Assembly: GCA_039196715.1 (NCBI GenBank)
Contig: JBCCUP010000004.1
Coordinates: forward strand, 1 to 64,000
Source of the DNA: Pseudomonadota bacterium
Lineage (GTDB): Bacteria > Pseudomonadota > Gammaproteobacteria > CALCKW01
Direction of reading: 5' to 3'
Length of the DNA: 64,000 bases
Below, one piece after another: positions 1-64,000 of the stretch. Made by a program: the position numbers and the translations under genes. Below the pieces are notes generated by a model that saw nothing but the letters and a program-made list of their open reading frames with translations, did not search any database and was not told the origin of the DNA. Positions within the stretch are counted from its first letter, which is position 1. Every line of letters begins with the position of its first letter.

Positions 1-2
1 AG

Positions 3-146
3 TCGGGTCAGCTGTTCCTCACGGGCAGAAGCGGCAGATTAGACGACATCATTATCGATCTGCGAGGCGCGGTGGTCGGCGCCATGGTGTTCTTCGCACT
101 CGCTGCGATTGTCCACCCGTTTCGCCGCACGCGCGGTTCAATCTGA
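3..146 (+). CDS. C-terminal fragment of a VanZ-like membrane protein (partial)
   Basis: The frame is open from the left window edge to TGA at 144-146, so only about 47 C-terminal residues are seen. They read like the end of a VanZ-family protein: a phrase close to GRSGRLDDIIIDLRGA, then a hydrophobic helix (GAMVFFALAAIV) and a short basic tail. That combination of a 'GR.G..DD' loop and last helix is typical of the VanZ-like family, whose cellular role is mostly unknown. The rest of the gene lies outside the window, so the assignment rests on this short motif. Confidence 0.5.
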   Translation, partial: SGQLFLTGRSGRLDDIIIDLRGAVVGAMVFFALAAIVHPFRRTRGSI

Positions 147-446
147 GCCATCTGGCACTGCACTGACTGCAGACGTACGTCCACTGCGGTGCCTGATTGT
201 CTCATCGGTCGCCACACGCCCGTCAGCCTAGGTGGGTGTACATCAATAGCAACAGTACCCACCCAACTGTTGCAGTACAGAGACTTTTAGCAAAGTGTCT
301 GCGTTGCAAACGGGAACTGTGTCACAGCTTCACGTCCGCGCTTTGAAAACCGCTCTGTATTCGGGGATTCTCCTCTCTTGCCGAAGCGTCGCGCGGCGGC
401 GATGACGGCTGGGATACACTTAACCCCCCGACACGAGCGAACGACT
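147..446. other. intergenic region, about 300 bp, no gene seen
   Basis: This separates the VanZ-like tail from the first coiled-coil gene. The only open frames are an unsupported minus-strand one (8-262) antisense to the VanZ-like tail and an upstream in-frame extension of the next gene (378-446), whose composition is unlike its mature N-terminus. No convincing promoter, terminator or RNA gene was found by eye. Confidence 0.4.
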
Positions 447-944
447 ATGGACCCCACGGCAGCGGACTACGGTTTCAGCCTCGTCATTGCCTTTCTGGTG
501 GGGTGCCTGATGACCGGGCTCGTCAGCCTGTGGGTGCGCGGCAGGTCGCAACACCAACGCGATCTGCTCGAAGAAGAACGGTTGAAGATGGAGCTCGGCG
601 ATGCCCGCGACGCGCTCGACGCCGAGCGCGAGAAGAACGCCGCCCTGGACAGCGCGTGTCAGCGACTGAGCGAGCGTCTCAACGCACCTGCGCCGTCCGC
701 CACGGTGATCGCCAGCAGTGCCGAGGACACCGAAAAGTTACGCGCCGAGCTGGCGAGTGTCCGTGCGCAGCTCAAGGCGAGCCAGACCGCGCGCGAGTCG
801 GATCGCATCCGGTTCGCCAACCTCGTCGTGCACAAGAACGCCACGATCGACACGTTGCAGCGCGAGCAGGAGCGGTTGCTGAAAGCGCACGCGACCGCGC
901 TGCGCGACAGCACGGCGAACGCGGGTGACGGCCAACCCGCGTAA
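447..944 (+). CDS. small membrane-anchored coiled-coil protein (paralogue of next gene)
   Basis: The product has 165 residues, starting at ATG 447. An in-frame start at 378 adds 23 basic residues before the membrane helix and is less likely. Residues about 10-32 form one transmembrane helix (SLVIAFLVGCLMTGLVSLWV); the rest is charged, Ala/Glu/Arg-rich predicted coiled coil on the cytoplasmic side by the positive-inside rule. Two motifs, SAEDTEKLRAEL and FANLVVHKNATIDTL, recur in the downstream gene at comparable spacing, so the two are duplicates. The next gene starts 24 bp downstream, so an operon is likely. I do not recognise a named family. A role in envelope organisation would be a guess from topology only. 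Confidence 0.7.
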   Translation: MDPTAADYGFSLVIAFLVGCLMTGLVSLWVRGRSQHQRDLLEEERLKMELGDARDALDAEREKNAALDSACQRLSERLNAPAPSATVIASSAEDTEKLRAELASVRAQLKASQTARESDRIRFANLVVHKNATIDTLQREQERLLKAHATALRDSTANAGDGQPA

Positions 945-968
945 CCCACCACTTTCACTGGACCCGAC

Positions 969-2459
969 ATGACCGTACTGCTTTCCGAAATCGCTGTCAG
1001 TCTCGTGATCGCATTTCTGATCGGGTGCGTTTTCGCCTGGTTGTGGCGCGGTTCCCAACTCAACAAGCGCGTGGCGGAGGCAGAGCGAGGCGCAACACAA
1101 CGCGCACAATACGAAATCGCAACCTTGCGCAGCGACCTTGAAAGCAGCCAGGACGAAATCGCGCAGCAACGCGATCTGCTCGATCAGCAAGCCTACGAGC
1201 TCGAACAAGGCTCCAATGCCGTGCTGATTGCCGGTAGCGCGGAAGAGACCGAAACCCTCAAGCAAAAGCTTGCCAACCTCGATGAGCGCTATGTGGCACT
1301 GCACACGCGCTGGGAGCGTGAGCGAACGCAGTTTGCCCAACTCGTCGCGCACAAAAACCAACGCATCGCCGAGCTCGAGCGCGCCCACCGCGGCGTCGAG
1401 GAGGCCGTCATCGAAGACGGCGCCGCGGTCGACGCCGAGGAGGACAACAGCAACTACTCTCGCCAACAGCTCGAATCCATGCTAGTCGACCTCCGCGCGC
1501 AGGTCGCTGAACAGGAAACCGAGCTCAGCAGCTTGCGCGAGCGCACTGCAAGCGGCCCTGATGCCGCCGACGGCGATGACGCCGCGGCGCTGCAGCACGC
1601 AGCCCTGGTACAGCGTGACGCCGAGATCGCGCGCCTGCGGGACGCCCTCGAGCAGCAGGGTGCAACACGGCTGGCCGCGGTCGAACAGGAGCGTGCCGAA
1701 TTGCTGCACAAGGTCAGCGCGCTCAACAGCCAGCGGGCAACCGACGCCGAGCACACTGCAAGCCTGCACCGCGAGGTCGAATCGCTGCAGTCGAACCTCA
1801 GCGACACGCAGAGACAGCTTGCAGAGCACAGCGCCCACAGCGAAAGCCTGAGTGCCGCCAACGCTGCCTTGCGCACCGAAATCGAAGCTGCCGAACAGCG
1901 TGTGAGCACGGTCGCCGAGCTGGAATCACGCTGCACCCAACTCAGTGACGACGTCGGCACGCTGCAGGCCCTGCTCGACACCGCACACGCCGAGCGGGAC
2001 GCTGCGCGCATGGAGGCGATGCCCCTGCATGGCACGCTCGATCAGGGCGACGACGCCACAGCGCGTCTCGAGGCACTGACCAGGGACAACACGGCGCTGC
2101 GCGGCGAGCTACACCGGCTCGAAACGGACCTCGCTCAATTGCGCCGCGATCACGATGGACGCGAACAAGCGCTCCGGCGCGCCGACGCCGAGCTTGACGA
2201 GCTGCGGCCATTGCAGCATCAGCTCGTGGCCCTGCGCAGCAACCTGGGCGAACTGGTTCAGCGCGATGAACACGGCTCCCCCGCGCAGGTCGCCGATCTC
2301 GAAATTCAACACCTGCGCACCCGGATCGCACACCTGCAAGCGGACGGCAAGCTCAACCTCGAGCGCAAGGAACACTACTACCAGACCCTGCTGCGCGAGA
2401 AATCAGCCCGCATCGCCGAGCTCGAACGCACGAGCACGGCACTCGAACACGAGACCTGA
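969..2459 (+). CDS. large membrane-anchored coiled-coil protein
   Basis: The product has 496 residues. An N-terminal helix (SLVIAFLIGCVFAWLW, residues about 11-26) is nearly identical to that of the upstream paralogue and is followed by about 460 residues of continuous heptad-like coiled coil. The motif SAEETETLKQKLANL and a FAQLVAHKNQRIAELER element match the small paralogue. A variant (YYQTLLREKSARIAELER) recurs at the extreme C-terminus, and a looser copy (ALVQRDAEIARLRDAL) lies in the middle. There is no enzymatic domain. Its appearance resembles bacterial envelope or cytoskeletal scaffold proteins, but no family assignment is supported. Confidence 0.75.
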   Translation: MTVLLSEIAVSLVIAFLIGCVFAWLWRGSQLNKRVAEAERGATQRAQYEIATLRSDLESSQDEIAQQRDLLDQQAYELEQGSNAVLIAGSAEETETLKQKLANLDERYVALHTRWERERTQFAQLVAHKNQRIAELERAHRGVEEAVIEDGAAVDAEEDNSNYSRQQLESMLVDLRAQVAEQETELSSLRERTASGPDAADGDDAAALQHAALVQRDAEIARLRDALEQQGATRLAAVEQERAELLHKVSALNSQRATDAEHTASLHREVESLQSNLSDTQRQLAEHSAHSESLSAANAALRTEIEAAEQRVSTVAELESRCTQLSDDVGTLQALLDTAHAERDAARMEAMPLHGTLDQGDDATARLEALTRDNTALRGELHRLETDLAQLRRDHDGREQALRRADAELDELRPLQHQLVALRSNLGELVQRDEHGSPAQVADLEIQHLRTRIAHLQADGKLNLERKEHYYQTLLREKSARIAELERTSTALEHET

Positions 2460-2481
2460 ATCGCTCAGCCCCTGTTCCGAC

Positions 2482-3162
2482 TCAGGGCGCCCACCAGACC
2501 ACCGGTTCAGGGTGGCGCGACAGCACCGAGACCACTGGCGGCGGAAGATCGGCCCGCGCACCGGCTTCGAGCACGGCGAGTTTGTCCTCACCCGTCACCA
2601 ACAACCACACGGCGCGCGCGTCACCGAGCACTTCGGCCGACAGGCTGATGCGTGCCACGGGTTGCGATTCCGGCCGTGCAGCCAGGCACACCGGTGCTCC
2701 GTCAGCCAGCCCGTCGTCAATCGTCGGCATGTCCGGAAACAACGATGCCGTGTGTCCGTCGAGGCCCATGCCCAGCAGGACCACATCAAACGGCCGTGCG
2801 AGGCCCGACAGCCGGTTTGCGGCCTGCATCAGCCCGGCCTCCGGTGAAGCCTCCTCGCCCATGAGCGGCACGAAGCGGGCAGCGGCAGCCTGTTCGGTCA
2901 GCAGCGTCTCGGAGATCATGCGCTGGTTGCTGGCCGCGTCGTCCGGTGCCACCCAACGTTCGTCCGTCAGTGTCACGTCGACATCCGACCACGGCAGCGA
3001 CCGCACCGCCAAGGCCCGGTACACGGGGGCCGGTGAGCTACCACCTGGTACGACAAGGCTGGCGCGCCGTCCGGCAGACACCGCCGCCTCGATCGACGCC
3101 GACACCGCATCAGCCAGCGCCAGGTACAACGCATCGCGGGTATCGAAAGACGTGAATTGCAT
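2482..3162 (-). CDS. pgl: 6-phosphogluconolactonase
   Basis: The product has 226 residues, the usual DevB/Pgl length. It hydrolyses 6-phosphogluconolactone to 6-phosphogluconate in the oxidative pentose phosphate or Entner-Doudoroff pathway. Family motifs seen are VVPGGSSPAPVYRAL, the TLTDERWV segment near residue 65 and the GMGLDGHTASLFP active-site loop near residue 132. ATG 3162 lies one base after the stop of the acyltransferase gene (TGA-C-ATG), so the two are translationally coupled. The frame remains open upstream to 3369, but that part is antisense-like composition inside the neighbour. The usual partners zwf and edd are not nearby. Confidence 0.9.
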   Translation of the reverse strand: MQFTSFDTRDALYLALADAVSASIEAAVSAGRRASLVVPGGSSPAPVYRALAVRSLPWSDVDVTLTDERWVAPDDAASNQRMISETLLTEQAAAARFVPLMGEEASPEAGLMQAANRLSGLARPFDVVLLGMGLDGHTASLFPDMPTIDDGLADGAPVCLAARPESQPVARISLSAEVLGDARAVWLLVTGEDKLAVLEAGARADLPPPVVSVLSRHPEPVVWWAP

Positions 3163-3163
3163 G

Positions 3164-4093
3164 TCAGTTGCTCCGTTTGTAAGGGTCGTCGCCGCCAGGG
3201 CGCACCGGCTTGAAGCGGCGGTGCATCCAGAAATACTCGCTCGGCTGCCGCCGAATTTCACGCTCGAAGTGCGCATCGAGTTGCGCCGTGACCTCGGCAT
3301 CGTCACCGACGAGATCGTCCAACGGCTCGCCGATCGTCGCAACGATCCGACCTGACTCGCTGCGGACAACCGACACCGGCATCACCTTCACGGCCTCGCG
3401 CGCCAGGAACCAGGCGGTCGCGCGACTCGACAACACCGTGCGCCCGAAGAAACGCGACTCGACCGCGCCACGCGACGCACCGACCGCCTGGTCGGGCAAC
3501 CACCAGATGATCTGCTTGCCACGCAGCGCCCGCACCATGCGCACGGTCTGCTGACGTTCGATCAGCGAGACCAGAAACCGCATGCGTTTGGCCACCTCGA
3601 ATCGCTCGAAGTGGGGGTTCTTGGCCCGCGCGTACACCGCGGAGAGCGGCACGGCCCGGGCGATTGCAACGCCCACCACCTCCACGGTGAACCAGTGCGG
3701 GGCGGTGAGCAACACGGCGTGCGTGCGGTTGACCTCTCGCACACGGTCCAGCCCCCGCAGCTCGACGCGGGCTGACGCAAACGATGCCGGCCCGAACCAC
3801 AACTTGCCCACCTCGATGAGGGAGAGCACGAGGCGCTCGAAACACACACGCGACAGATCGGCACGCGCGGGCTCGCACATCTCTGGCAGGGCAATGGCCA
3901 GGTTGGTGTCGACGACGCGGCGCCTGGAACCGGCCAGGCGCCAGAGAACACCGCCCAGCGTGTGACTGATCCGATGCCACCACCGCTCGGGCAACGCACC
4001 GAGCAGCCTGACGCAGCCGAGGCCGAGCAGCAGCGGCCACGCACCGGGGTTGGTCAGGGTATTCCGCTCTGGCGGCGGGGTTTCGGCAATCAC
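3164..4093 (-). CDS. LpxL/HtrB-family lipid A acyltransferase
   Basis: This is a membrane-associated acyl-ACP-dependent acyltransferase of the lauroyl/myristoyl (LpxL/LpxM) family, which adds secondary acyl chains to Kdo2-lipid A or its precursor. The HX4E catalytic motif is present (TAPHWFTVEVVG). Other family hallmarks are the N-terminal hydrophobic anchor followed by LPERWWHRI, a WWLPDQA segment and the C-terminal EYFWMHRRFK. The frame is open back to a TTG at 4174. I chose GTG 4093, which gives 309 residues, close to E. coli LpxL (306), and begins just before the membrane anchor. LpxL and LpxM cannot be told apart. Its placement beside core LPS genes supports the role. Confidence 0.8.
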   Translation of the reverse strand: MIAETPPPERNTLTNPGAWPLLLGLGCVRLLGALPERWWHRISHTLGGVLWRLAGSRRRVVDTNLAIALPEMCEPARADLSRVCFERLVLSLIEVGKLWFGPASFASARVELRGLDRVREVNRTHAVLLTAPHWFTVEVVGVAIARAVPLSAVYARAKNPHFERFEVAKRMRFLVSLIERQQTVRMVRALRGKQIIWWLPDQAVGASRGAVESRFFGRTVLSSRATAWFLAREAVKVMPVSVVRSESGRIVATIGEPLDDLVGDDAEVTAQLDAHFEREIRRQPSEYFWMHRRFKPVRPGGDDPYKRSN

Positions 4094-4222
4094 GGTGGGC
4101 CCAAAAGGCAATACACTGGCGCGCGCAGGAGACAGCGTGGCATACGTCAAATGATAGCGGAGTGCTGCGGACAACGCCGACAGACTCTACCCTTACCACC
4201 GTCAACGGCTCCCCACCACGCT

Positions 4223-5104
4223 ATGGCTTCCGAACTGCACTACTGGTTGTACAACCGCTGCGTCGTGCCGCTGATCGGTGGCGTGCTGCCGGTCCGCTGG
4301 TTCGGCCCAACACCGCCCGACCCGGCGTCGCTCACGCCGGCCGCGCAGCCGGTCAAGCTCGAGATCGTCGCGCACTGCTGGCACTACGCACACCTGCTCG
4401 CGTACCAGCTTCACGCCGTGCACCGACACACGCCAGACACCGTCGACCTGACCTACACGTTGTATTTCTGCGAATCAGACCGCCTGACGGTGGACCTGAT
4501 CAACCACTACGGCACGCGGGGCAACTCACAGGTTCACTGGAATTGGCACGCCCTGCCCGAGGCTGAACTGAAACGCCGCGCCATCGGGCGCAACCGCAGT
4601 GCGTTGGCGACGGAGGCCGATTGGATCTGGTTTGCCGACTGCGACCTGATCTTCCACGAGGGCTGTCTCGCGTCGCTGGCAACGGCGCTGCGCGACCGTC
4701 GGGACCGCCTGGTCTACCCGGCGAGCGAGTGCATCACTCCGATGCTCGACGCGAGCGACCCGGTCGTCAATGTCGACCCGCGTGCGACACCCGAACCGAC
4801 GATCGACACCGAGGCGTTTTCGGTGTCGCCGATTACGAAGGCCAAGGGGGCGTTTCAGATCGTGCACGGCGATGTCGCGCGCCACTGCGGGTACTGCCCG
4901 GGCATCGCCCTCTACCAGCAGCCGAGCGTGCACTGGCGCAAGACCTTCGAGGACACCGCGTTTCGGCAACTGATTCGCGATCAGGGCACGGCGGTCGATG
5001 TGCGCGGCCTGCACCGCATTCGCCACAAGGCGAAGGGGCGCTATCGAGCGACCGGCTGGTTACCCAAGGTGCGCCAGACCATCCGGAGTCTCAAGGGACA
5101 CTGA
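4223..5104 (+). CDS. glycosyltransferase-like protein (GT-A fold, DxD)
   Basis: The product has 293 residues from ATG 4223. The frame is open further upstream, but that part is antisense to the acyltransferase. The central segment ADWIWFADCDLIFHEGCL contains a DCD motif in the setting typical of the metal/sugar-nucleotide site of GT2-like enzymes, preceded by an N-terminal region containing VAHCWHYAHLLAYQL. A late EDTAFRQLIRDQG stretch resembles the acceptor-side catalytic region. It is divergent from the lipid A acyltransferase and convergent with another glycosyltransferase, next to waaA and kdkA, so a role in LPS core decoration is plausible. Donor and acceptor are unknown. Confidence 0.6.
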   Translation: MASELHYWLYNRCVVPLIGGVLPVRWFGPTPPDPASLTPAAQPVKLEIVAHCWHYAHLLAYQLHAVHRHTPDTVDLTYTLYFCESDRLTVDLINHYGTRGNSQVHWNWHALPEAELKRRAIGRNRSALATEADWIWFADCDLIFHEGCLASLATALRDRRDRLVYPASECITPMLDASDPVVNVDPRATPEPTIDTEAFSVSPITKAKGAFQIVHGDVARHCGYCPGIALYQQPSVHWRKTFEDTAFRQLIRDQGTAVDVRGLHRIRHKAKGRYRATGWLPKVRQTIRSLKGH

Positions 5105-5110
5105 ACCGGC

Positions 5111-6196
5111 TCAGGCGGTGTCCGGCTCGACCACGAGCGACTCAAGAATGGCGAGGTAGCGCCGTGCGCTCGCACGCATGCCACACCGCGATCGAAAGCC
5201 CAGCCGGGCACACTCACCCATGCGCGCGAGTTCACCGGGGTCGGCGAGCGCACGCTCGAGCACACGTTGCCAACCGGCGGCCGTTTCCCGCAGGGCAAAC
5301 ATGCCGCTCTCGCCGTCCTCGATCAGGTCGGCCATCGCACCGACCGGGTGGGTCAGCACCGGCAGGCCGGCGTTCAGCGAGGCCAGTACGTGGTGGCTGG
5401 CGTGGCCGGCCCGGACCGGCGCCGCGCAAAGGTCGAATCCGAGCAACAGGGACGGGTCGGCCAACTGCCCGACCACGCCGCCCACGGTCGTGGTCATCTG
5501 CGCAGCACGCAGATGCATCTCACGCGCGTACTCCGTGTCGCGACTGCCGGTCAGAACGACGCGCAGGCGCGCGTCCGTGCCCGCGTCGAGCGCCGAGAGC
5601 AGCAGGTCCTGTCCCATGTCTGCGCAGAGTGGCCCGGGCACGAAGACCGCGACGTGATCCGGCTCGAGACGCAGGGCCGTCCGCGCCGTCTCGCGTGTGT
5701 GCGCGCCGAGCCGGCTGTGATCAGGTACGGCAAAGCCGTGCAGGGTCACGCGATCCGATCCCACACCGACGGACTCGGCCGCCGCCAGACAGGCCGAGTC
5801 GGCCACCAGAACGTGCGTGGCTTTGCGCGCCGGTTTGAGGTCGTCGCAGTCGTACAAGGACACCACCGACGCGCTGTCGTGGCTGCGGCCGAGCTTCACC
5901 GCTGCCTGGCTGCCGGCAAAGCCGAAACCGTGCACCACGTCGACAGGGTGGGTTTTGAGTTGGTGTTGCAGCGCGCGCTGCCCCCCCAGCCCGGCACCGA
6001 TCGGAATCACCGGCACCTCCGACGCGCGGCACTGCCGCGCGAACCAGGACTCGGGGTCGCCGGCGACGACCAGTCGCCCACCGGCGTGCCGTACCATGCT
6101 CAGGTGCAGATAGGCCTGGCGCGCCTCTCCGCTGCGCACGCCCGACGGCACAACGAAGCACACGGCGGGGGCAGTTGAATTCGAAGTCTCGGCCAT
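5111..6196 (-). CDS. glycosyltransferase, GT4-like (GT-B fold)
   Basis: The product has 361 residues from ATG 6196. The N-terminal half contains VDVVHGFGFAGSQAAVKLG and a VSLYDCDDL segment. The C-terminal half carries the GT-B donor-domain pattern: VFVPGPLCADMGQDLLLSAL, RLRVVLTGSRD, then GLPVLTHPVGAMADLIEDGE, equivalent to the E-x7-E/'G.pvv.t..gg..dli..g' region of GT4 enzymes. Only 6 bp separate its stop from that of the convergent glycosyltransferase. Lying beside waaA, it probably transfers a core or surface sugar; the substrate is not predictable. Confidence 0.65.
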   Translation of the reverse strand: MAETSNSTAPAVCFVVPSGVRSGEARQAYLHLSMVRHAGGRLVVAGDPESWFARQCRASEVPVIPIGAGLGGQRALQHQLKTHPVDVVHGFGFAGSQAAVKLGRSHDSASVVSLYDCDDLKPARKATHVLVADSACLAAAESVGVGSDRVTLHGFAVPDHSRLGAHTRETARTALRLEPDHVAVFVPGPLCADMGQDLLLSALDAGTDARLRVVLTGSRDTEYAREMHLRAAQMTTTVGGVVGQLADPSLLLGFDLCAAPVRAGHASHHVLASLNAGLPVLTHPVGAMADLIEDGESGMFALRETAAGWQRVLERALADPGELARMGECARLGFRSRCGMRASARRYLAILESLVVEPDTA

Positions 6197-6385
6197 GACA
6201 GCAAACGCCTCACGCTGGGATCTCGCGGCACCTGCCTCGCCGCGGGGTAACACACTAAAAGTAGCAGCTGGCGGGGGATCGGTCGGGGTGGGCAGTGTGC
6301 GACAATGCGCGCCCCGACGGCGCGGCCGCAAGCTTGTCCCCAGGCACCGCGCGGCCTGCCACGATCGATCACAGGTACACACGCC

Positions 6386-7684
6386 ATGGTCCGAGCACCG
6401 GGTACGGCGACCACGCCGTGCCAGCCGCCGCCACTGCGCTACCGCGTGCTCTCGCGCCTGCTCTGGCCCGCCCTGGCCGGGCTGAGTTGGCACCAGGGCC
6501 GCGCCGCCGGTGACGTGCGGTTGCTGCCCCAGCGTCTCGCGTACCAGCTGCCAGACGGACCCACCGAGATCTGGTGCCATTGCGCGTCGGTTGGCGAAGT
6601 CAACACGGCCGCGCCCCTGATCAACGCGCTGCGGCAACGTGGCCACCGCGTGCACCTCACCACAGTGACACCGACCGGCGCCGAAACCGTGCGCAAGACC
6701 TGGGGCGACGCGGTGTCGCACAGCTACCTGCCAATCGACACCGCCGCGGCGACCGGCCGCTTCCTCGCGGCGCTGAGGCCAACGCTGGGCCTGGTCGTCG
6801 AAACCGAGATCTGGCCGAACCTCTACGCCCAGGCGCGCGCGCGCGGCGTGACCCTCGCGATCGTCAACGGCCGTGTCAGTCCGCGCACTGCCAACGCGCC
6901 GCGGTGGTGGCGGCCGGTGATGGCCAGCGCGCTCCAGCACCTGCACCGGGTGCTCGCCCGCTCGGAACGTGACGCCGCCGCCTGGCGGACCCTCGGCGTG
7001 CCACCCAAACGGATTCAGGTCACCGGCAGCCTCAAGTACGCGGCCCTCGCCACGGCCACAACCGAGCAGCCGCGGTTGTGTGCGGTGCCGTACTGGCTCG
7101 TCGCATCAACCCACGCGGACGAGGAACAGCAGATCGCCGCGGCCTGGCAGGCCGCAACCGCGCGAACACGCCATACCCTGGTGATCGTGCCCCGCCACGT
7201 TGGCCGCGCCGTGGCCATTCGCCGACAACTGACTGCGCTCGGGCTGCGCGTCGCCACGCGCAGTCTGGGCGAAACCGAGGCGGCGTCACCGGACGTGATC
7301 CTCGCCGACACCTTCGGTGAATTGCAAGCCTGGTATCACTACGCCGACGCCGTGTTTGTCGGCGGGTCGTTTGTCGACACCGGCGGCCACAACGTGCTGG
7401 AGCCCGCCGTACACGCGAAATGGATCGCCACCGGGCCGACCGTGCACAACTTCCAGGACGAAGTGGATCTGCTTCGACAGGCCAACGCGATTGCCTGTGT
7501 ATCAACACCGCAGGCGCTGGTGTCTCAGGTGTGCGAGGTGCTCGCACAACCCGAGCTGGCGCAGGCCCAGGGCGAGCGCGCGCGCGCAGCGGTCGCCGAG
7601 GTCGCTGACGTGTTGCCGCGCTACCTCGACGGCATCGCAGCGCTGTACGCGGCGTCAAACGCCACCCAACCTGCATCGTCGTAG
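6386..7684 (+). CDS. waaA: 3-deoxy-D-manno-octulosonate (Kdo) transferase
   Basis: The product has 432 residues. It transfers Kdo from CMP-Kdo to lipid IVA at the inner membrane, the first step of LPS core assembly. Diagnostic segments are the N-terminal WCHCASVGEVNTAAPLI, VVETEIWPNL, the GSLKY motif at the domain linker, and VGGSFVDTGGHNVLEPA in the donor-binding domain. ATG 6386 is preferred over the in-frame upstream start at 6305. It keeps about 15 residues before a predicted membrane anchor (RYRVLSRLLWPALAGLSW). The 3' end overlaps the convergent kdkA by 64 bp. Confidence 0.93.
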   Translation: MVRAPGTATTPCQPPPLRYRVLSRLLWPALAGLSWHQGRAAGDVRLLPQRLAYQLPDGPTEIWCHCASVGEVNTAAPLINALRQRGHRVHLTTVTPTGAETVRKTWGDAVSHSYLPIDTAAATGRFLAALRPTLGLVVETEIWPNLYAQARARGVTLAIVNGRVSPRTANAPRWWRPVMASALQHLHRVLARSERDAAAWRTLGVPPKRIQVTGSLKYAALATATTEQPRLCAVPYWLVASTHADEEQQIAAAWQAATARTRHTLVIVPRHVGRAVAIRRQLTALGLRVATRSLGETEAASPDVILADTFGELQAWYHYADAVFVGGSFVDTGGHNVLEPAVHAKWIATGPTVHNFQDEVDLLRQANAIACVSTPQALVSQVCEVLAQPELAQAQGERARAAVAEVADVLPRYLDGIAALYAASNATQPASS

Positions 7685-8325
7685 ATGTCGAGTGCGCGCA
7701 ACGAGCGCGCCAGTCGCCGGCAATTGGACCGCGCCCAGCGGCCGCCCGCTTTGCCCAAACGGCACCGATCGAAGTCGATCAGGTGCCAGCCAGCGCCGCT
7801 CCACATCAGGTTGAAGGCGTTGAGGTCTACGTGGTCCACACCCGCGATGTGAAAACGCGCAACCGTTGCACCGAGCGCACCCCAATCGACAGCGGGTTCG
7901 CCGGCGGCAAGCGCCTCGGCGAGGCTGATCGCCGCCGGGAGTCGTTGCGTCACCAAGGCGGCTTCGTAGAACACCCCGGCGCGGCGCAGGCCAGCGAACA
8001 ACGGACGGGGCACCGGCAGCCCCCGGTCGAACAGCGCCTGCGTGAGTTGCCACTCACGCCAGGGCCGCGATCGGGTCAGGCCGGTGTAGACGTAGTGGCG
8101 CTCGCTGAGGCGGGCCGGCAATCCGCCGCGTCTGTAGCGGCGGACCACCGCAGGCACACCGTCGATGTCGACAAACCAGGCCGCACCACGACCGCCCGAC
8201 ACCGGGGTGCGTTGCGTGCTGCCATCGAGCCAGCTCGCGTCGGGGGTACCAGACCAGGCCGGGTCGGACCACAGCGTCCAGGGCGGGTCTTCGCGGACGG
8301 AAACGGCAGAACGGGGCGTGGTGAT
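7621..8325 (-). CDS. kdkA: 3-deoxy-D-manno-octulosonic acid kinase (5' end uncertain)
   Basis: A kinase that phosphorylates lipid A-linked Kdo at the 4-OH, as in Haemophilus, Bordetella and Vibrio relatives with a single Kdo. Family features seen are GRGAAWFVDIDG (nucleotide loop), RRYRRGGLPARL, the catalytic HVDLNAFNLM and the metal-binding LIDFDRCRLG. The family normally starts about 35 residues before GRG..WF. In this frame no ATG, GTG or TTG exists there: the only normal starts are GTGs at 8532 and 8523, which give an implausible Cys/Arg-rich leader. The listed 5' end is an ATC that gives 234 residues; a frameshift joining ATG 8339 is an alternative. The coding body is secure, the start is not. 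Confidence 0.8.
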   Translation of the reverse strand: MTTPRSAVSVREDPPWTLWSDPAWSGTPDASWLDGSTQRTPVSGGRGAAWFVDIDGVPAVVRRYRRGGLPARLSERHYVYTGLTRSRPWREWQLTQALFDRGLPVPRPLFAGLRRAGVFYEAALVTQRLPAAISLAEALAAGEPAVDWGALGATVARFHIAGVDHVDLNAFNLMWSGAGWHLIDFDRCRLGKAGGRWARSNCRRLARSLRALDIYDDAGWVAFDAAYSAAMPSR

Positions 8326-8628
8326 GGTGTGACACCCATCGGTTGACCGGGCTCGAGTGTACCAGCGGAGACAGCGACCCGTCGGGACGCGGGCGCACGC
8401 GCTCGAGCCCGGCCCAACAACGGTGTCGAGCTGGACTGCAACCCCGGCGCCACCGCAGCACAGACTGCAGTCGAGTCGCAGCCGATGGGGTGCGACACGC
8501 CGTCCCTGCCGGTGCCGAGGCACACCAAACACGCCGTCGATCCCACACCGAAGGTCAACTGAAAATCCGCTGGCGGGCCAGCAGGTCCACTGCTAGTCTT
8601 GCCGCACTTCAACGCGCTGGTCACCGCC
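8326..8628. other. intergenic region between divergent kdkA and MFS gene
   Basis: About 300 bp with no gene I can support. It includes the unlikely upstream extension of the kdkA frame (to 8532) and an ATG at 8339 in a different minus-strand frame. Promoters for both flanking genes should lie here, but none is clear by eye. Confidence 0.35.
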
Positions 8629-9897
8629 ATGGCCACTTTCCTGCGTAACACCTGGCCGCTGCTCCTCGGCATGCTGCTGATCATGCTGGGTAACGGGTTG
8701 CAGGGCACGCTGCTCGGCGTGCGTGGCGCGCTCGAAGACATGGACCCGAGCACGCTCGGCTATGTCATGTCCGGGTACTTCATCGGTTTCCTCGGCGGCT
8801 CACAGATCACCCCGCTGCTGCTGAGGCGGGTCGGCCATGTGCGCGTGTTTGCCGCCCTCGGCTCGCTCGTGTCGGCCGCGTTCATCCTCTACGCGGCCTG
8901 GGTGCACCCGATCGGCTGGATGGTGCTGCGCATCGTGGTGGGGTTTTGCATGTCCGGCGTTTACGTGGTCGCCGAGAGTTGGCTGAACGACGCCGCAGAC
9001 AACCAGACGCGCGGCAAGGCGCTCTCGCTCTACCTGATCGTGCAGATGGCCGGGATCGTACTTGGCCAGGTGCTGCTGAACATCGCTGACCCTGGCGGGT
9101 ACGCGCTGTTTGTGCTGATTTCGGTGCTCGTCTCCTTGTCATTCGCGCCGATCCTGCTGACAGCCACCGCGACCCCCGTGTTCGAGACCTCGCGACCGAT
9201 GACCCTGATCGAATTGTTCAAGGCCTCCCCGCTCGGTTGCTTCGGGATGTTTGCGCTCGGCGGTGTGTTCGCAGCGTTGTTCGGCATGAGCGCGGTCTAC
9301 GCGACGGAGCGCGGCTTCACCCTGGCCGAGGTGTCGAGTTTCATCACCGCAATCTATGTCGGCGGCATGGTCCTGCAGTACCCGATCGGCTGGCTCTCCG
9401 ACCGTCTGGACAGGCGCCTGCTGATCATTGCGGTCACCGCCACGTGCACCGTAGCGTGCGTCGCGGTCTACTACATCGAAAACACCTTCACGAGCCTGCT
9501 CATCATCGCCTTCGTGCTCGGCGGCACGTCCAATCCGCTGTACTCGCTGCTGATCGCCTACACCAACGACTTCCTCGACAATGACCAGATGGCGGCCGCC
9601 AGCGGCGGCATGATCTTCATCAACGGTGTGGGCGCGATGGCGAGCCCGGTGATTGTCGGGGCCATCATGGCGCAGGTCGGGCCCAACGGGTTTTTCGGTT
9701 TCGTCGGCGTGCTCATGATGAGTATCAGTGTCTATGGCCTCTACCGCATGACACAGCGCGCCACAGCGGACGAGCAGGGCCCGTTTGTCACCGTGCCCTC
9801 GCGCATGTCGCCGGTCGCGGTCGAGATCGCAACGGAGATTGCAATCGAGGAAGCCGAGGCCGCCAGTGACGAGGACGACACGGCCGCGCGCGCGTGA
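8629..9897 (+). CDS. MFS transporter, YcaD-like
   Basis: The product has 422 residues from ATG 8629; a TTG at 8599 would add ten. Twelve hydrophobic segments are visible. The first helices read WPLLLGMLLIMLGNGLQGTLLG and GYVMSGYFIGFLGGSQITPLLLRRVGHVRVF, the typical opening of the YcaD-like branch of the major facilitator superfamily, with the conserved GWLSDRLDRR loop between helices 8 and 9. The C-terminus ends in an acidic Glu/Asp-rich cytoplasmic tail. The substrate is unknown for this branch. It is convergent with the MttB-family gene and has no obvious pathway link to it. Confidence 0.85.
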   Translation: MATFLRNTWPLLLGMLLIMLGNGLQGTLLGVRGALEDMDPSTLGYVMSGYFIGFLGGSQITPLLLRRVGHVRVFAALGSLVSAAFILYAAWVHPIGWMVLRIVVGFCMSGVYVVAESWLNDAADNQTRGKALSLYLIVQMAGIVLGQVLLNIADPGGYALFVLISVLVSLSFAPILLTATATPVFETSRPMTLIELFKASPLGCFGMFALGGVFAALFGMSAVYATERGFTLAEVSSFITAIYVGGMVLQYPIGWLSDRLDRRLLIIAVTATCTVACVAVYYIENTFTSLLIIAFVLGGTSNPLYSLLIAYTNDFLDNDQMAAASGGMIFINGVGAMASPVIVGAIMAQVGPNGFFGFVGVLMMSISVYGLYRMTQRATADEQGPFVTVPSRMSPVAVEIATEIAIEEAEAASDEDDTAARA

Positions 9898-9950
9898 TTG
9901 ACAACCCTGGCTGACGCGCGCGCGCGGTGCGGCCGCAGCCAACGCGACGA

Positions 9951-11510
9951 CTACGGGACAAACACCTCGAGCAGCGGTTCGTCGGTACCCAGGCATTCCT
10001 TGCGCGTGGCGACGTAGTGTTCCAACGCCTCCTTTCGGGCGGGATCGAGCGGTGGCGCCTCGTAGGCCTTCAGCGCGGCCTGCCAGAGTTCGGTGGCGCG
10101 TTGGGTGGCGTCTTTGGCGCCGGCGAGCTGCCAGTTTTCCTGGTTTTGCCAATCGCTGAGCATCGGCTCGTAGAAGGCCCCCTTGTACCGCTCGAGTGTG
10201 TGGGTGGTGCCGAAGAAGTGGCCGCCCGGGCCCACCTCCGCCATCGCCTCGAGGCCGATCTCATCCCGGTTGATGGCGATGGGCTGCAGCATGGCGCGCA
10301 TGTGTTGCAGCATCTCGACGTCGATGATGAGTTTTTCAAAGGACGCGACAAGGCCGCCTTCGAGCCAGCCCGCCGAGTGGTAGATCAGGTTGCCGTGCCC
10401 CATGACCGCACCCCAGAGCGCCATCTGGGTCTCGTAGACCGATTGCGCGTCGGCGGTATTGCTCGCGTTGCACGCGCTGGTGCGGTGCGGCAGGTTGTAA
10501 CGCCGTGCGAGCTGGCCACCGGCAATATTGGCAAGGCTGTTCTCAGGCGTACCGAAGGCCGGCGCGCCGGAGCGCATGTCCACGTTGGACGTGAAGCCGC
10601 CGTACACCACCGGTGCTCCGGGTCTGACGAGCTGCGTCAGCGCCATGCCGAGCAAGGCCTCGGCGTTCTGTTGCACCAGCGCACCCGCCATGGTCGCTGG
10701 GGTCATGGCGCCCATGAGCGTGAACGGCGTGACCACCGTCACCTGCCCCAATGACGCCATCTGCATCAGGCCGTAGGCCATGGCGTCGTCGAGCTTGCGT
10801 GGCGAGTTGACGTTGATGTTGGTCATGACCGATGGGCTGTCGCCGAGCTCATCCAGTGTCAGGCCGCGCGCGATCGCGGCCATCTCGACCGAATCCCGCG
10901 CTCGCCCTGCACCGATGCCCGTCGCCAGAAAGGCCTTGTCGGCCAGCGTCAGGTTGCACAAGGTGGTGTCGAGGTGACGGCTGTTGGCCGGCAGGTCGGT
11001 CGGCGCAATCGCCTGGTTGCCAAAGAAGGTGATGACGTCGAAAAACTGACCGAGTTTGATGAGTGACTGGTAGTCGGCAAAGTTGCCGGCGCGGCGGCCG
11101 TTGACACAGTCGTGCACATTGGGTGGGCCGGACACCAGGCCGAAGTGCACCGCATCCCCACCGACGTCGATGTTGTTCTCCGGGTTGCGTGCATGGACAG
11201 TGAACGCCGACGGCGCGGTTGACATCAGCTGCATGACCAAAGCGCGGTCGATCCGCACGATGCCGTCCTCGACAGTGCATCCGGCCTCGCGGTACAAGCG
11301 CAGTGGCTCGTCCCCGAGGACTTCGATGCCCTGCTCTTCCAGCAGGTCGAGTGAGGCTTCGTGGATCAGCTCAAGCTGTTCCTCGTCGAGCGCTTCGATC
11401 GGTGCAAAACGGTTGCGCACCGTGCTGTAGGCGAGCTGCGGCAAGCGCGACGGGGTGACCAGCGTGTCGTTGCGGCGGCGGTTCCGCTTGCGGCGTTGGG
11501 TGGTGGTCAT
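9951..11510 (-). CDS. MttB-family (trimethylamine/betaine) methyltransferase, non-pyrrolysine
   Basis: The product has 519 residues from ATG 11510. It belongs to the MttB superfamily, whose members transfer methyl groups from quaternary or tertiary amines to a corrinoid protein. Recognisable stretches are FGLVSGPPNVHDCVNGRR, YGGFTSNVDMRSGAPAFGTPE and VGPGGHFFGTTHTLERY. The frame is continuous without an internal amber codon, so it is the non-Pyl type, among which a glycine-betaine methyltransferase is known (MtgB). Substrate here is undetermined. No corrinoid protein (MtgC/MttC) lies nearby. It is divergent from a GlxA/AraC-type regulator across 144 bp, the usual arrangement for a substrate-induced catabolic gene. 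Confidence 0.85.
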   Translation of the reverse strand: MTTTQRRKRNRRRNDTLVTPSRLPQLAYSTVRNRFAPIEALDEEQLELIHEASLDLLEEQGIEVLGDEPLRLYREAGCTVEDGIVRIDRALVMQLMSTAPSAFTVHARNPENNIDVGGDAVHFGLVSGPPNVHDCVNGRRAGNFADYQSLIKLGQFFDVITFFGNQAIAPTDLPANSRHLDTTLCNLTLADKAFLATGIGAGRARDSVEMAAIARGLTLDELGDSPSVMTNINVNSPRKLDDAMAYGLMQMASLGQVTVVTPFTLMGAMTPATMAGALVQQNAEALLGMALTQLVRPGAPVVYGGFTSNVDMRSGAPAFGTPENSLANIAGGQLARRYNLPHRTSACNASNTADAQSVYETQMALWGAVMGHGNLIYHSAGWLEGGLVASFEKLIIDVEMLQHMRAMLQPIAINRDEIGLEAMAEVGPGGHFFGTTHTLERYKGAFYEPMLSDWQNQENWQLAGAKDATQRATELWQAALKAYEAPPLDPARKEALEHYVATRKECLGTDEPLLEVFVP

Positions 11511-11654
11511 GCGGGGTCCTTGTGGGCGTACCGGCGCGAGCGGCATTCAATCGTGCAGTGTCCTGCGGTATTGTTCCGGATAGATATCAGCTTTGGGGCG
11601 TTTTTTGTTAGTTTCGGGCAGCGAGTACAGCCTACTCGGCCCGGGTGCGCCGTC
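11511..11654. promoter_or_regulatory. divergent control region, MttB-family gene / GlxA-type regulator
   Basis: A 144-bp intergenic region between divergent genes. It contains an AT-rich patch (about 11565-11615, including GATAGATATC and a T6 run) that stands out in this GC-rich genome and probably holds both promoters and the regulator's binding site. I could not define -35/-10 boxes or a clean inverted repeat. Confidence 0.4.
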
Positions 11655-12602
11655 GTGACGACAGCCCGGCACATCACCTTTGCGTTGGTCACGCGGTTCC
11701 CGCTGTTCGGGCTCGCGTGCGCGGTCGAAGTGCTGCGCCACGCCAACCGCTTTGCCGAGCGCGAGCTCTACACCTGGGACCTGGTCAGCGACACCGGCGG
11801 GAGCGTCTGCGACAGCAACGGCCTCGCCTTGGAGACCCGTGCGGTGGCGCGAGCGCGCACGCGCACCGATGCGGTTTTCGTGGTGGCGGGCTACGAACTG
11901 GACGGCGATGCCCTGCCGCAGCTCACCGCGTGGCTTCGTGCCGAGGGCAAGCGGGACATCCCGGTTGGCGGGATATCCAACGGCTCGTTCCTGCTCGCCC
12001 ACGCTGGGCTGCTCGAGGGTCGGCCGGCGACGGTGCACTTCGAAGACTTCAGCGCTTTCCACCAGCGGTTTCCAACCGTGCGCGCCCGCTACCAACGCAC
12101 GGTCATCGACGGAAACCGCATGAGTTGCTCGGGCGGCACGAGTACGCTCGACCTGTTGATCGAATGGCTGCGGCGCGAACACGCGCCCCGCATTGCCAGT
12201 CTGGTGTCACAGCAGATGCTGTTGCAGGCCTTGAACCTGCCACCCGGCGACGACGCGCCCTTGCCGCTCAACAGCGGCCCGCGGTACTCGACCACGGTGC
12301 AGCGTGCGCTCGACCGATTGGAGGCGTCCCACGCCGAGCGCCTGACCGTCGGCGAAATGGCACGCCACGTGGGGCTGAGCCGACGCGAGCTGCTGCGCAT
12401 GTTCAAGCGCGAGACCGGCATGACACCGGGTCAGGCGGTGCGCCAACGGCGCGTGATGCGGGCGCAATCGCTGGTGCGCCATACGCACCTGCCTCTCGCC
12501 GATGTCGCAATCGCCGTGGGCTACGCGAGTCAGTCACACATGACCTCGCACTACCGTCAACACGTCGGCCGCACGCCGGCGCAGGACCGGCGGCAGCACT
12601 GA
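11655..12602 (+). CDS. GlxA-family AraC-type transcriptional regulator (GbdR/CdhR-like)
   Basis: The product has 315 residues if GTG 11655 is the start; no ATG is available in this part of the frame. Residues about 8-170 form a DJ-1/PfpI-like domain (FPLFGLACAVEVLRHAN near the start, then VGGISNGSFLLAHAGLL and MSCSGGTSTLDLLIEWL). This is followed by a C-terminal AraC double helix-turn-helix (LTVGEMARHVGLSRRELLRMFKR, then LADVAIAVGYASQSHMTSHYR). This architecture is that of GbdR, CdhR and ArgR-type regulators, many of which respond to betaine, carnitine or amino acids. Being divergent from an MttB-family gene, it is inferred to control methylamine or betaine use. Confidence 0.85.
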   Translation: MTTARHITFALVTRFPLFGLACAVEVLRHANRFAERELYTWDLVSDTGGSVCDSNGLALETRAVARARTRTDAVFVVAGYELDGDALPQLTAWLRAEGKRDIPVGGISNGSFLLAHAGLLEGRPATVHFEDFSAFHQRFPTVRARYQRTVIDGNRMSCSGGTSTLDLLIEWLRREHAPRIASLVSQQMLLQALNLPPGDDAPLPLNSGPRYSTTVQRALDRLEASHAERLTVGEMARHVGLSRRELLRMFKRETGMTPGQAVRQRRVMRAQSLVRHTHLPLADVAIAVGYASQSHMTSHYRQHVGRTPAQDRRQH

Positions 12603-12615
12603 AGCCGGTTTGTGG

Positions 12616-13674
12616 TCAGGCAATCGCCTCGGCAATCGCCTCGCCGAGCTCGGTCGTCGTTGCACGGCCTCCCATGTCCGGCGTCATCGCGGTGCCAGCG
12701 GCCAACACCCGCTCGATCGCTTGCAACATGGCGTCGTGGGCGTCGCGGTGACCGAGGTGGTCGAGCATCATCGCACCCGACCAGATCATGCCGACGGGGT
12801 TGGCAATGCCCTGCCCTGCGATATCGGGAGCCGAGCCGTGCACGGGCTCGAACATCGACGGGTAAGCCCGCGTCGGGTTGAGGTTGGCGCTGGGCGCGAT
12901 CGCGATGGTGCCGGTCACACCCGGCCCGAGGTCCGAGAGGATGTCACCGAACAGGTTTGACGCAACGACGACATCGAAGTGATCCGGGCGGTTGACGAAA
13001 TGCGCACACAGGATGTCGATGTGGAAGGCGTCCGTCTCGAACTCCGGATACTCGCTCGCGATTGCGTCGAACCGCTCGTCCCAGAACGGCATGGTGTGGA
13101 TGATGCCATTGGATTTGGTGGCCGACGTGACACGCTTGGCGTTGTGTGACTGCGCGAGTTCGAAGGCGTAGCGCATGACACGGTCACAGCCACGGCGCGA
13201 GAAGTTCGCCTGCTGGAATGCCACCTCGTGCTCGGTACCGGTGTACATCCGACCACCGACGTTGGAGTATTCCCCCTCGACGTTCTCGCGCACAACGTAG
13301 AAGTCGATGTCGCCAGGCTTGCGGTTCGCCAGCGGGCACGGCAGGCCATCGAACAGCCGCACGGGTCGAAGGTTGACGAACTGGTCGAACTGCCGCCGAA
13401 TCGGAATCAGGAGACCCCAGAGCGACACGTGGTCAGGCACCCCCGGGTAGCCCACCGCACCGAGGTAGATCGCGTCGAAGTCGGCCAGCGTTTCGAGGCC
13501 GTCGGCCGGCATCATCGCACCCTCGCGGTGGTAGCGTTCGCAGTTCCAGTCAAAGTGTTCGTATTGCAGGTCGATGCCGAAGCGCTTCGCCGCCGCATCA
13601 AGCGCCTTGAGACCTTCGGGCATGACCTCCAGGCCAATCCCGTCACCTGCGATCACGGCGATACGGTGTGTCAT
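12616..13674 (-). CDS. tartrate / D-malate dehydrogenase family (TtuC/DmlA-like)
   Basis: The product has 352 residues. It is an NAD-dependent beta-decarboxylating dehydrogenase of the isocitrate/isopropylmalate family. The TtuC/DmlA subgroup is indicated by AGDGIGLEVMPEGLKAL, LGAVGYPGVPDHVSLWGLLIPIRR, VVRENVEGEYSNVGGR, the SNLFGDILSDLGPG metal site and FEPVHGSAPDIAGQGIANP. Known members oxidise tartrate, D-malate or 3-isopropylmalate. Its ATG overlaps the panC stop by 4 bp (ATGA), so it is the last gene of the pantothenate operon. That coupling is odd and has no textbook explanation. Confidence 0.88.
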   Translation of the reverse strand: MTHRIAVIAGDGIGLEVMPEGLKALDAAAKRFGIDLQYEHFDWNCERYHREGAMMPADGLETLADFDAIYLGAVGYPGVPDHVSLWGLLIPIRRQFDQFVNLRPVRLFDGLPCPLANRKPGDIDFYVVRENVEGEYSNVGGRMYTGTEHEVAFQQANFSRRGCDRVMRYAFELAQSHNAKRVTSATKSNGIIHTMPFWDERFDAIASEYPEFETDAFHIDILCAHFVNRPDHFDVVVASNLFGDILSDLGPGVTGTIAIAPSANLNPTRAYPSMFEPVHGSAPDIAGQGIANPVGMIWSGAMMLDHLGHRDAHDAMLQAIERVLAAGTAMTPDMGGRATTTELGEAIAEAIA

Positions 13675-14549
13675 GGTGGGTCACCTGGGTTTTGTGCGGC
13701 GGATACCCGCAGGTTGTCGATGAGGCGCGCTTTGCCAAGTTGAGCGGCAACCAGGATCACCCAGTCGAGCGGTCGCTCGTCGGCGTGGGGCGACTCGAGG
13801 TCGAGGGTGCTGCGCACGGTGAAGTAGTCGGGTTTGAATCCGGCGTCGGCCAGGGCGCGCGTGTGCCTGCGCTCCAGGCCCGAAACATCGCTCTCGCCGG
13901 AGAGCAAGGCACGCGCACAGGCGTGCATTTCACGGTAGAGCTGCGCTGCCAGCCCGCGCTCGGCGTCGGTGAGGTAGCCGTTGCGCGAGCTCAGCGCCAG
14001 GCCGTGGGCGTCGCGCGCCGTGGGCGCACCGACCACGTCGACCGGCAGGTTGAGGTCCGCCGCCATGCGCTTGACCACGAGCAGCTGTTGGAAATCCTTC
14101 TCTCCGAACACCGCGACGTCGGGCTGAACCAGGTTGAACAGTTTGCAGACCACCGTGGCCACGCCGACGAAGTGGCCACGCCGGTGGGCCCCCTCGAGGA
14201 TGTCGGTGATGCCCGGCACGTCGACGGTGGTCGCGTGGGCCATGCCGCGCGGGTAGATCATCGCGTCGTCCGGCACGAACACCGCGTCGGCGCCGAGCGA
14301 CTGCAGGCTGTCGAGGTCCTCCTCGAGCGTGCGCGGGTAGCGGTCGAGGTCGCCCGCCCGATCGAATTGCAGCGGGTTGACGTAGATGCTGCAGAGCGTG
14401 CGGTCGCAGCGCGAGCGCGCGAGGTCGAGCAGCGATAGGTGGCCGTCGTGCAAGTTGCCCATGGTCGGCACGAAACCGACCGTCTGCCCCTCCGCACGCC
14501 ACGCGTGGCGCAGCGCGCGCAGGTCATCGATGGACGTCAAAACGTGCAT
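13671..14549 (-). CDS. panC: pantothenate synthetase
   Basis: The product has 292 residues. It condenses pantoate with beta-alanine using ATP, the last step of pantothenate synthesis. The HIGH-like nucleotide motifs are clear: FVPTMGNLHDGHLSLL (residues 26-41) and the KMSKS-like LSSRNGYL. Binding segments SIYVNPLQF and FGEKDFQQLLVV are also present. It follows panB by 6 bp and overlaps the dehydrogenase downstream. No panD (aspartate decarboxylase) is present in the window. Confidence 0.97.
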   Translation of the reverse strand: MHVLTSIDDLRALRHAWRAEGQTVGFVPTMGNLHDGHLSLLDLARSRCDRTLCSIYVNPLQFDRAGDLDRYPRTLEEDLDSLQSLGADAVFVPDDAMIYPRGMAHATTVDVPGITDILEGAHRRGHFVGVATVVCKLFNLVQPDVAVFGEKDFQQLLVVKRMAADLNLPVDVVGAPTARDAHGLALSSRNGYLTDAERGLAAQLYREMHACARALLSGESDVSGLERRHTRALADAGFKPDYFTVRSTLDLESPHADERPLDWVILVAAQLGKARLIDNLRVSAAQNPGDPP

Positions 14550-14555
14550 GTCCCG

Positions 14556-15371
14556 CTACTCGAATGCGAATTCGTCGGTCGGGAACCGCCGGTCGGACAC
14601 CTGCTGCACATAGGCCGACACCGCCCCTTCGATAAACCCGGCCTCGGCCATGTAGTTCTTCGAGAAGCGCGTACGCTTGCCCGGTGCAATGTCGAGAATG
14701 TCGTAGAGCACGAGGATCTGACCGTCACAGTCCGGCCCAGCACCGATGCCGATCACCGGCACGCCTGACGCCGCGGTGATCTCGGCCGCGAGCGCCATCG
14801 GCACGCATTCAAGCAACAGGATGTCCGCGCCGGCTTGTTCCAGCGCCAGCGCGTCCTCCCGCAGCTTGCGCGCGGTGTCGTCGTCGCGCCCCTGCACGCG
14901 GTAGCCGCCGATCTTGTGCACGGCCTGCGGTGTCAACCCGAGGTGCGCGCACACCGGGATGCCGCACTCGCTGAGGCGACGCACCATGTCGAGCTGCAGC
15001 TCGCCCCATTCGAGCTTGACGACGTGCGCTCCGCCTTCTTTCATGAGCCGAGCTGCGTTTGCGAGACAGGCCTCGGGGGTCGCGTAACTCATGAAGGGCA
15101 TGTCGACCATCAACATCGGCCGGCGCATGCCCCGGGCCACGAGTTGGCTGTGGTAGATCATGTGTTCCATCGTGACCGGGATGGTCGTCTCGACCCCCTG
15201 AACCACCATGCCGAGGGAATCGCCCACCAGCACGACGTCGACACCGGCACGGTCGAGGACGCCGGCGAAGGCCGCGTCGTAGGCCGTCAGGCACGAAAAC
15301 GGGGTGCCCTCGCCTTTCATTTTCTGCAGGGTCGCCACTGTGACGGGTCTGGTTTCCGATTGAGCGCTCAT
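14556..15371 (-). CDS. panB: 3-methyl-2-oxobutanoate hydroxymethyltransferase
   Basis: The product has 271 residues from ATG 15371; the open frame further upstream overlaps panG antisense-like sequence. It transfers a hydroxymethyl group from 5,10-methylene-THF to ketoisovalerate, giving ketopantoate. The family signatures LTAYDAAFAGVLDRAGVDVVLVGDS, VDMPFMSY and VCAHLGLTPQAVHKIGGYRVQGR are intact. The Mg-binding Asp residues are in the VGDSLG and VDMPF motifs. It lies 67 bp downstream of the DUF2520 gene and 6 bp upstream of panC. Confidence 0.97.
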   Translation of the reverse strand: MSAQSETRPVTVATLQKMKGEGTPFSCLTAYDAAFAGVLDRAGVDVVLVGDSLGMVVQGVETTIPVTMEHMIYHSQLVARGMRRPMLMVDMPFMSYATPEACLANAARLMKEGGAHVVKLEWGELQLDMVRRLSECGIPVCAHLGLTPQAVHKIGGYRVQGRDDDTARKLREDALALEQAGADILLLECVPMALAAEITAASGVPVIGIGAGPDCDGQILVLYDILDIAPGKRTRFSKNYMAEAGFIEGAVSAYVQQVSDRRFPTDEFAFE

Positions 15372-15438
15372 GCCTTCTCGCGGTGCCGCGGGTTCAGCGC
15401 GCATTGTTGCCCAGCGGCACGGCGTATGCCAACGCGTT

Positions 15439-16323
15439 TCAACGCGATTCGAGCACCCGTTTAAGCGCGTCACGGGTGTCGGCGTCGAGCCGGTCCGATG
15501 CGAGCTGCAGCAAGCGCCGGCTGAGCGCGCGGTAGATCTCGGCGGCGAGCGGATCCCGAGCGTCGAGCTCTTCACAGTGACGAGAGACCACACCCGTGTC
15601 CCCCCGAACGAGCGGACCCGACAGGGCGGCACGGGGGCCGCCGGCCACGAGGTTGTCAATCGCGGCCGTGGCCAGGTCCGAGAACAACCCGGTCGCGAGC
15701 TCCGAGGGCACACCGGCTGTCTGCCAGGCTGTCAGTGCTGCGTCCGCGAGGCCCACCAGGCCGTTGTTCGCGAGCACGGCAGCACCGTGGTAGGCCGCCT
15801 TTCCGTCCGCATGGAGATCAAAACACCGGCCACCGAGCGCTGTGAACAAGCCGCCGGCCACCGTGACCGCCGCGGTCTCGCCCTCGAGCGCACAGTGGGT
15901 ACCCTCGAAGCTCAAGACCGTCTCCAGACGCGGAAAGCTCCGAACCGGGTGGGCACTCGCGACCGCCACACCCTGTGCGGCAAGCGGCGCCAGGACGTCA
16001 CTTGTGGCCGCACCGGAGAGGTGAAAGGCCGTGGCGGGTGCGCGCGCAACACCCGTGCGGGCCAGTGCCGACGCGACCGACGGGAGACTGTCATCGGGTG
16101 TGGCAATGACCCACACGTCCACCGGCCGGAGCGCCGCGAGGTCGCGGTACGCGGGGCAATCAAGCTGTTCTGCGACAGCTGACGCACCTGAGCGGGTCAC
16201 CACGCCAGCGAAGCGCAATTGGCCGGCGGCGTGCCACGCAAGCGCAAGCGAACCCCCCGCGCGACCGGCCCCGATCAGGCATGCGCTCGGGCCGCGTTCA
16301 GCTGACACCGGCGCACTCGCCAC
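15439..16323 (-). CDS. Rossmann/DUF2520 protein, probable PanG-type ketopantoate reductase
   Basis: The product has 294 residues with a GTG start at 16323. The N-terminal Rossmann fold has a dinucleotide-binding ACLIGAGRAGGSLALA loop (residues about 14-29), followed by VDVWVIATPDD and a C-terminal DUF2520 helical domain (HADGKAAYHGAAVLANNGLVGL). It is the first gene of the panB-panC operon, exactly where ketopantoate reductase is needed, and panE is absent from the window. As I recall, PanG of Francisella, a ketopantoate reductase unrelated to PanE, belongs to this Rossmann/DUF2520 group. The assignment is inference from family plus context. Confidence 0.7.
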   Translation of the reverse strand: MASAPVSAERGPSACLIGAGRAGGSLALAWHAAGQLRFAGVVTRSGASAVAEQLDCPAYRDLAALRPVDVWVIATPDDSLPSVASALARTGVARAPATAFHLSGAATSDVLAPLAAQGVAVASAHPVRSFPRLETVLSFEGTHCALEGETAAVTVAGGLFTALGGRCFDLHADGKAAYHGAAVLANNGLVGLADAALTAWQTAGVPSELATGLFSDLATAAIDNLVAGGPRAALSGPLVRGDTGVVSRHCEELDARDPLAAEIYRALSRRLLQLASDRLDADTRDALKRVLESR

Positions 16324-16396
16324 GCTCTGGCCCTACCACCGCGGGGCACACATCCTGCACCCTCACGTCCACACCTCCGGTTTCCACACCTGTGTC

Positions 16397-16843
16397 ATGC
16401 GTCACTCCCTGTCCCATTGCCTGCTCTGCGGTCTGGTCCTGTTGGCACTGGCCCTGCCAGGCGCCAGTGTACTCGCCGACACGCCGGACGCCAGCGAGGA
16501 CGCCTACGCCCTGGAGGCGCAGTCGTTGCGTGCGCATTTCGACGTGAGCCTGCGACCCGAGCGGTCGCCGCCCGAGATCGGCACGCTCCACAGCTGGCTC
16601 GTGCGGGTCACCGACCGCGCCGGTGACCCGGTGTACCCGGTTGCCCTCGCCGTCGGCGGCGGCATGGCGGGGCACGGCCATGGCTTGCCCACGCAACCGC
16701 AGATCACGGCCTACCTTGGTGACGGCACACACCGCATCGAGGGTGTCAGGTTCAACATGGCAGGCGAGTGGACGCTGCGCATCGGCATCGAATACGGTGG
16801 CCTGCGTGACATCGCCGAACTCCAGTTTGAGATCGATTTCTGA
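16397..16843 (+). CDS. small secreted YtkA/FixH-like protein
   Basis: The product has 148 residues with a Sec signal peptide (LLCGLVLLALALPGASVLA, cleavage near residue 27). The mature part is a single immunoglobulin-like beta domain of the YtkA/FixH type. It has LHSWLVRVTDRAGDPV, a His/Met/Gly-rich loop (GGGMAGHGHGLPTQP) and NMAGEWTLRIGI with an invariant-looking Trp. The loop could bind a metal such as copper; that is inference. It overlaps the following di-heme protein gene by 17 bp, so the two products are probably made as a periplasmic pair. It is divergent from panG across 73 bp. Confidence 0.75.
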   Translation: MRHSLSHCLLCGLVLLALALPGASVLADTPDASEDAYALEAQSLRAHFDVSLRPERSPPEIGTLHSWLVRVTDRAGDPVYPVALAVGGGMAGHGHGLPTQPQITAYLGDGTHRIEGVRFNMAGEWTLRIGIEYGGLRDIAELQFEIDF

Positions 16844-18086
16844 GCGCGCGCTGGCGGCCGTCCTGATCCTCTGCGCGGGGGCAGTCGCCGCCGAGAGCAC
16901 GTGGACCTGGACGGAGCGAGAGCGGCGCGTGATGCGCAGCCTGTCGCTCGACCGGCTCGGCGAGGTGCCGGCCTCACCCGGCAACCGCGTCGCGGACGAC
17001 CCGGCGGCCGCGGCCCTCGGCAAGGCCCTGTTCTTCGACCCGCGGTTCAGTGGCAACGGCGCGGTGTCCTGCGCAACCTGCCACGTGCCGGAGCGCGATT
17101 TCACCGACGGCGTGCCGCGCGCCATCGGCCTCGGCACCGGCAACCGCAACACCCCCACCATCACTGGAACGGCCTGGAACCGCTGGTTCTACTGGGACGG
17201 TCGGCGGGATTCGCTCTGGGCGCAGGCCTTGATCCCGTTCGAGGCCGTAAGCGAGATGGGCAGCGACCGGGTCTCGGTGCTGCGCACACTCGCGGCGGAC
17301 CCTGATTTGTCAAGCCAGTACCGGGCCCTGTTCGGGCCCCTCCCCGACCTCGACAGCCTGCCGGTCAGCGCAGCCGGTCCACTCGCGGACGCGGGTCGCC
17401 GCGACGCCTGGTACCGCCTCCCGGTCCGGGACCAACAGCGCATCAACCGGAGTTTCGCCAATGTCGGCAAGGCGATCGCGGCCTGGGAACGCACGCTGCG
17501 CCCCGAAGACACCCGCTTCGACGCCTACGTGCGTCAGCTCGAGTCCGGCGACGGCCAAAGCGCCGTGCTGGGCGACGACGCGAAGGCCGGCGCGCGGCTG
17601 TTCATGGACGCCGAGCGCACGCAGTGCCTGCAATGCCACAACGGTCCCACCCTGTCGAACGGGGGATTCCACAACATCGGCACCGGCAACTTCGACGGCG
17701 AGATTCTCGACTACGGCCGAGCCTTCGGCCTGCAGGCGGTGTTACTTGACGAGTTCAATTGCCTGGGCCCCTACAGTGACGCCACGCCCGAGGCCTGCAC
17801 GGCCTTGCGGTTTCTGAACAGCGGGCACCACATTCCGCTCGAGGGGGCCTTCAAGACACCCGGCCTGCGCGGCGTTGCCAACACGGCCCCGTACTTCCAC
17901 GATGGCTCTGCCGCAACGCTCACGGACGTGGTTTCGCACTACAACACACCGCCCGACCGCGCTGCGGTCGGTGCCCACGAGTTGCAGGCCCTGTCGCTGG
18001 ACGCGCGCGAGATCGAACAACTCGTGGCATTCATGCAGGCGTTGTCCGAGCCGGCGCCGGCGAGCACCACGCCCCAGTCCGAGTGA
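16827..18086 (+). CDS. MauG/CcpA-family di-heme cytochrome c protein
   Basis: The product has 419 residues from a TTG at 16827, the only start that gives a proper signal peptide (RSISERALAAVLILCAGAVAA); it lies inside the end of the upstream gene. Two c-type haem sites are visible: CATCH (C82-H86) and CLQCH (C267-H271). WFYWDGRRDSLWAQAL and PYFHDGSAATLTDVVSHY are family landmarks. Classical CcpA peroxidases have a Met ligand in the helix after the FHDG motif; here my by-eye alignment puts Tyr372 there, as in MauG-type enzymes. It is therefore likely a periplasmic peroxidase or protein-modifying MauG-like oxidase, with the coupled YtkA-like protein as possible substrate. Confidence 0.82.
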   Translation: MRSISERALAAVLILCAGAVAAESTWTWTERERRVMRSLSLDRLGEVPASPGNRVADDPAAAALGKALFFDPRFSGNGAVSCATCHVPERDFTDGVPRAIGLGTGNRNTPTITGTAWNRWFYWDGRRDSLWAQALIPFEAVSEMGSDRVSVLRTLAADPDLSSQYRALFGPLPDLDSLPVSAAGPLADAGRRDAWYRLPVRDQQRINRSFANVGKAIAAWERTLRPEDTRFDAYVRQLESGDGQSAVLGDDAKAGARLFMDAERTQCLQCHNGPTLSNGGFHNIGTGNFDGEILDYGRAFGLQAVLLDEFNCLGPYSDATPEACTALRFLNSGHHIPLEGAFKTPGLRGVANTAPYFHDGSAATLTDVVSHYNTPPDRAAVGAHELQALSLDAREIEQLVAFMQALSEPAPASTTPQSE

Positions 18087-18108
18087 TCGGCCAGGTGCGT
18101 GCGGCGAA

Positions 18109-18414
18109 TCAGTCCGAACGCCCGGGCGCGCCGGGGTCGGTCGCATCAATGAAGTCGCGGACCAGCACCGGCGAAAGCGGATAAAATCGGCGCAACAGGC
18201 GGTCAGCCCACGGCAGCTTGAATCGGAACCAGGCGACCACACGCCTCAGCCAAATCACTTCGTTGGTGATCAGGGCCATGCCCAGCAGCAAAAACAGCCA
18301 GCCCAGCGGCACGGGAAGCGGCACCAGCACCATACCCAGGACCAGGGTGGCGATGCCGAGTAACACACGGCTGATGCGTAGGCGGTGTCTGAGGAGCTTC
18401 ACAGTGTGTTCCAT
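18109..18414 (-). CDS. small inner-membrane protein, PGPGW-type
   Basis: The product has 101 residues from ATG 18414; an upstream in-frame start at 18480 is less likely. Two adjoining hydrophobic helices (VLLGIATLVLGMVLV and LGWLFLLLGMALI) are joined by PLPVP, the pattern of the PGPGW putative transmembrane family. A basic amphipathic C-terminus follows (VVAWFRFKLPWADRLLRRFY). Function unknown. It is convergent with the di-heme gene and divergent from tmcA. Confidence 0.65.
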   Translation of the reverse strand: MEHTVKLLRHRLRISRVLLGIATLVLGMVLVPLPVPLGWLFLLLGMALITNEVIWLRRVVAWFRFKLPWADRLLRRFYPLSPVLVRDFIDATDPGAPGRSD

Positions 18415-18583
18415 GCCAGCCAATCGGACCGACCATTCACCCACGGCGGGGATGATTGCCACCGAATGTGCAGCCCTCACCAGGAGCCTAGTGTCTCCGC
18501 GTCAGGACCGCCACTCGCGTTCCGCACCGTCCGGGTGCGCAGGCGTGGCCTGCCAACCGCGGCCCGCGTGAGCTGCAGTTGAC

Positions 18584-20419
18584 GTGACCGTCGCCACACC
18601 AGACGTACCATCGGCAGACACGCTGCGCTCTCGAGGCCACCGTGCGTTGTGCGTTGTCACCGGCGACCCCGCCACGGTCCGGGTGACGGCGGCGCGCTGG
18701 CTGCACAACGCCATCCACAGGCGGTGGTTGGGCGACGGCGGGCCGGCGGGGTTCGAGACCCTTTCGCTCGCCGGCGCCCGCCGCTGGCTTGGCTCGGAGT
18801 GCGACGCGCTGGTGGTGGACGCGCACCACGGGTTCGACCCGAATGCCTTCGGCGCCGCGGTCGGCACCGTGCGCGCCGGTGGCGTCGCGGTGCTGCTCTG
18901 CCCGCCGCTGGCGCACTGGCCGCACAGCGATGACGCAGTGAACGCCCGTGTTGCGCCGCACGGAACCACGCTGACGCGCTCTCGCTACCTCGCCCGCCTC
19001 GCGCGGCTGCTGCCGAACCTGCCTTGTACCCTGCTCACGGAAGAGGCCCTCGCTGCCGCCCCCCCCTGGGGTCGGTCCGGGTCTCGCAAGATCGAGGCTC
19101 GCGAGACCGGGTCGCGCCAGACCGGGTCGCAACCGGCCCCGCCGCACCGGCCGCTGTCACCGACCGCCTCCGAGGCCCAGCGTCGCACCGTGGAGACCCT
19201 GGCGGACGCGCTGACGCCGGCCGGCGCGTTGGCTGCGGTGCTCACGGCCGACCGCGGGCGCGGCAAATCCGCCACCCTCGGCCTGCTCGCAGCGCAGCTC
19301 GCCGCGCGCGGTGAGCGGGTTGTGGTCACCGCGCCAAGCCGCCGCGCCGCCGCGGTGTTGTACCACCACGCCGAGGCCGCGTGGCCGTCGCGCTGGACAC
19401 CCGAGGCCCTGCCGTTTTCCGCACCGGATGCGCTGCCGGCGCACGGCGAGGGCGTGCTGCTGGTCGACGAGGCCGGGGGCCTGCACCTCAACTTGAGCGC
19501 CCATGTGTTGCGCGCCTGGCAGCGGGTTGTGTTTGCCGGCACGGTGCACGGCTACGAGGGCACCGGGCGCGGTTTTGCCCTGCGCTTCCGCCAGTTGTTG
19601 GCCGATCAACCGCACCGGCACCTCGCACTGACGCTCTCGGTCCCGATGCGCTGGTCTGAGCACGACCCGCTTGAGCAGTGCACCCACGCGTTGCTGGCGC
19701 TGGACGCCGAAGCCGCGCCCCCGACCGGCACGCCGACGCCGTGCCGGATTGACAGAGACCGCCTCGCCGCCGACGAGACGGCGTTGCGCGCGGTCTACGC
19801 GCTGCTGGCCGACGCGCACTACCGCACGCGGCCACTCGATTTGCGCCACCTGCTCGACGGACCGAACCTGCACACGGTGGTTGTCGGCGACCCGTCGCAA
19901 CCGATCGCGGCCGCCCTGGTTGCCGAGGAGGGCGGGTTCAACGACCCGGCCTTGCGCGACGCCATTTGCGCCGGCACCCGTCGCCCACGAGGCCACCTGC
20001 TGCCGCAAGTGCTCGCCTGGCACTGCGGTCTCGACGAGGCCCTGAGCCAGCGGTGGTGGCGCGTGGTGCGCATCGCTGTGCACCCCGATCACCAGCGCCG
20101 CGGTCGGGGGCGCGCGCTGCTGGACTGGCTTGCCGCCGAGGCACAGCAACGGGGCATCGACGCACTCGGCACCAGTTTCGCTGGCGACCCGGGCGTGTGT
20201 CGGTTCTGGGCCCGCGCCGGTTATGCACCGGTCTACCTCGGCCAGGTACGGGAGGCGACCAGCGGCCTATTCGCGGTGGCCACCGTGCTGCCCCTGAGTG
20301 CGCGTGCCGCGGGTATCGCGCGTACGGCAACACGCCGTTTCGGCAAAACCGTCGCGGTGCGCGAGACCCTGTCAGCCGCGCTGAAGGACGCGTTGAACTG
20401 TTCAGGGACGGCACTGTGA
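18584..20419 (+). CDS. tmcA: tRNA(Met) cytidine acetyltransferase
   Basis: The product has 611 residues with a GTG start. It acetylates the wobble C34 of elongator tRNA-Met using acetyl-CoA and ATP/GTP. Domain order: an N-terminal TmcA domain (about 1-150), a RecD-like helicase module with Walker A TADRGRGKS (about 222-229) and Walker B GVLLVDEAGG, then a GNAT domain (VVRIAVHPDHQRRGRGRALL, DALGTSFAGDPGVCRFWARAGY). It is shorter than E. coli TmcA (671), and the linker before the helicase module holds a tandem ETGSR/QTGSQ repeat. The stop overlaps the next gene's GTG start (GTGA). Confidence 0.92.
   Translation: MTVATPDVPSADTLRSRGHRALCVVTGDPATVRVTAARWLHNAIHRRWLGDGGPAGFETLSLAGARRWLGSECDALVVDAHHGFDPNAFGAAVGTVRAGGVAVLLCPPLAHWPHSDDAVNARVAPHGTTLTRSRYLARLARLLPNLPCTLLTEEALAAAPPWGRSGSRKIEARETGSRQTGSQPAPPHRPLSPTASEAQRRTVETLADALTPAGALAAVLTADRGRGKSATLGLLAAQLAARGERVVVTAPSRRAAAVLYHHAEAAWPSRWTPEALPFSAPDALPAHGEGVLLVDEAGGLHLNLSAHVLRAWQRVVFAGTVHGYEGTGRGFALRFRQLLADQPHRHLALTLSVPMRWSEHDPLEQCTHALLALDAEAAPPTGTPTPCRIDRDRLAADETALRAVYALLADAHYRTRPLDLRHLLDGPNLHTVVVGDPSQPIAAALVAEEGGFNDPALRDAICAGTRRPRGHLLPQVLAWHCGLDEALSQRWWRVVRIAVHPDHQRRGRGRALLDWLAAEAQQRGIDALGTSFAGDPGVCRFWARAGYAPVYLGQVREATSGLFAVATVLPLSARAAGIARTATRRFGKTVAVRETLSAALKDALNCSGTAL
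19104..19130 (+). repeat. 15-bp tandem repeat within tmcA linker
   Basis: AGACCGGGTCGC occurs at 19104-19115 and again at 19119-19130, a period of 15 bp encoding ETGSR then QTGSQ in the Ser/Arg/Pro-rich linker of TmcA. In-frame repeat expansion in a flexible linker is the simplest reading. Confidence 0.7.
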
Positions 20420-21258
20420 CAGCCCGCGTGTCGGTGATCGTGCCGACCCACAACCGCCGCCACACCCTCGAGACCGCACTCGACTCGGTCATCGTCCAGA
20501 CCCATCCACCGCACGAGACGATCGTCGTCGACGACGGCTCAGACGACGGCACCGCGAACTGGCTGCGCGCGCACCGACCTGAGGTCACCACCGTCCAGCA
20601 GGACAACCGTGGTGTCAGTGCTGCGCGCAACCGCGGTATTGCCCACGCGACCGGTGACTGGGTCGCGCTGCTCGATTCGGACGACGCGTGGCAGCCGGGG
20701 AAGCTGGCGGTGCAACTCGCTGCCCTGCAGGCTGCGCCCGGCCATCGACTCTGCCACACCGACGAGATCTGGATCCGAAACGGCGTGCGCGTGAACCCGA
20801 AACGCCGACACGCCAAACACGGCGGCCACATCTTTCGCCACTGCCTGCCCCTCTGTGCGATATCACCCTCGGCCGCGTTGATCCACCGGTCCGTGTTCGA
20901 CGACATCGGCCCCTTTGACGAGACCCTGCCGGCCTGTGAGGATTACGACTACTGGTTGCGGCTCTGCAGCCGGGAACCCGTGCTCTACGTCGACGAAAAG
21001 CTCGTCATCAAATCCGGGGGACACGCAGACCAGCTGTCTCGCCGCTACGAAGCCATGGACCGATTCCGCATCCTCGCCCTGCTGAACCTGCTCGAGCGCA
21101 CGCCCCTCTCCGCCGCCGATCGGGCAGCCGCGCTGAACACCCTGGACGCCAAACTGCAGGTCTACGGCGACGGTGCGCGCAAACGGGGCAACACCACCGA
21201 ACTCGACGCTGCGCTGCGCCGGCGCGTTGCGCTGTCTGCGGGGCCGCCGCCGTGTTGA
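20416..21258 (+). CDS. family 2 glycosyltransferase
   Basis: The product has 280 residues from GTG 20416, which shares bases with the tmcA stop. It is a classic GT-A/GT2 domain: VSVIVPTHNRRHTLETALDS, IVVDDGSDDGTANWL (nucleotide-binding Asp), AARNRGIAHATGDWVALLDSDD (DxD), and the catalytic-base region FDETLPACEDYDYWLRL. There is no membrane helix, so it is a cytosolic enzyme transferring a sugar from a nucleotide donor to an unknown acceptor. Being in a coupled operon with an RNA acetyltransferase is unusual for GT2 enzymes. Confidence 0.85.
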   Translation: MTARVSVIVPTHNRRHTLETALDSVIVQTHPPHETIVVDDGSDDGTANWLRAHRPEVTTVQQDNRGVSAARNRGIAHATGDWVALLDSDDAWQPGKLAVQLAALQAAPGHRLCHTDEIWIRNGVRVNPKRRHAKHGGHIFRHCLPLCAISPSAALIHRSVFDDIGPFDETLPACEDYDYWLRLCSREPVLYVDEKLVIKSGGHADQLSRRYEAMDRFRILALLNLLERTPLSAADRAAALNTLDAKLQVYGDGARKRGNTTELDAALRRRVALSAGPPPC

Positions 21259-21905
21259 TCTTGCTGGGCACACCGCTTGCCGCCGAACTGCGAGACACAC
21301 AACACTGGCGCTGCCTCGACGCGTCGGACCCGGCGGCACTGATCGCACACGCGCGCGAGGCTGTTGAAAACGACGCCACCCTGCGATCGGCGGTGTGGGT
21401 GTGGTTGCTCACGCTGCCGCGCGACCGGACGCAGCGCGGCGCGCTGCAGGTGGTTGATCGCCTGCGCGGTGCCCGTGAATCGCGCTATCCACCGATCCAT
21501 TTTCAGACCCGGTTGCCGCGCACCACGCTCGATGTGGGGGACGCGACGCTCACGGCCTACAACGCCCTCGTGCGCCTCCACACCGCCGAATTGCTCGTGC
21601 TGCTGGCCACCCCTCCAGACCTGGCCCCGAGTACGCGCACCCGCGCGCTGCTCGACGCCACGCCGGCGTTCCACCGGCTCACCGAGGCGGTCCCGCCGTC
21701 GCCCCCGGTTGACCTGGCCGACACCCTGCTCGGCGGTGCGCACGCCACCCACAGCCAGCGGCTGCAGATCCTGGCCTTGTGTGTGCGCTACCACGCACTG
21801 CACGGCCGCTGGCCCGCACCAGACACCGGCTGCCCGAACGGTGCACGCGGGCTCATCTCGGCGCTGCGAACCGAACTCGACGCGGTGCCGGTGCACTACG
21901 GATGA
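21252..21905 (+). CDS. uncharacterised protein in the tmcA operon
   Basis: The product has 217 residues with a GTG start at 21252, overlapping the glycosyltransferase stop by 7 bp and itself overlapping the next ATG (ATGA). The N-terminus (LILLGTPLAAELRD) could be a short signal peptide, but there is no clear basic n-region. The rest is Leu/Ala-rich and probably alpha-helical, with TLRSAVWVWLLTLPRDRTQRG and a HGRWPAPDTGCP segment near the C-terminus. I recognise no family. The overlaps on both sides make it a real gene. Confidence 0.7.
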   Translation: MLILLGTPLAAELRDTQHWRCLDASDPAALIAHAREAVENDATLRSAVWVWLLTLPRDRTQRGALQVVDRLRGARESRYPPIHFQTRLPRTTLDVGDATLTAYNALVRLHTAELLVLLATPPDLAPSTRTRALLDATPAFHRLTEAVPPSPPVDLADTLLGGAHATHSQRLQILALCVRYHALHGRWPAPDTGCPNGARGLISALRTELDAVPVHYG

Positions 21906-22909
21906 TTGAAACCGTCTACGTCGAAGCCGCGGTCCGGGACCACCCGCGCACGCGCGAGGTCCTGGCCCGGCTGCCCCGCGCCAGCGTGCACACGATCGAA
22001 CGCTACGGTGAGTTGTTCAATCGGAAACGCCAGAACTTCCGTCTGCAGAAGCAGCAGCCTGCCCTTATCCTGGCGCGCAAACACGACAACTGGGTGTTGC
22101 CCGCGCCGCCCGACTACAGCATCGGCGGTGAGCACAACTACTACTTCAGCCACCTGCTGAACTGTGTCTACGACTGCCGCTACTGTTTTCTCCAGGGCAT
22201 GTTCCGCAGTGCGAACTACGTGTTGTTTGTCAACTACGAGGATTTCTTCGACGCCATTGGCACGCGGCAGGACGCGCTCAGCGCGCCGGGCTGGTATTTC
22301 TCGGGCTACGACTGTGACTCACTCGCACTCGATCCCTGGAGCGGCTTTGCCGACGCCGTACTGGATTGGTTCGGCGTGCGCCCCGAGTGCAATCTCGAGC
22401 TGCGCACCAAGAGCACGCAGATTCGGCCCCTGCTGCGGCGGTCGGCGCACGCCAACATCGTCGTCGCATTCAGTCTGGCACCGGACCCGGTGGCACGCGC
22501 GCTGGAGCACAAGGCACCGCCCTTGCAAAAGCGCTTGTCGGCGATCGCGACGCTGGCAGAGGCCGGATGGCAAATCGGACTGCGATTCGACCCGGTCGTG
22601 TGGTCAGACGACTACCGTGCGCTCTACCGCGACTTCTTTGATCGGGTATTCGATTGCGTGCCGATCGAAGCGGTTCATTCGGTCAGCCTCGGCGGGTTCA
22701 GGCTGCCCGTGGATTTCATGAAAACCGTTACCCGGCTCTACCCCGACGAACCCTTCTTCGCCGGGCCGATGAGCCGACGGGACGGTATGGTGTCGATAGC
22801 CGAAGACCGCGAACAGGCTCTGCTCGGGTGGTGCCAAGCACGGATTCTCGAGCGGGTGCCGGCGCCGGTCTTCTTCCCGTGTCAGCCCATCGACGGCGGC
22901 GCCGACTAG
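21902..22909 (+). CDS. spore photoproduct lyase-like radical SAM protein
   Basis: The product has 335 residues. Radical SAM cluster cysteines C88, C92 and C95 lie in CVYDCRYCFLQGMF, with the CX3CX2C spacing and following FLQ typical of SplB/'DNA repair photolyase' proteins. Further features are LELRTKSTQIRPLLRR and IGLRFDPVVW. SplB repairs spore photoproduct in Firmicutes; relatives in non-sporulating proteobacteria are uncharacterised. A Cys in YDCDSLALD (C138) lies near the expected H-atom-donor cysteine, but my alignment is off by one or two residues. Its ATG overlaps the upstream stop, closing a four-gene coupled operon. Confidence 0.82.
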   Translation: MIETVYVEAAVRDHPRTREVLARLPRASVHTIERYGELFNRKRQNFRLQKQQPALILARKHDNWVLPAPPDYSIGGEHNYYFSHLLNCVYDCRYCFLQGMFRSANYVLFVNYEDFFDAIGTRQDALSAPGWYFSGYDCDSLALDPWSGFADAVLDWFGVRPECNLELRTKSTQIRPLLRRSAHANIVVAFSLAPDPVARALEHKAPPLQKRLSAIATLAEAGWQIGLRFDPVVWSDDYRALYRDFFDRVFDCVPIEAVHSVSLGGFRLPVDFMKTVTRLYPDEPFFAGPMSRRDGMVSIAEDREQALLGWCQARILERVPAPVFFPCQPIDGGAD

Positions 22910-23637
22910 TTGGGCCGGTTCACGAGGGTTTCGAACCAGACGCCGTTCGGCAGGCCGATCGCCCGCAGGTTGGCCAACAGGTTCTGCTCAACGAACAGGT
23001 CGCGCAGCGGACCGGGATCCGGGACCACCGCGAGCGCCAGGGCCAGCAGGCCCCAGGTCAGTGCGGTCGTGAAGAGGTTGCGTCGATCGAACAGTTTCAG
23101 GGCCGTGCCAAACGAGCGCTTGACCCGGCGTCCCGTGAGGTTGACGCTGACCAGCTCGTCGAGCACCAGGTGTTGCAGGTAGGCGAGTGTCACGACGAGG
23201 CCGTGCAGGGTGCTGATAAACGCCGTCTGACCAAACAGGCTGTGCAGCGCATTCGCCACCAGCACGCCGGCGAGGAGCGCTGCAGGCAGCGAGTGGTACA
23301 TGCCCCGGTGGGTCGTGATGGCGGCAAAGAGGTGCGCGAGCACCAGGCGCACGGCCGCGTAGATCACCACCCAAAGCACCACGCTCTCGGCAATCGACAG
23401 ACGGCTGGCCACCGCGAACACGGCGGCGAAAGCCAGCAGCAACGCCAGCACGCTGAAGGCAACCGACACCGGCGTGCTGCGCTCCGCATCGAGGTCCGGC
23501 GCGAGCCCGGCGGCGGTGCCCAACACGAACCCGAGGGCCGCCTCTTGCGGCTCGACGTGACCGAGGGCGAGCAGACCGCACACGAGCACACCGCTCTGCA
23601 CCGCCGAGGCGGAAAAATGTGTGTTGAAATTGGCCAA
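22906..23637 (-). CDS. YdjM-family inner-membrane metal-dependent hydrolase
   Basis: The product has 243 residues. The opening MANFNTHFSASAVQSGVL and the motifs GTAAGLAPDLDAERS, THRGMYHSLPAALLAG and LQHLVLDELVSVNLTGRRVKRSFG match the YdjM (LexA-regulated, putative membrane-bound metal-dependent hydrolase) family. The His/Asp residues in these loops are the presumed metal ligands. Several transmembrane helices lie between them. The 3' end overlaps the SPL-like gene by 4 bp; the 5' end faces alr. No LexA box was recognised upstream. Confidence 0.8.
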   Translation of the reverse strand: MANFNTHFSASAVQSGVLVCGLLALGHVEPQEAALGFVLGTAAGLAPDLDAERSTPVSVAFSVLALLLAFAAVFAVASRLSIAESVVLWVVIYAAVRLVLAHLFAAITTHRGMYHSLPAALLAGVLVANALHSLFGQTAFISTLHGLVVTLAYLQHLVLDELVSVNLTGRRVKRSFGTALKLFDRRNLFTTALTWGLLALALAVVPDPGPLRDLFVEQNLLANLRAIGLPNGVWFETLVNRPN

Positions 23638-23643
23638 GGTGTT

Positions 23644-23672
23644 TTGTGACCCGATCGACTCGATGCAATACT
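23644..23672 (+). promoter_or_regulatory. candidate promoter of alr-lpxB
   Basis: TTGTGA (23644-23649), a 17-bp spacer and AATACT (23667-23672) resemble a sigma-70 promoter, placing the transcript start about 60 bp before the alr ATG. It lies in the 104-bp gap between divergent genes. Confidence 0.4.
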
Positions 23673-23741
23673 TGCAGGCCAGCTGTCAGTGTTGCTCGAT
23701 GAGCGCGCTTGTTCGCTCGCTGAGCACGTCACTGAGTATAG

Positions 23742-24914
23742 ATGCCCGAGAACCCGCCCGTGACCGACCTCCTCAGCGCTTACACTGTCCCCGCCAGCAC
23801 GGCGAGGCCCACCCGCCTTGATGTCGATCTCGACGCGATCACCGCCAACTACGACAGCCTCTCCCGCCACGCCGGTCAACCGTCCATGGCGGTGCTCAAA
23901 GCCAACGCGTACGGCCACGGCATCGGCGTGGTCGCACGCCACCTGGCCAGCACGGGTGTAGCTTACTTCGGCGTCGCCTATCTCGAAGAAGCCCTGCTGA
24001 TTCGCGCGCTCGGCATCCGGACGCCGATGCTGGTGTTCGGCGGTGTGGTGCTCGAGCAGGTGGCAGATTTTCTTGCGCACGACATCCAACTGGCGGCGTC
24101 ATCGGTGGCGAAACTGATGCACATCGACCGGGTTGCGGGCGAGCTCGGTGTCCGTGCGACGGTACACCTGAAAATCGACACCGGCATGGAGCGAATCGGG
24201 ACCCACTACTACAACGCCGAAGCGCTCTTTGCAGCGGCAAAACGGGCGCAGCACTGCGACATCGCCGGGGTGTTTTCCCACTTTGCCAATGCCGACGACG
24301 CCGACCTCAGCTACACACACCTCCAACTTGCCCGTTTCAACGACTGCGTTGCAGCACTGAGTGACACCCTTGGTTATCAGCCGCTCCGACACATCGCCAA
24401 CTCGGCTGCCACGCTGGCGCTGCCCGACGCCCACCTCGACATGGTGCGCTGCGGCCAGGCCCTGTTCGGCGCCCTGCCCGCCCCCCACCTGGCTGACTGC
24501 GTGCGCTTGCACGCCGCGATGCGGTGGGAATCTCGCGTGGTGTTCACCAAGGTGGTCAAACCCGACCACCCGGTCAGCTACGGGTGCACCTGGCAGAGCG
24601 AAACCGACACCCGCGTGGTGACCGTTCCCGTGGGGTACGCCGATGGCTACCCGCGGCGGCTGTCGAACCGCGGCGAGGTCCTGATTCGGGGCAAGCGCTA
24701 CCCTGTGGTCGGGCGCGTTTGCATGGACCAGATCATGGTCAACGTCGGCGAAGACGAGGCGGCCAACGGCGAGACCGTCACGCTGATGGGCGACGCCTTG
24801 ACGGTCTGTGATGTCGCCGAGCACGCCGACACCATCGCGCACGACATTCTTGCAGGCATCAGCGCCAGGGTGCCGCGCCGCTACCTGCGTGGCGGTCACG
24901 AGATCACGCCTTGA
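23742..24914 (+). CDS. alr: alanine racemase
   Basis: The product has 390 residues. A PLP enzyme making D-alanine for peptidoglycan. The PLP lysine is K53 in AVLKANAYGHG; the second catalytic base is Tyr280 in HPVSYGCTW; VGYADGYPRRLSNRGEVLIRGKR and VGRVCMDQIMVNV are family signatures. The substrate-arginine region VHLKIDTGMERIG is intact. Its TGA overlaps the TTG start of lpxB, so the two are coupled. About 25 N-terminal residues precede the usual alr start. Confidence 0.96.
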   Translation: MPENPPVTDLLSAYTVPASTARPTRLDVDLDAITANYDSLSRHAGQPSMAVLKANAYGHGIGVVARHLASTGVAYFGVAYLEEALLIRALGIRTPMLVFGGVVLEQVADFLAHDIQLAASSVAKLMHIDRVAGELGVRATVHLKIDTGMERIGTHYYNAEALFAAAKRAQHCDIAGVFSHFANADDADLSYTHLQLARFNDCVAALSDTLGYQPLRHIANSAATLALPDAHLDMVRCGQALFGALPAPHLADCVRLHAAMRWESRVVFTKVVKPDHPVSYGCTWQSETDTRVVTVPVGYADGYPRRLSNRGEVLIRGKRYPVVGRVCMDQIMVNVGEDEAANGETVTLMGDALTVCDVAEHADTIAHDILAGISARVPRRYLRGGHEITP

Positions 24915-26077
24915 GCTTCAAACTGATGATCAGCGCGGGCGAAGCCAGCAGCGATCTGCATGCCGCCAACGCCCTGAAGACACTGCAGGCGCGCGGCGTG
25001 CACCCACAGTGCTTCGGCATGGGTGGGCTGGGCTTGCAAGAGCTCGGGATGCGCCTGGATGTCGACAACCGTGAACTCGCGGTGATCGGCATCGTCGAGG
25101 TGCTCGCACGCTACCCGGAATTCAAGCGCAAGCTGCGCCTGCTGAGGTCGCTTCTGGCAGAGGAGAAACCGGACCTCCTGATGCTGGTCGACTACCCGGA
25201 TTTCAACCTCAAGCTGGCCGAGACCGCGGTCTCACTGAACATTCCGGTGTTGTATTACATCAGCCCGCAGATCTGGGCGTGGCGAGCCGGCCGCATCAAG
25301 CGGATCGGCCGCCTGGTGTCACACATGGCTGTGCTGTTCCCGTTCGAGACCAAGTACTACGAAGCCGAGCACATCCCCGTGAGCTATGTGGGTCACCCGC
25401 TCATGGATGAGGTGCCCCGCGACCTCGAGCGCGCTGACTGCCGCTTCACACTCGATCTCCCTCACGACGCCCGGGTGATCGGCCTGTTGCCCGGCAGCCG
25501 ACGCGGCGAACTCAATCGCCTGTTGCCGGTGTTGATCGAGGCCGCTCGGTTGCTGTTGCAGCGCGATCCGACACTGCGATTCGTCCTGCCCCTCGCTGAC
25601 GCGCTTGACGACGCCTTGCTCGATGCCCACCCCGCACTTGCCGAGCTGCCGCTGCAGGTCGTCAGACGCAACACGCACGTGGCGATCACCGCGTGCGACG
25701 CCGTGGCTGTGGCCTCGGGCACCGCAACCCTCGAGGTCGCCCTGCTCGGGGTGCCGATGGTGATTCTCTACAAGGTACAAGCGGTCAACTACGCGATTCT
25801 CTCGCGCCTGGTGCGCATACCCCACATCGGTCTCGTGAACATCGTCGCCGAGCGCGGCATCGTCACCGAGCTCATCCAGAACGAAGCGACCCCGGATGCG
25901 GTGTGCGCTGAACTGACGCGTTTGCTGGATGACCCGACGCACGCCGACACGGTGCGGCGCGACCTTGCAGACGTCAGTGCGCGCATGGGCGCACCCGGTG
26001 CGTCAGCGCGGGTCGGTCAGCTTATCGAGCAGCTCGCCACACCGGCGCGCGGAGGCGAGACCGGCTCAGGCCTCTGA
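24911..26077 (+). CDS. lpxB: lipid-A-disaccharide synthase
   Basis: The product has 388 residues, with a TTG start overlapping the alr stop (TTGA). It joins UDP-diacylglucosamine and lipid X to form the lipid A disaccharide, GT19 family. Signatures: ISAGEASSDLHAANAL, CFGMGGLGLQELGM, VDYPDFNLKLAE, YYISPQIWAWRAGRIKRI, YVGHPLMDEVP, GLLPGSRRGELNRLLP and ASGTATLEVALLGVPMV. In most gammaproteobacteria lpxB follows lpxA on the same strand. Here it is on the opposite strand, in an operon with alr, and its tail overlaps lpxA by 12 bp. Confidence 0.96.
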   Translation: MSFKLMISAGEASSDLHAANALKTLQARGVHPQCFGMGGLGLQELGMRLDVDNRELAVIGIVEVLARYPEFKRKLRLLRSLLAEEKPDLLMLVDYPDFNLKLAETAVSLNIPVLYYISPQIWAWRAGRIKRIGRLVSHMAVLFPFETKYYEAEHIPVSYVGHPLMDEVPRDLERADCRFTLDLPHDARVIGLLPGSRRGELNRLLPVLIEAARLLLQRDPTLRFVLPLADALDDALLDAHPALAELPLQVVRRNTHVAITACDAVAVASGTATLEVALLGVPMVILYKVQAVNYAILSRLVRIPHIGLVNIVAERGIVTELIQNEATPDAVCAELTRLLDDPTHADTVRRDLADVSARMGAPGASARVGQLIEQLATPARGGETGSGL

Positions 26078-26866
26078 CGGTGCCTTGCGCGTGTTGTGAC
26101 GCACAACGCCGCGCGTACTCGAGGCAACGAACTGGGCAAAATGCGCCACCTCCGGGTGTGCCCGCACCAGCTCGTCGATGTCCTGCAGCGCCTGTTGACG
26201 GTCGCCGTGCCGGCGGATCAAGGACGCGTAAGCGCGCTTGAGCCCCGACAGCGTCTCCCGCGCAAAGCCCTTGCGACGCAGACCGACGAGGTTGATGCCA
26301 CGCGCCTTGGCAAAGTTGCCCGACACCAGCGTGTAGGGCGCCACATCGCAATTGATGGCCGAGCCCATGCCCGCGAAACTGTGGCACCCGACCCGACAGA
26401 ACTGGTGCACCAGGGAAAACCCCGCCAAGGTGGCGTGGTCTTCGACAACGACGTGGCCTGCGAGCGAGGCGCCGTTTGAAAACACCACGTGGTTTCCAAC
26501 CTGGCAATCGTGGGCGATGTGCGTGTACGCCATGAAGAGGTTGTGGTCGCCCAGGCGGGTATAGCCACCGCCCTGACCGGTGCCGCGGTTGATCGTGGCG
26601 TACTCACGGATGGTGTTGTGGTCTCCGATCTCGAGCCAGGTCTCTTCGCCATCGAATTTCAGATCCTGCGGCGCGCCGCCAACGGACGCGAACGCGTGAA
26701 TCCGATTGTGCGCACCGATGCGGGTCGGGCCCTCGATCACCACGTGCGGATCGATCACCGTGTTGGGTCCAAGCGATACCCGATCGCCAATGACGCTGTA
26801 GGCGCCCACCTCGCAACTCGGGTCGACTTGGGCTCCGTTGTGCACCACCGCGGTAGGGTGAATCAT
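26066..26866 (-). CDS. lpxA: UDP-N-acetylglucosamine acyltransferase
   Basis: The product has 266 residues. It O-acylates UDP-GlcNAc from hydroxyacyl-ACP, the first step of lipid A synthesis. It is a left-handed beta-helix of hexapeptide repeats starting [17 protein letters not shown]. The catalytic His is in the [12 protein letters not shown] segment; the C-terminal helical domain contains [22 protein letters not shown] 26866 overlaps the fabZ stop (ATGA). Confidence 0.97.
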
Positions 26867-27300
26867 GCGGGCTTGTCCTGGACGGCGATCATGAGCTCGG
26901 CAGTGGCGGCGACGTCGCCATCGACCGTGGCCTCGCCCTGAAACCGCCAGATGCCGCGGCGCGACTTGATCACCCCGACGTTCAACACCAGCTGGTCGCC
27001 CGGCACGACCTGCCGTTTGAACCGTGCGTTGTCGATACCGACGAACAGGTAGAGCTGACCCAGGGCACTGCCATCCGCTGCCCGGAAGGCACACAGTGCC
27101 GAGGCCTGGGCAAGCGCTTCAAGGATGAGCACACCCGGGAAAATCGGAAGGTCGGGAAAATGCCCCTGAAACTGCGGTTCATTCGCCGACACGTTCTTGA
27201 TCGCCTTGATCGACACGCCGACGTCGATGTCCACGACCCGATCGACCAGCAGAAACGGGTAACGGTGCGGCAGGTGTGTGAGGATGTCGGTCAGTTCCAT
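26863..27300 (-). CDS. fabZ: (3R)-hydroxyacyl-ACP dehydratase
   Basis: The product has 145 residues. It dehydrates 3-hydroxyacyl-ACP in fatty acid elongation and balances flux against lpxA/lpxD, which use the same substrate. The hot-dog fold active-site His is in [13 protein letters not shown] and the Glu in [13 protein letters not shown]. The [11 protein letters not shown] motif is intact. It lies between lpxD and lpxA as in most gammaproteobacteria, with 149 bp to lpxD. Confidence 0.97.
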
Positions 27301-27449
27301 CGGCGGGGATCCGGCTGAGGCTGTGGCGGGGTGGCCCGCACCGGGTCGGTCGGTGCGCGCGCGACCGACAGTGCGTCCAAAAGAGTATAGCCGCCCGCCG
27401 TTTGTGCCGACAGACGCGGGCCACACCAACCCCAGCCGAGGCCGTTTCG

Positions 27450-28436
27450 TCAGCGCCGATCGAGTCGCCGAAAGCGTGCAACCAGACGGCGCCAGACCCG
27501 CACCGGCAAGACCGGCATGACCGAGGAGTAGACACCGGGTGACGCAATGCTGCCGCTGACAACGGAGTGGCCGAGCAAAACCACACCGTCGCAGATGTCG
27601 AGGTGCCCGAGGATCGCGCTGTGACCACCGATCTGCACGCGCTTGCCGATGCGCGTACTGCCCGCCACACCCGTGCACCCGGCGAGCGCACTGTGCTCGC
27701 CTATCACCACGTTGTGGCCGATCTGAATCTGGTTGTCGAGAATCACGCCGTCGCCAATGACGGTGTCGTCGATGGCGCCACGGTCGATGGTGGTATTTGC
27801 GCCGATGTCGACGCTGTCGCCAATGCGCACGCTGCCGAGCTGCCGCACCTTGTGCCAATGGCCCGCGCGGTCAGGCGCAAAGCCGAACCCGTCCGCACCG
27901 ATCACGGCACCGCTGTGCACGGTGCAGGCCCGACCGAGGCTGACGCCATCACACAGCGTCACGCGCGGGTGCAAGCGTGTGTCCGCGCCGACCACGACAT
28001 CGGTGCCAAGGAAGCACTGCGGCCCGATGCTGCAGCCCGCGCCGACCTGCGCACCGGCCTCGACCACCGCGTGCGCACCGATGCACGCCGTCGCGTGAAC
28101 CTCAGCGGTGTCCGCGACGCTCGCGCTCGGGTGCACACCCGGGACGACGGCGGGCGCGGGGTACAACCACTGCGTCAGGCGCGCATAGTCGAGCCGTGGG
28201 TTGTCGCTCAACAGCCGCGTCGCCGAACATGCCTGGTCGAACTGCGGGCGGACAATGACAACGCCCGCCGACGAGCCCGGCAGTTCGGTGGCGAGCTTCT
28301 CATTGTCGACAAAGGTGGCGTCATCGGCGGTCGCCGTGTCGAACGGGGCGAGCGCAGACACGCGCCGTGTCGGATCGCCGGAGACGGTCAGGGAGAGGGC
28401 CGACGCGATCTCCTCAGCCGTGACGGTGCGAGCCAC
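27450..28436 (-). CDS. lpxD: UDP-3-O-acylglucosamine N-acyltransferase
   Basis: The product has 328 residues, with a GTG start directly abutting the ompH stop (TGAGTG). It N-acylates UDP-3-O-acyl-GlcN. An N-terminal uridine-binding domain (about 1-95) is followed by a beta-helix with [28 protein letters not shown]-type repeats. The catalytic His lies in [16 protein letters not shown], and [18 protein letters not shown] is a family hallmark. The extreme C-terminus is short and basic. Confidence 0.96.
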
Positions 28437-28943
28437 TCAGTTCTGCTCGCGGAGCTGTTGCAGCACGCGCTCGGTGACGTCGACCCGCTCACTCGCGAAC
28501 ACCACGCCGTCGGTCAGGATGACGTCGAAGCCCTGCGCGTTGGCGAAAGCCGCGACCGACTGCAATACCTCTTCGCGAACGTTACGCAATTCGATGTTGC
28601 GCTGGATGTTGAGGTCCTCGCGAAAGGCCTGTTCGGTGCGCACAAGACGGCGTTCCAGCTCGACGATACGCCGCTGCAGTTCGACGGTCTCCTCGGCGCC
28701 GTCTTCCGCGTTGGTGGCCTCCTCACGCAACGCGTCGAGCAAGCCGCTTGTCTCGGCAACCTCGCGTTGCCGCGGTTGAAACTCGAGCTCGAGTCGTTTG
28801 GTGGCAGCCGCGGCCTGCGGTGAGTTGTCGATCAGGTAGCCGACGTTGACAAACCCGATCCGGGCGCCGTCCGCGCCCCACGCCGGCTGCCCGAGCACGA
28901 GCGCGCACAACACGACAACGGCAACGGCAAACTGCTTGGCCAT
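28437..28943 (-). CDS. OmpH/Skp-family periplasmic chaperone
   Basis: The product has 168 residues from ATG 28943, with a signal peptide (FAVAVVVLCALVLGQPAWG, cleavage near residue 22). The mature protein starts ARIGFVNVGYLIDNSPQA, then has a long coiled-coil 'tentacle' (about 50-125) and a C-terminal beta strand (GFDVILTDGVVFAS). This is the Skp fold that holds unfolded outer-membrane proteins for BamA, encoded just upstream. It is the usual skp/ompH gene of the bamA-lpxD cluster. Confidence 0.92.
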   Translation of the reverse strand: MAKQFAVAVVVLCALVLGQPAWGADGARIGFVNVGYLIDNSPQAAAATKRLELEFQPRQREVAETSGLLDALREEATNAEDGAEETVELQRRIVELERRLVRTEQAFREDLNIQRNIELRNVREEVLQSVAAFANAQGFDVILTDGVVFASERVDVTERVLQQLREQN

Positions 28944-29017
28944 GGCATACCCGGCACTGGAGGACACCGCCAGTCTACCAAAACCGGCCACCGACAGAGG
29001 CCGTTCGCGGCGCAGAT

Positions 29018-31318
29018 TCAGAACGAGATGTTGAACTGGAAGGCCTCAAGTTCATCATCCGGCTCCTCGTCGAAGGGCTTTGCAAGGCTGAACTTCAGCG
29101 GCCCGATGGGCGACAACCACGTGAAACCCACGCCGTAGGTCAGGCGCAACTCGGACGCCTCGAAGCTGTCGGCGTCGGTGAACACGTTGCCGGCGTCAAT
29201 GAACAGGCTCATGCGCGTGCGACGCGGTCCGATGGTTTCCTCCGCGCCGGAGAGATTCGGCGGCGGAAACAGCAACGCGAGTGTGGCCTCGAGTCCGACA
29301 TCACCGCCAGCCGCGTCGCCTTGTGAATCGCGCGGCCCAAGGCTGCTGTTGCGAAAACCACGCACCGAATCGGGGCCGCCCGCGTAGAACCGGTCAAAGA
29401 ATGGCAGGGTCGTGAAGTCGTCTCCGTACCCTTCGCCGTAGTCGGCTTTCAGACCGAAACTCAACACAGTGTCACCGAACAGCGGACGGTAGGTGTCGAA
29501 ACCGTAGCCGAGCTTGTAGTAGGGGTAGTCGTGGTTCGGCGCTCCACCCTTGAGGGTGATACGGTGAATCGTGCCGACGTTCGGAAAGACAATCCGGTCA
29601 CGGGTGTCGTGGGTGTATCCCAGGGTCAGATTCAAGCCGGCAAACCGGTCCCCGTTGGTGGCGAGGAAATCGCGGATCTCGGTGGAGGTCTGATCGGTTT
29701 CATCGATCTGAATGGAGTCGTAGCCCCAGCCCAGTCGCAGGGTTGCAAACTCACTGCGCGGGATGCCGTAGACCGCACCCAGGCCCCAGGAGTTTGCGAT
29801 CCACTCGGCGGTGGTTTCGGTGTTCTCGGTGTCGGTGCGTTTGAAGTCCGCCGACAAGGTGCGGCTGATGCCATCCAGCGTGTAGTAGGGCTCGCGGTAG
29901 GAGACGTTGATCCGCTCGGTGGTTTCGGAACGGGAGAATCCGAGCTTGACGTTGTTGCCGGACCCGAAGGCACTGTGCAGGTCGAGGTTCAGCGCGAACT
30001 GGAAGCCATTGGAGCCGTAGCCGACCGACGCGGTGAAGGTGCCCGGCCCGCCCTCGTTGATGGTCACAACCACGTCGAGCATGTCATCACGGCCTGGCAC
30101 CCGCTCGGAGCGCACGCCGACCGAGTCGACAAAGGGCAACCGGTTCAGGCGTTCGCGCGACCGGCGGATCAAGGACGGTGAGAACAGGCTGCCCTCCACG
30201 ATGCGCATTTCGCGTCGGTAGACGCTGTCCTGGTTGCCGATGTTGCCGTTGAACTGAATCCGACGCACGTAGAACCGTCGACCACTGGAGACGATGAAAT
30301 TGAGGTCGACCTTGCGCTCGGCCTCGTGCTCCTGGGTGGTGATCGTGATGTCTGGAAACGCGTAGCCGTCCTCGCCGAGCCGGTCTCCGATCGCCTCCTG
30401 ACTCGCACTGACCTCACGCCGGGAGAAGATGTCGCCCGACGCCACCGTGAGGGCCGCGCGCAGGTCGTCACGCGGCACGGCAAAGTCGCCACCGAGCCGC
30501 ACGTCGCCGAGCGTGTAGACCGGCCCCTCGTCGATCGTGATGGTGATGAAAACATCTTCGGGGTTCTCGCCCAGTGACACCTGGGTCGAGACGACCTCGA
30601 ACTTGAGGTAACCCCGGTCGCGGTAAAACGCCTCGAGCCGTTCGACGTCGCCGTCGAGGGTCGCCTTGTTGTAGCGGTCGCGCTGGCTCAGCGGGTTCCA
30701 GGGCCGGGCCCGGTGTTCGAACAACTTGAGCAACGTGCTCTCTTCGTACGCCCGGTTGCCGACCACGCGGATGTCGCGGATCTCCGCACGCACGCCTTCG
30801 GCGATGGTGATCGCCACCTCGACCTCGTTGCGGTTCAGTTCGGCGACGTCGGTCTCGACCTCCAGGCTGTAGTAGCCCTGGTCGAAGTAGACCTCGCGAA
30901 GCTCGCGGTCGACCGCGTCAAGCGTCGCCCGGTTGAACAGGCGCCCGCGGACGAGGCCGATGTCGCGCAACCGGTCCTGCAAGGTGTCGGAGGGGATCGC
31001 CTTGTTGCCTTCGATGGAAAAAGCCGCGATAGCAGGTCGTTCGACCACCTGGACGACCAGTGTGCCCGCGTCGCGGCGCAAGCTCACGTTGTCGAACAGA
31101 CCGGAGGCGAAGAGGTCCTGGATGAGGCGACCGGTGTCGCGCTGGAGATCGATGTCATCACCTTCCTGCACGGTGATGTAGTTGAGGACAGTGCCTGTGC
31201 TGACCCGCACATTGCCTTCGATCTCAATGCGTTCAACACGCATGGACTCGGCCTGCACTGCTCCGGCCACCGACAGCACCACGAGTGCTGACAGCACACG
31301 AGCAAGCAATCTCGTCAT
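29018..31318 (-). CDS. bamA: outer-membrane protein assembly factor BamA
   Basis: The product has 766 residues. It has a signal peptide (LLARVLSALVVLSVAGAVQA), five POTRA domains (about 24-425) and a 16-strand beta-barrel ending in Phe (FQFNISF), the usual barrel C-terminal signal. The barrel loop-6 motif appears as SVRGFRNSSLGPRD. It inserts beta-barrel proteins into the outer membrane. It lies between rseP and ompH as in E. coli. It is slightly shorter than E. coli BamA (810). Confidence 0.97.
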   Translation of the reverse strand: MTRLLARVLSALVVLSVAGAVQAESMRVERIEIEGNVRVSTGTVLNYITVQEGDDIDLQRDTGRLIQDLFASGLFDNVSLRRDAGTLVVQVVERPAIAAFSIEGNKAIPSDTLQDRLRDIGLVRGRLFNRATLDAVDRELREVYFDQGYYSLEVETDVAELNRNEVEVAITIAEGVRAEIRDIRVVGNRAYEESTLLKLFEHRARPWNPLSQRDRYNKATLDGDVERLEAFYRDRGYLKFEVVSTQVSLGENPEDVFITITIDEGPVYTLGDVRLGGDFAVPRDDLRAALTVASGDIFSRREVSASQEAIGDRLGEDGYAFPDITITTQEHEAERKVDLNFIVSSGRRFYVRRIQFNGNIGNQDSVYRREMRIVEGSLFSPSLIRRSRERLNRLPFVDSVGVRSERVPGRDDMLDVVVTINEGGPGTFTASVGYGSNGFQFALNLDLHSAFGSGNNVKLGFSRSETTERINVSYREPYYTLDGISRTLSADFKRTDTENTETTAEWIANSWGLGAVYGIPRSEFATLRLGWGYDSIQIDETDQTSTEIRDFLATNGDRFAGLNLTLGYTHDTRDRIVFPNVGTIHRITLKGGAPNHDYPYYKLGYGFDTYRPLFGDTVLSFGLKADYGEGYGDDFTTLPFFDRFYAGGPDSVRGFRNSSLGPRDSQGDAAGGDVGLEATLALLFPPPNLSGAEETIGPRRTRMSLFIDAGNVFTDADSFEASELRLTYGVGFTWLSPIGPLKFSLAKPFDEEPDDELEAFQFNISF

Positions 31319-31418
31319 CGTTCCCGTTTTCCAGAGACAGACAGCGCACCGCAGGACCCTGCGGGCTCGCTAGAGTTTAGAAGATATGACGACCAGTTGA
31401 CACGCGGGCCGACGCGCG
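31319..31418 (-). promoter_or_regulatory. bamA leader with hairpin
   Basis: This 100-bp gap between rseP and bamA contains the inverted repeat CCGCAGGACCCTGCGG (about 31351-31366), which could form a tight hairpin in the bamA 5' UTR. A TAAACT element upstream could be a -10 box. No sigma-E-type (GGAACTT/TCTGA) promoter is visible. Confidence 0.3.
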
Positions 31419-32798
31419 TCAGCCAATCAATCGGAGAATGTCGTTGTAGAACGCGAGGCCCATCAGGCCCGCCAGCAACGCAAGGCCGATCTGTTGCCCG
31501 AGCAGCTGCATGCGATCCGACAAGGGCGAGCCCTTGACCGCCTCAATCGCAAAGAACAGCAGGTGTCCGCCATCGAGCACCGGCACGGGCAGGAGGTTCA
31601 GCACCGCCAGCGACACGCTGATCAGCGCGATGAATTTGAGGTAGTGATCCACCCCCACGCGGGCCGACTCGCCGGCGAACTGGGCGATGGTGAGCGGGCC
31701 ACTGACGTTCTCCAGCGCCGCCTGCCCGGTCACGAGCTTGGCGATCATCTGAACCGTCAGGGATGTCATGTGCCAGGTCTGGGCAACGGCCTTGGTCACC
31801 GCGTCGACCGGCCCGTAGCGGTCGACGCTTTGCAAGGCAGCCACCTCCTCGCGGTAAGCATCGGTCGTCAGCGCCGAGGCGCCGATGAAACCGTAACGCC
31901 CCTCGCCTTCACCCCGACTGCCCGGGATCAGGGTGGTGTCAAAGGTGTCCTGGCCCCGCAACACCGCCACCTGCAAGGGTTCGCCGGGGCTGCTGCGCAC
32001 CACGTTGACCCAGTCGCCCCAGTCGCCGATGGCCTGACCGTCCACGCGAACGATGCGGTCACCGGAGCGCAACCCGGCCCGCTCGGCTGCCTCACCGGGA
32101 CTGACCACATCGATCACGGCGTCGAGCGCAGGCAACCACGCGCGCAACCCGGCGTCAGAGACGATGTCGCTGCCCGACTCCAGGGCGCCGCGGGCGTCCA
32201 CGTCGAGCGCGTGCGAGCGCTCGCCCCCGGAGGGCAACTGCACGCGCAGCGGAACCGGTTCCGTGGGGTTGGCCAGCGCGCTGTCGAGCATCGCCAGGCG
32301 CACGCTCTCCCAACTGGCCGTGTCACGCTCACCGACAGCCACGATCTGGCTGCCGGCCATGAGGCCTGCCCGGTCGGCAGCTGACCCGGGAACCGGGGTG
32401 TCCATGCGCGGCGCGAGCCCGGAGATGCCGATGACGAACATCAGCCAATACGCGACAATCGCAAGCAGAAAATTGGCGAGCGGCCCGGCGGCCACAATCG
32501 CGATGCGGGTCCAGACCGACTGCCGGTTGAAGGCCCGTTCGGCGTCCCGCGGATCGACATCACCCTCACGCTCGTCCAGCATCTTGACGTAGCCACCGAG
32601 CGGGATCATCGCGATCACGTACTCGGTGCCGTCGGCGCCGACGCGTCGCCACAACGGCCGACCGAAGCCCACGGCAAAGCGCAGCACCTTCACACCGAGG
32701 GTGCGGGCGGTCCAGAAGTGCCCGTATTCGTGGATGGCCACCAGTATGCCGAGCGCCACAATGAAGGACAGGGCATACCAAAGCGTACTGGAAATCAT
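31419..32798 (-). CDS. rseP: site-2 intramembrane zinc protease RseP
   Basis: The product has 459 residues. It cleaves anti-sigma factor RseA/MucA and remnant signal peptides in the inner membrane. The zinc motif HEYGH is at residues 23-27 in the first helix. Two PDZ domains lie in the middle (around GSAADRAGLMAGSQIVAVGER and GEAAERAGLRSGDRIVRVDGQ). The third zinc ligand motif is in LNLLPVPVLDGGHLLFF. Its ATG overlaps the stop of the truncated dxr gene (ATGA). Confidence 0.96.
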   Translation of the reverse strand: MISSTLWYALSFIVALGILVAIHEYGHFWTARTLGVKVLRFAVGFGRPLWRRVGADGTEYVIAMIPLGGYVKMLDEREGDVDPRDAERAFNRQSVWTRIAIVAAGPLANFLLAIVAYWLMFVIGISGLAPRMDTPVPGSAADRAGLMAGSQIVAVGERDTASWESVRLAMLDSALANPTEPVPLRVQLPSGGERSHALDVDARGALESGSDIVSDAGLRAWLPALDAVIDVVSPGEAAERAGLRSGDRIVRVDGQAIGDWGDWVNVVRSSPGEPLQVAVLRGQDTFDTTLIPGSRGEGEGRYGFIGASALTTDAYREEVAALQSVDRYGPVDAVTKAVAQTWHMTSLTVQMIAKLVTGQAALENVSGPLTIAQFAGESARVGVDHYLKFIALISVSLAVLNLLPVPVLDGGHLLFFAIEAVKGSPLSDRMQLLGQQIGLALLAGLMGLAFYNDILRLIG

Positions 32799-33493
32799 GT
32801 TGCTTCCACTGTCGGGTGCGCGATGTGCGCGGCTGCGAATTCACGCGCCTGGCGGTAGGCGTCCAACACCGTGTCGATACACCTCGCCGCCTTGACCTCA
32901 CTGCGCTGCAAGGTGTGATCCACCACCTCGCTGATGGTTCGAAAGCCGATCTCACGCGCGAGATCCGCGCTGACAGCCATGTCGTTGGCCACGTTCAACA
33001 CGGCAGTCGCGGTCCCGCCGGTGCGCATGGCCTCGCGGGCCAACCGCAGGGCGGGAGAGGCCGTGCTGTCCGGCTGTTCGAAGCGCAATTGCGCCAGCGC
33101 TTCCTTGTGCACCAGCAGTATCCGCGTGCCGGCGCGTGCCGGTGAAAGCGTCGGTCCGAGGCCGGCCGCTCCGGTGATGGCGGACAGCACGGTGTCGGCG
33201 TCACCAAACACGGCGACCACGTTGACGCCCGCATTCCCCGAGAGCACCTCGACGCCGGAAACCTCGCCCGCCAACGCCGTCTCCGGAGCACGGGCCGCCG
33301 ACGGGTCCGCCATCGAGACGACCCACCGGCCAAGACGCAGCCAGAGCGCCCGCATCGCCTCGACACTGTGACCACCGGCCAGCCCGCGAACGCGGAAACG
33401 CGACGGGTGACGGGCGACCACATCGAACGCGCTGGCGCCGATCACCCCGGTTGCGCCGAGCACACCGATGCCGAGCGGCAGGCCTGCCGTCAT
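32795..33493 (-). CDS. truncated Dxr homologue lacking the catalytic domain
   Basis: The product has only 232 residues; DXP reductoisomerases have about 390-400. Residues 1-134 match the NADPH-binding domain (LGATGVIG at 12-19, SMADPSAA, VEVLSGNAG, GAAGLGPTLSPARAGTRILLVHKEAL). Residues 136-232 match the C-terminal domain (PALRLAREAMRTGGTATAVLN, AARCIDTVLDA). The roughly 150 residues between, with the DSEH and SVDSATMMNKG motifs, metal ligands and substrate loop, are absent. It therefore should not catalyse the MEP-pathway step. Both ends overlap neighbours by 4 bp and the frame is clean, so it is probably expressed, either repurposed or relic. A full-length dxr or DXR-II (DRL) enzyme would be needed elsewhere. 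Confidence 0.85.
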   Translation of the reverse strand: MTAGLPLGIGVLGATGVIGASAFDVVARHPSRFRVRGLAGGHSVEAMRALWLRLGRWVVSMADPSAARAPETALAGEVSGVEVLSGNAGVNVVAVFGDADTVLSAITGAAGLGPTLSPARAGTRILLVHKEALAQLRFEQPDSTASPALRLAREAMRTGGTATAVLNVANDMAVSADLAREIGFRTISEVVDHTLQRSEVKAARCIDTVLDAYRQAREFAAAHIAHPTVEAT

Positions 33494-34293
33494 CGCAACA
33501 CCGCAGGTGCCAGCGCGACGAAGGCCGGCACCGCAGCGAGCAAACTGTCGACGCGGTCGAGGACGCCACCGTGCCCCGGCAGGATCCGGCCACTGTCCTT
33601 GACCTGAGCTGCGCGTTTGAGCGTGCTTTCAAACAAGTCGCCGGCGACCGACAACACCGCGGCCACCACCGACGCGGCAATCCAGCTGCCCGGCGACGCG
33701 GAGGCCGCATCGAACACCGCGAGCGACAGCAACGCGAGCAGCAGCGCGCACACGAGTCCGCCGACAAAACCCTCGATCGATTTGCCCGGACTGACGTTCG
33801 GCGCGAGTTTGCGGTGACCGAAGCGCTTGCCGACGAAATACGCACCGATGTCTGCCGACCAGGCAATCGCCAGTACGTACAACAGCAACCACGGACCGAC
33901 TGCGTGCAGGGCCACCAGCAACGCGCTGACCGTGGGCAACAACACGACTGCCAGGAGCCCGCGCCACGGTTGCGGCGTCAACACCGCAGCCGTGCGATCG
34001 ATCCGGAACAACCAGACCACCAAGGCCACCCAGACGGCCAGCACGATGCCGGAAAGCAGCCTCAGTGCTGCACTGTCCAGGGCGAACACGGCCACGCCAC
34101 TGAGCGCGGTCAGCGCCAGGGCGGCAGACCAGCGCAGTGCACCGTTCAAGCCCTGCAGCGCCGACCACTCGTAGGCCGCTGCCAACGCGACCAACAGAAT
34201 CAACGCAGAAAAGTAGACGCTGGACCAGAAGAAATCGGCCCACGCCAGCACGACCACCAGTACCAACGCGGTGATAACCCGTTGTTTAAGCAC
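33490..34293 (-). CDS. cdsA: phosphatidate cytidylyltransferase
   Basis: The product has 267 residues from GTG 34293; further upstream extension is unlikely. An integral membrane enzyme making CDP-diacylglycerol. About eight hydrophobic segments and the CdsA signature KRAAQVKDSGRILPGHGG followed by VLDRVDS are present; AWSADIGAYFVGKRFGHRK is another family hallmark. The start lies inside the last codons of uppS (8-bp overlap), and the stop overlaps the truncated dxr. Confidence 0.95.
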   Translation of the reverse strand: MLKQRVITALVLVVVLAWADFFWSSVYFSALILLVALAAAYEWSALQGLNGALRWSAALALTALSGVAVFALDSAALRLLSGIVLAVWVALVVWLFRIDRTAAVLTPQPWRGLLAVVLLPTVSALLVALHAVGPWLLLYVLAIAWSADIGAYFVGKRFGHRKLAPNVSPGKSIEGFVGGLVCALLLALLSLAVFDAASASPGSWIAASVVAAVLSVAGDLFESTLKRAAQVKDSGRILPGHGGVLDRVDSLLAAVPAFVALAPAVLR

Positions 34294-35062
34294 GTTGACT
34301 GGCCTGGACCTGCTCGCCCGTCTGCCCGAAACGCCGTTGCACGTCGTTGAAGTGCGCAACCGCGGTGTGAAAGGCGGCAGCATCGAAATCGGGCCACATC
34401 ACATCGGTGAAATACAGCTCGGTGTAGGCGAGTTGCCAGATCAGGAAGTTGGAAATGCGGATTTCACCGCCCGTGCGGATGAAAAGGTCGGGCTCGGGGA
34501 CGTCGGCGAGGCTCAGCGCACCGCGCACTCGCGCCTCGTCGATGTCATCAGGTGCCAGCTCACCGCGTGCAACCTGCTCGGCCAGGCTTCGCGTGGCCTG
34601 GGTGAGGTCCCACCGGCCGCCGTAGTTCACAGCGATGTGCAAGTTCAGCTTCTGCCCGCCCTCGGTGTCGCGCACGGCCTGGTGCATAGCGTCTTGCAGC
34701 TGCGGTGAAAACCGCGACAGGTCGCCGATGAAGTGCAACCTGACACCGTACTTGATCAGGTCGCGCACCTCGTTCTTGAGCGCGCGCAGAAACAACGTCA
34801 TCAGCACGTTGACTTCCTCAGCCGGGCGCGACCAGTTCTCGCTGCTGAACGCAAAGAGTGTCAAATTGGGGATGCCGTTGCGCACACAGAATTCAACTGC
34901 GGCACGCGCCGCTCGCGCGCCGCGCCGGTGACCGTAGGTGCGCGGTTTGCCCCGCCGCTCAGCCCACCGCCCGTTGCCGTCCATGACAATCGCCACGTGC
35001 GCCGGCATGCGCAGCGACGCGAGCGGCGCCGGGGTTCGATTGTCAGTCGCCAGGGCGTTCAT
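34286..35062 (-). CDS. uppS: undecaprenyl diphosphate synthase
   Basis: The product has 258 residues. A cis-prenyltransferase making the C55 lipid carrier from FPP and IPP. The catalytic Asp is in VAIVMDGNGRWAERRG; FAFSSENWSRP, NYGGRWDLTQA and the DLFIRTGGEIRISNFLIWQLAY segment are diagnostic. It needs isoprenoid precursors, so the organism must make IPP despite the truncated dxr two genes downstream. It starts 33 bp after frr. Confidence 0.97.
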   Translation of the reverse strand: MNALATDNRTPAPLASLRMPAHVAIVMDGNGRWAERRGKPRTYGHRRGARAARAAVEFCVRNGIPNLTLFAFSSENWSRPAEEVNVLMTLFLRALKNEVRDLIKYGVRLHFIGDLSRFSPQLQDAMHQAVRDTEGGQKLNLHIAVNYGGRWDLTQATRSLAEQVARGELAPDDIDEARVRGALSLADVPEPDLFIRTGGEIRISNFLIWQLAYTELYFTDVMWPDFDAAAFHTAVAHFNDVQRRFGQTGEQVQASQRA

Positions 35063-35095
35063 GTGCGGGCACAGTCCTCTTGCACGGTCGGCGCG

Positions 35096-35653
35096 TCAGA
35101 CTTCCATCAGGTCTTTTTCTTTCTCGGCGAGCGCGGCGTCGACTTCCTTGATGAAGCGGTCGGTCAGCGCCTGCACGTCGGTCTCGGAGCGGCGCAGCTC
35201 GTCCTCGGAGATCTCTTTCTCCTTCTCGAGCTCTTTGAGGTCGCTGTTGGCATCGCGACGGATGTTCCGCACCGCCACCTTGCCGCCCTCGGCCTCGGCG
35301 CGCACGACCTTGACGAGTTCACGCCGCCGCTCCTCGGTCAGCGGGGGCAGGGGAATGCGGATCGCGGTGCCCGCGGTGTTCGGGTTGAGCCCGAGATCCG
35401 AGTCGATGATGGCCTTTTCCACCGGTCCGACCATGGTCTTCTCCCACGGGCTGACCAGCAGTGTGCGGGCGTCCTCGACAGACACGTTGGCCACCTGGTT
35501 CAGCGGCGTCTCTGCGCCGTAGTACTCCACCACCAGTCCGTCGAGCAGGCTCGCGTGCGCGCGGCCCGTCCGGATGCGGGTGAACTCCTTCTTGAGCGCG
35601 ACGATGGACTTCGCCATGCGCGTCTCTGCGTCTTCGAGAATTTCGTCAATCAT
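35096..35653 (-). CDS. frr: ribosome recycling factor
   Basis: The product has 185 residues, the standard length. It releases post-termination ribosomes with EF-G. Signatures are [50 protein letters not shown] and the helix [16 protein letters not shown]. It follows pyrH by 6 bp, as usual. Confidence 0.98.
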
Positions 35654-35659
35654 TGGGTT

Positions 35660-36379
35660 CTACCTGACCGTCGTGCCGACCGCTTCACCGCTGACAACAC
35701 GCAACATTTCCCCCGGCGTGTTCAGGTTGAACACGCGCAGCGGGATCTCATTGTCACGACACATTACCAGCGCCGTGGTGTCCATGACGCCCAGTTTACG
35801 ACCGATTGCCTCGTCGTAAGACAACTCGTCGAACAGGACCGCATCGGGGTTCTTGACCGGATCACTGTCGTAGATGCCGTCGACTTTCGTCGCCTTGAGC
35901 ATCGCGTCTGCGCCGATCTCGACCGCGCGCAAGCTGGCAGCGGAGTCCGTGGTGAAGAACGGGTTCCCGGTGCCGGCTGCAAAAATGACCACCCGCCCCT
36001 TTTGCAGGTGTCTGACCGCCCGGCGCTGGATGTAGTCCTCGCACACGTCGTTGATGCGCAGGGCCGACATCACGCGGCAGAACACCCCGAGGTTCTCGAG
36101 TGAATCCTGCATTGACAGGCTGTTGATCACGGTGGCGAGCATGCCGATGTGATCGCCGGTGACCCGTTCCATACCGGCCTCGGCCAACCCGGCGCCGCGA
36201 AAGATGTTGCCCCCGCCGATCACCAGCGCCACCTCAACGTCCATGTCGTTGAGTTGTTTGATCTCTTCGGCGATGCGACGAATGAAGCTCGGGTCGATGC
36301 CGTAGTTCTCATCCCCCATGAGCGCCTCACCACTGAGCTTCAGGAGGATGCGTTTGTACACGGGCTTGACGTTCGACAT
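35660..36379 (-). CDS. pyrH: UMP kinase
   Basis: The product has 239 residues. It phosphorylates UMP to UDP. Typical motifs are [56 protein letters not shown] and [20 protein letters not shown]. It is separated from tsf by a terminator hairpin and probably has its own promoter. Confidence 0.98.
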
Positions 36380-36421
36380 GGAGACCTCAGCGGTGGTGGC
36401 GGCGCTGCACGAGCTCGGTTA

Positions 36422-36449
36422 AGTATGGACAAAAGAAAGGCCGGCGCAA
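36422..36449 (-). promoter_or_regulatory. candidate promoter of pyrH-frr-uppS-cdsA unit
   Basis: On the minus strand TTGCGC (36449-36444), a 16-bp spacer and CATACT (36427-36422) could drive pyrH. The -35 lies inside the tsf terminator hairpin. This is a weak match, supported mainly by position. Confidence 0.3.
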
Positions 36450-36462
36450 TTGTGCCGGCCTT
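36431..36462 (-). terminator. rho-independent terminator after tsf
   Basis: The nine-base stem AAGGCCGGC (36437-36445) pairs with GCCGGCCTT (36454-36462) around an 8-nt loop. On the minus strand the stem is followed by TTTCTTTT. It lies 19 bp after the tsf stop and ends the rpsB-tsf transcript. Confidence 0.85.
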
Positions 36463-36480
36463 GATCGGATCGATGCGGGC

Positions 36481-37371
36481 TCAGGCGTCGCCTTTGGCGG
36501 TGGCCATCACCTCGGCAGCGAAATCTTCCTGTTTCTTCTCGATACCCTCGCCCACTTCGAAGCGTACGAACTCCGCGACTGATGCAGACGCCGCATCGAG
36601 CAGCTTGCCCACGGTCTGGTCCGGGTCCTTGACGAACGGCTGGCCGACGAGGGTGATCTCGGCGAGGTACTTGCGCATCCGCCCCTCAACCATCTTGTCG
36701 ATGATCTCGTCGGGTTTACCGCTCTCCTTGGCCTCGGCGACCAGGATGGCCCGCTCTTTCTCGAGCGTCTCGGCCGGTACGCCATCGGCGTCGACGCACA
36801 CGGGCTTCGACGCCGCCACGTGCATGGCGATGTCTTTGGCGAGGTCCGCAGTACCACCGGACACGGCGGCGACCACGCCAATGCGCGCGCCGTGCAGGTA
36901 GACTCCGAGGTCGCCGCCGTCGGGCGCCGACACCAACACGGCGCGGCGCACCTGGATGTTCTCACCAATCTTGGCCACCATCGCCTGACGCACATCGCTC
37001 AGCGCATCGCCACCGAAGGCGTCGACCGGTGCGGCGTTCAGCGCGTCGAGGTCTGCGCCATGCGACAGCACGGTCTGCGCAACGGCGTCCGCGAAAGCGA
37101 CGAAATCATCGCCCATCGAGACAAAGTCGGTCTCGCAGTTGACCTCGACCATCGCGATGGCGCTGTCGTCTGCGGCGCGTGCGACCACGATCTTGCCCTC
37201 GGCCGCGGTGCGTCCGGACTTCTTGTCGGCCTTGGCCAGGCCAGCGATCCGCATGTTCTCGACCGCTTTTTCCATATCGCCGCCGGCTTCCACCAGGGCT
37301 TTCTTGCACTCCATCATGCCAGCGCCGGTGCGCTCGCGGAGCTCTTTGACTTGAGATGCGGCAATAGCCAT
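36481..37371 (-). CDS. tsf: elongation factor Ts
   Basis: The product has 296 residues from ATG 37371. The GDP/GTP exchange factor for EF-Tu. It begins [38 protein letters not shown], and the core has [17 protein letters not shown], the Asp/Phe region that opens the EF-Tu nucleotide site. It is the second gene of rpsB-tsf, 105 bp after rpsB. Confidence 0.98.
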
Positions 37372-37397
37372 CGTCTTCCTCGTCAGGGTTAGAACGC

Positions 37398-37419
37398 CGC
37401 TGGCGCACACGCGCCAGCG
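37398..37419 (-). promoter_or_regulatory. hairpin in rpsB-tsf intergenic region (possible attenuator)
   Basis: The perfect 9-bp inverted repeat CGCTGGCGC / GCGCCAGCG is separated by 4 nt. No U-tract follows, so it is not a full terminator. In E. coli the rpsB-tsf spacer holds a partial terminator, and this hairpin occupies the same place. The function is inferred. Confidence 0.5.
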
Positions 37420-37476
37420 AGCGCGGCGCCTCGTCCGCGCGTCACCGCGCGCGAGGTCGCCAGGTTGGACCTTGCG

Positions 37477-38229
37477 TTATTCGCCCGCCGGGGCCACGTC
37501 GGCTTCGGCCGGCTCCTCGACGAAGTCGCCATCACGCCCACCGGACTTGGCGGTCTTCGCCTCCTGGATGGCCTCGGCCGCTGCGGAGGTGAACAGCTTG
37601 ATCGCGCGCACCGAATCGTCGTTGCCCGGGATCACGTAATCGACCGGAGCCGGGTTGCAGTTGGAATCGACCACGGCAATGACCGGAATGCCGAGTTTCC
37701 GCGCTTCGGCGATGGCGATTTTCTCGTGTTCGATGTCGATAACGAACAGCGCGTCCGGCAGGCGCTCCATCTCCTTGATGCCGCCGAGGCTGGTCTCGAG
37801 CTTGTTGCGCTCGCGCGTGAGGTCGAGAAATTCCTTCTTGTTGAGGCGCTGTTCGACGCCGTCCTCGATCTGCTGGTCGATTTCCTTGAGCCGACGAACC
37901 GACTGCTTGACCGTGCGGAAGTTGGTCATCATGCCACCGAGCCACCGCTTGTCGACGTAGGGCATGTTGCAAGCCGATGCCGCTGACGCAATCGCTTCGC
38001 GCGCAGACCGCTTGGTGCCGACGAACAGGATGCGCCCGCCCTTGGCGGACAGCTTGCCCATGAAGTTCAACGCATCTTCAAAGGCCGGCACCGAGTGCTC
38101 GAGGTTGAAAATGTGGATCTTGTTGCGTTCGCCGTACAGGTACGGTGCCATCTTGGGGCACCAGTGGCGCGTCTGGTGGCCGAAATGCACACCGGCCTCC
38201 AGCATCTGGCGCATGGATACACGAGCCAT
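37477..38229 (-). CDS. rpsB: 30S ribosomal protein S2
   Basis: The product has 250 residues. Signatures: [53 protein letters not shown] and [29 protein letters not shown]. The C-terminal tail is acidic and Ala-rich. It leads the rpsB-tsf operon and is preceded by a strong promoter and a leader of about 145 nt. Confidence 0.98.
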
Positions 38230-38380
38230 GAGGGTTTCCTTCTTGTATCGGGTTTGACCACCACACCGCCCTGCGCTGGCAACCCGAGCCGAGGCCGGGC
38301 ACCCACCAACGCGTCAGGGGACGGTGTGTGCGGATTTCCGTTTCGACCCGCGTGGGTCAGGCCGGATAGCCCAACTGCGC
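38230..38380 (-). promoter_or_regulatory. rpsB 5' leader (possible S2 autoregulatory RNA)
   Basis: About 145 untranslated nucleotides lie between the predicted start of transcription and the rpsB ATG. In gammaproteobacteria S2 represses its own operon through the rpsB leader, so a structured leader is expected. I did not work out the fold, and the match to the known RNA family is inference from position. No protein-coding gene is supported here. Confidence 0.45.
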
Positions 38381-38410
38381 TTTATAGCAGAATTTGTTAC
38401 TCTTGAACAA
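38381..38410 (-). promoter_or_regulatory. rpsB: rpsB promoter
   Basis: On the minus strand TTGTTC (38410-38405), an 18-bp spacer and TATAAA (38386-38381) form a strong sigma-70-type promoter in an AT-rich pocket, pointing at rpsB-tsf. Confidence 0.75.
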
Positions 38411-38600
38411 GCACGCAGCGCAGGGTGTTGGTGCGCCGTGCGGCACGGCCCGGCTGGCCGGACCGCGTCTGCACACCCGCCCCTGCAAGGCTGCGCGCAC
38501 CGCCCGACGGGCACATATCCTGCCACGTCACGATATTGACGATCCCGCGACCGGCCACAGCCGGTCCGCCCGGACACACAGAGACCCCAGACCGCCCCGC
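38411..38600. other. intergenic region upstream of map
   Basis: This sits between the divergent rpsB promoter and the map ATG. It contains an in-frame upstream extension of map (from 38394) that does not resemble the family N-terminus. The map promoter must lie here, but I could not place it. Confidence 0.3.
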
Positions 38601-39368
38601 ATGACCACCACGTTACGATCTCCGGACGAAATCGAGCGCATTCGCACGGCCGGGCGACTGGCCGCCGAGGTGCTCGACCTGATCACCGATCACGTCGTTC
38701 CCGGCGTGACCACGGCCGAGCTCGACCGCATCTGCCACGAGCACATCACCTCCGATCAACAGGCGACCCCCGCGCCGCTGAACTACCAGGGTTTCCCGAA
38801 ATCGATCTGCACGTCGATCAACCATGTGGTGTGTCACGGCATTCCGAGCGAGAAGCGGCTCAAGCGCGGCGACATCGTCAACATCGACGTCACGGTGATC
38901 AAGGACGGCTATTTTGGCGATTCGAGCCGCATGTACACGGTGGGTGAGGTGTCGGCGCCGGCGCGCCGAATCTGCGACGTGGCGCGCGAGAGCCTGATGC
39001 GCGGACTGGCTGCCGTTCGCGCCGGGGCCACCCTTGGCGACATCGGACACGCGATCCAGAGCTACGCAGAAGCCGAGCGCTGTTCGGTCGTTCGCGAATA
39101 CTGCGGGCACGGAATCGGCACGGCCTTCCACGAGGAGCCCAAGGTGCTGCACTACGGCAAACCCGGCGAAGGGCTGCGATTGCAGACCGGCATGGTGTTC
39201 ACGGTCGAACCGATGATCAACCTCGGCAAACGCAAGGTGAAGGTACTGGGCGACCAGTGGACCGTGATCACCAGCGACCGCAGCCTGTCGGCGCAGTGGG
39301 AACACACCATCGCGGTCACCGAAAACGGCTGTGACATCCTGACCCTGGGCGCCTCCGGCCAACCCTGA
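38601..39368 (+). CDS. map: type I methionine aminopeptidase
   Basis: The product has 255 residues from ATG 38601. It removes initiator Met. The pita-bread fold metal ligands are visible in VNIDVTVIKDGYFGDSSRMY (two Asp), GHGIGTAFHEEP (His), TVEPMI (Glu) and the QWEHTIAVTE segment (Glu). CTSINHVVCHGIPSEK provides the catalytic His. It is divergent from rpsB, as is common, and starts the map-glnD-dapE run. Confidence 0.98.
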   Translation: MTTTLRSPDEIERIRTAGRLAAEVLDLITDHVVPGVTTAELDRICHEHITSDQQATPAPLNYQGFPKSICTSINHVVCHGIPSEKRLKRGDIVNIDVTVIKDGYFGDSSRMYTVGEVSAPARRICDVARESLMRGLAAVRAGATLGDIGHAIQSYAEAERCSVVREYCGHGIGTAFHEEPKVLHYGKPGEGLRLQTGMVFTVEPMINLGKRKVKVLGDQWTVITSDRSLSAQWEHTIAVTENGCDILTLGASGQP

Positions 39369-39369
39369 C

Positions 39370-42009
39370 GTGCCTGTGCAACTCGACGCGCAGATAGCCG
39401 GTCTCATCGCCGAGGTCGACGCCACTGGCAGCGTCGACAACGCGGCGTTCCGGGCGGCGCTCGACCGTGCGCGCGAGGCGATGGAAGACGCCTTCGACCG
39501 CGGCGCCGACGGCGCCACCTTGGTCTACGCCCGCGCCCGCATCGTCGACGCGGTACTCAGGCGGCTCTGGCAGCTTCGCCTGGGCGACGACGCCGAGCGC
39601 CTGTGCCTGATCGCGGTTGGCGGTTACGGCCGCGGTGAGTTGCACCCCGGGTCCGACGTCGACATCAGCGTGCTCACACCGGAGACCGCGTTCAACGAGA
39701 CCGCGTTGAGTCAGTTCCTGACCGGCCTCTGGGACATCGGGCTCGATATCGGCAGTTCGGTGCGGCGGGTGTCAGAGAGCCGAGAACAGGCGGCGAACGA
39801 CATCACGGTGATGACCAACCTGCTCGAATCCCGCAGCCTGTGCGGCGATATCCGACTGTTCCAGGCACTTGGCGATGCGCTGCAGAGCGACGACCTCTGG
39901 CCTTCCGAGGCCTTCTTTCGCGCGAAGTTCGAGGAGCAACAGGAACGCCGCAGCAAATTCTTCGACAGTGCCGGCCGACTGGAGCCCAACGTCAAGGAGA
40001 GCCCGGGTGGCCTGCGCGATCTGCAGACCATCCGGTGGATTGCGGTGCGCCACTTCGGCGGCGAGGCTCTGGACGAGCTGGTGTTGCACCGCCTGTTGAC
40101 GGCCGAGGAAGTGGCGTCCCTGCGTCAGTGGCGCGAGTTCCTCTGGCGCGTGCGGTTCGCGTTGCACCGGCTGGCGCGGCGTGGCGACGACCGTCTGCTG
40201 TTCGACCACCAGCGCAGCCTGGCCGCCGCGTTCAACGGCGACGGTGCGTCCGACAACGCCGCGGTCGAGGCCTTCATGCAGAACTACTTCCGCGTGGTGA
40301 CCCACGTCACCCGCCTGAACGAGATGCTGCTGCAGCTCTTTCGCGAGGAGTTCATCGACCCGCAAGCCGGCCAGATCGTCGTCCTCGACAAGCGCTTCCA
40401 GGTGCAGAACGGCTACATCGAAGCCCGATCGGACGACGTCTTCGACCGCTACCCGCCTGCGCTGCTCGACATCTTCAACATCTCGGCCAGGCACCCTGAT
40501 ATCAAGGGCATTCGCGCCGGCACGATCCGTCTGATCCAGCAGCACCTCCACCTGATCGACGCGGGCTTCCGGGACGAACTGCAAGCCCGGCGTATTTTTA
40601 TCGACCTGTTCCGCCAACCGCATGGGCTGACCCACCAGCTCGCACGCATGAACCGACTCGGCGTTTTGGCAGCCTACTTGCCGAACTTCGAGCGTATCGT
40701 CGGCCTGATGCAGTTCGACCTGTTTCACATCTACACGGTCGATCAACACACACTGATGGTGGTGCGAAACCTCCGCCAGTTCGCCGTGCCCGAGCACGCG
40801 GAAACCCACCCGCTGTGCACAGAGGTCTTCAAACTGATTCCACGCCCCCACGTGTTGTACGTGATGGGCCTGTTTCACGACATCGCCAAGGGCCGCGGTG
40901 GCGCGCACGAGGTGCTCGGGGCCGAGGACACCCGCGTATTCTGCCAGCACCACGGCATGACCGAGGAAGACACGGCACTCGCCGTCTGGGGAGTGCGAAA
41001 CCACTTGCTGTTGTCGCTGGTCGCGCAACGCCGCGACATTCACGATCCCACCGTGATCCACGACTTCGCCGTTGAGGTCGGCTCGCTGAACCGCCTGAAT
41101 CACCTCTACCTGCTGACTGTGGCCGACATCTGCGGGACCGATCCCGCCTTGTGGACGGATTGGAAGAACAAGCTGATCACCCAACTCTACCTCTCGACCC
41201 GCGATGTGCTCGAGCAGGGCCTCGCCGAAGTGCCGGACAGCGAACAAATTGCCGAGTCACGGCAACAGGAAGTCATCGAACTCAGCAGCCAACGCACCGA
41301 CCACGCCGACAGCGCAACGCTCGACCACATGCGAGCTCTGCTGGGCGACGATTATTTCCTGCGATTCACGGCCGACGAAATCGCCTGGCACATGCGCACG
41401 CTCGGGCGCGAGTCCGACACCCGGATCGAGCACATCTACGTGCGCACCGTGGCAGAGACCACGGAGATCGCGGTGTACACCGCCGACCACGACATGCTGT
41501 TTGCCAACCTCACCGGCCTGCTGTGTCAACTCGGTCTGAACATTCTCGATGCGCGTGTGATGACCGCCGCCAGCGGCTACGCATTCGATGTGTTCAACGT
41601 GGTCAACCCCTCGGGCGACGCGCTGGACGCGCTGGACACCCAGCGACTGCTCGACACGCTGCCGCGGCATGCCGAGCCGCTCGACCCGATGCAACCGAGC
41701 ATCGCCACGCGGCGTTTGCGCGTTTTCAGCCTCAAGCCCACGGTCACCTACGGCACCGAACGCAGCCGCACCATGACCTCCGTGTTGATCACTGCGCGCG
41801 ACCACCCTGGCCTCCTGTACCAGATCGCGCGCAGCTTCAAGGAACACGGTGTCGTCATCCACGCCGCCAAGATCGCGACCTTCGGCGAGAAAGCCGAGGA
41901 TGTCTTCTACGTCACCGATCAGCAAGGTGCGCCCTTGACGGACGCCAACCACTTGGACAAGTTGCGTGACACGCTGGTCCACACGCTTTCAACCGAGCTT
42001 GCATTATGA
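39370..42009 (+). CDS. glnD: bifunctional PII uridylyltransferase/uridylyl-removing enzyme
   Basis: The product has 879 residues, with a GTG start one base after the map stop. The central sensor of glutamine status; it uridylylates and deuridylylates PII proteins. Domains: nucleotidyltransferase with [15 protein letters not shown] (about 84-98), a GlnD central helical domain with [14 protein letters not shown], an HD phosphohydrolase domain ([15 protein letters not shown]503-D504) and two C-terminal ACT domains (about 700-780 and 805-879, the latter starting [17 protein letters not shown]). All active-site motifs appear intact. Confidence 0.97.
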
Positions 42010-43151
42010 CGATCGACGATGCCGTTGACTTGTGCCGAGAGCTGATTCGCCGTGATTCGCAAACCCCGGCAGACGCGGGTTGCCAGGCGCTGATCGCCGC
42101 TCGGCTCGAACCGTTGGGATTCCGGGCCGAGTGGCTGCCGAGTGGCCCGGTGACCAACCTCTGGTTGCGGCGTGGCCTAGACAGTCCGGTAATGGCCTTC
42201 GCCGGTCACACCGATGTGGTACCCACCGGCCCACTCGAGGCATGGACGCACGCGCCGTTCAGCGGCCATCTCGAAGACGGGGTGTTGCACGGACGTGGCG
42301 CCGCCGACATGAAGAGCGGCGTTGCCGCGATGGTTGTCGCCTGTGAGCGTTTCGTGCGCGCACACCCGAACCACCCTGGCTCGATTGCACTGCTGATCAC
42401 GAGCGACGAGGAAGGGCCTGCTGTCGAAGGCACACGGCACGTTGTCGACACCTTGCAAGCCCGCGGCGAACACATTGACTGGTGCATTGTCGGCGAGCCC
42501 AGCAGCGATCAACGTGTTGGCGACACCCTGCGTGTCGGCCGCCGCGGCTCGCTCAGTGGCCACTTGCAGGTGCAGGGCGTTCAAGGGCATGTCGCCTACC
42601 CGCACCTCGCTGACAACCCGGTGCACAAGGTCGCACCGGCACTCGCGGCGCTGAGCGCAACGCGCTGGGACGACGGCAACGCCCACTTTCCTGCGACCAC
42701 CTTCCAGGTTTCGAACATCCAGGCCGGCACCGGAGCGACCAATGTCATTCCGGCTGCGGTCGAATTGCACTTCAATTTCCGGTTCGGCACAGCGTCCACC
42801 GTGGCGCAGTTGCGCTCGCGCGTCGAATCGATTCTGGACGCGCACCAACTCGACTACACGCTCGAATGGCACTGCGGTGCTGAACCGTTCCTGACCGAAT
42901 CCGTGCAGTTGATCGACGCAGTCTCTGCGGCGATCGAAGCGGAAACCGGCATCGCAACCACGCAGTCCACGGCCGGTGGCACTTCGGATGGCCGCTTCAT
43001 TGCGCCCACCGGCGCCCAGGTCGTCGAGTTCGGCGTGCGCAACGCCACGATCCATCAGATTGACGAGGCGATCGCCTGCGAAGACATCACCACGGTCACC
43101 GCCGTCTACGAATCGGTGCTGGCACGACTGCTGCCAACCTCGCTCAGTTGA
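42006..43151 (+). CDS. dapE: succinyl-diaminopimelate desuccinylase
   Basis: The product has 381 residues. An M20-family di-zinc hydrolase in lysine/meso-DAP synthesis. Metal and catalytic motifs: [48 protein letters not shown] and the C-terminal [23 protein letters not shown]. Its ATG overlaps the glnD stop (ATGA). Confidence 0.96.
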
Positions 43152-43473
43152 ACCGCGCTCGCCGCTTGCCCAGCGGGTGAGCGGACCGGAGACCTGGTCA
43201 CCCCATCCGGCGGGTGGTCTGAAACCGCGCGGTGTCGGGCGACGTGTTCTCCACGCGCACCGGGCCCGGTGCGGCGCCGTGGACAAACGGCGTTTCCACC
43301 TCCACCCAGCCGTCGAACATCACCTGATGCCGTTGACGCGCGTCGGTGGCGGACTGGGCCGTCGGGAGGCAGATCACGTTCGGCGCAGTGGGCCGCCGGA
43401 CGCCTGCCGACGCCCTGCCACGGCTGAAAACGCGCCAGATCAACCCCAGAGCGGTGCGTGATTCCGGCCCGGG
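43152..43473. other. gap between convergent dapE and ppiD
   Basis: This 322-bp gap contains an imperfect hairpin right after dapE (CGCTCGCCGCT / AGCGGGTGAGCG, 43156-43183, no U-tract), a possible weak bidirectional terminator, and one unsupported 81-codon minus-strand frame (43198-43443). Nothing else is recognised. Confidence 0.35.
43198..43443 (-). CDS. possible small hypothetical protein (81 aa)
   Basis: ATG at 43443, preceded by a CTGGGG stretch that could act as a weak ribosome binding site. The product is mixed in composition (DARQRHQVMFDGWVEVETPF near the middle) with no signal peptide, membrane helix or recognised domain. It fills an otherwise empty 322-bp gap and runs in the same direction as ppiD, ending beyond it. 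It may equally be chance. Confidence 0.2.
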   Translation of the reverse strand: MIWRVFSRGRASAGVRRPTAPNVICLPTAQSATDARQRHQVMFDGWVEVETPFVHGAAPGPVRVENTSPDTARFQTTRRMG

Positions 43474-45423
43474 TCAGAGGCCCTGGCCGTGATCGGCGCC
43501 GTAGGGCACGAAATCCGGGTCGAGCACGCGTTCGTTGATAGTCACGTCGGCGTCTGCACGCATGGCTTGTTGCACGGCCCTGAACGCAGCGTTGCCGAAA
43601 GCGAGCGCGTACGCGCTGGCCTGCTGCGCGTCCGATGCCGGCAGCGAGCCAGCCCGCACGGCGTGCAGAGCCACCACCACCGGGTCACCGTCGCCGCGTT
43701 CGCTGCGGAGGTACACCGGCCCACCTGAACCCGGCTGGGACGCTTCAAATACGTCTGTCGCGACGGCGCCATCGACGACACCGCCCTGCCGAGCCACCCA
43801 AACCGGCGGCTCGAACACGGCACCCAACTCTGACGCCGCGTCTTCGAGCGGAGTCCCGCTTTCGACAGCCGCGAGCACACTGGCCACCAGCTCGTCAGCA
43901 CGCGTCGCCGCCGCCTGGTCGAGCAACTCGCCCTCGATCTGCGCGCGCACCTCATCGAGCGGCTTGAGTTCGGTCGCCTGGACATCCTCGAGACGCAGTA
44001 CCACCGAGCGCTCCGGACCGAGGTCAATGATCTCGGAGTTGAGCGCCTGGTTGAACACATCGTCACTGCGGATCGCTTCGAGCACGGCCGGGAACGCGCC
44101 CAGCCCGTCGGTCAGCTCAGCACTGACCCAATCCGACACCTGCACTTCGACGCCGAGCAGGTCAGCCGCCGAGTCCAGGCTGTTCGGGTTCTCGAAGGAT
44201 TCAGCCGAGAGTGTTTCGCGCTGGTCGGCGAAGGCTTCACTTGCCAGCTGGGCCCGCAGACCCGCTTCGATCTCACCGCGCACCTCGTCGAGTGGCGCCG
44301 CCGTGGTCTCAGCGATGCGGTCGAGCCGGATGATGTGGAACCCGAAATCAGTTTGAACCACGTCGCTGATCTGGCCGACGTCGAGCGAAAAGACGGCGTC
44401 ATCAAAGGCCGGGGTCATGACACCCCGCTCGAATTCGCCCAGGCTGCCGCCGATGTCGGCGGACCCCGCGTCATCGGAGTCGGAGGCCGCAATCGCCGAA
44501 AAGTCCTCGCCCGCGCGGATACGTACGAGCAAAGCCTCGGCTTTCTCGCGCGCCGCGTCCACCTCGGAGCCGGACTCGATGTCGTCGACGGCGACGAGAA
44601 TGTGAGAGGCCTCGCGGGCTTCAGCCCGGCCGAACTCACCGATGCGGCGCTGGTACTCACCCTCAATGGTGTCCTCGTCGAGGCTGACGCCGTCGCGCAA
44701 GGCGTCAGCGTTCACGTCAATGTACGCGACTTTGTACTGCTCGGGTCGCATGTAGTCGTCGCGGTTGCTCTGATAGCGCGCTTCGATCTCCGAGTCGGAG
44801 ACACTCAGGGTGTCGCGGAGCTGACCGAGGCTGAAGCGCGCTCGCGACACTTCGCGCTCCTGACCTGACAGTGCTGCGCTGCGTAGGCGCTCGCCGTCGA
44901 GCTCGAAATCGGAACTGCTGATGGCCTGGTAGAGCTGTTGCAATACCAGCTGACGCCGAAGCGTCTCCTCGTAAACCAGCGGTGAGCTGCGGTTCGCGCT
45001 CAGGATCTGTGCATACCGGTCGCGGTCGAACTGGCCATCCACCTGAAAATTCGGGTCGGTCTGAACCGCCTTGGCGAGTTCCAGATCCGACGCGGTGTAG
45101 TAGTCGGCCTGCGAGCGTTGCAGCATCAGCTGCTCGTTGATCAGGGCCTCGAGCACGTCCTCGCGGAGCGCCCGGGTGTTGATCAACTCGGCCGGCAACT
45201 GACCACCGAACAGCTGCCGCATGCGCTGCTGCTGCTGGTAGTTCGCCTGTTCGAAACGCGCTGTGGGAATCGCGTCGCCGTTGACCGTGGCCGCATCCAC
45301 GTCGGCGCCACCGCCCACGTAACTCGCCACACCGACAAACACGAAGGGCACCGAGATGATGCCAACGAACACGTATTTGAGGATTTTCGAGTTCCGCAAG
45401 CCGTCGCGGAAAGATGTCAACAT
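43474..45423 (-). CDS. ppiD: periplasmic chaperone / PPIase PpiD
   Basis: The product has 649 residues. N-terminal anchor (LKYVFVGIISVPFVFVGVASYVGGG), a SurA_N-like chaperone region and a parvulin domain (about 265-360: AREASHILVAVDD, FSAIAASDSDDAGSADIGGSLGEF, GFHIIRLD). It assists folding of secreted and outer-membrane proteins at the inner-membrane surface. It follows hupB and the tRNA genes as in Pseudomonas, but a terminator separates it from them, so it is likely transcribed separately. Confidence 0.95.
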   Translation of the reverse strand: MLTSFRDGLRNSKILKYVFVGIISVPFVFVGVASYVGGGADVDAATVNGDAIPTARFEQANYQQQQRMRQLFGGQLPAELINTRALREDVLEALINEQLMLQRSQADYYTASDLELAKAVQTDPNFQVDGQFDRDRYAQILSANRSSPLVYEETLRRQLVLQQLYQAISSSDFELDGERLRSAALSGQEREVSRARFSLGQLRDTLSVSDSEIEARYQSNRDDYMRPEQYKVAYIDVNADALRDGVSLDEDTIEGEYQRRIGEFGRAEAREASHILVAVDDIESGSEVDAAREKAEALLVRIRAGEDFSAIAASDSDDAGSADIGGSLGEFERGVMTPAFDDAVFSLDVGQISDVVQTDFGFHIIRLDRIAETTAAPLDEVRGEIEAGLRAQLASEAFADQRETLSAESFENPNSLDSAADLLGVEVQVSDWVSAELTDGLGAFPAVLEAIRSDDVFNQALNSEIIDLGPERSVVLRLEDVQATELKPLDEVRAQIEGELLDQAAATRADELVASVLAAVESGTPLEDAASELGAVFEPPVWVARQGGVVDGAVATDVFEASQPGSGGPVYLRSERGDGDPVVVALHAVRAGSLPASDAQQASAYALAFGNAAFRAVQQAMRADADVTINERVLDPDFVPYGADHGQGL

Positions 45424-45508
45424 GAACTGTCCCCTCCAAAACGCGCGCGCACCGCAGGGTCGCGCAGCCTCATTCCTGACCGGTTGATCCGAGCGAAGTT
45501 CAGGCCCG

Positions 45509-45540
45509 GAAACAAAACAGGGCGCCTGAGGCGCCCTGTT
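45509..45540 (-). terminator. rho-independent terminator after hupB-tRNA-Val-tRNA-Asp
   Basis: A perfect 11-bp stem AACAGGGCGCC / GGCGCCCTGTT (45516-45526 and 45530-45540) with a 3-nt loop, followed on the minus strand by TTTTGTTT. It lies 8 bp after the tRNA-Asp 3' end. Confidence 0.9.
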
Positions 45541-45548
45541 CGAACTGA

Positions 45549-45625
45549 TGGCGGAGCGGACGGGACTCGAACCCGCGACCCCCGGCGTGACAGGCCGGTA
45601 TTCTAACCAACTGAACTACCGCTCC
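45549..45625 (-). tRNA. tRNA-Asp (GTC)
   Basis: A 77-nt cloverleaf on the minus strand. Acceptor GGAGCGG pairs with CCGCTCC, anticodon loop CTGTCAC gives anticodon GTC, T-arm GGGTTCGAGTCCC, CCA encoded. It is cotranscribed after tRNA-Val. Confidence 0.96.
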
Positions 45626-45635
45626 AGAATGCGTG

Positions 45636-45711
45636 TGGTGGGTGCTGAGGGACTTGAACCCCCGACCCTCGCCTTGTAAGGGCGACGCTCTCCCAACTGA
45701 GCTAAGCACCC
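45636..45711 (-). tRNA. tRNA-Val (TAC)
   Basis: A 76-nt cloverleaf on the minus strand. Acceptor GGGTGCT pairs with AGCACCC, anticodon TAC in CCTTACAAGG, T-arm GGGGTTCAAGTCCC, CCA encoded. It begins 7 bp after the hupB stop. Confidence 0.96.
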
Positions 45712-45718
45712 AAGCCGA

Positions 45719-45991
45719 CTAGTTTACGGCATCTTTCAGTGCTTTGCCAGCCTTGAACGCCGGCACGTTGGCCGCCGCGATTTGAATGGTTTCGCCGGTC
45801 TTCGGGTTGCGCCCTTCGCGGGCTTCGCGACGGCGGCTCAGGAACGTGCCGAATCCGGTCAGCGCGACCTGATCGCCGCCTTTGAGGGCATCCGACACCA
45901 CGGCGGTCAAGGCATCCAACGCACGGCTGGCTTCGGCACGGGACAAGTCTGCCTTGTCAGCGATGGCGTCGACTAACTCTGATTTGTTCAC
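45719..45991 (-). CDS. hupB: DNA-binding protein HU
   Basis: The product has 90 residues with a GTG start and a good ribosome binding site (GAGGA, 9-10 nt upstream). A histone-like nucleoid protein. It begins [24 protein letters not shown]; the DNA-binding beta arm has [24 protein letters not shown]. It lies in the lon-hupB-ppiD order conserved in gammaproteobacteria, with two tRNA genes inserted downstream. Confidence 0.97.
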
Positions 45992-46247
45992 ATTCTCTTC
46001 CTCAAGGGGTTAAAGGCCGCAACCGGTGAGGGCACCGCGCGACCGACAGTCGTCCGGCGGCACCGCCGGGCGCAGGCTGTCGTGGTGTTCGGGGCGCTGC
46101 TTTCCATCACGGTAACCGGACCCCGGTCAGCGTGTTCAGCGCGCGCCCCTGAGTATACGCGTCCGAACCCGAGCGCATGCACACAAGATAGTGCATCGAG
46201 GCGTGCTTCGCGCACGCAAACACGGTGGGAGCGACGGGATCAGCGCC
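45992..46247. other. lon-hupB intergenic region
   Basis: A 256-bp region carrying the hupB promoter. A TATACT -10 box on the minus strand (46157-46152) is the best candidate, but no good -35 is seen. A short hairpin GCGTGC..GCACGC (46201-46217) near the lon end lacks a U-tract. Confidence 0.35.
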
Positions 46248-48662
46248 TCAGTGCTTCGACACGCCGGACCCCTTTGGGCCCTTGCCAACGGCTTCTACCT
46301 CAGCCACCGACGTCGGCTGCGGGTCCAGCGGCTTGGGTTGCTCCGCAAGTGCCAGGGTGAGCACCTCATCGATCCAGCGTACCGCGACGACATCGAGACC
46401 GTCGAGGATATCCGCCGGCACTTCGGCGAGGTCCTTCTCGTTTTCAGCCGGGATGATCACCTGCGATATGCCGCCGCGGTTAGCAGCGAGCAGCTTCTCT
46501 TTCAAGCCGCCGATCGGCAGGACTTCCCCGCGCAACGTGATCTCACCGGTCATGGCGACATCACACTTGACCGGTATACCGGTCAGGGCAGACACCATCG
46601 CCGTACACATGCCAATACCGGCACTCGGCCCATCCTTGGGTGTCGCACCTTCGGGTACGTGAATGTGCAGGTCGAGCTTCTCGTAGAAATTCACTTCCAG
46701 CCCCAGGCTGGCGGTACGCGATCGCACAACGGTGTGCGCAGCCTGAATGGACTCCTGCATGACATCGCCAAGCTGTCCGGTGTAGTGCAACTTGCCTTTG
46801 CCACTGATCACGCCGGCCTCGATGGTCAGCAACTCACCACCGACTTCTGTCCATGCCAAGCCTGTCACCTGCCCGACCTGATCGTTTTGCTCTGCCAGGC
46901 CGTAACGGTACTTGTACACACCGAGGTACCGCTCGAGCAGGTCGGTGTCGACCGTGATCGGTGCAACCATGTCTCCGGTCAGCACGTCCTTGACCGCCTT
47001 GCGACAGATCTTGTTGATCTCGCGCTCCAGACTGCGGACACCGGCTTCACGCGTGTAACGGCGCACGGTCTCAAGCACCATCTCATCGGGTACGGCGAGC
47101 TCGTCTGCCTTGAGCCCGTTGTCCTTGATGGCCTTGGGCAAGAGGTAGCGACGCGCGATGCTGAGCTTCTCGTTTTCGGTGTATCCGGCGATGCGAATCA
47201 CCTCCATGCGGTCCAGCAGCGGTGCGGGGATGTTGAGCGAGTTGGCCGTGGCGACAAACATCACGTCGGACAGGTCCACGTCGACTTCAAGGTAGTGGTC
47301 GGCGAAGCTGTTGTTCTGCTCCGGGTCGAGCACCTCGAGCATGGCCGAGGACGGGTCACCCCGGAAGTCCATCGACATCTTGTCGATTTCGTCGAGCAAC
47401 ATCAGCGGGTTGCGTGTGCCTGCCTTGGAGAGGTTCTGAACGATCTTGCCAGGCATCGAGCCGATGTAGGTGCGACGGTGTCCGCGGATTTCCGCCTCGT
47501 CGCGCAGGCCGCCGAGTGACATGCGCACGAACTTCCGACCGGTTGACGCGGCGAGTGAGCGGCCCAGCGATGTCTTGCCCACACCGGGCGGACCGACCAG
47601 ACAGAGTATCGGTCCCTTGAGCTTGCGCACGCGCTTCTGCACGGCCAGGTACTCGAGAATACGTTCCTTGACCTTCTCCAGTCCGAAGTGGTCCCGGTCG
47701 AGAATCTTCTGCGCGGCCGCGAGGTCCGACTTGACGCGACTCCGCTTTACCCAGGGCACCCCCAAGAGCGTGTCGAGGTAGTTTCGAACGACCGTGGCCT
47801 CGGCCGACATCGGCGACATCTGCCGCAACTTGCCGAGTTCGGACTGCGCCTTGTCGAAAGCCTCTTGCGGCATGCCAGCTTCCTGCACACGACGACTGAG
47901 ATCCTCGATCTCGTTGGGTGCGTCCTCGAGTTCGCCGAGTTCCTTCTGAATGGCTTTCATCTGCTCATTCAGGTAGTACTCGCGCTGGCTCTTTTCCATC
48001 TGCTGCTTGACGCGACCCCGAATACGCTTCTCGACCTGCAGCACGTCGAGTTCGCCTTCGATCAGCGCCATGACCTTTTCGAAGCGCGCGCCGACGTCGA
48101 GGATCTCCAGCACACCCTGCTTCTCTTCGAGCTTGAGCGACATGTGCACGGCGATGGTGTCGACCAGCCGCGACGGGTCATCGATGCCGTCGAGCGTCGA
48201 CAGCACCTCCGCCGGGACCTTCTTATTGACCTTGACGTACTGCTCGAACAGCTCGCGTATGGAGCGGATCATCACGTCGCGTTCCTGTTCACGCGAGAAC
48301 GGCGGTTCGGACAGCACCTCGATGCCGCCCATCAGGTAGCCGTCGGACGCCGTGTCGAGCTGGTGCAACACCGCACGGCTCTCGCCTTCGACGAGCACCT
48401 TGATGGTTTCGTCAGGCAGCTTGAGCAGCTGCAGCACGTTGGCGACCGTGCCCTGCGAGAAGAGGTCGCCGACACCGGGCTCGTCGACATCGGAGCTGCA
48501 CTGTGCGATCAGGAAGACCCGCTTCTGGTCGAGCATGGCCGCGTCGAGCGCGGCAATCGATTTGGCGCGCCCGACGAACAAGGGCGTGACCATGTGGGGG
48601 TAGATCACCACGTCTCGCAGGGGCAAGACGGGCAGGAACTGCAGCGCGCTTTCGTTCGACAC
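46248..48662 (-). CDS. lon: ATP-dependent Lon protease
   Basis: The product has 804 residues with a GTG start. It degrades damaged and regulatory proteins. LonN domain (about 10-200, FLPVLPLRDVVIYPHMVTPL), AAA+ module with Walker A GPPGVGKT, Walker B PLMLLDEIDKM and sensor regions, then the P domain with the catalytic Ser in DGPSAGIGM and the Lys in GGLKEKLLAANRGG. Standard length. It sits between clpX and hupB. No heat-shock (sigma-32) promoter was recognised in the 148-bp upstream gap. Confidence 0.98.
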   Translation of the reverse strand: MSNESALQFLPVLPLRDVVIYPHMVTPLFVGRAKSIAALDAAMLDQKRVFLIAQCSSDVDEPGVGDLFSQGTVANVLQLLKLPDETIKVLVEGESRAVLHQLDTASDGYLMGGIEVLSEPPFSREQERDVMIRSIRELFEQYVKVNKKVPAEVLSTLDGIDDPSRLVDTIAVHMSLKLEEKQGVLEILDVGARFEKVMALIEGELDVLQVEKRIRGRVKQQMEKSQREYYLNEQMKAIQKELGELEDAPNEIEDLSRRVQEAGMPQEAFDKAQSELGKLRQMSPMSAEATVVRNYLDTLLGVPWVKRSRVKSDLAAAQKILDRDHFGLEKVKERILEYLAVQKRVRKLKGPILCLVGPPGVGKTSLGRSLAASTGRKFVRMSLGGLRDEAEIRGHRRTYIGSMPGKIVQNLSKAGTRNPLMLLDEIDKMSMDFRGDPSSAMLEVLDPEQNNSFADHYLEVDVDLSDVMFVATANSLNIPAPLLDRMEVIRIAGYTENEKLSIARRYLLPKAIKDNGLKADELAVPDEMVLETVRRYTREAGVRSLEREINKICRKAVKDVLTGDMVAPITVDTDLLERYLGVYKYRYGLAEQNDQVGQVTGLAWTEVGGELLTIEAGVISGKGKLHYTGQLGDVMQESIQAAHTVVRSRTASLGLEVNFYEKLDLHIHVPEGATPKDGPSAGIGMCTAMVSALTGIPVKCDVAMTGEITLRGEVLPIGGLKEKLLAANRGGISQVIIPAENEKDLAEVPADILDGLDVVAVRWIDEVLTLALAEQPKPLDPQPTSVAEVEAVGKGPKGSGVSKH

Positions 48663-48810
48663 GCGGGACTCCTCAAACAGGACAGCGGAACACGGCGACG
48701 GCGTCGCCGGTCACGGAATTGCGGACATGGTACCAAACGTCGCGATAGCCCGGGGGCAGGCCGATTGCAGGGGGACGCCAGCCCCCGATCGGTGCCGAGG
48801 GCGTCCGACC

Positions 48811-50112
<1,302 letters not shown>

Positions 50113-50261
50113 CTGTCATCTCCCAGGCGCCAATGGATTCACAATGCCGCCTTACATGAGCCATTGCAACCCGGCTTGGTCCGAGCTGCGATCCACTTCC
50201 CAGCTTTGGTGATCGGCTGCCTTGGCGAGCCGGTCACACCGCCGAGCACCGGCCTCCTGAA

Positions 50262-50915
50262 TCAGTCTGCTGACGTCACAGCCCGACTGCTGACCACCTT
50301 GTCTATCAAGCCGTACTCAAGCGCCGCGTCGGCGTTGAGGAAATAATCTCTGTCGGTGTCTTCCTGCACCTTGTCGAGGCTCTGACCGGTGTGTTCGGCC
50401 AGAATTTCATTCAAGCGCTGACGGATACCGAGGATCTCGCGCGCGTGGATGTCGATGTCGGATGCCTGGCCCTGAAAGCCGCCCATGGGCTGGTGCACCA
50501 TGACCCGGGAGTTGGGCAGCGCAAAGCGCTTGCCCTTGGCGCCCGCCGCCAGCAACACCGCGCCCATGCTCGCCGCCTGGCCGATGCACATCGTGCTCAC
50601 ATCGGGCTTGATGAACTGCATGGTGTCGTAGATCGACATGCCCGCGGTGACCGACCCACCGGGCGAATTGATATAGAGGTAGATCTCTTTCTCTGGATTC
50701 TCCGACTCCAAAAAGAGGAGCTGCGCCACGATCAGGTTGGCCATGTGGTCCTCAACCTGCCCGACGACGAAGATCACACGCTCTTTGAGCAAGCGTGAAT
50801 AAATGTCGTACGAACGTTCGCCGCGCGGGGTCTGCTCCACCACGATCGGCACAAGTGCGTTGCTCACACCCGCGATGCCGTATCCGTCCAGATTGTCCAA
50901 AGACATCAGATTCAC
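50262..50915 (-). CDS. clpP: ClpP, proteolytic subunit
   Basis: The product has 217 residues from GTG 50915, which has an AGGAG site close upstream. ATG 50906 (214 residues) is the alternative. Catalytic triad Ser116 ([11 protein letters not shown]), His141 ([13 protein letters not shown]) and Asp190 (DTDRDYFLN). Forms the double-ring peptidase with ClpX. The tig stop lies 6 bp upstream. Confidence 0.97.
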
Positions 50916-50921
50916 TGTCTC

Positions 50922-52259
50922 CTATGCGCCTGCGCGCGACTGCTGCCGACGCTCCATCACGTCTTTGAAGGCCAGCGGCTCGTCCGTGACCTTCGCCTGG
51001 TCCAGAACCCAGTCGGTCACGACCTGTTCGAGTACCACACCTTCGACACTCTGGAGCAGTTCGGGGTTTCCGTAATAGTAGTCAACGACTTGTTTGGGGT
51101 CTTCGTAGGCCGAGGCCAACTCTTCGACGCGAGCCCGGACCTTGTCCGGATCGGCCTTGAGTTCCGCGCTCTTGACGATTTCGGCAATGACCAGGCCCAA
51201 CTTGACCCGACGTTCCGCCTCCTCGGTGAGCATGTCATCCGGGAAGGAGGTCCCCTCCGGCGGTTTCTGGCCGCCCATGTGTTCGGTCATGCGTCCAATC
51301 AGCTGCTGGCGCAAGCGCCCGATCTCGTCGCTCACCAGCGCCTTGGGCAGCTCGACCTCGTTCTGCTCGATCAGCCCATCCATGACGTTCTGCTTGACCA
51401 GTTGTTCCACTGAACCGCGCAATTCGCGTTCCATGTTGGACCGGATGTCCTGTTTGAGTGCATCCAGTCCGCCGGATTCGACGCCGAACGCCTTGACAAA
51501 CTCGTCGTCGAGCTCGGGCACGTCGGCCGCGCGCACCTCGTTGACCCTGATGTCGAACTCAGCCGGCTTACCGGCCAGTTCGGCGTTGTGGTACGCCTCG
51601 GGGAATGTGACCTGGATGCGTTTCTCGTCGCCCGCGGAGAGGCCGACAATCGCGGACTCGAAGCCGTCGATCATGGTGTTGGAGCCAAGCACCAGAGGAG
51701 CGCCCTCGGCAGTGCCACCTTCGAAGGCTTCACCGTCGATAAAGCCGGTGAAATCGATCATGACCTGATCCGTGTCCTGTGCCTCGCGCTCGACCACTTC
51801 GTAGGTTGTGCGCTGCTTCTGCAGTGTGTCGATCATGTCCTCGACATCGCTGTCCTGTACGTCGGCCGTCGGCCGATCCAGCGCGAGCTCGCTGGCCGGG
51901 GCGAGGTTGACCTCGGGGTAGACCTCGAACGTCGCCTTGTACGCGAACTCACCCGAGTCGTCGCCGTCGCTGTCGGCGGGCTCGACACTGGGCCAGCCGG
52001 CCGGGCGCAGGTTGACCTGCTCAATGGCCTCCTGGTACGTGCTCTGGATCAACTCGCCCACCACTTCCTGGCGAACTTGCCCGGAGTAGCGCTTGCGCAC
52101 CACCTGCATCGGCACCTTACCGGGCCGGAACCCGTTGATCTTGGCGCTCTTACGCAGTTCTTGCAGGCGCTGATCGACAGCCGTATCAACCCTCTCAGCT
52201 GGCACTGAAACGGCGATCGTGCGCTGCAGGCCCTCGCTCGATTCGACGGTGACTTGCAT
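50922..52259 (-). CDS. tig: trigger factor
   Basis: The product has 445 residues. A ribosome-bound chaperone. The ribosome-binding signature GFRPGKVPMQVVRKRYG-like segment (GFRPGKVPMQ, residues about 44-53) is followed by the FKBP-type PPIase domain (about 155-245, DQVMIDFTGFIDGEAFEGG) and the C-terminal arm domain. It starts a tig-clpP-clpX-lon run on the minus strand and lies 65 bp after tRNA-Leu. Confidence 0.97.
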   Translation of the reverse strand: MQVTVESSEGLQRTIAVSVPAERVDTAVDQRLQELRKSAKINGFRPGKVPMQVVRKRYSGQVRQEVVGELIQSTYQEAIEQVNLRPAGWPSVEPADSDGDDSGEFAYKATFEVYPEVNLAPASELALDRPTADVQDSDVEDMIDTLQKQRTTYEVVEREAQDTDQVMIDFTGFIDGEAFEGGTAEGAPLVLGSNTMIDGFESAIVGLSAGDEKRIQVTFPEAYHNAELAGKPAEFDIRVNEVRAADVPELDDEFVKAFGVESGGLDALKQDIRSNMERELRGSVEQLVKQNVMDGLIEQNEVELPKALVSDEIGRLRQQLIGRMTEHMGGQKPPEGTSFPDDMLTEEAERRVKLGLVIAEIVKSAELKADPDKVRARVEELASAYEDPKQVVDYYYGNPELLQSVEGVVLEQVVTDWVLDQAKVTDEPLAFKDVMERRQQSRAGA

Positions 52260-52324
52260 GGTCTTCCTCTAACTGATTCGATGGTTTAGCGTCAAACCAG
52301 CGGGGCTGGCCGACGGACATTTGT

Positions 52325-52411
<87 letters not shown>

Positions 52412-52513
52412 CCTTGAGATCGTGATTCACCCCCGCGCAGCACCGACAACAGCGACGGTGACGCCCGTTTGAGCCTTGGCGCGGATCGCAATTCGGCGGT
52501 CCGAGCACAAACA

Positions 52514-52533
52514 AGCCCGACCTGAGTCGGGCT
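52514..52533 (-). terminator. hairpin between tRNA-His and tRNA-Leu
   Basis: An 8-bp stem AGCCCGAC / GTCGGGCT with a 4-nt loop. On the minus strand it follows a T7 run directly behind the tRNA-His CCA and is itself followed by TGTTTGTG. It could end the Pro-Arg-His transcript or act as a processing signal ahead of tRNA-Leu and tig. Confidence 0.55.
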
Positions 52534-52542
52534 GAAAAAAAG

Positions 52543-52619
52543 TGGGGTGGACGATGGGGATCGAACCCACGACAACAGGGATCACAACCCTGTGCTCTAC
52601 CAACTGAGCTACGCCCACC
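52543..52619 (-). tRNA. tRNA-His (GTG)
   Basis: A minus-strand cloverleaf. Acceptor GTGGGCG pairs with CGTCCAC (one G-T), anticodon GTG in GGTTGTGATCC, T-arm GGGTTCGATCCC, CCA encoded. A genomically encoded G(-1) opposite C73 is included, as expected for tRNA-His. Confidence 0.95.
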
Positions 52620-52627
52620 ACTGAAAC

Positions 52628-52704
52628 TGGCACGCTCGGCAGGACTCGAACCTGCTACCCTCGGCTTAGAAGGCCGATGCTCTATCCAGATGAGCTACGA
52701 GCGC
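52628..52704 (-). tRNA. tRNA-Arg (TCT)
   Basis: A 77-nt minus-strand cloverleaf. Acceptor GCGCTCG pairs with CGAGCGT (G-T at 1-72), anticodon TCT in the loop CTTCTAA, T-arm CAGGTTCGAGTCCTG, CCA encoded. Confidence 0.95.
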
Positions 52705-52784
52705 ATTATCGTGGCACACCCCGGCGTTCACAGCGCCGTTGTGCGCCACCCTGCCATACGCACGCGTTCAGCGCACGCGGCAAG

Positions 52785-52861
<77 letters not shown>

Positions 52862-52893
52862 TCGAGACAGTTAACAAGCTGCCAAGCCGAGTG

Positions 52894-52922
52894 AGTATAC
52901 GCCGGGATCGCAAGAGGTTCAA
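52894..52922 (-). promoter_or_regulatory. promoter of tRNA-Pro-Arg-His cluster
   Basis: On the minus strand TTGAAC (52922-52917), a 17-bp spacer and TATACT (52899-52894) form a near-consensus sigma-70 promoter 32 bp before the tRNA-Pro 5' end. Confidence 0.8.
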
Positions 52923-52949
52923 TGCAGCCCCACGCTCCCTGAACCGCCG

Positions 52950-54338
52950 TCAGCCCCGCCGCCACCGTGTCTGCCCGTCAACATCCTCGAGCGTGATGCC
53001 CGCCGCCGTCAATTCGTCACGAATCGCATCGGCGCGGGCGAAATCGCGCGCACCGCGCGCCGCGATGCGTTCGGCGACCAGCTCGTCGACACGCGCCGCC
53101 GAGAGCCCGGCCGAACCGGTGTCGCGCTGCAAGTAGGCCTCGGCGTCGAGGTACAGCAGGCCAAGCCGCTGGCCCAGACTGCGCAGCGTGTGCGCCGCAG
53201 TGACGGCACCGGCGGGGTCTCCGTCGGCCAAGGCCCGGTTGACCGTGCCGGCCAGCTCGAACAACACAGCCAACGCCACCGGCGTGTTGAAGTCGTCGTT
53301 CATCGCGACGTCGAAGCGCGCCACGGCGTCGACGTCGAGCGCTGCGTCATCGGCCGCTGGCGCGTCGCGCAAGGCACTGTACAAGCGGGTCAGCGAGGCG
53401 CGCGCCTGGTCGAGTGAACTCGCAACAAAGGCCAGCGGCGAGCGGTACTGCGCGGCGACCACGAACAGCCGGATTTCCTCACCGGTGTGGTGCGCCAGCA
53501 GGTCGCGAACCGTGTCGAAATTCCCGAGCGATTTCGACATCTTTTCGCCGTCGCGCGTGATCATGCCGTTGTGCAGCCAATAGTTGGCCAGCGCACACCC
53601 GTTCGCCGCCTCCGACTGCGCGATTTCGTTTTCGTGGTGCGGAAAGATCAGGTCCGAACCGCCACCGTGGATATCGAACTGCGGCCCGAGGGTGTGTTTG
53701 GCCATCGCGGAGCACTCGATGTGCCACCCTGGCCGGCCCGCCCCCCAGGGCGAGTCCCAGGCGGGCTCACCGGGCTTCGCCGCTTTCCAGAGCACGAAAT
53801 CGAGCGGGTCGCGTTTGTGTTCGTCGACAGCCACGCGCTCGCCGGCGCGCTGGTCTGCCAACGTGCGGCCCGACAACTTGCCGTAGCCATCGAAGGTGTC
53901 GACGGCGTAGTAAACATCACCGTTGTCTCCCGGGTACGCATGGCCCTTGTCGATCAGTGTCTCGATCAGCTCGATCATCCGGTCGATCCATTGGGTCGCG
54001 CGCGGTTGCTGGTCGGGCGGCAACACATTGAGCGCCGCCGCGTCCTCGTCCATTGCCGCGATGTAGCGTTCGGTCAGCGCGTCAATGGCCTCGCCATTGG
54101 CTTCGGCGCGCGCAATGATCTTGTCGTCGACATCGGTTATGTTGCGCACGTAGGTGACGTCCCACCCGGTCGCACGCAGGTGGCGGCAGATGATGTCGTA
54201 GGTGATCAGGGCCCGGGCGTGACCGATGTGGCACCGGTCGTAGATCGTGATACCGCAGGCGTACATCTTGACTTTGCCGGGCTCGAGCGGCTCGAAGGCC
54301 TGCTTGGTCCGACTGAGCGTGTTGTAGAGGGTCAACAT
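52950..54338 (-). CDS. cysS: cysteinyl-tRNA synthetase
   Basis: The product has 462 residues. A class I synthetase. The zinc/HIGH region is [17 protein letters not shown] (residues about 27-43), other zinc ligands lie in WHIECSAM and HHENE, and KMSKS is present ([11 protein letters not shown]). DALR-type anticodon domain at the C-terminus. It is divergent from ppiB, a common gammaproteobacterial arrangement. Confidence 0.97.
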
Positions 54339-54516
54339 GCCTGGGGCGCAACGGTGTGGAAACCGAAAATGTTACCGGATGCTCTGGTAGACTGCGACGC
54401 ATTCCGCTGGACCGGCTGTCACGTGCACTGCCGAGCTCGGCCCGAGCGACACGCCGCCGCCCTGCCGCCGCCGCAACCAGCACTCTCCACTTTCCCGTTT
54501 TCAAGACCACACGACC

Positions 54517-55011
54517 ATGATTACGTTCTCCACCAGCCTCGGTGACATCAAGATCAAACTGCACGAAGACAGCGCGCCGGAAACCTGCGCCAACTTCAAG
54601 CAGTACGTGGCCGACGGCCACTACGACGGCACCCTGTTTCACCGCGTTATCCCGGGTTTCATGATCCAGGGTGGCGGATTCTCGAGCGGCATGCAGCAGA
54701 AACCGACGCGTGCGCCGATCAAGAACGAAGCCGACAACGGGCTGAAGAACGTGCGGGGCAGTTTGTCGATGGCGCGCACCTCGGACCCGCATTCGGCGAC
54801 CTCACAGTTTTTTCTTAATGTCGTGGACAACGCCTTCCTCGATTTCACCGCGCCGAACCCCAACGGCTGGGGCTACGCAGTGTTCGCCGACGTGGTCGAG
54901 GGCATGGACGTGGCTGACCAGATCGTCGCGGTACCGACGGGCAGCGTCGGCCACCACGGTGACGTGCCGCTCGAAGAAGTGCTCATCGTGACCGCCACGG
55001 TCGACGACTGA
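54517..55011 (+). CDS. ppiB: cyclophilin-type peptidyl-prolyl isomerase B
   Basis: The product has 164 residues with no signal peptide, so it is cytoplasmic. Cyclophilin motifs: FHRVIPGFMIQGGGF (catalytic Arg/Phe), SMARTSDPHSATSQFFLN and WGYAVFADVVEGMDV. It catalyses proline isomerisation. It is 9 bp upstream of lpxH, and the two are probably cotranscribed. Confidence 0.97.
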   Translation: MITFSTSLGDIKIKLHEDSAPETCANFKQYVADGHYDGTLFHRVIPGFMIQGGGFSSGMQQKPTRAPIKNEADNGLKNVRGSLSMARTSDPHSATSQFFLNVVDNAFLDFTAPNPNGWGYAVFADVVEGMDVADQIVAVPTGSVGHHGDVPLEEVLIVTATVDD

Positions 55012-55020
55012 TCCAACCCG

Positions 55021-55758
55021 GTGCCGCCGACCCGCGTCGCACTGATATCCGACCTGCACCTGGATCCGAGTGCCCCTGATACCCAGGCACTTGCGGTGCG
55101 CTACCTCGAGACGGCGCTGGACGACGTGACGGCGTTGTACATCCTCGGCGACCTGTTCGAGGCCTGGGTCGGTGACGACGACACGGTGGACTGGGCAGCC
55201 CCGTTTCTCAACGCACTCGCAGCCGTGTCGGCGCGTGGGGTCGCGGTCACCCTGATGCACGGCAACCGCGACTTCCTGCTCGGCGAGGACTTCGCGGGGC
55301 GTGTCGGCGCGACGCTGGACCGGGCCGACACCGCGGTTGTCGAGCTCGGCGCACACCGTGCGCTGGTGATGCATGGCGATACGCTCTGCACTGACGACAC
55401 CGACTACCTCGCCGTGCGCGCCGCGGTGCGAACGCCGGAGTGGCAGCGCGCCTTCCTGGCACAACCGCTGGCAGACCGGCAAGCCCAGGCCAAGGCCCTG
55501 CGTGCCGAGAGCCGCGCCAAGACCGCCGCCAAGCAGCTCGCACTCACCGACGCTCACCCCGCGGCCTGCGCGGCAGCGCTGCGGGAGCACCGGGCCGACT
55601 GGCTGGTTCACGGCCACACTCACCGGCCGGGCACGCACCGCTGCGGCGACGGCACGCGCCACGTGCTGGGTGAGTGGCTGCCCGGCGGCGCCACCGTCGC
55701 CCTGCTCGACGACCACGGCGTCCGCCTGGCCCACTGGCCGCCCGGACCGAGCCCCTAG
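55021..55758 (+). CDS. lpxH: UDP-2,3-diacylglucosamine diphosphatase
   Basis: The product has 245 residues with a GTG start. A peripheral membrane calcineurin-like phosphoesterase giving lipid X from UDP-diacylglucosamine. Di-manganese motifs: LISDLHLDPS, YILGDLFEAWVGDD, MHGNRDFLLG, VMHGDTLCTDD and VHGHTHRPGTH. Its stop overlaps the convergent DUF455 gene by 4 bp. Confidence 0.96.
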   Translation: MPPTRVALISDLHLDPSAPDTQALAVRYLETALDDVTALYILGDLFEAWVGDDDTVDWAAPFLNALAAVSARGVAVTLMHGNRDFLLGEDFAGRVGATLDRADTAVVELGAHRALVMHGDTLCTDDTDYLAVRAAVRTPEWQRAFLAQPLADRQAQAKALRAESRAKTAAKQLALTDAHPAACAAALREHRADWLVHGHTHRPGTHRCGDGTRHVLGEWLPGGATVALLDDHGVRLAHWPPGPSP

Positions 55759-56597
55759 CGCAACCCGTCGCGCACCTGAGCGACAAACTCCGCCTCGATG
55801 TCTCGCAAGTCCGCCAACTCGGCGTCGGTGAAACCGGCTTGCTTGCGATAGCGCTCGTTGAACGGGCCGGTGAGAAACCCGCGCGTGTGCCGCCGAAGCA
55901 GGTCCCGGAAGGTCGCCCGCGGGTCGAGCGCCCGCGCTTCGCAGTGGTGGAGAAACCACCGGTTGCCAATGCGCACGTGCTCCACTTCGTCCCGCAGGAT
56001 GACCCGCAGAATCGCAGCACCCCGCGGATCACCGACCGCCTCGAGCTTGTCGATCATGCCCGGGGCGACGTCCAGTCCACGTGCCTCGAGCACCCGCGGC
56101 ACCAGCGCCATACGCACCATCGGATCGAAGTCGGTGCGCACGGCCATCTCCCAGAGGTTGTTGTGGGCAGGAAAGTCACCGTAGGCGTAGCCCGACTCGG
56201 CGAGGTGATCCGTCAGCATCAGGAAATGGCGCGACTCGTCGTCAGCCACCCGCATCCAGTCGGCGGCGAAGCGACGGGGCAACCCGGTGAAACGGTAGAC
56301 CGCGTCGAGTGCCAGGTTGATCGCGTTGAACTCGATGTGGGCCAGCGCGTGGTAGAGGCTGGCACGGCCGACCGCCGAACCGGGCCCACGCTTTTTCACC
56401 GCAGCCGGGTGCACCAGCTCAGGCTTGTCCGGACGACCCGGGACCGACAGTCTGTCGGGGACCGCGTCGCCGGGACGCTCGTCCCAGGCGCCGGCCGACA
56501 CCGACGCGGCGAGCGCCCGGACCGCGCGGCATTTCTCCACCGGGTCACCGGTCATCAGGCACGCCAGGGCGGCTGCCTGCAGTGTGGGCTCAGCCAT
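55755..56597 (-). CDS. DUF455 ferritin-like protein
   Basis: The product has 280 residues from ATG 56597. A ferritin-like four-helix fold with carboxylate/His pairs in LAHIEFNAINLALDAVYRF, RVADDESRHFLMLTDHL and VILRDEVEHVRIGNRWF, consistent with a di-iron site. The family (DUF455) is uncharacterised, though related folds include tRNA hydroxylase MiaE and ferritin-like oxidases. The ATG overlaps the recO stop by 8 bp; in Pseudomonas that operon position is held by pdxJ. Confidence 0.8.
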   Translation of the reverse strand: MAEPTLQAAALACLMTGDPVEKCRAVRALAASVSAGAWDERPGDAVPDRLSVPGRPDKPELVHPAAVKKRGPGSAVGRASLYHALAHIEFNAINLALDAVYRFTGLPRRFAADWMRVADDESRHFLMLTDHLAESGYAYGDFPAHNNLWEMAVRTDFDPMVRMALVPRVLEARGLDVAPGMIDKLEAVGDPRGAAILRVILRDEVEHVRIGNRWFLHHCEARALDPRATFRDLLRRHTRGFLTGPFNERYRKQAGFTDAELADLRDIEAEFVAQVRDGLR

Positions 56598-57351
56598 GTC
56601 CCTGTTGCTCCGACGCCTCGGGGGGCGGCTGGTCGCGTTGCAGACCAGGCTGAGCGGCCAGGGCGCGGAACTCCTGCAACAGGGCCCGGCTGCGCAGTTC
56701 GCGGTGACCGAGCGGTTCCTGCAACAGGGCAGCGAGCAGCTTGCGTTGCTCTGCACGGTGGACGCTGAAGTCGCGTTGCGCCAACGCCAGCAGCGCCGCC
56801 CCGGACACGACACACGCCGCCGGTTGGTCGGAGGCCGGCTCGATGCCGTCGCGGTACAGGCCGTAATCGCGTTCGGCTTCGATGGGCTGCGCGGTGCCAG
56901 CGGTCACGTCAAAGGCCGGCGCCAGCCCCAGGTGGAGAAGCACGGTCAATTCGAAGATACGCAAGGCCGGCCCCGCTGGCTCACCTGCCGCAATGGTGGC
57001 AATCGAGGTGCCATACTGAGCAAAGACTTCAGGCGAGGCATCGCCCGCGGGCAGCAGCGCGAGCACCAGTTCGTTCAGATACAAGCCGCACGCCAGTGCC
57101 ATGCCGGCCAACGGCACCACCGGGCCGCTGTCTTCCACGGCGGTCAGGGTGCGCAGTTCACCTCGCCCCACCGCCGAGAACAACAGCGGGCGGAACGGCT
57201 GCAGCACGGCCCGCTGACTGCGTTTACCCCGTCGCGCGCCTTTTGCAACCACGCGACACCGGCCGGTTCGCAAGCCGAAGAGGTCCACCAGCAAGCTCGT
57301 CTCGCGGTAGTCGCGCGTGTGCAGCACCCAGGCTGGATCGAGCTCAATCAC
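56590..57351 (-). CDS. recO: DNA repair protein RecO
   Basis: The product has 253 residues from GTG 57351, which overlaps the era stop and gives a family-like N-terminus (IELDPAWVLHTRDYRETSLLVDLF). An ATG at 57375 is the alternative. OB-fold domain with RVVAKGARRGKRSQRAVLQPF; the helical C-terminal domain follows. It loads RecA with RecF/RecR in gap repair. The usual zinc-binding Cys cluster is absent, as in many gammaproteobacterial RecO proteins. Confidence 0.94.
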   Translation of the reverse strand: MIELDPAWVLHTRDYRETSLLVDLFGLRTGRCRVVAKGARRGKRSQRAVLQPFRPLLFSAVGRGELRTLTAVEDSGPVVPLAGMALACGLYLNELVLALLPAGDASPEVFAQYGTSIATIAAGEPAGPALRIFELTVLLHLGLAPAFDVTAGTAQPIEAERDYGLYRDGIEPASDQPAACVVSGAALLALAQRDFSVHRAEQRKLLAALLQEPLGHRELRSRALLQEFRALAAQPGLQRDQPPPEASEQQGHG

Positions 57352-58243
57352 TGATGCCAAGCGACTGCAGGGCATCGTGGTCGTCCGACCAGTCACGCCG
57401 GACCAGGACCCGCTGTTCGAGGTGCACTGGCACGCCAAACAGCTCGCTCATGCGTGCGCGTGCACGCGTGCCGACCGCCTTGAGCTTGCTGCCCTGGCGC
57501 CCGATCACGATGCCTTTCTGGCTCTCGCGCTCCACCCAAATGGCCGCCAGAATGCGGTAGCCGCTCGGGCTGGCATCGAACTGCTCGATCTGCACGGTGA
57601 TCGCGTAGGGCAGCTCCTCGTTGAGTTGCCGGGTCAGCTGTTCCCGAATCAGTTCGGCGGCCAGGAACCGTTCACTCTTGTCGGTCAGGGCATCGGCCTC
57701 GTAGGCGTGCTCGCCCTCGGGCAGCCGTGCGATCAAGCAGGCCTTGAGTGCCTCGATGCCGTCGCCGTTGCGCGCCGAGACCGGCACGACCTCGGCGAGC
57801 TCGGCCACCCGCGGAAGCGATTGCAGGTATGGCAGCAGCGCCGACTTGTTGTTGACCCGGTCGATCTTGTTGACCGCAAGGATCACTGGCGGGCCACTGC
57901 GCAGGGCCGCGTCCAGAGCGAGCTGGTCGTCGGCTTCGAACACGGGAGCCTGTACCAACATCACGATGAGGTCGACATCCGAGAGCGACCCGCGCGCCGT
58001 GCGGTTGAGCACGCGGTTGAGCACGCGGTTGCCACCGCCGTGGATGCCCGGCGTGTCGACAAACACGGCCTGCACCTCGCCCCAGGTCGCGATGCCGCGC
58101 ACGGCGTGCCGCGTGGTCTGGGGTCGGTGCGCGGTGATGCTCACGCGTTCACCCACCAGGCGGTTGAGCAAGGTGGACTTGCCCACGTTTGGCCGTCCGA
58201 CCAGGGCGACTGTGCCGAATCTGGTCCTGTCGTCGCGCGTCAT
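57344..58243 (-). CDS. era: GTPase Era
   Basis: The product has 299 residues. It binds the 16S rRNA 3' end during 30S maturation. G1 GRPNVGKSTLLNRL, G3 VDTPGIHGG, G4 NKID, and a C-terminal KH domain with GYRILAAIWVERESQKGIVIGRQGSKLK. Its ATG overlaps the rnc stop (ATGA), giving the rnc-era-recO operon. Confidence 0.97.
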   Translation of the reverse strand: MTRDDRTRFGTVALVGRPNVGKSTLLNRLVGERVSITAHRPQTTRHAVRGIATWGEVQAVFVDTPGIHGGGNRVLNRVLNRTARGSLSDVDLIVMLVQAPVFEADDQLALDAALRSGPPVILAVNKIDRVNNKSALLPYLQSLPRVAELAEVVPVSARNGDGIEALKACLIARLPEGEHAYEADALTDKSERFLAAELIREQLTRQLNEELPYAITVQIEQFDASPSGYRILAAIWVERESQKGIVIGRQGSKLKAVGTRARARMSELFGVPVHLEQRVLVRRDWSDDHDALQSLGISD

Positions 58244-58932
58244 GCGGTGCCTCCGCTGCTGTCGGTCAGGGCGTCAAGCGCGGTTTCGGCAGCACACTGC
58301 TCGGCCTTGCGGCGGCTGCTGCCACGCGCTTCCACGCGCAGATTGGCGTGTGCGACGTGACAGGCCACAGTGAACTGCCGTTCGTGCGCCTTGCCGGCGC
58401 TGCCGACCAGCTCGTAGCTGGGCAACGCCACACCGCGCGCCTGCAACCACTCCTGCAAGCGCGTTTTCGGGTCTTTCAGGGTCGCGGTGTCCGGCAGGTC
58501 GGCGAGGCGCGCAGCGTAAAGCCGTAAGATCACGCGCTCGCAGGCGGCAAAGCCACCGTCGAGAAAAACCGCGCCGAGCACCGCCTCGAAGGCGTCCGCC
58601 TGGATGGACTCGCGCTGAAATCCGCCGCTGCGCAATTCGCCCTGCCCCATGATCAGCAACCCGGGCAGGCCGAGCTCGGCCGAGATCACGGCGAGCGCGG
58701 TGCCGCGCACCAGGCGCGAGCGCAACCGGCTCAGGTCGCCTTCGGACAGGTCTGGCCGAAGGCGGAACAACGCAGCCGATATGGCACAGCTCAGGACGCT
58801 GTCACCGAGGAATTCGAGGCGCTCGTTGTTTGCCGCCCCGGCACTGCGGTGCGTGAGCGCGGCGGTCAACAGCTGCGGATCGGCGAAACGGTACTCGAGG
58901 CGCGCTTGCAGATCGGAGAGGGGGTTGGACAT
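58240..58932 (-). CDS. rnc: ribonuclease III
   Basis: The product has 230 residues. It cleaves double-stranded RNA in rRNA and mRNA processing. The signature NERLEFLGDSVLSCAIS and the second acidic site ADAFEAVLGAVFLDGG are present, followed by a dsRBD (about 155-225, DPKTRLQEWLQARG). A TACAAT element lies only a few bases before the ATG; whether it is a promoter is unclear. The preceding gap is 102 bp. Confidence 0.97.
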   Translation of the reverse strand: MSNPLSDLQARLEYRFADPQLLTAALTHRSAGAANNERLEFLGDSVLSCAISAALFRLRPDLSEGDLSRLRSRLVRGTALAVISAELGLPGLLIMGQGELRSGGFQRESIQADAFEAVLGAVFLDGGFAACERVILRLYAARLADLPDTATLKDPKTRLQEWLQARGVALPSYELVGSAGKAHERQFTVACHVAHANLRVEARGSSRRKAEQCAAETALDALTDSSGGTA

Positions 58933-59034
58933 GCGCCATTGTAGCGTGTCCTCACGCGCGGATCGGGGCTTCGGGTACCCCTGGGAGCTTGGGCGCCAGA
59001 CGGACGGTGACGCGCTCAGTTTAGCGAGCCGGGC

Positions 59035-59403
59035 TCATCCCGGTTCGCTGTCGGCGTTCTCGCCGAAGTTGAACACCAGCGAAGCGTTGAAAAACAGCGG
59101 AATCTTCACTTCGTAGTCCACAAAGATGCGCCGCTTGGGGCCGCGACCTGTGATCGTGACCACCTCTTCGGGTTCGATGCCGTACACCGCGTTGTCTTGC
59201 ATGTGGCGTTCAAGACGCCTGTACACATCGGCGTCAGTATCGGAGGAACGCGGCGGCGACGCGTGAACCGATTCAACTGCAGCCTGGATGTACCAATAGT
59301 TAAGGTAGGACGGTGCCACCTTCATTCCAACCACGACCAAAACGCACAGAGCGACCACGCCCATGAGAGTGAGTAAATTGACACGACCTGCCTGATTTTT
59401 CAC
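59035..59403 (-). CDS. DUF4845 membrane protein
   Basis: The product has 122 residues from GTG 59403, which has a GAGG site 5 nt upstream and starts 13 bp after lepB. One N-terminal transmembrane helix (LLTLMGVVALCVLVVVGMKVAP) and a small periplasmic domain (VEVKIPLFFNASLVF-like end). This family is regularly found between lepB and rnc in gammaproteobacteria; its function is unknown. Confidence 0.85.
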   Translation of the reverse strand: MKNQAGRVNLLTLMGVVALCVLVVVGMKVAPSYLNYWYIQAAVESVHASPPRSSDTDADVYRRLERHMQDNAVYGIEPEEVVTITGRGPKRRIFVDYEVKIPLFFNASLVFNFGENADSEPG

Positions 59404-59416
59404 GCCAACCTCGGAT

Positions 59417-60169
59417 TCAGTGGATGCGGGAACCAATTCGTTTCCAATCCACATCAAAATCCATTCCAGGTTGCTTGCTGAAATTCATCCAGATGAAAAA
59501 GGCCCGGCCAGCGAGGTTTTCCTCAGGCACGGTGCCCCACATACGGCTGTCGGCACTGTTGTCGCGGTTGTCGCCCATCACGAAATACTGGCCCGGCGGT
59601 ACGGTGGTCTGGATCTGCCGTCGAAACGGGGTGTTCTGCACGAGTGTGCGGTGGGGCTCATCCCCCAGCGTTTCCTTGAGTTCCAGCGTCTGGATACCAC
59701 GCCCGCTCGGATCGTTGACCGGCCCCACCACCTCCACCGGCAAGGGCTCGCCGTTGACGAACACCTGCTTGTCCCGGTAGGCGATCTCGTCACCCGGCAC
59801 CCCGATCACACGCTTGATGTAGTCGATCTGGGGGTTATCCGGGTAGCGGAACACCACCACGTCACCACGCTCGGGTGACCCGAGATCGATGACCTTGGTG
59901 TGCACGATCGGCAGGCGCACGCCGTAGGAAAACTTGTTCACCAGAATGAAATCGCCAATCTGCAAGGTCGGGATCATCGAGCCCGACGGGATGCGAAACG
60001 GCTCGACGATGAAGGAGCGCAACAGGACAACGAACAGCAGCACGGGGAAGAACGACCGGCCGTACTCCGCCATGGCGCCGTCGCTCTTGAAGACCAGCGC
60101 GTTCAAGGCCCAGATCAGGCCTGAGACGGCGGTCAGCCCGACCAGCAGGATCTCGAAGTCGAATGTCAT
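59417..60169 (-). CDS. lepB: signal peptidase I
   Basis: The product has 250 residues. It removes Sec/Tat signal peptides at the outer face of the inner membrane. Two N-terminal membrane segments, catalytic Ser64 in FRIPSGSMIPTLQIGDF and general-base Lys119 in QIDYIKRVIGVPGD; box E appears as FVMGDNRDNSADSR. It follows lepA by 4 bp. Confidence 0.97.
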   Translation of the reverse strand: MTFDFEILLVGLTAVSGLIWALNALVFKSDGAMAEYGRSFFPVLLFVVLLRSFIVEPFRIPSGSMIPTLQIGDFILVNKFSYGVRLPIVHTKVIDLGSPERGDVVVFRYPDNPQIDYIKRVIGVPGDEIAYRDKQVFVNGEPLPVEVVGPVNDPSGRGIQTLELKETLGDEPHRTLVQNTPFRRQIQTTVPPGQYFVMGDNRDNSADSRMWGTVPEENLAGRAFFIWMNFSKQPGMDFDVDWKRIGSRIH

Positions 60170-60173
60170 CGGC

Positions 60174-62290
<2,117 letters not shown>

Positions 62291-62325
62291 CCACAGATCA
62301 AACCGTCCAGTTTGGCCGAAACTCG

Positions 62326-63759
62326 CTACTCCGGCAAGCGAAGGGGCAGGAACAGCGGGTTCGCGCCGCGGTGGACCAGCACGGCGACCGAACTACCGGT
62401 CGGCAACCCCTCGACCAGCCGATCAAAGTCGGACACGCTGTCGACCTTGTCGCTGCCGAGCATGAGCACCATGTCTCCGGGCTCGATGCCCGCCTGGTCG
62501 GCGAGCCCACCGTCCTTGACTTCGGTGACGATGACACCGCCCTCAGGCACGCCAGCGGCCTCGCGCTGGGTGTCGTCAGGCTCCGCCACAACCGCGCCGA
62601 GACGGGTGGCGGTCGGCTTGGGCTCGACCCCGCGTCCGGTGGCGTTGGCAAGTTCTTCCTGACCGGGCAGTTCGCCGATGGTCACGGCCAGCACCGTACG
62701 CTCACCCCGACGCAGCACAACGACCTCGGCGTCCGTGCCGGCGCGCACCAGGCCCACGAGTGGCGGCAAGCTGCTCGAGGTCGGCACCGGCTCGCCGTTG
62801 AATTCAACGATCACGTCGCCGACTTCGATGTCCGAGCGTGAAGCCGGGCTGCCACGCACGATCTGTGACACCAGGGCGCCGCGTGCCCGCTCCATGCCGA
62901 AGCTCTCGGCCAGTTCGCGGGTCACCTCCTGGATGACCACGCCGAGCCAGCCACGCGAGACCCGGCCGTTGTCGCGCAACTGCTCAGCCACGTCCATGGC
63001 CACCTCGATGGGGATCGCGAACGACAGACCCATGAATCCGCCACTGCGGCTGTATATCTGGGAATTCACACCGACCACACGGCCCTCGAGGTCGAACAGC
63101 GGTCCGCCCGAGTTGCCCGGGTTGATGGCGACATCGGTCTGGATGAAGGGGGTGTAGTTCTCGCGCGGCAGGGACCGCCCCTTCGCGCTGACGATACCAG
63201 CGGTCACCGAGTGATCGAATCCGAAGGGCGAGCCGATCGCGAGCACCCATTCACCCACCTTCAGCGATTTGGACGCACCGATTTTGGCGACTGGCAGGTT
63301 CTCGGCCTCGATCTTTAGTACGGCCACGTCACTGCGCTCATCGGTGCCGATCACCTCGGCGGCGAGCTGGCGGCGATCGTGCAGGCGCACGAAGACCTGT
63401 TCTGCGCCATCGACCACGTGGTTGTTGGTGAGCACGTACCCGTCGTCCGAGATGATGAAACCCGAGCCGAGCGAGGACGGGGTCTCGCGGCGGTTGCCTT
63501 CGCCGCCACCGCGCTCCTGTTCCTCGAAGAACTTTCGGAACAACTCGCCGAACGGCGTGCCCTCGATGTCGGGCCACTCGATCCCGGGCGGCAACTGCGG
63601 CCCGCTGCCGCTCTGTGAGCGCGTCGTGCTGATGTTGACGACAACCGGGTGGTTTTCCTCGACCAGCTCGGTGAAATCCGGCAGCCCCATGGACGCCGCG
63701 CTGGCCAGGCCGGCCCAGGAAAAAATCAGAAACACTCCAGCGATTAGCATGCGCACCAT
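62326..63759 (-). CDS. periplasmic serine protease, DegP/MucD family
   Basis: The product has 477 residues with a signal peptide (LIAGVFLIFSWAGLASAA, cleavage near residue 22). Trypsin-like triad His114 (LTNNHVVDGA), Asp144 (TDERSDVAVLKIE), Ser217 (INPGNSGGPLF), followed by two PDZ domains (about 280-370 and 390-475). The Gly-rich LA loop (EQERGGGEGNRRE) is present. Next to lepA/lepB it corresponds to mucD of the algU-mucABCD cluster; upstream mucA-C would lie outside the window. It degrades misfolded envelope proteins. Confidence 0.94.
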   Translation of the reverse strand: MVRMLIAGVFLIFSWAGLASAASMGLPDFTELVEENHPVVVNISTTRSQSGSGPQLPPGIEWPDIEGTPFGELFRKFFEEQERGGGEGNRRETPSSLGSGFIISDDGYVLTNNHVVDGAEQVFVRLHDRRQLAAEVIGTDERSDVAVLKIEAENLPVAKIGASKSLKVGEWVLAIGSPFGFDHSVTAGIVSAKGRSLPRENYTPFIQTDVAINPGNSGGPLFDLEGRVVGVNSQIYSRSGGFMGLSFAIPIEVAMDVAEQLRDNGRVSRGWLGVVIQEVTRELAESFGMERARGALVSQIVRGSPASRSDIEVGDVIVEFNGEPVPTSSSLPPLVGLVRAGTDAEVVVLRRGERTVLAVTIGELPGQEELANATGRGVEPKPTATRLGAVVAEPDDTQREAAGVPEGGVIVTEVKDGGLADQAGIEPGDMVLMLGSDKVDSVSDFDRLVEGLPTGSSVAVLVHRGANPLFLPLRLPE

Positions 63760-64000
63760 GGCAAGGTCCTGTTGAAAGTTGAGTGGCGCGGTCGGGTCAA
63801 CCCAACCCGGCGCCGGTGTTCGTTGTCGGGGTGTCAGACACGCGTAACACGTCAGTGTTCACCGCGCCTGAGCAACCGGCCTGTCAGCGCAGCGCAATCG
63901 GCAACGGGCGAGACGCAGTCGACCCCGGCACCCACCGCTGCAATTGCTGCGCCGACCTGCTGCCCGACCGGGCATGCCATCGACGCACGCCCGTGCGCCC
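63760..64000. other. right window edge, upstream of the degP/mucD gene
   Basis: A 241-bp stretch without a supported gene. All three minus-strand frames contain stops before the protease start; one has about 47 open codons to the edge, but these do not resemble RseC/MucC or another expected neighbour. Confidence 0.3.

Follow-up and report, generated by a model that had tools for sequence, protein, structure and literature searches.

DXR-I oxidoreductases (Dxr or IspC, TIGR00243) are the closest described relatives of the gene discussed here, sharing its locus and both of its flanking domains, and they are represented in the same genus by full-length orthologues. Mevalonate operons are also known in bacteria such as Streptomyces, where they occur alongside the MEP pathway. 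The use of isoprenoid pathways varies within genera, for instance in Brachybacterium, and transfer of mevalonate operons has been described (PMC13001223). Among the DXR-II/DLO oxidoreductases, Thr229, His250 and Arg320 (Brucella numbering) are diagnostic of DXR-II, and tested members of the DLO families failed to complement (PMC3847144).

Here we describe a 232-codon ORF at the dxr locus of a gammaproteobacterium, which is very probably a dxr pseudogene, a fossil left after a swap from the MEP to the mevalonate pathway within one genus. The present genome (G000; GCA_039196715.1) is a 169-contig draft, 96% complete, and the window is the first 64,000 nucleotides of its contig JBCCUP010000004.1. 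The comparison set comprised 56 related genomes, including three congeners, G001, G002 and G003.

A dxr remnant without its catalytic domain

The ORF lies between two intact genes and overlaps both of them:

31419..32798, minus strand: rseP, intact, 75-78% identical to its counterparts in G003 and G001
32795..32798, minus strand: ATGA, 4-bp overlap of the dxr-remnant stop and the rseP start
32795..33493, minus strand: dxr remnant ORF, from the ATG at 33493 to the stop at 32795; 232 aa, with an internal loss of ~168 codons
32840..33103, minus strand: remnant of the C-terminal domain (PF13288), residues 131-218
33087..33098 (about), minus strand: deletion junction, reading GCGCTGGCGCAA
33095..33469, minus strand: remnant of the NADPH-binding domain (PF02670), residues 9-133, with the invariant ANKE changed to VHKE
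33490..33493, minus strand: ATGA, 4-bp overlap of the cdsA stop and the dxr-remnant start
33490..34383, minus strand: cdsA, intact ORF; the true start may be internal
34286..35062, minus strand: uppS, intact

A preliminary description of the window had reported a short Dxr homologue of 232 residues in the dxr locus, overlapping cdsA and rseP by 4 bp each; this observation is confirmed, and both overlaps are present. Because uppS is intact, isoprenoids are evidently still needed and made. cdsA evolves fast in this genus, with 53% identity to G003 compared with 91% for frr.

In the 232-aa product, Pfam detects PF02670 with 99 bits, and the catalytic domain PF08436, which carries the metal and substrate residues, is absent. 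The TIGR00243 equivalog model scores 141.4 bits, below its cut-off of 315.7, and full-length Dxr models and solved Dxr structures align to the remnant in two separate pieces only, the models falling far under their cut-offs. The preliminary description was thus right that the whole catalytic domain is missing, and its estimate of about 150 residues falls short of the ~168 codons (504 bp) lost with reference to G001 and G003. A second correction concerns the NADPH-binding domain. Placed on the E. coli Dxr sequence, which is consistent with the PDB alignments of solved Dxr structures, and on the domain limits of that enzyme, residues from ~129 onward are gone, so that the end of the Rossmann (NADPH-binding) domain is deleted with the whole catalytic domain and the edges of the deletion do not coincide with a domain boundary.

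The corresponding sequence in G001 reads GAAGCGCTT at the left break point and GTCGCGCTC at the right, and the junction in the present genome reads GAAGCGCTGGCG. A short direct repeat, GCGCT (5 bp), occurs at both break points in G001, and an exact match to it is absent from those of G002 and G003. With no exact match in G002 and G003, a role of GCGCT in the deletion is a suggestion.

The dxr search matched 43 of the 56 related genomes. G001, G002 and G003 carry uninterrupted full-length dxr ORFs of 413-435 codons at the same locus, and none of the 56 genomes showed another short form that was convincing. This is essentially the pattern, full-length genes in relatives and no short forms, that the preliminary description had set against its own view. 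It had also predicted a second dxr, and the profile search of the present genome returned no other PF02670 match and no PF08436 match above the cut-off.

The post-Dxs MEP genes are broken in place

In the present genome dxs is complete and intact. Its product DXP also feeds the synthesis of thiamine and pyridoxal phosphate, and dxs has presumably been kept for that supply. All five other post-Dxs genes of the pathway, ispD, ispE, ispF, ispG and ispH, are broken at their usual loci between conserved neighbours. On contig C3, ispD is split into three segments; it carries a small frameshift and has lost ~34 codons, which changes the frame. In the adjoining ispF the frame shifts near codon 98. A deletion of ~55 codons in ispE (contig C5, between lolB and prs) has removed the glycine-rich kinase motif and altered the frame, and ispH (contig C43) has lost ~126-133 codons, also with a change of frame, and contains two stops. 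All that is left of ispG (contig C3; locus L092, about 8411-8587) is a 57-codon ORF in which its first ~35 and last ~20 codons are fused in-frame. It is, besides dxr, a second clean mini-ORF left after a large deletion.

In G002 and G003, ispF, ispG and ispH are uninterrupted, and ispD and ispE are of ORF length. Intact ispG and ispH were not found in G001, a draft that is only 79% complete. The earlier expectation that the enzyme is lost and that isoprenoids must come by another route is borne out.

Decay of the remaining dxr sequence

Constraint was measured over residues identical in G002 and G003, by counting those at which the present genome differs. Such residues are altered at 32 of 106 positions in the dxr remnant (30%), at 133 of 498 in the five other relics pooled (27%), and at 282 of 3620 in 15 intact neighbours (8%). 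Even against five fast-evolving intact neighbours, in which 102 of 643 are altered, the remnant stands apart (p = 9e-4), and it does not differ from the five pseudogenes (p = 0.47). For reference, the full-length dxr of G001 has 11 of 105 conserved residues altered and the dxs of the present genome 41 of 445. Because its loss of conserved residues matches that of the relics and exceeds that of intact neighbours, the dxr remnant decays like a pseudogene.

The preliminary description had read the clean frame as an argument against decay. This argument does not hold against residue loss at the pseudogene rate, five broken sibling genes and the expected number of lesions. A count by hand gives four small frame-breaking lesions over the 2589 bp examined in the five sibling relics; at this density ~1.1 are expected in the 699-bp dxr remnant, and the probability of none is ~0.34, so the clean frame is unremarkable and needs no new function. 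Relative to its intact orthologues the remnant carries a disabling change and shows relaxed constraint; a frameshift or premature stop, common in pseudogenes but not obligatory, is absent, and the frame is open.

An apparent mevalonate operon beside polA

Mevalonate genes were among the checks suggested earlier, and the search for them located an apparent mevalonate operon on contig C2 (locus L094, about 8093-14384). Its genes run in one direction and encode an HMGR, a type-2 IPP isomerase, an HMG-CoA synthase, two GHMP kinases and a diphosphomevalonate decarboxylase. Three of the products exceed the cut-offs of their families: HMG-CoA synthase (TIGR01835, 507 bits against 360), type-2 IPP isomerase (TIGR02151, 375 against 281) and diphosphomevalonate decarboxylase (TIGR01240, 237 against 171). 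The HMGR scores 285 bits with PF00368, above the cut-off, and 290 bits with TIGR00533, below the cut-off of 442; by eye, its sequence retains the conserved E, K, D and H motifs and can be classed as a biosynthetic HMGR. Both GHMP kinases best resemble mevalonate kinase at scores under the curated cut-offs, and one of the two would be the phosphomevalonate kinase. Judged by gene content, the six-gene cluster is apparently a complete mevalonate operon. Since the mevalonate route gives only IPP, the presence of a type-2 isomerase fits such a supply.

In a comparison at the family level, the operon is present in this genome alone among the four genomes of the genus. G001-G003 have no orthologue of the operon HMGR, their own HMGR being of the degradative type, and among the GHMP kinase matches in these three congeners there is no cluster of the operon kind. 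The features around and related to the operon are as follows:

L094 7360-7424 and 15282-15346 (G000, contig C2): 65-bp direct repeat of the polA 3' end, 92% identical, flanking the mevalonate operon
L094 15346-16484, L120 2549-3484: gene resembling homocysteine S-methyltransferases, with a GC content of about 0.50-0.55, immediately to the right of the polA repeat
L093 6862-8376 (G000, contig C32): degradative-type HMGR, common to all four genomes of the genus, also those in which the MEP genes are full-length

The operon directly follows polA, and the second copy of the repeat, beyond the operon, includes the polA stop codon. This repeat looks like a possible insertion scar. No tRNA lies near the operon, and the ORFs scanned to its right include no integrase; no donor was found among plasmids, to whose HMG-CoA synthases that of the operon is at most about 50% identical. 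The operon (GC 0.66) does not differ from the genome in base composition, and its contig agrees with the rest of the genome in tetranucleotide composition. Because base composition does not distinguish the operon, a very recent transfer is improbable unless the donor resembled this genome. The lower-GC homocysteine S-methyltransferase-like gene may also be foreign. The HMGR on contig C32 was rejected as a sign of mevalonate synthesis, being of the degradative type and present also in the congeners that have the MEP pathway.

A probable swap from the MEP to the mevalonate pathway

The probable course of events is as follows. In the present lineage a six-gene mevalonate operon would have entered the genome at the polA 3' end, supplying IPP and, through the type-2 isomerase, DMAPP, and the MEP genes after dxs would thereby have become dispensable. 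The dxr gene would then have lost ~504 bp, perhaps by recombination between GCGCT repeats, in-frame by chance, and ispD, ispE, ispF, ispG and ispH would have decayed in place through deletions, frameshifts and stops. The remnant frame has probably stayed open by chance, and coupling of its translation to that of the essential rseP at the overlapping ATGA may have helped. In this account the lesions, the relaxed constraint, the operon, its family-level absence from the three congeners and the polA repeat are observed, and the sequence of steps, the operon's function and the causes for which dxs and the open frame persist are inferred. Counted against reading the ORF as a fossil are its clean frame, the two retained 4-bp overlaps, the draft state of the genome, the kinase scores under their cut-offs, the missing integrase, tRNA and donor, and the lack of intact ispG and ispH in the incomplete G001 draft.

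Alternative explanations

One alternative is that proposed in the preliminary description, a new kind of Dxr protein, regulatory or NADPH-binding, that has left the MEP pathway; selection would now maintain it. Its clean frame and preserved overlaps suit such a protein, as does an AlphaFold2 model in which the two remaining modules are folded (mean pLDDT of 79). However, the same model has a pTM of 0.59 and a pLDDT below 50 across the junction (residues 131-140), the end of the Rossmann domain is cut off, and conserved residues, those of the ANKE motif included, have disappeared as fast as in the pseudogenes. As the 56 relatives hold no convincing second short form and the remaining post-Dxs MEP genes are broken too, a functional protein of this kind is not supported and is very unlikely; the short dxr is most likely a leftover. 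There is a slim chance that its product or its translation was co-opted after the swap, the former as a small protein of two modules, the latter as a leader ORF that only couples cdsA to rseP. It is possible, if on balance doubtful, that the remnant has decayed as a protein while its translation is still selected, with ribosomes passing through it to start rseP, and this is compatible with a fossil origin. The ATGA overlaps at both ends point this way, as does the lack of small frame-breaking lesions in dxr compared with their presence in ispD, ispF and ispH. Nevertheless, with so few lesions expected in a sequence of this length, selection is unnecessary to explain the open frame, and the deletion in ispG is also in-frame without known coupling.

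A pseudogene could also be mimicked by a fault in assembly or binning, which a draft in 169 contigs might invite. This is highly improbable, since the damage strikes six genes of a single pathway and spares their immediate neighbours, the residual dxr sequence is itself decayed, which is not an effect of a mis-join, and the contig compositions agree. Barely credible is a MEP pathway that still runs with DXR-II (DRL) in place of Dxr, as the preliminary description had predicted. Two PF21135 proteins, both similar to the B. abortus DXR-II (3UPL/3UPY), speak for it:

L033 1177-2529 and L034 1177-2460: two DXR-II-like (DLO-like) PF21135 oxidoreductases

At positions 229/250/320, however, hand-read alignments give S/A/K in one and I/Y/V in the other, as in the DLO families (PMC3847144). 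Both match DXR-II at Gly121, and one does at Val351. With most of the checked diagnostic residues absent from both homologues, DXR-II was rejected as the replacement, and on these residues the two appear better called DLO-like. Moreover, each of the three congeners has at least one PF21135 protein despite its full-length dxr, and the steps downstream of Dxr are broken as well.

Comparison with known systems

The dxr fossil differs from DXR-I in the loss of ~168 codons, including the catalytic domain, and in the decay of the conserved residues left over. Because Dxr, the target of fosmidomycin, is lost here, the organism is predicted to be insensitive to fosmidomycin. The putative replacement operon resembles other bacterial mevalonate operons, which likewise cluster genes for HMGR, type-2 isomerase, HMG-CoA synthase, GHMP kinases and the decarboxylase. 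Unlike in those cases, the MEP genes here are relics, and the operon is bordered by polA on one side and by a second copy of its 3' end on the other. As in the within-genus diversity described previously (PMC13001223), one species of a MEP genus would be using mevalonate; here, in contrast to those cases, all six lost genes can still be recognised at their loci, together with what may be an insertion scar. In the open-access literature we found no paper in which the whole set of post-Dxs genes persists as fossils at the original loci, next to a mevalonate operon or a possible insertion scar.

The process itself is known, and the swap that left this short dxr adds a good new case. Replacement of isoprenoid pathways has so far mostly been inferred from the presence or absence of genes, whereas this genome offers six relics in their original loci, a putative replacement operon, a possible scar and full-length controls from the same genus. 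In combination, these make the order and tempo of the swap of an essential pathway directly testable.
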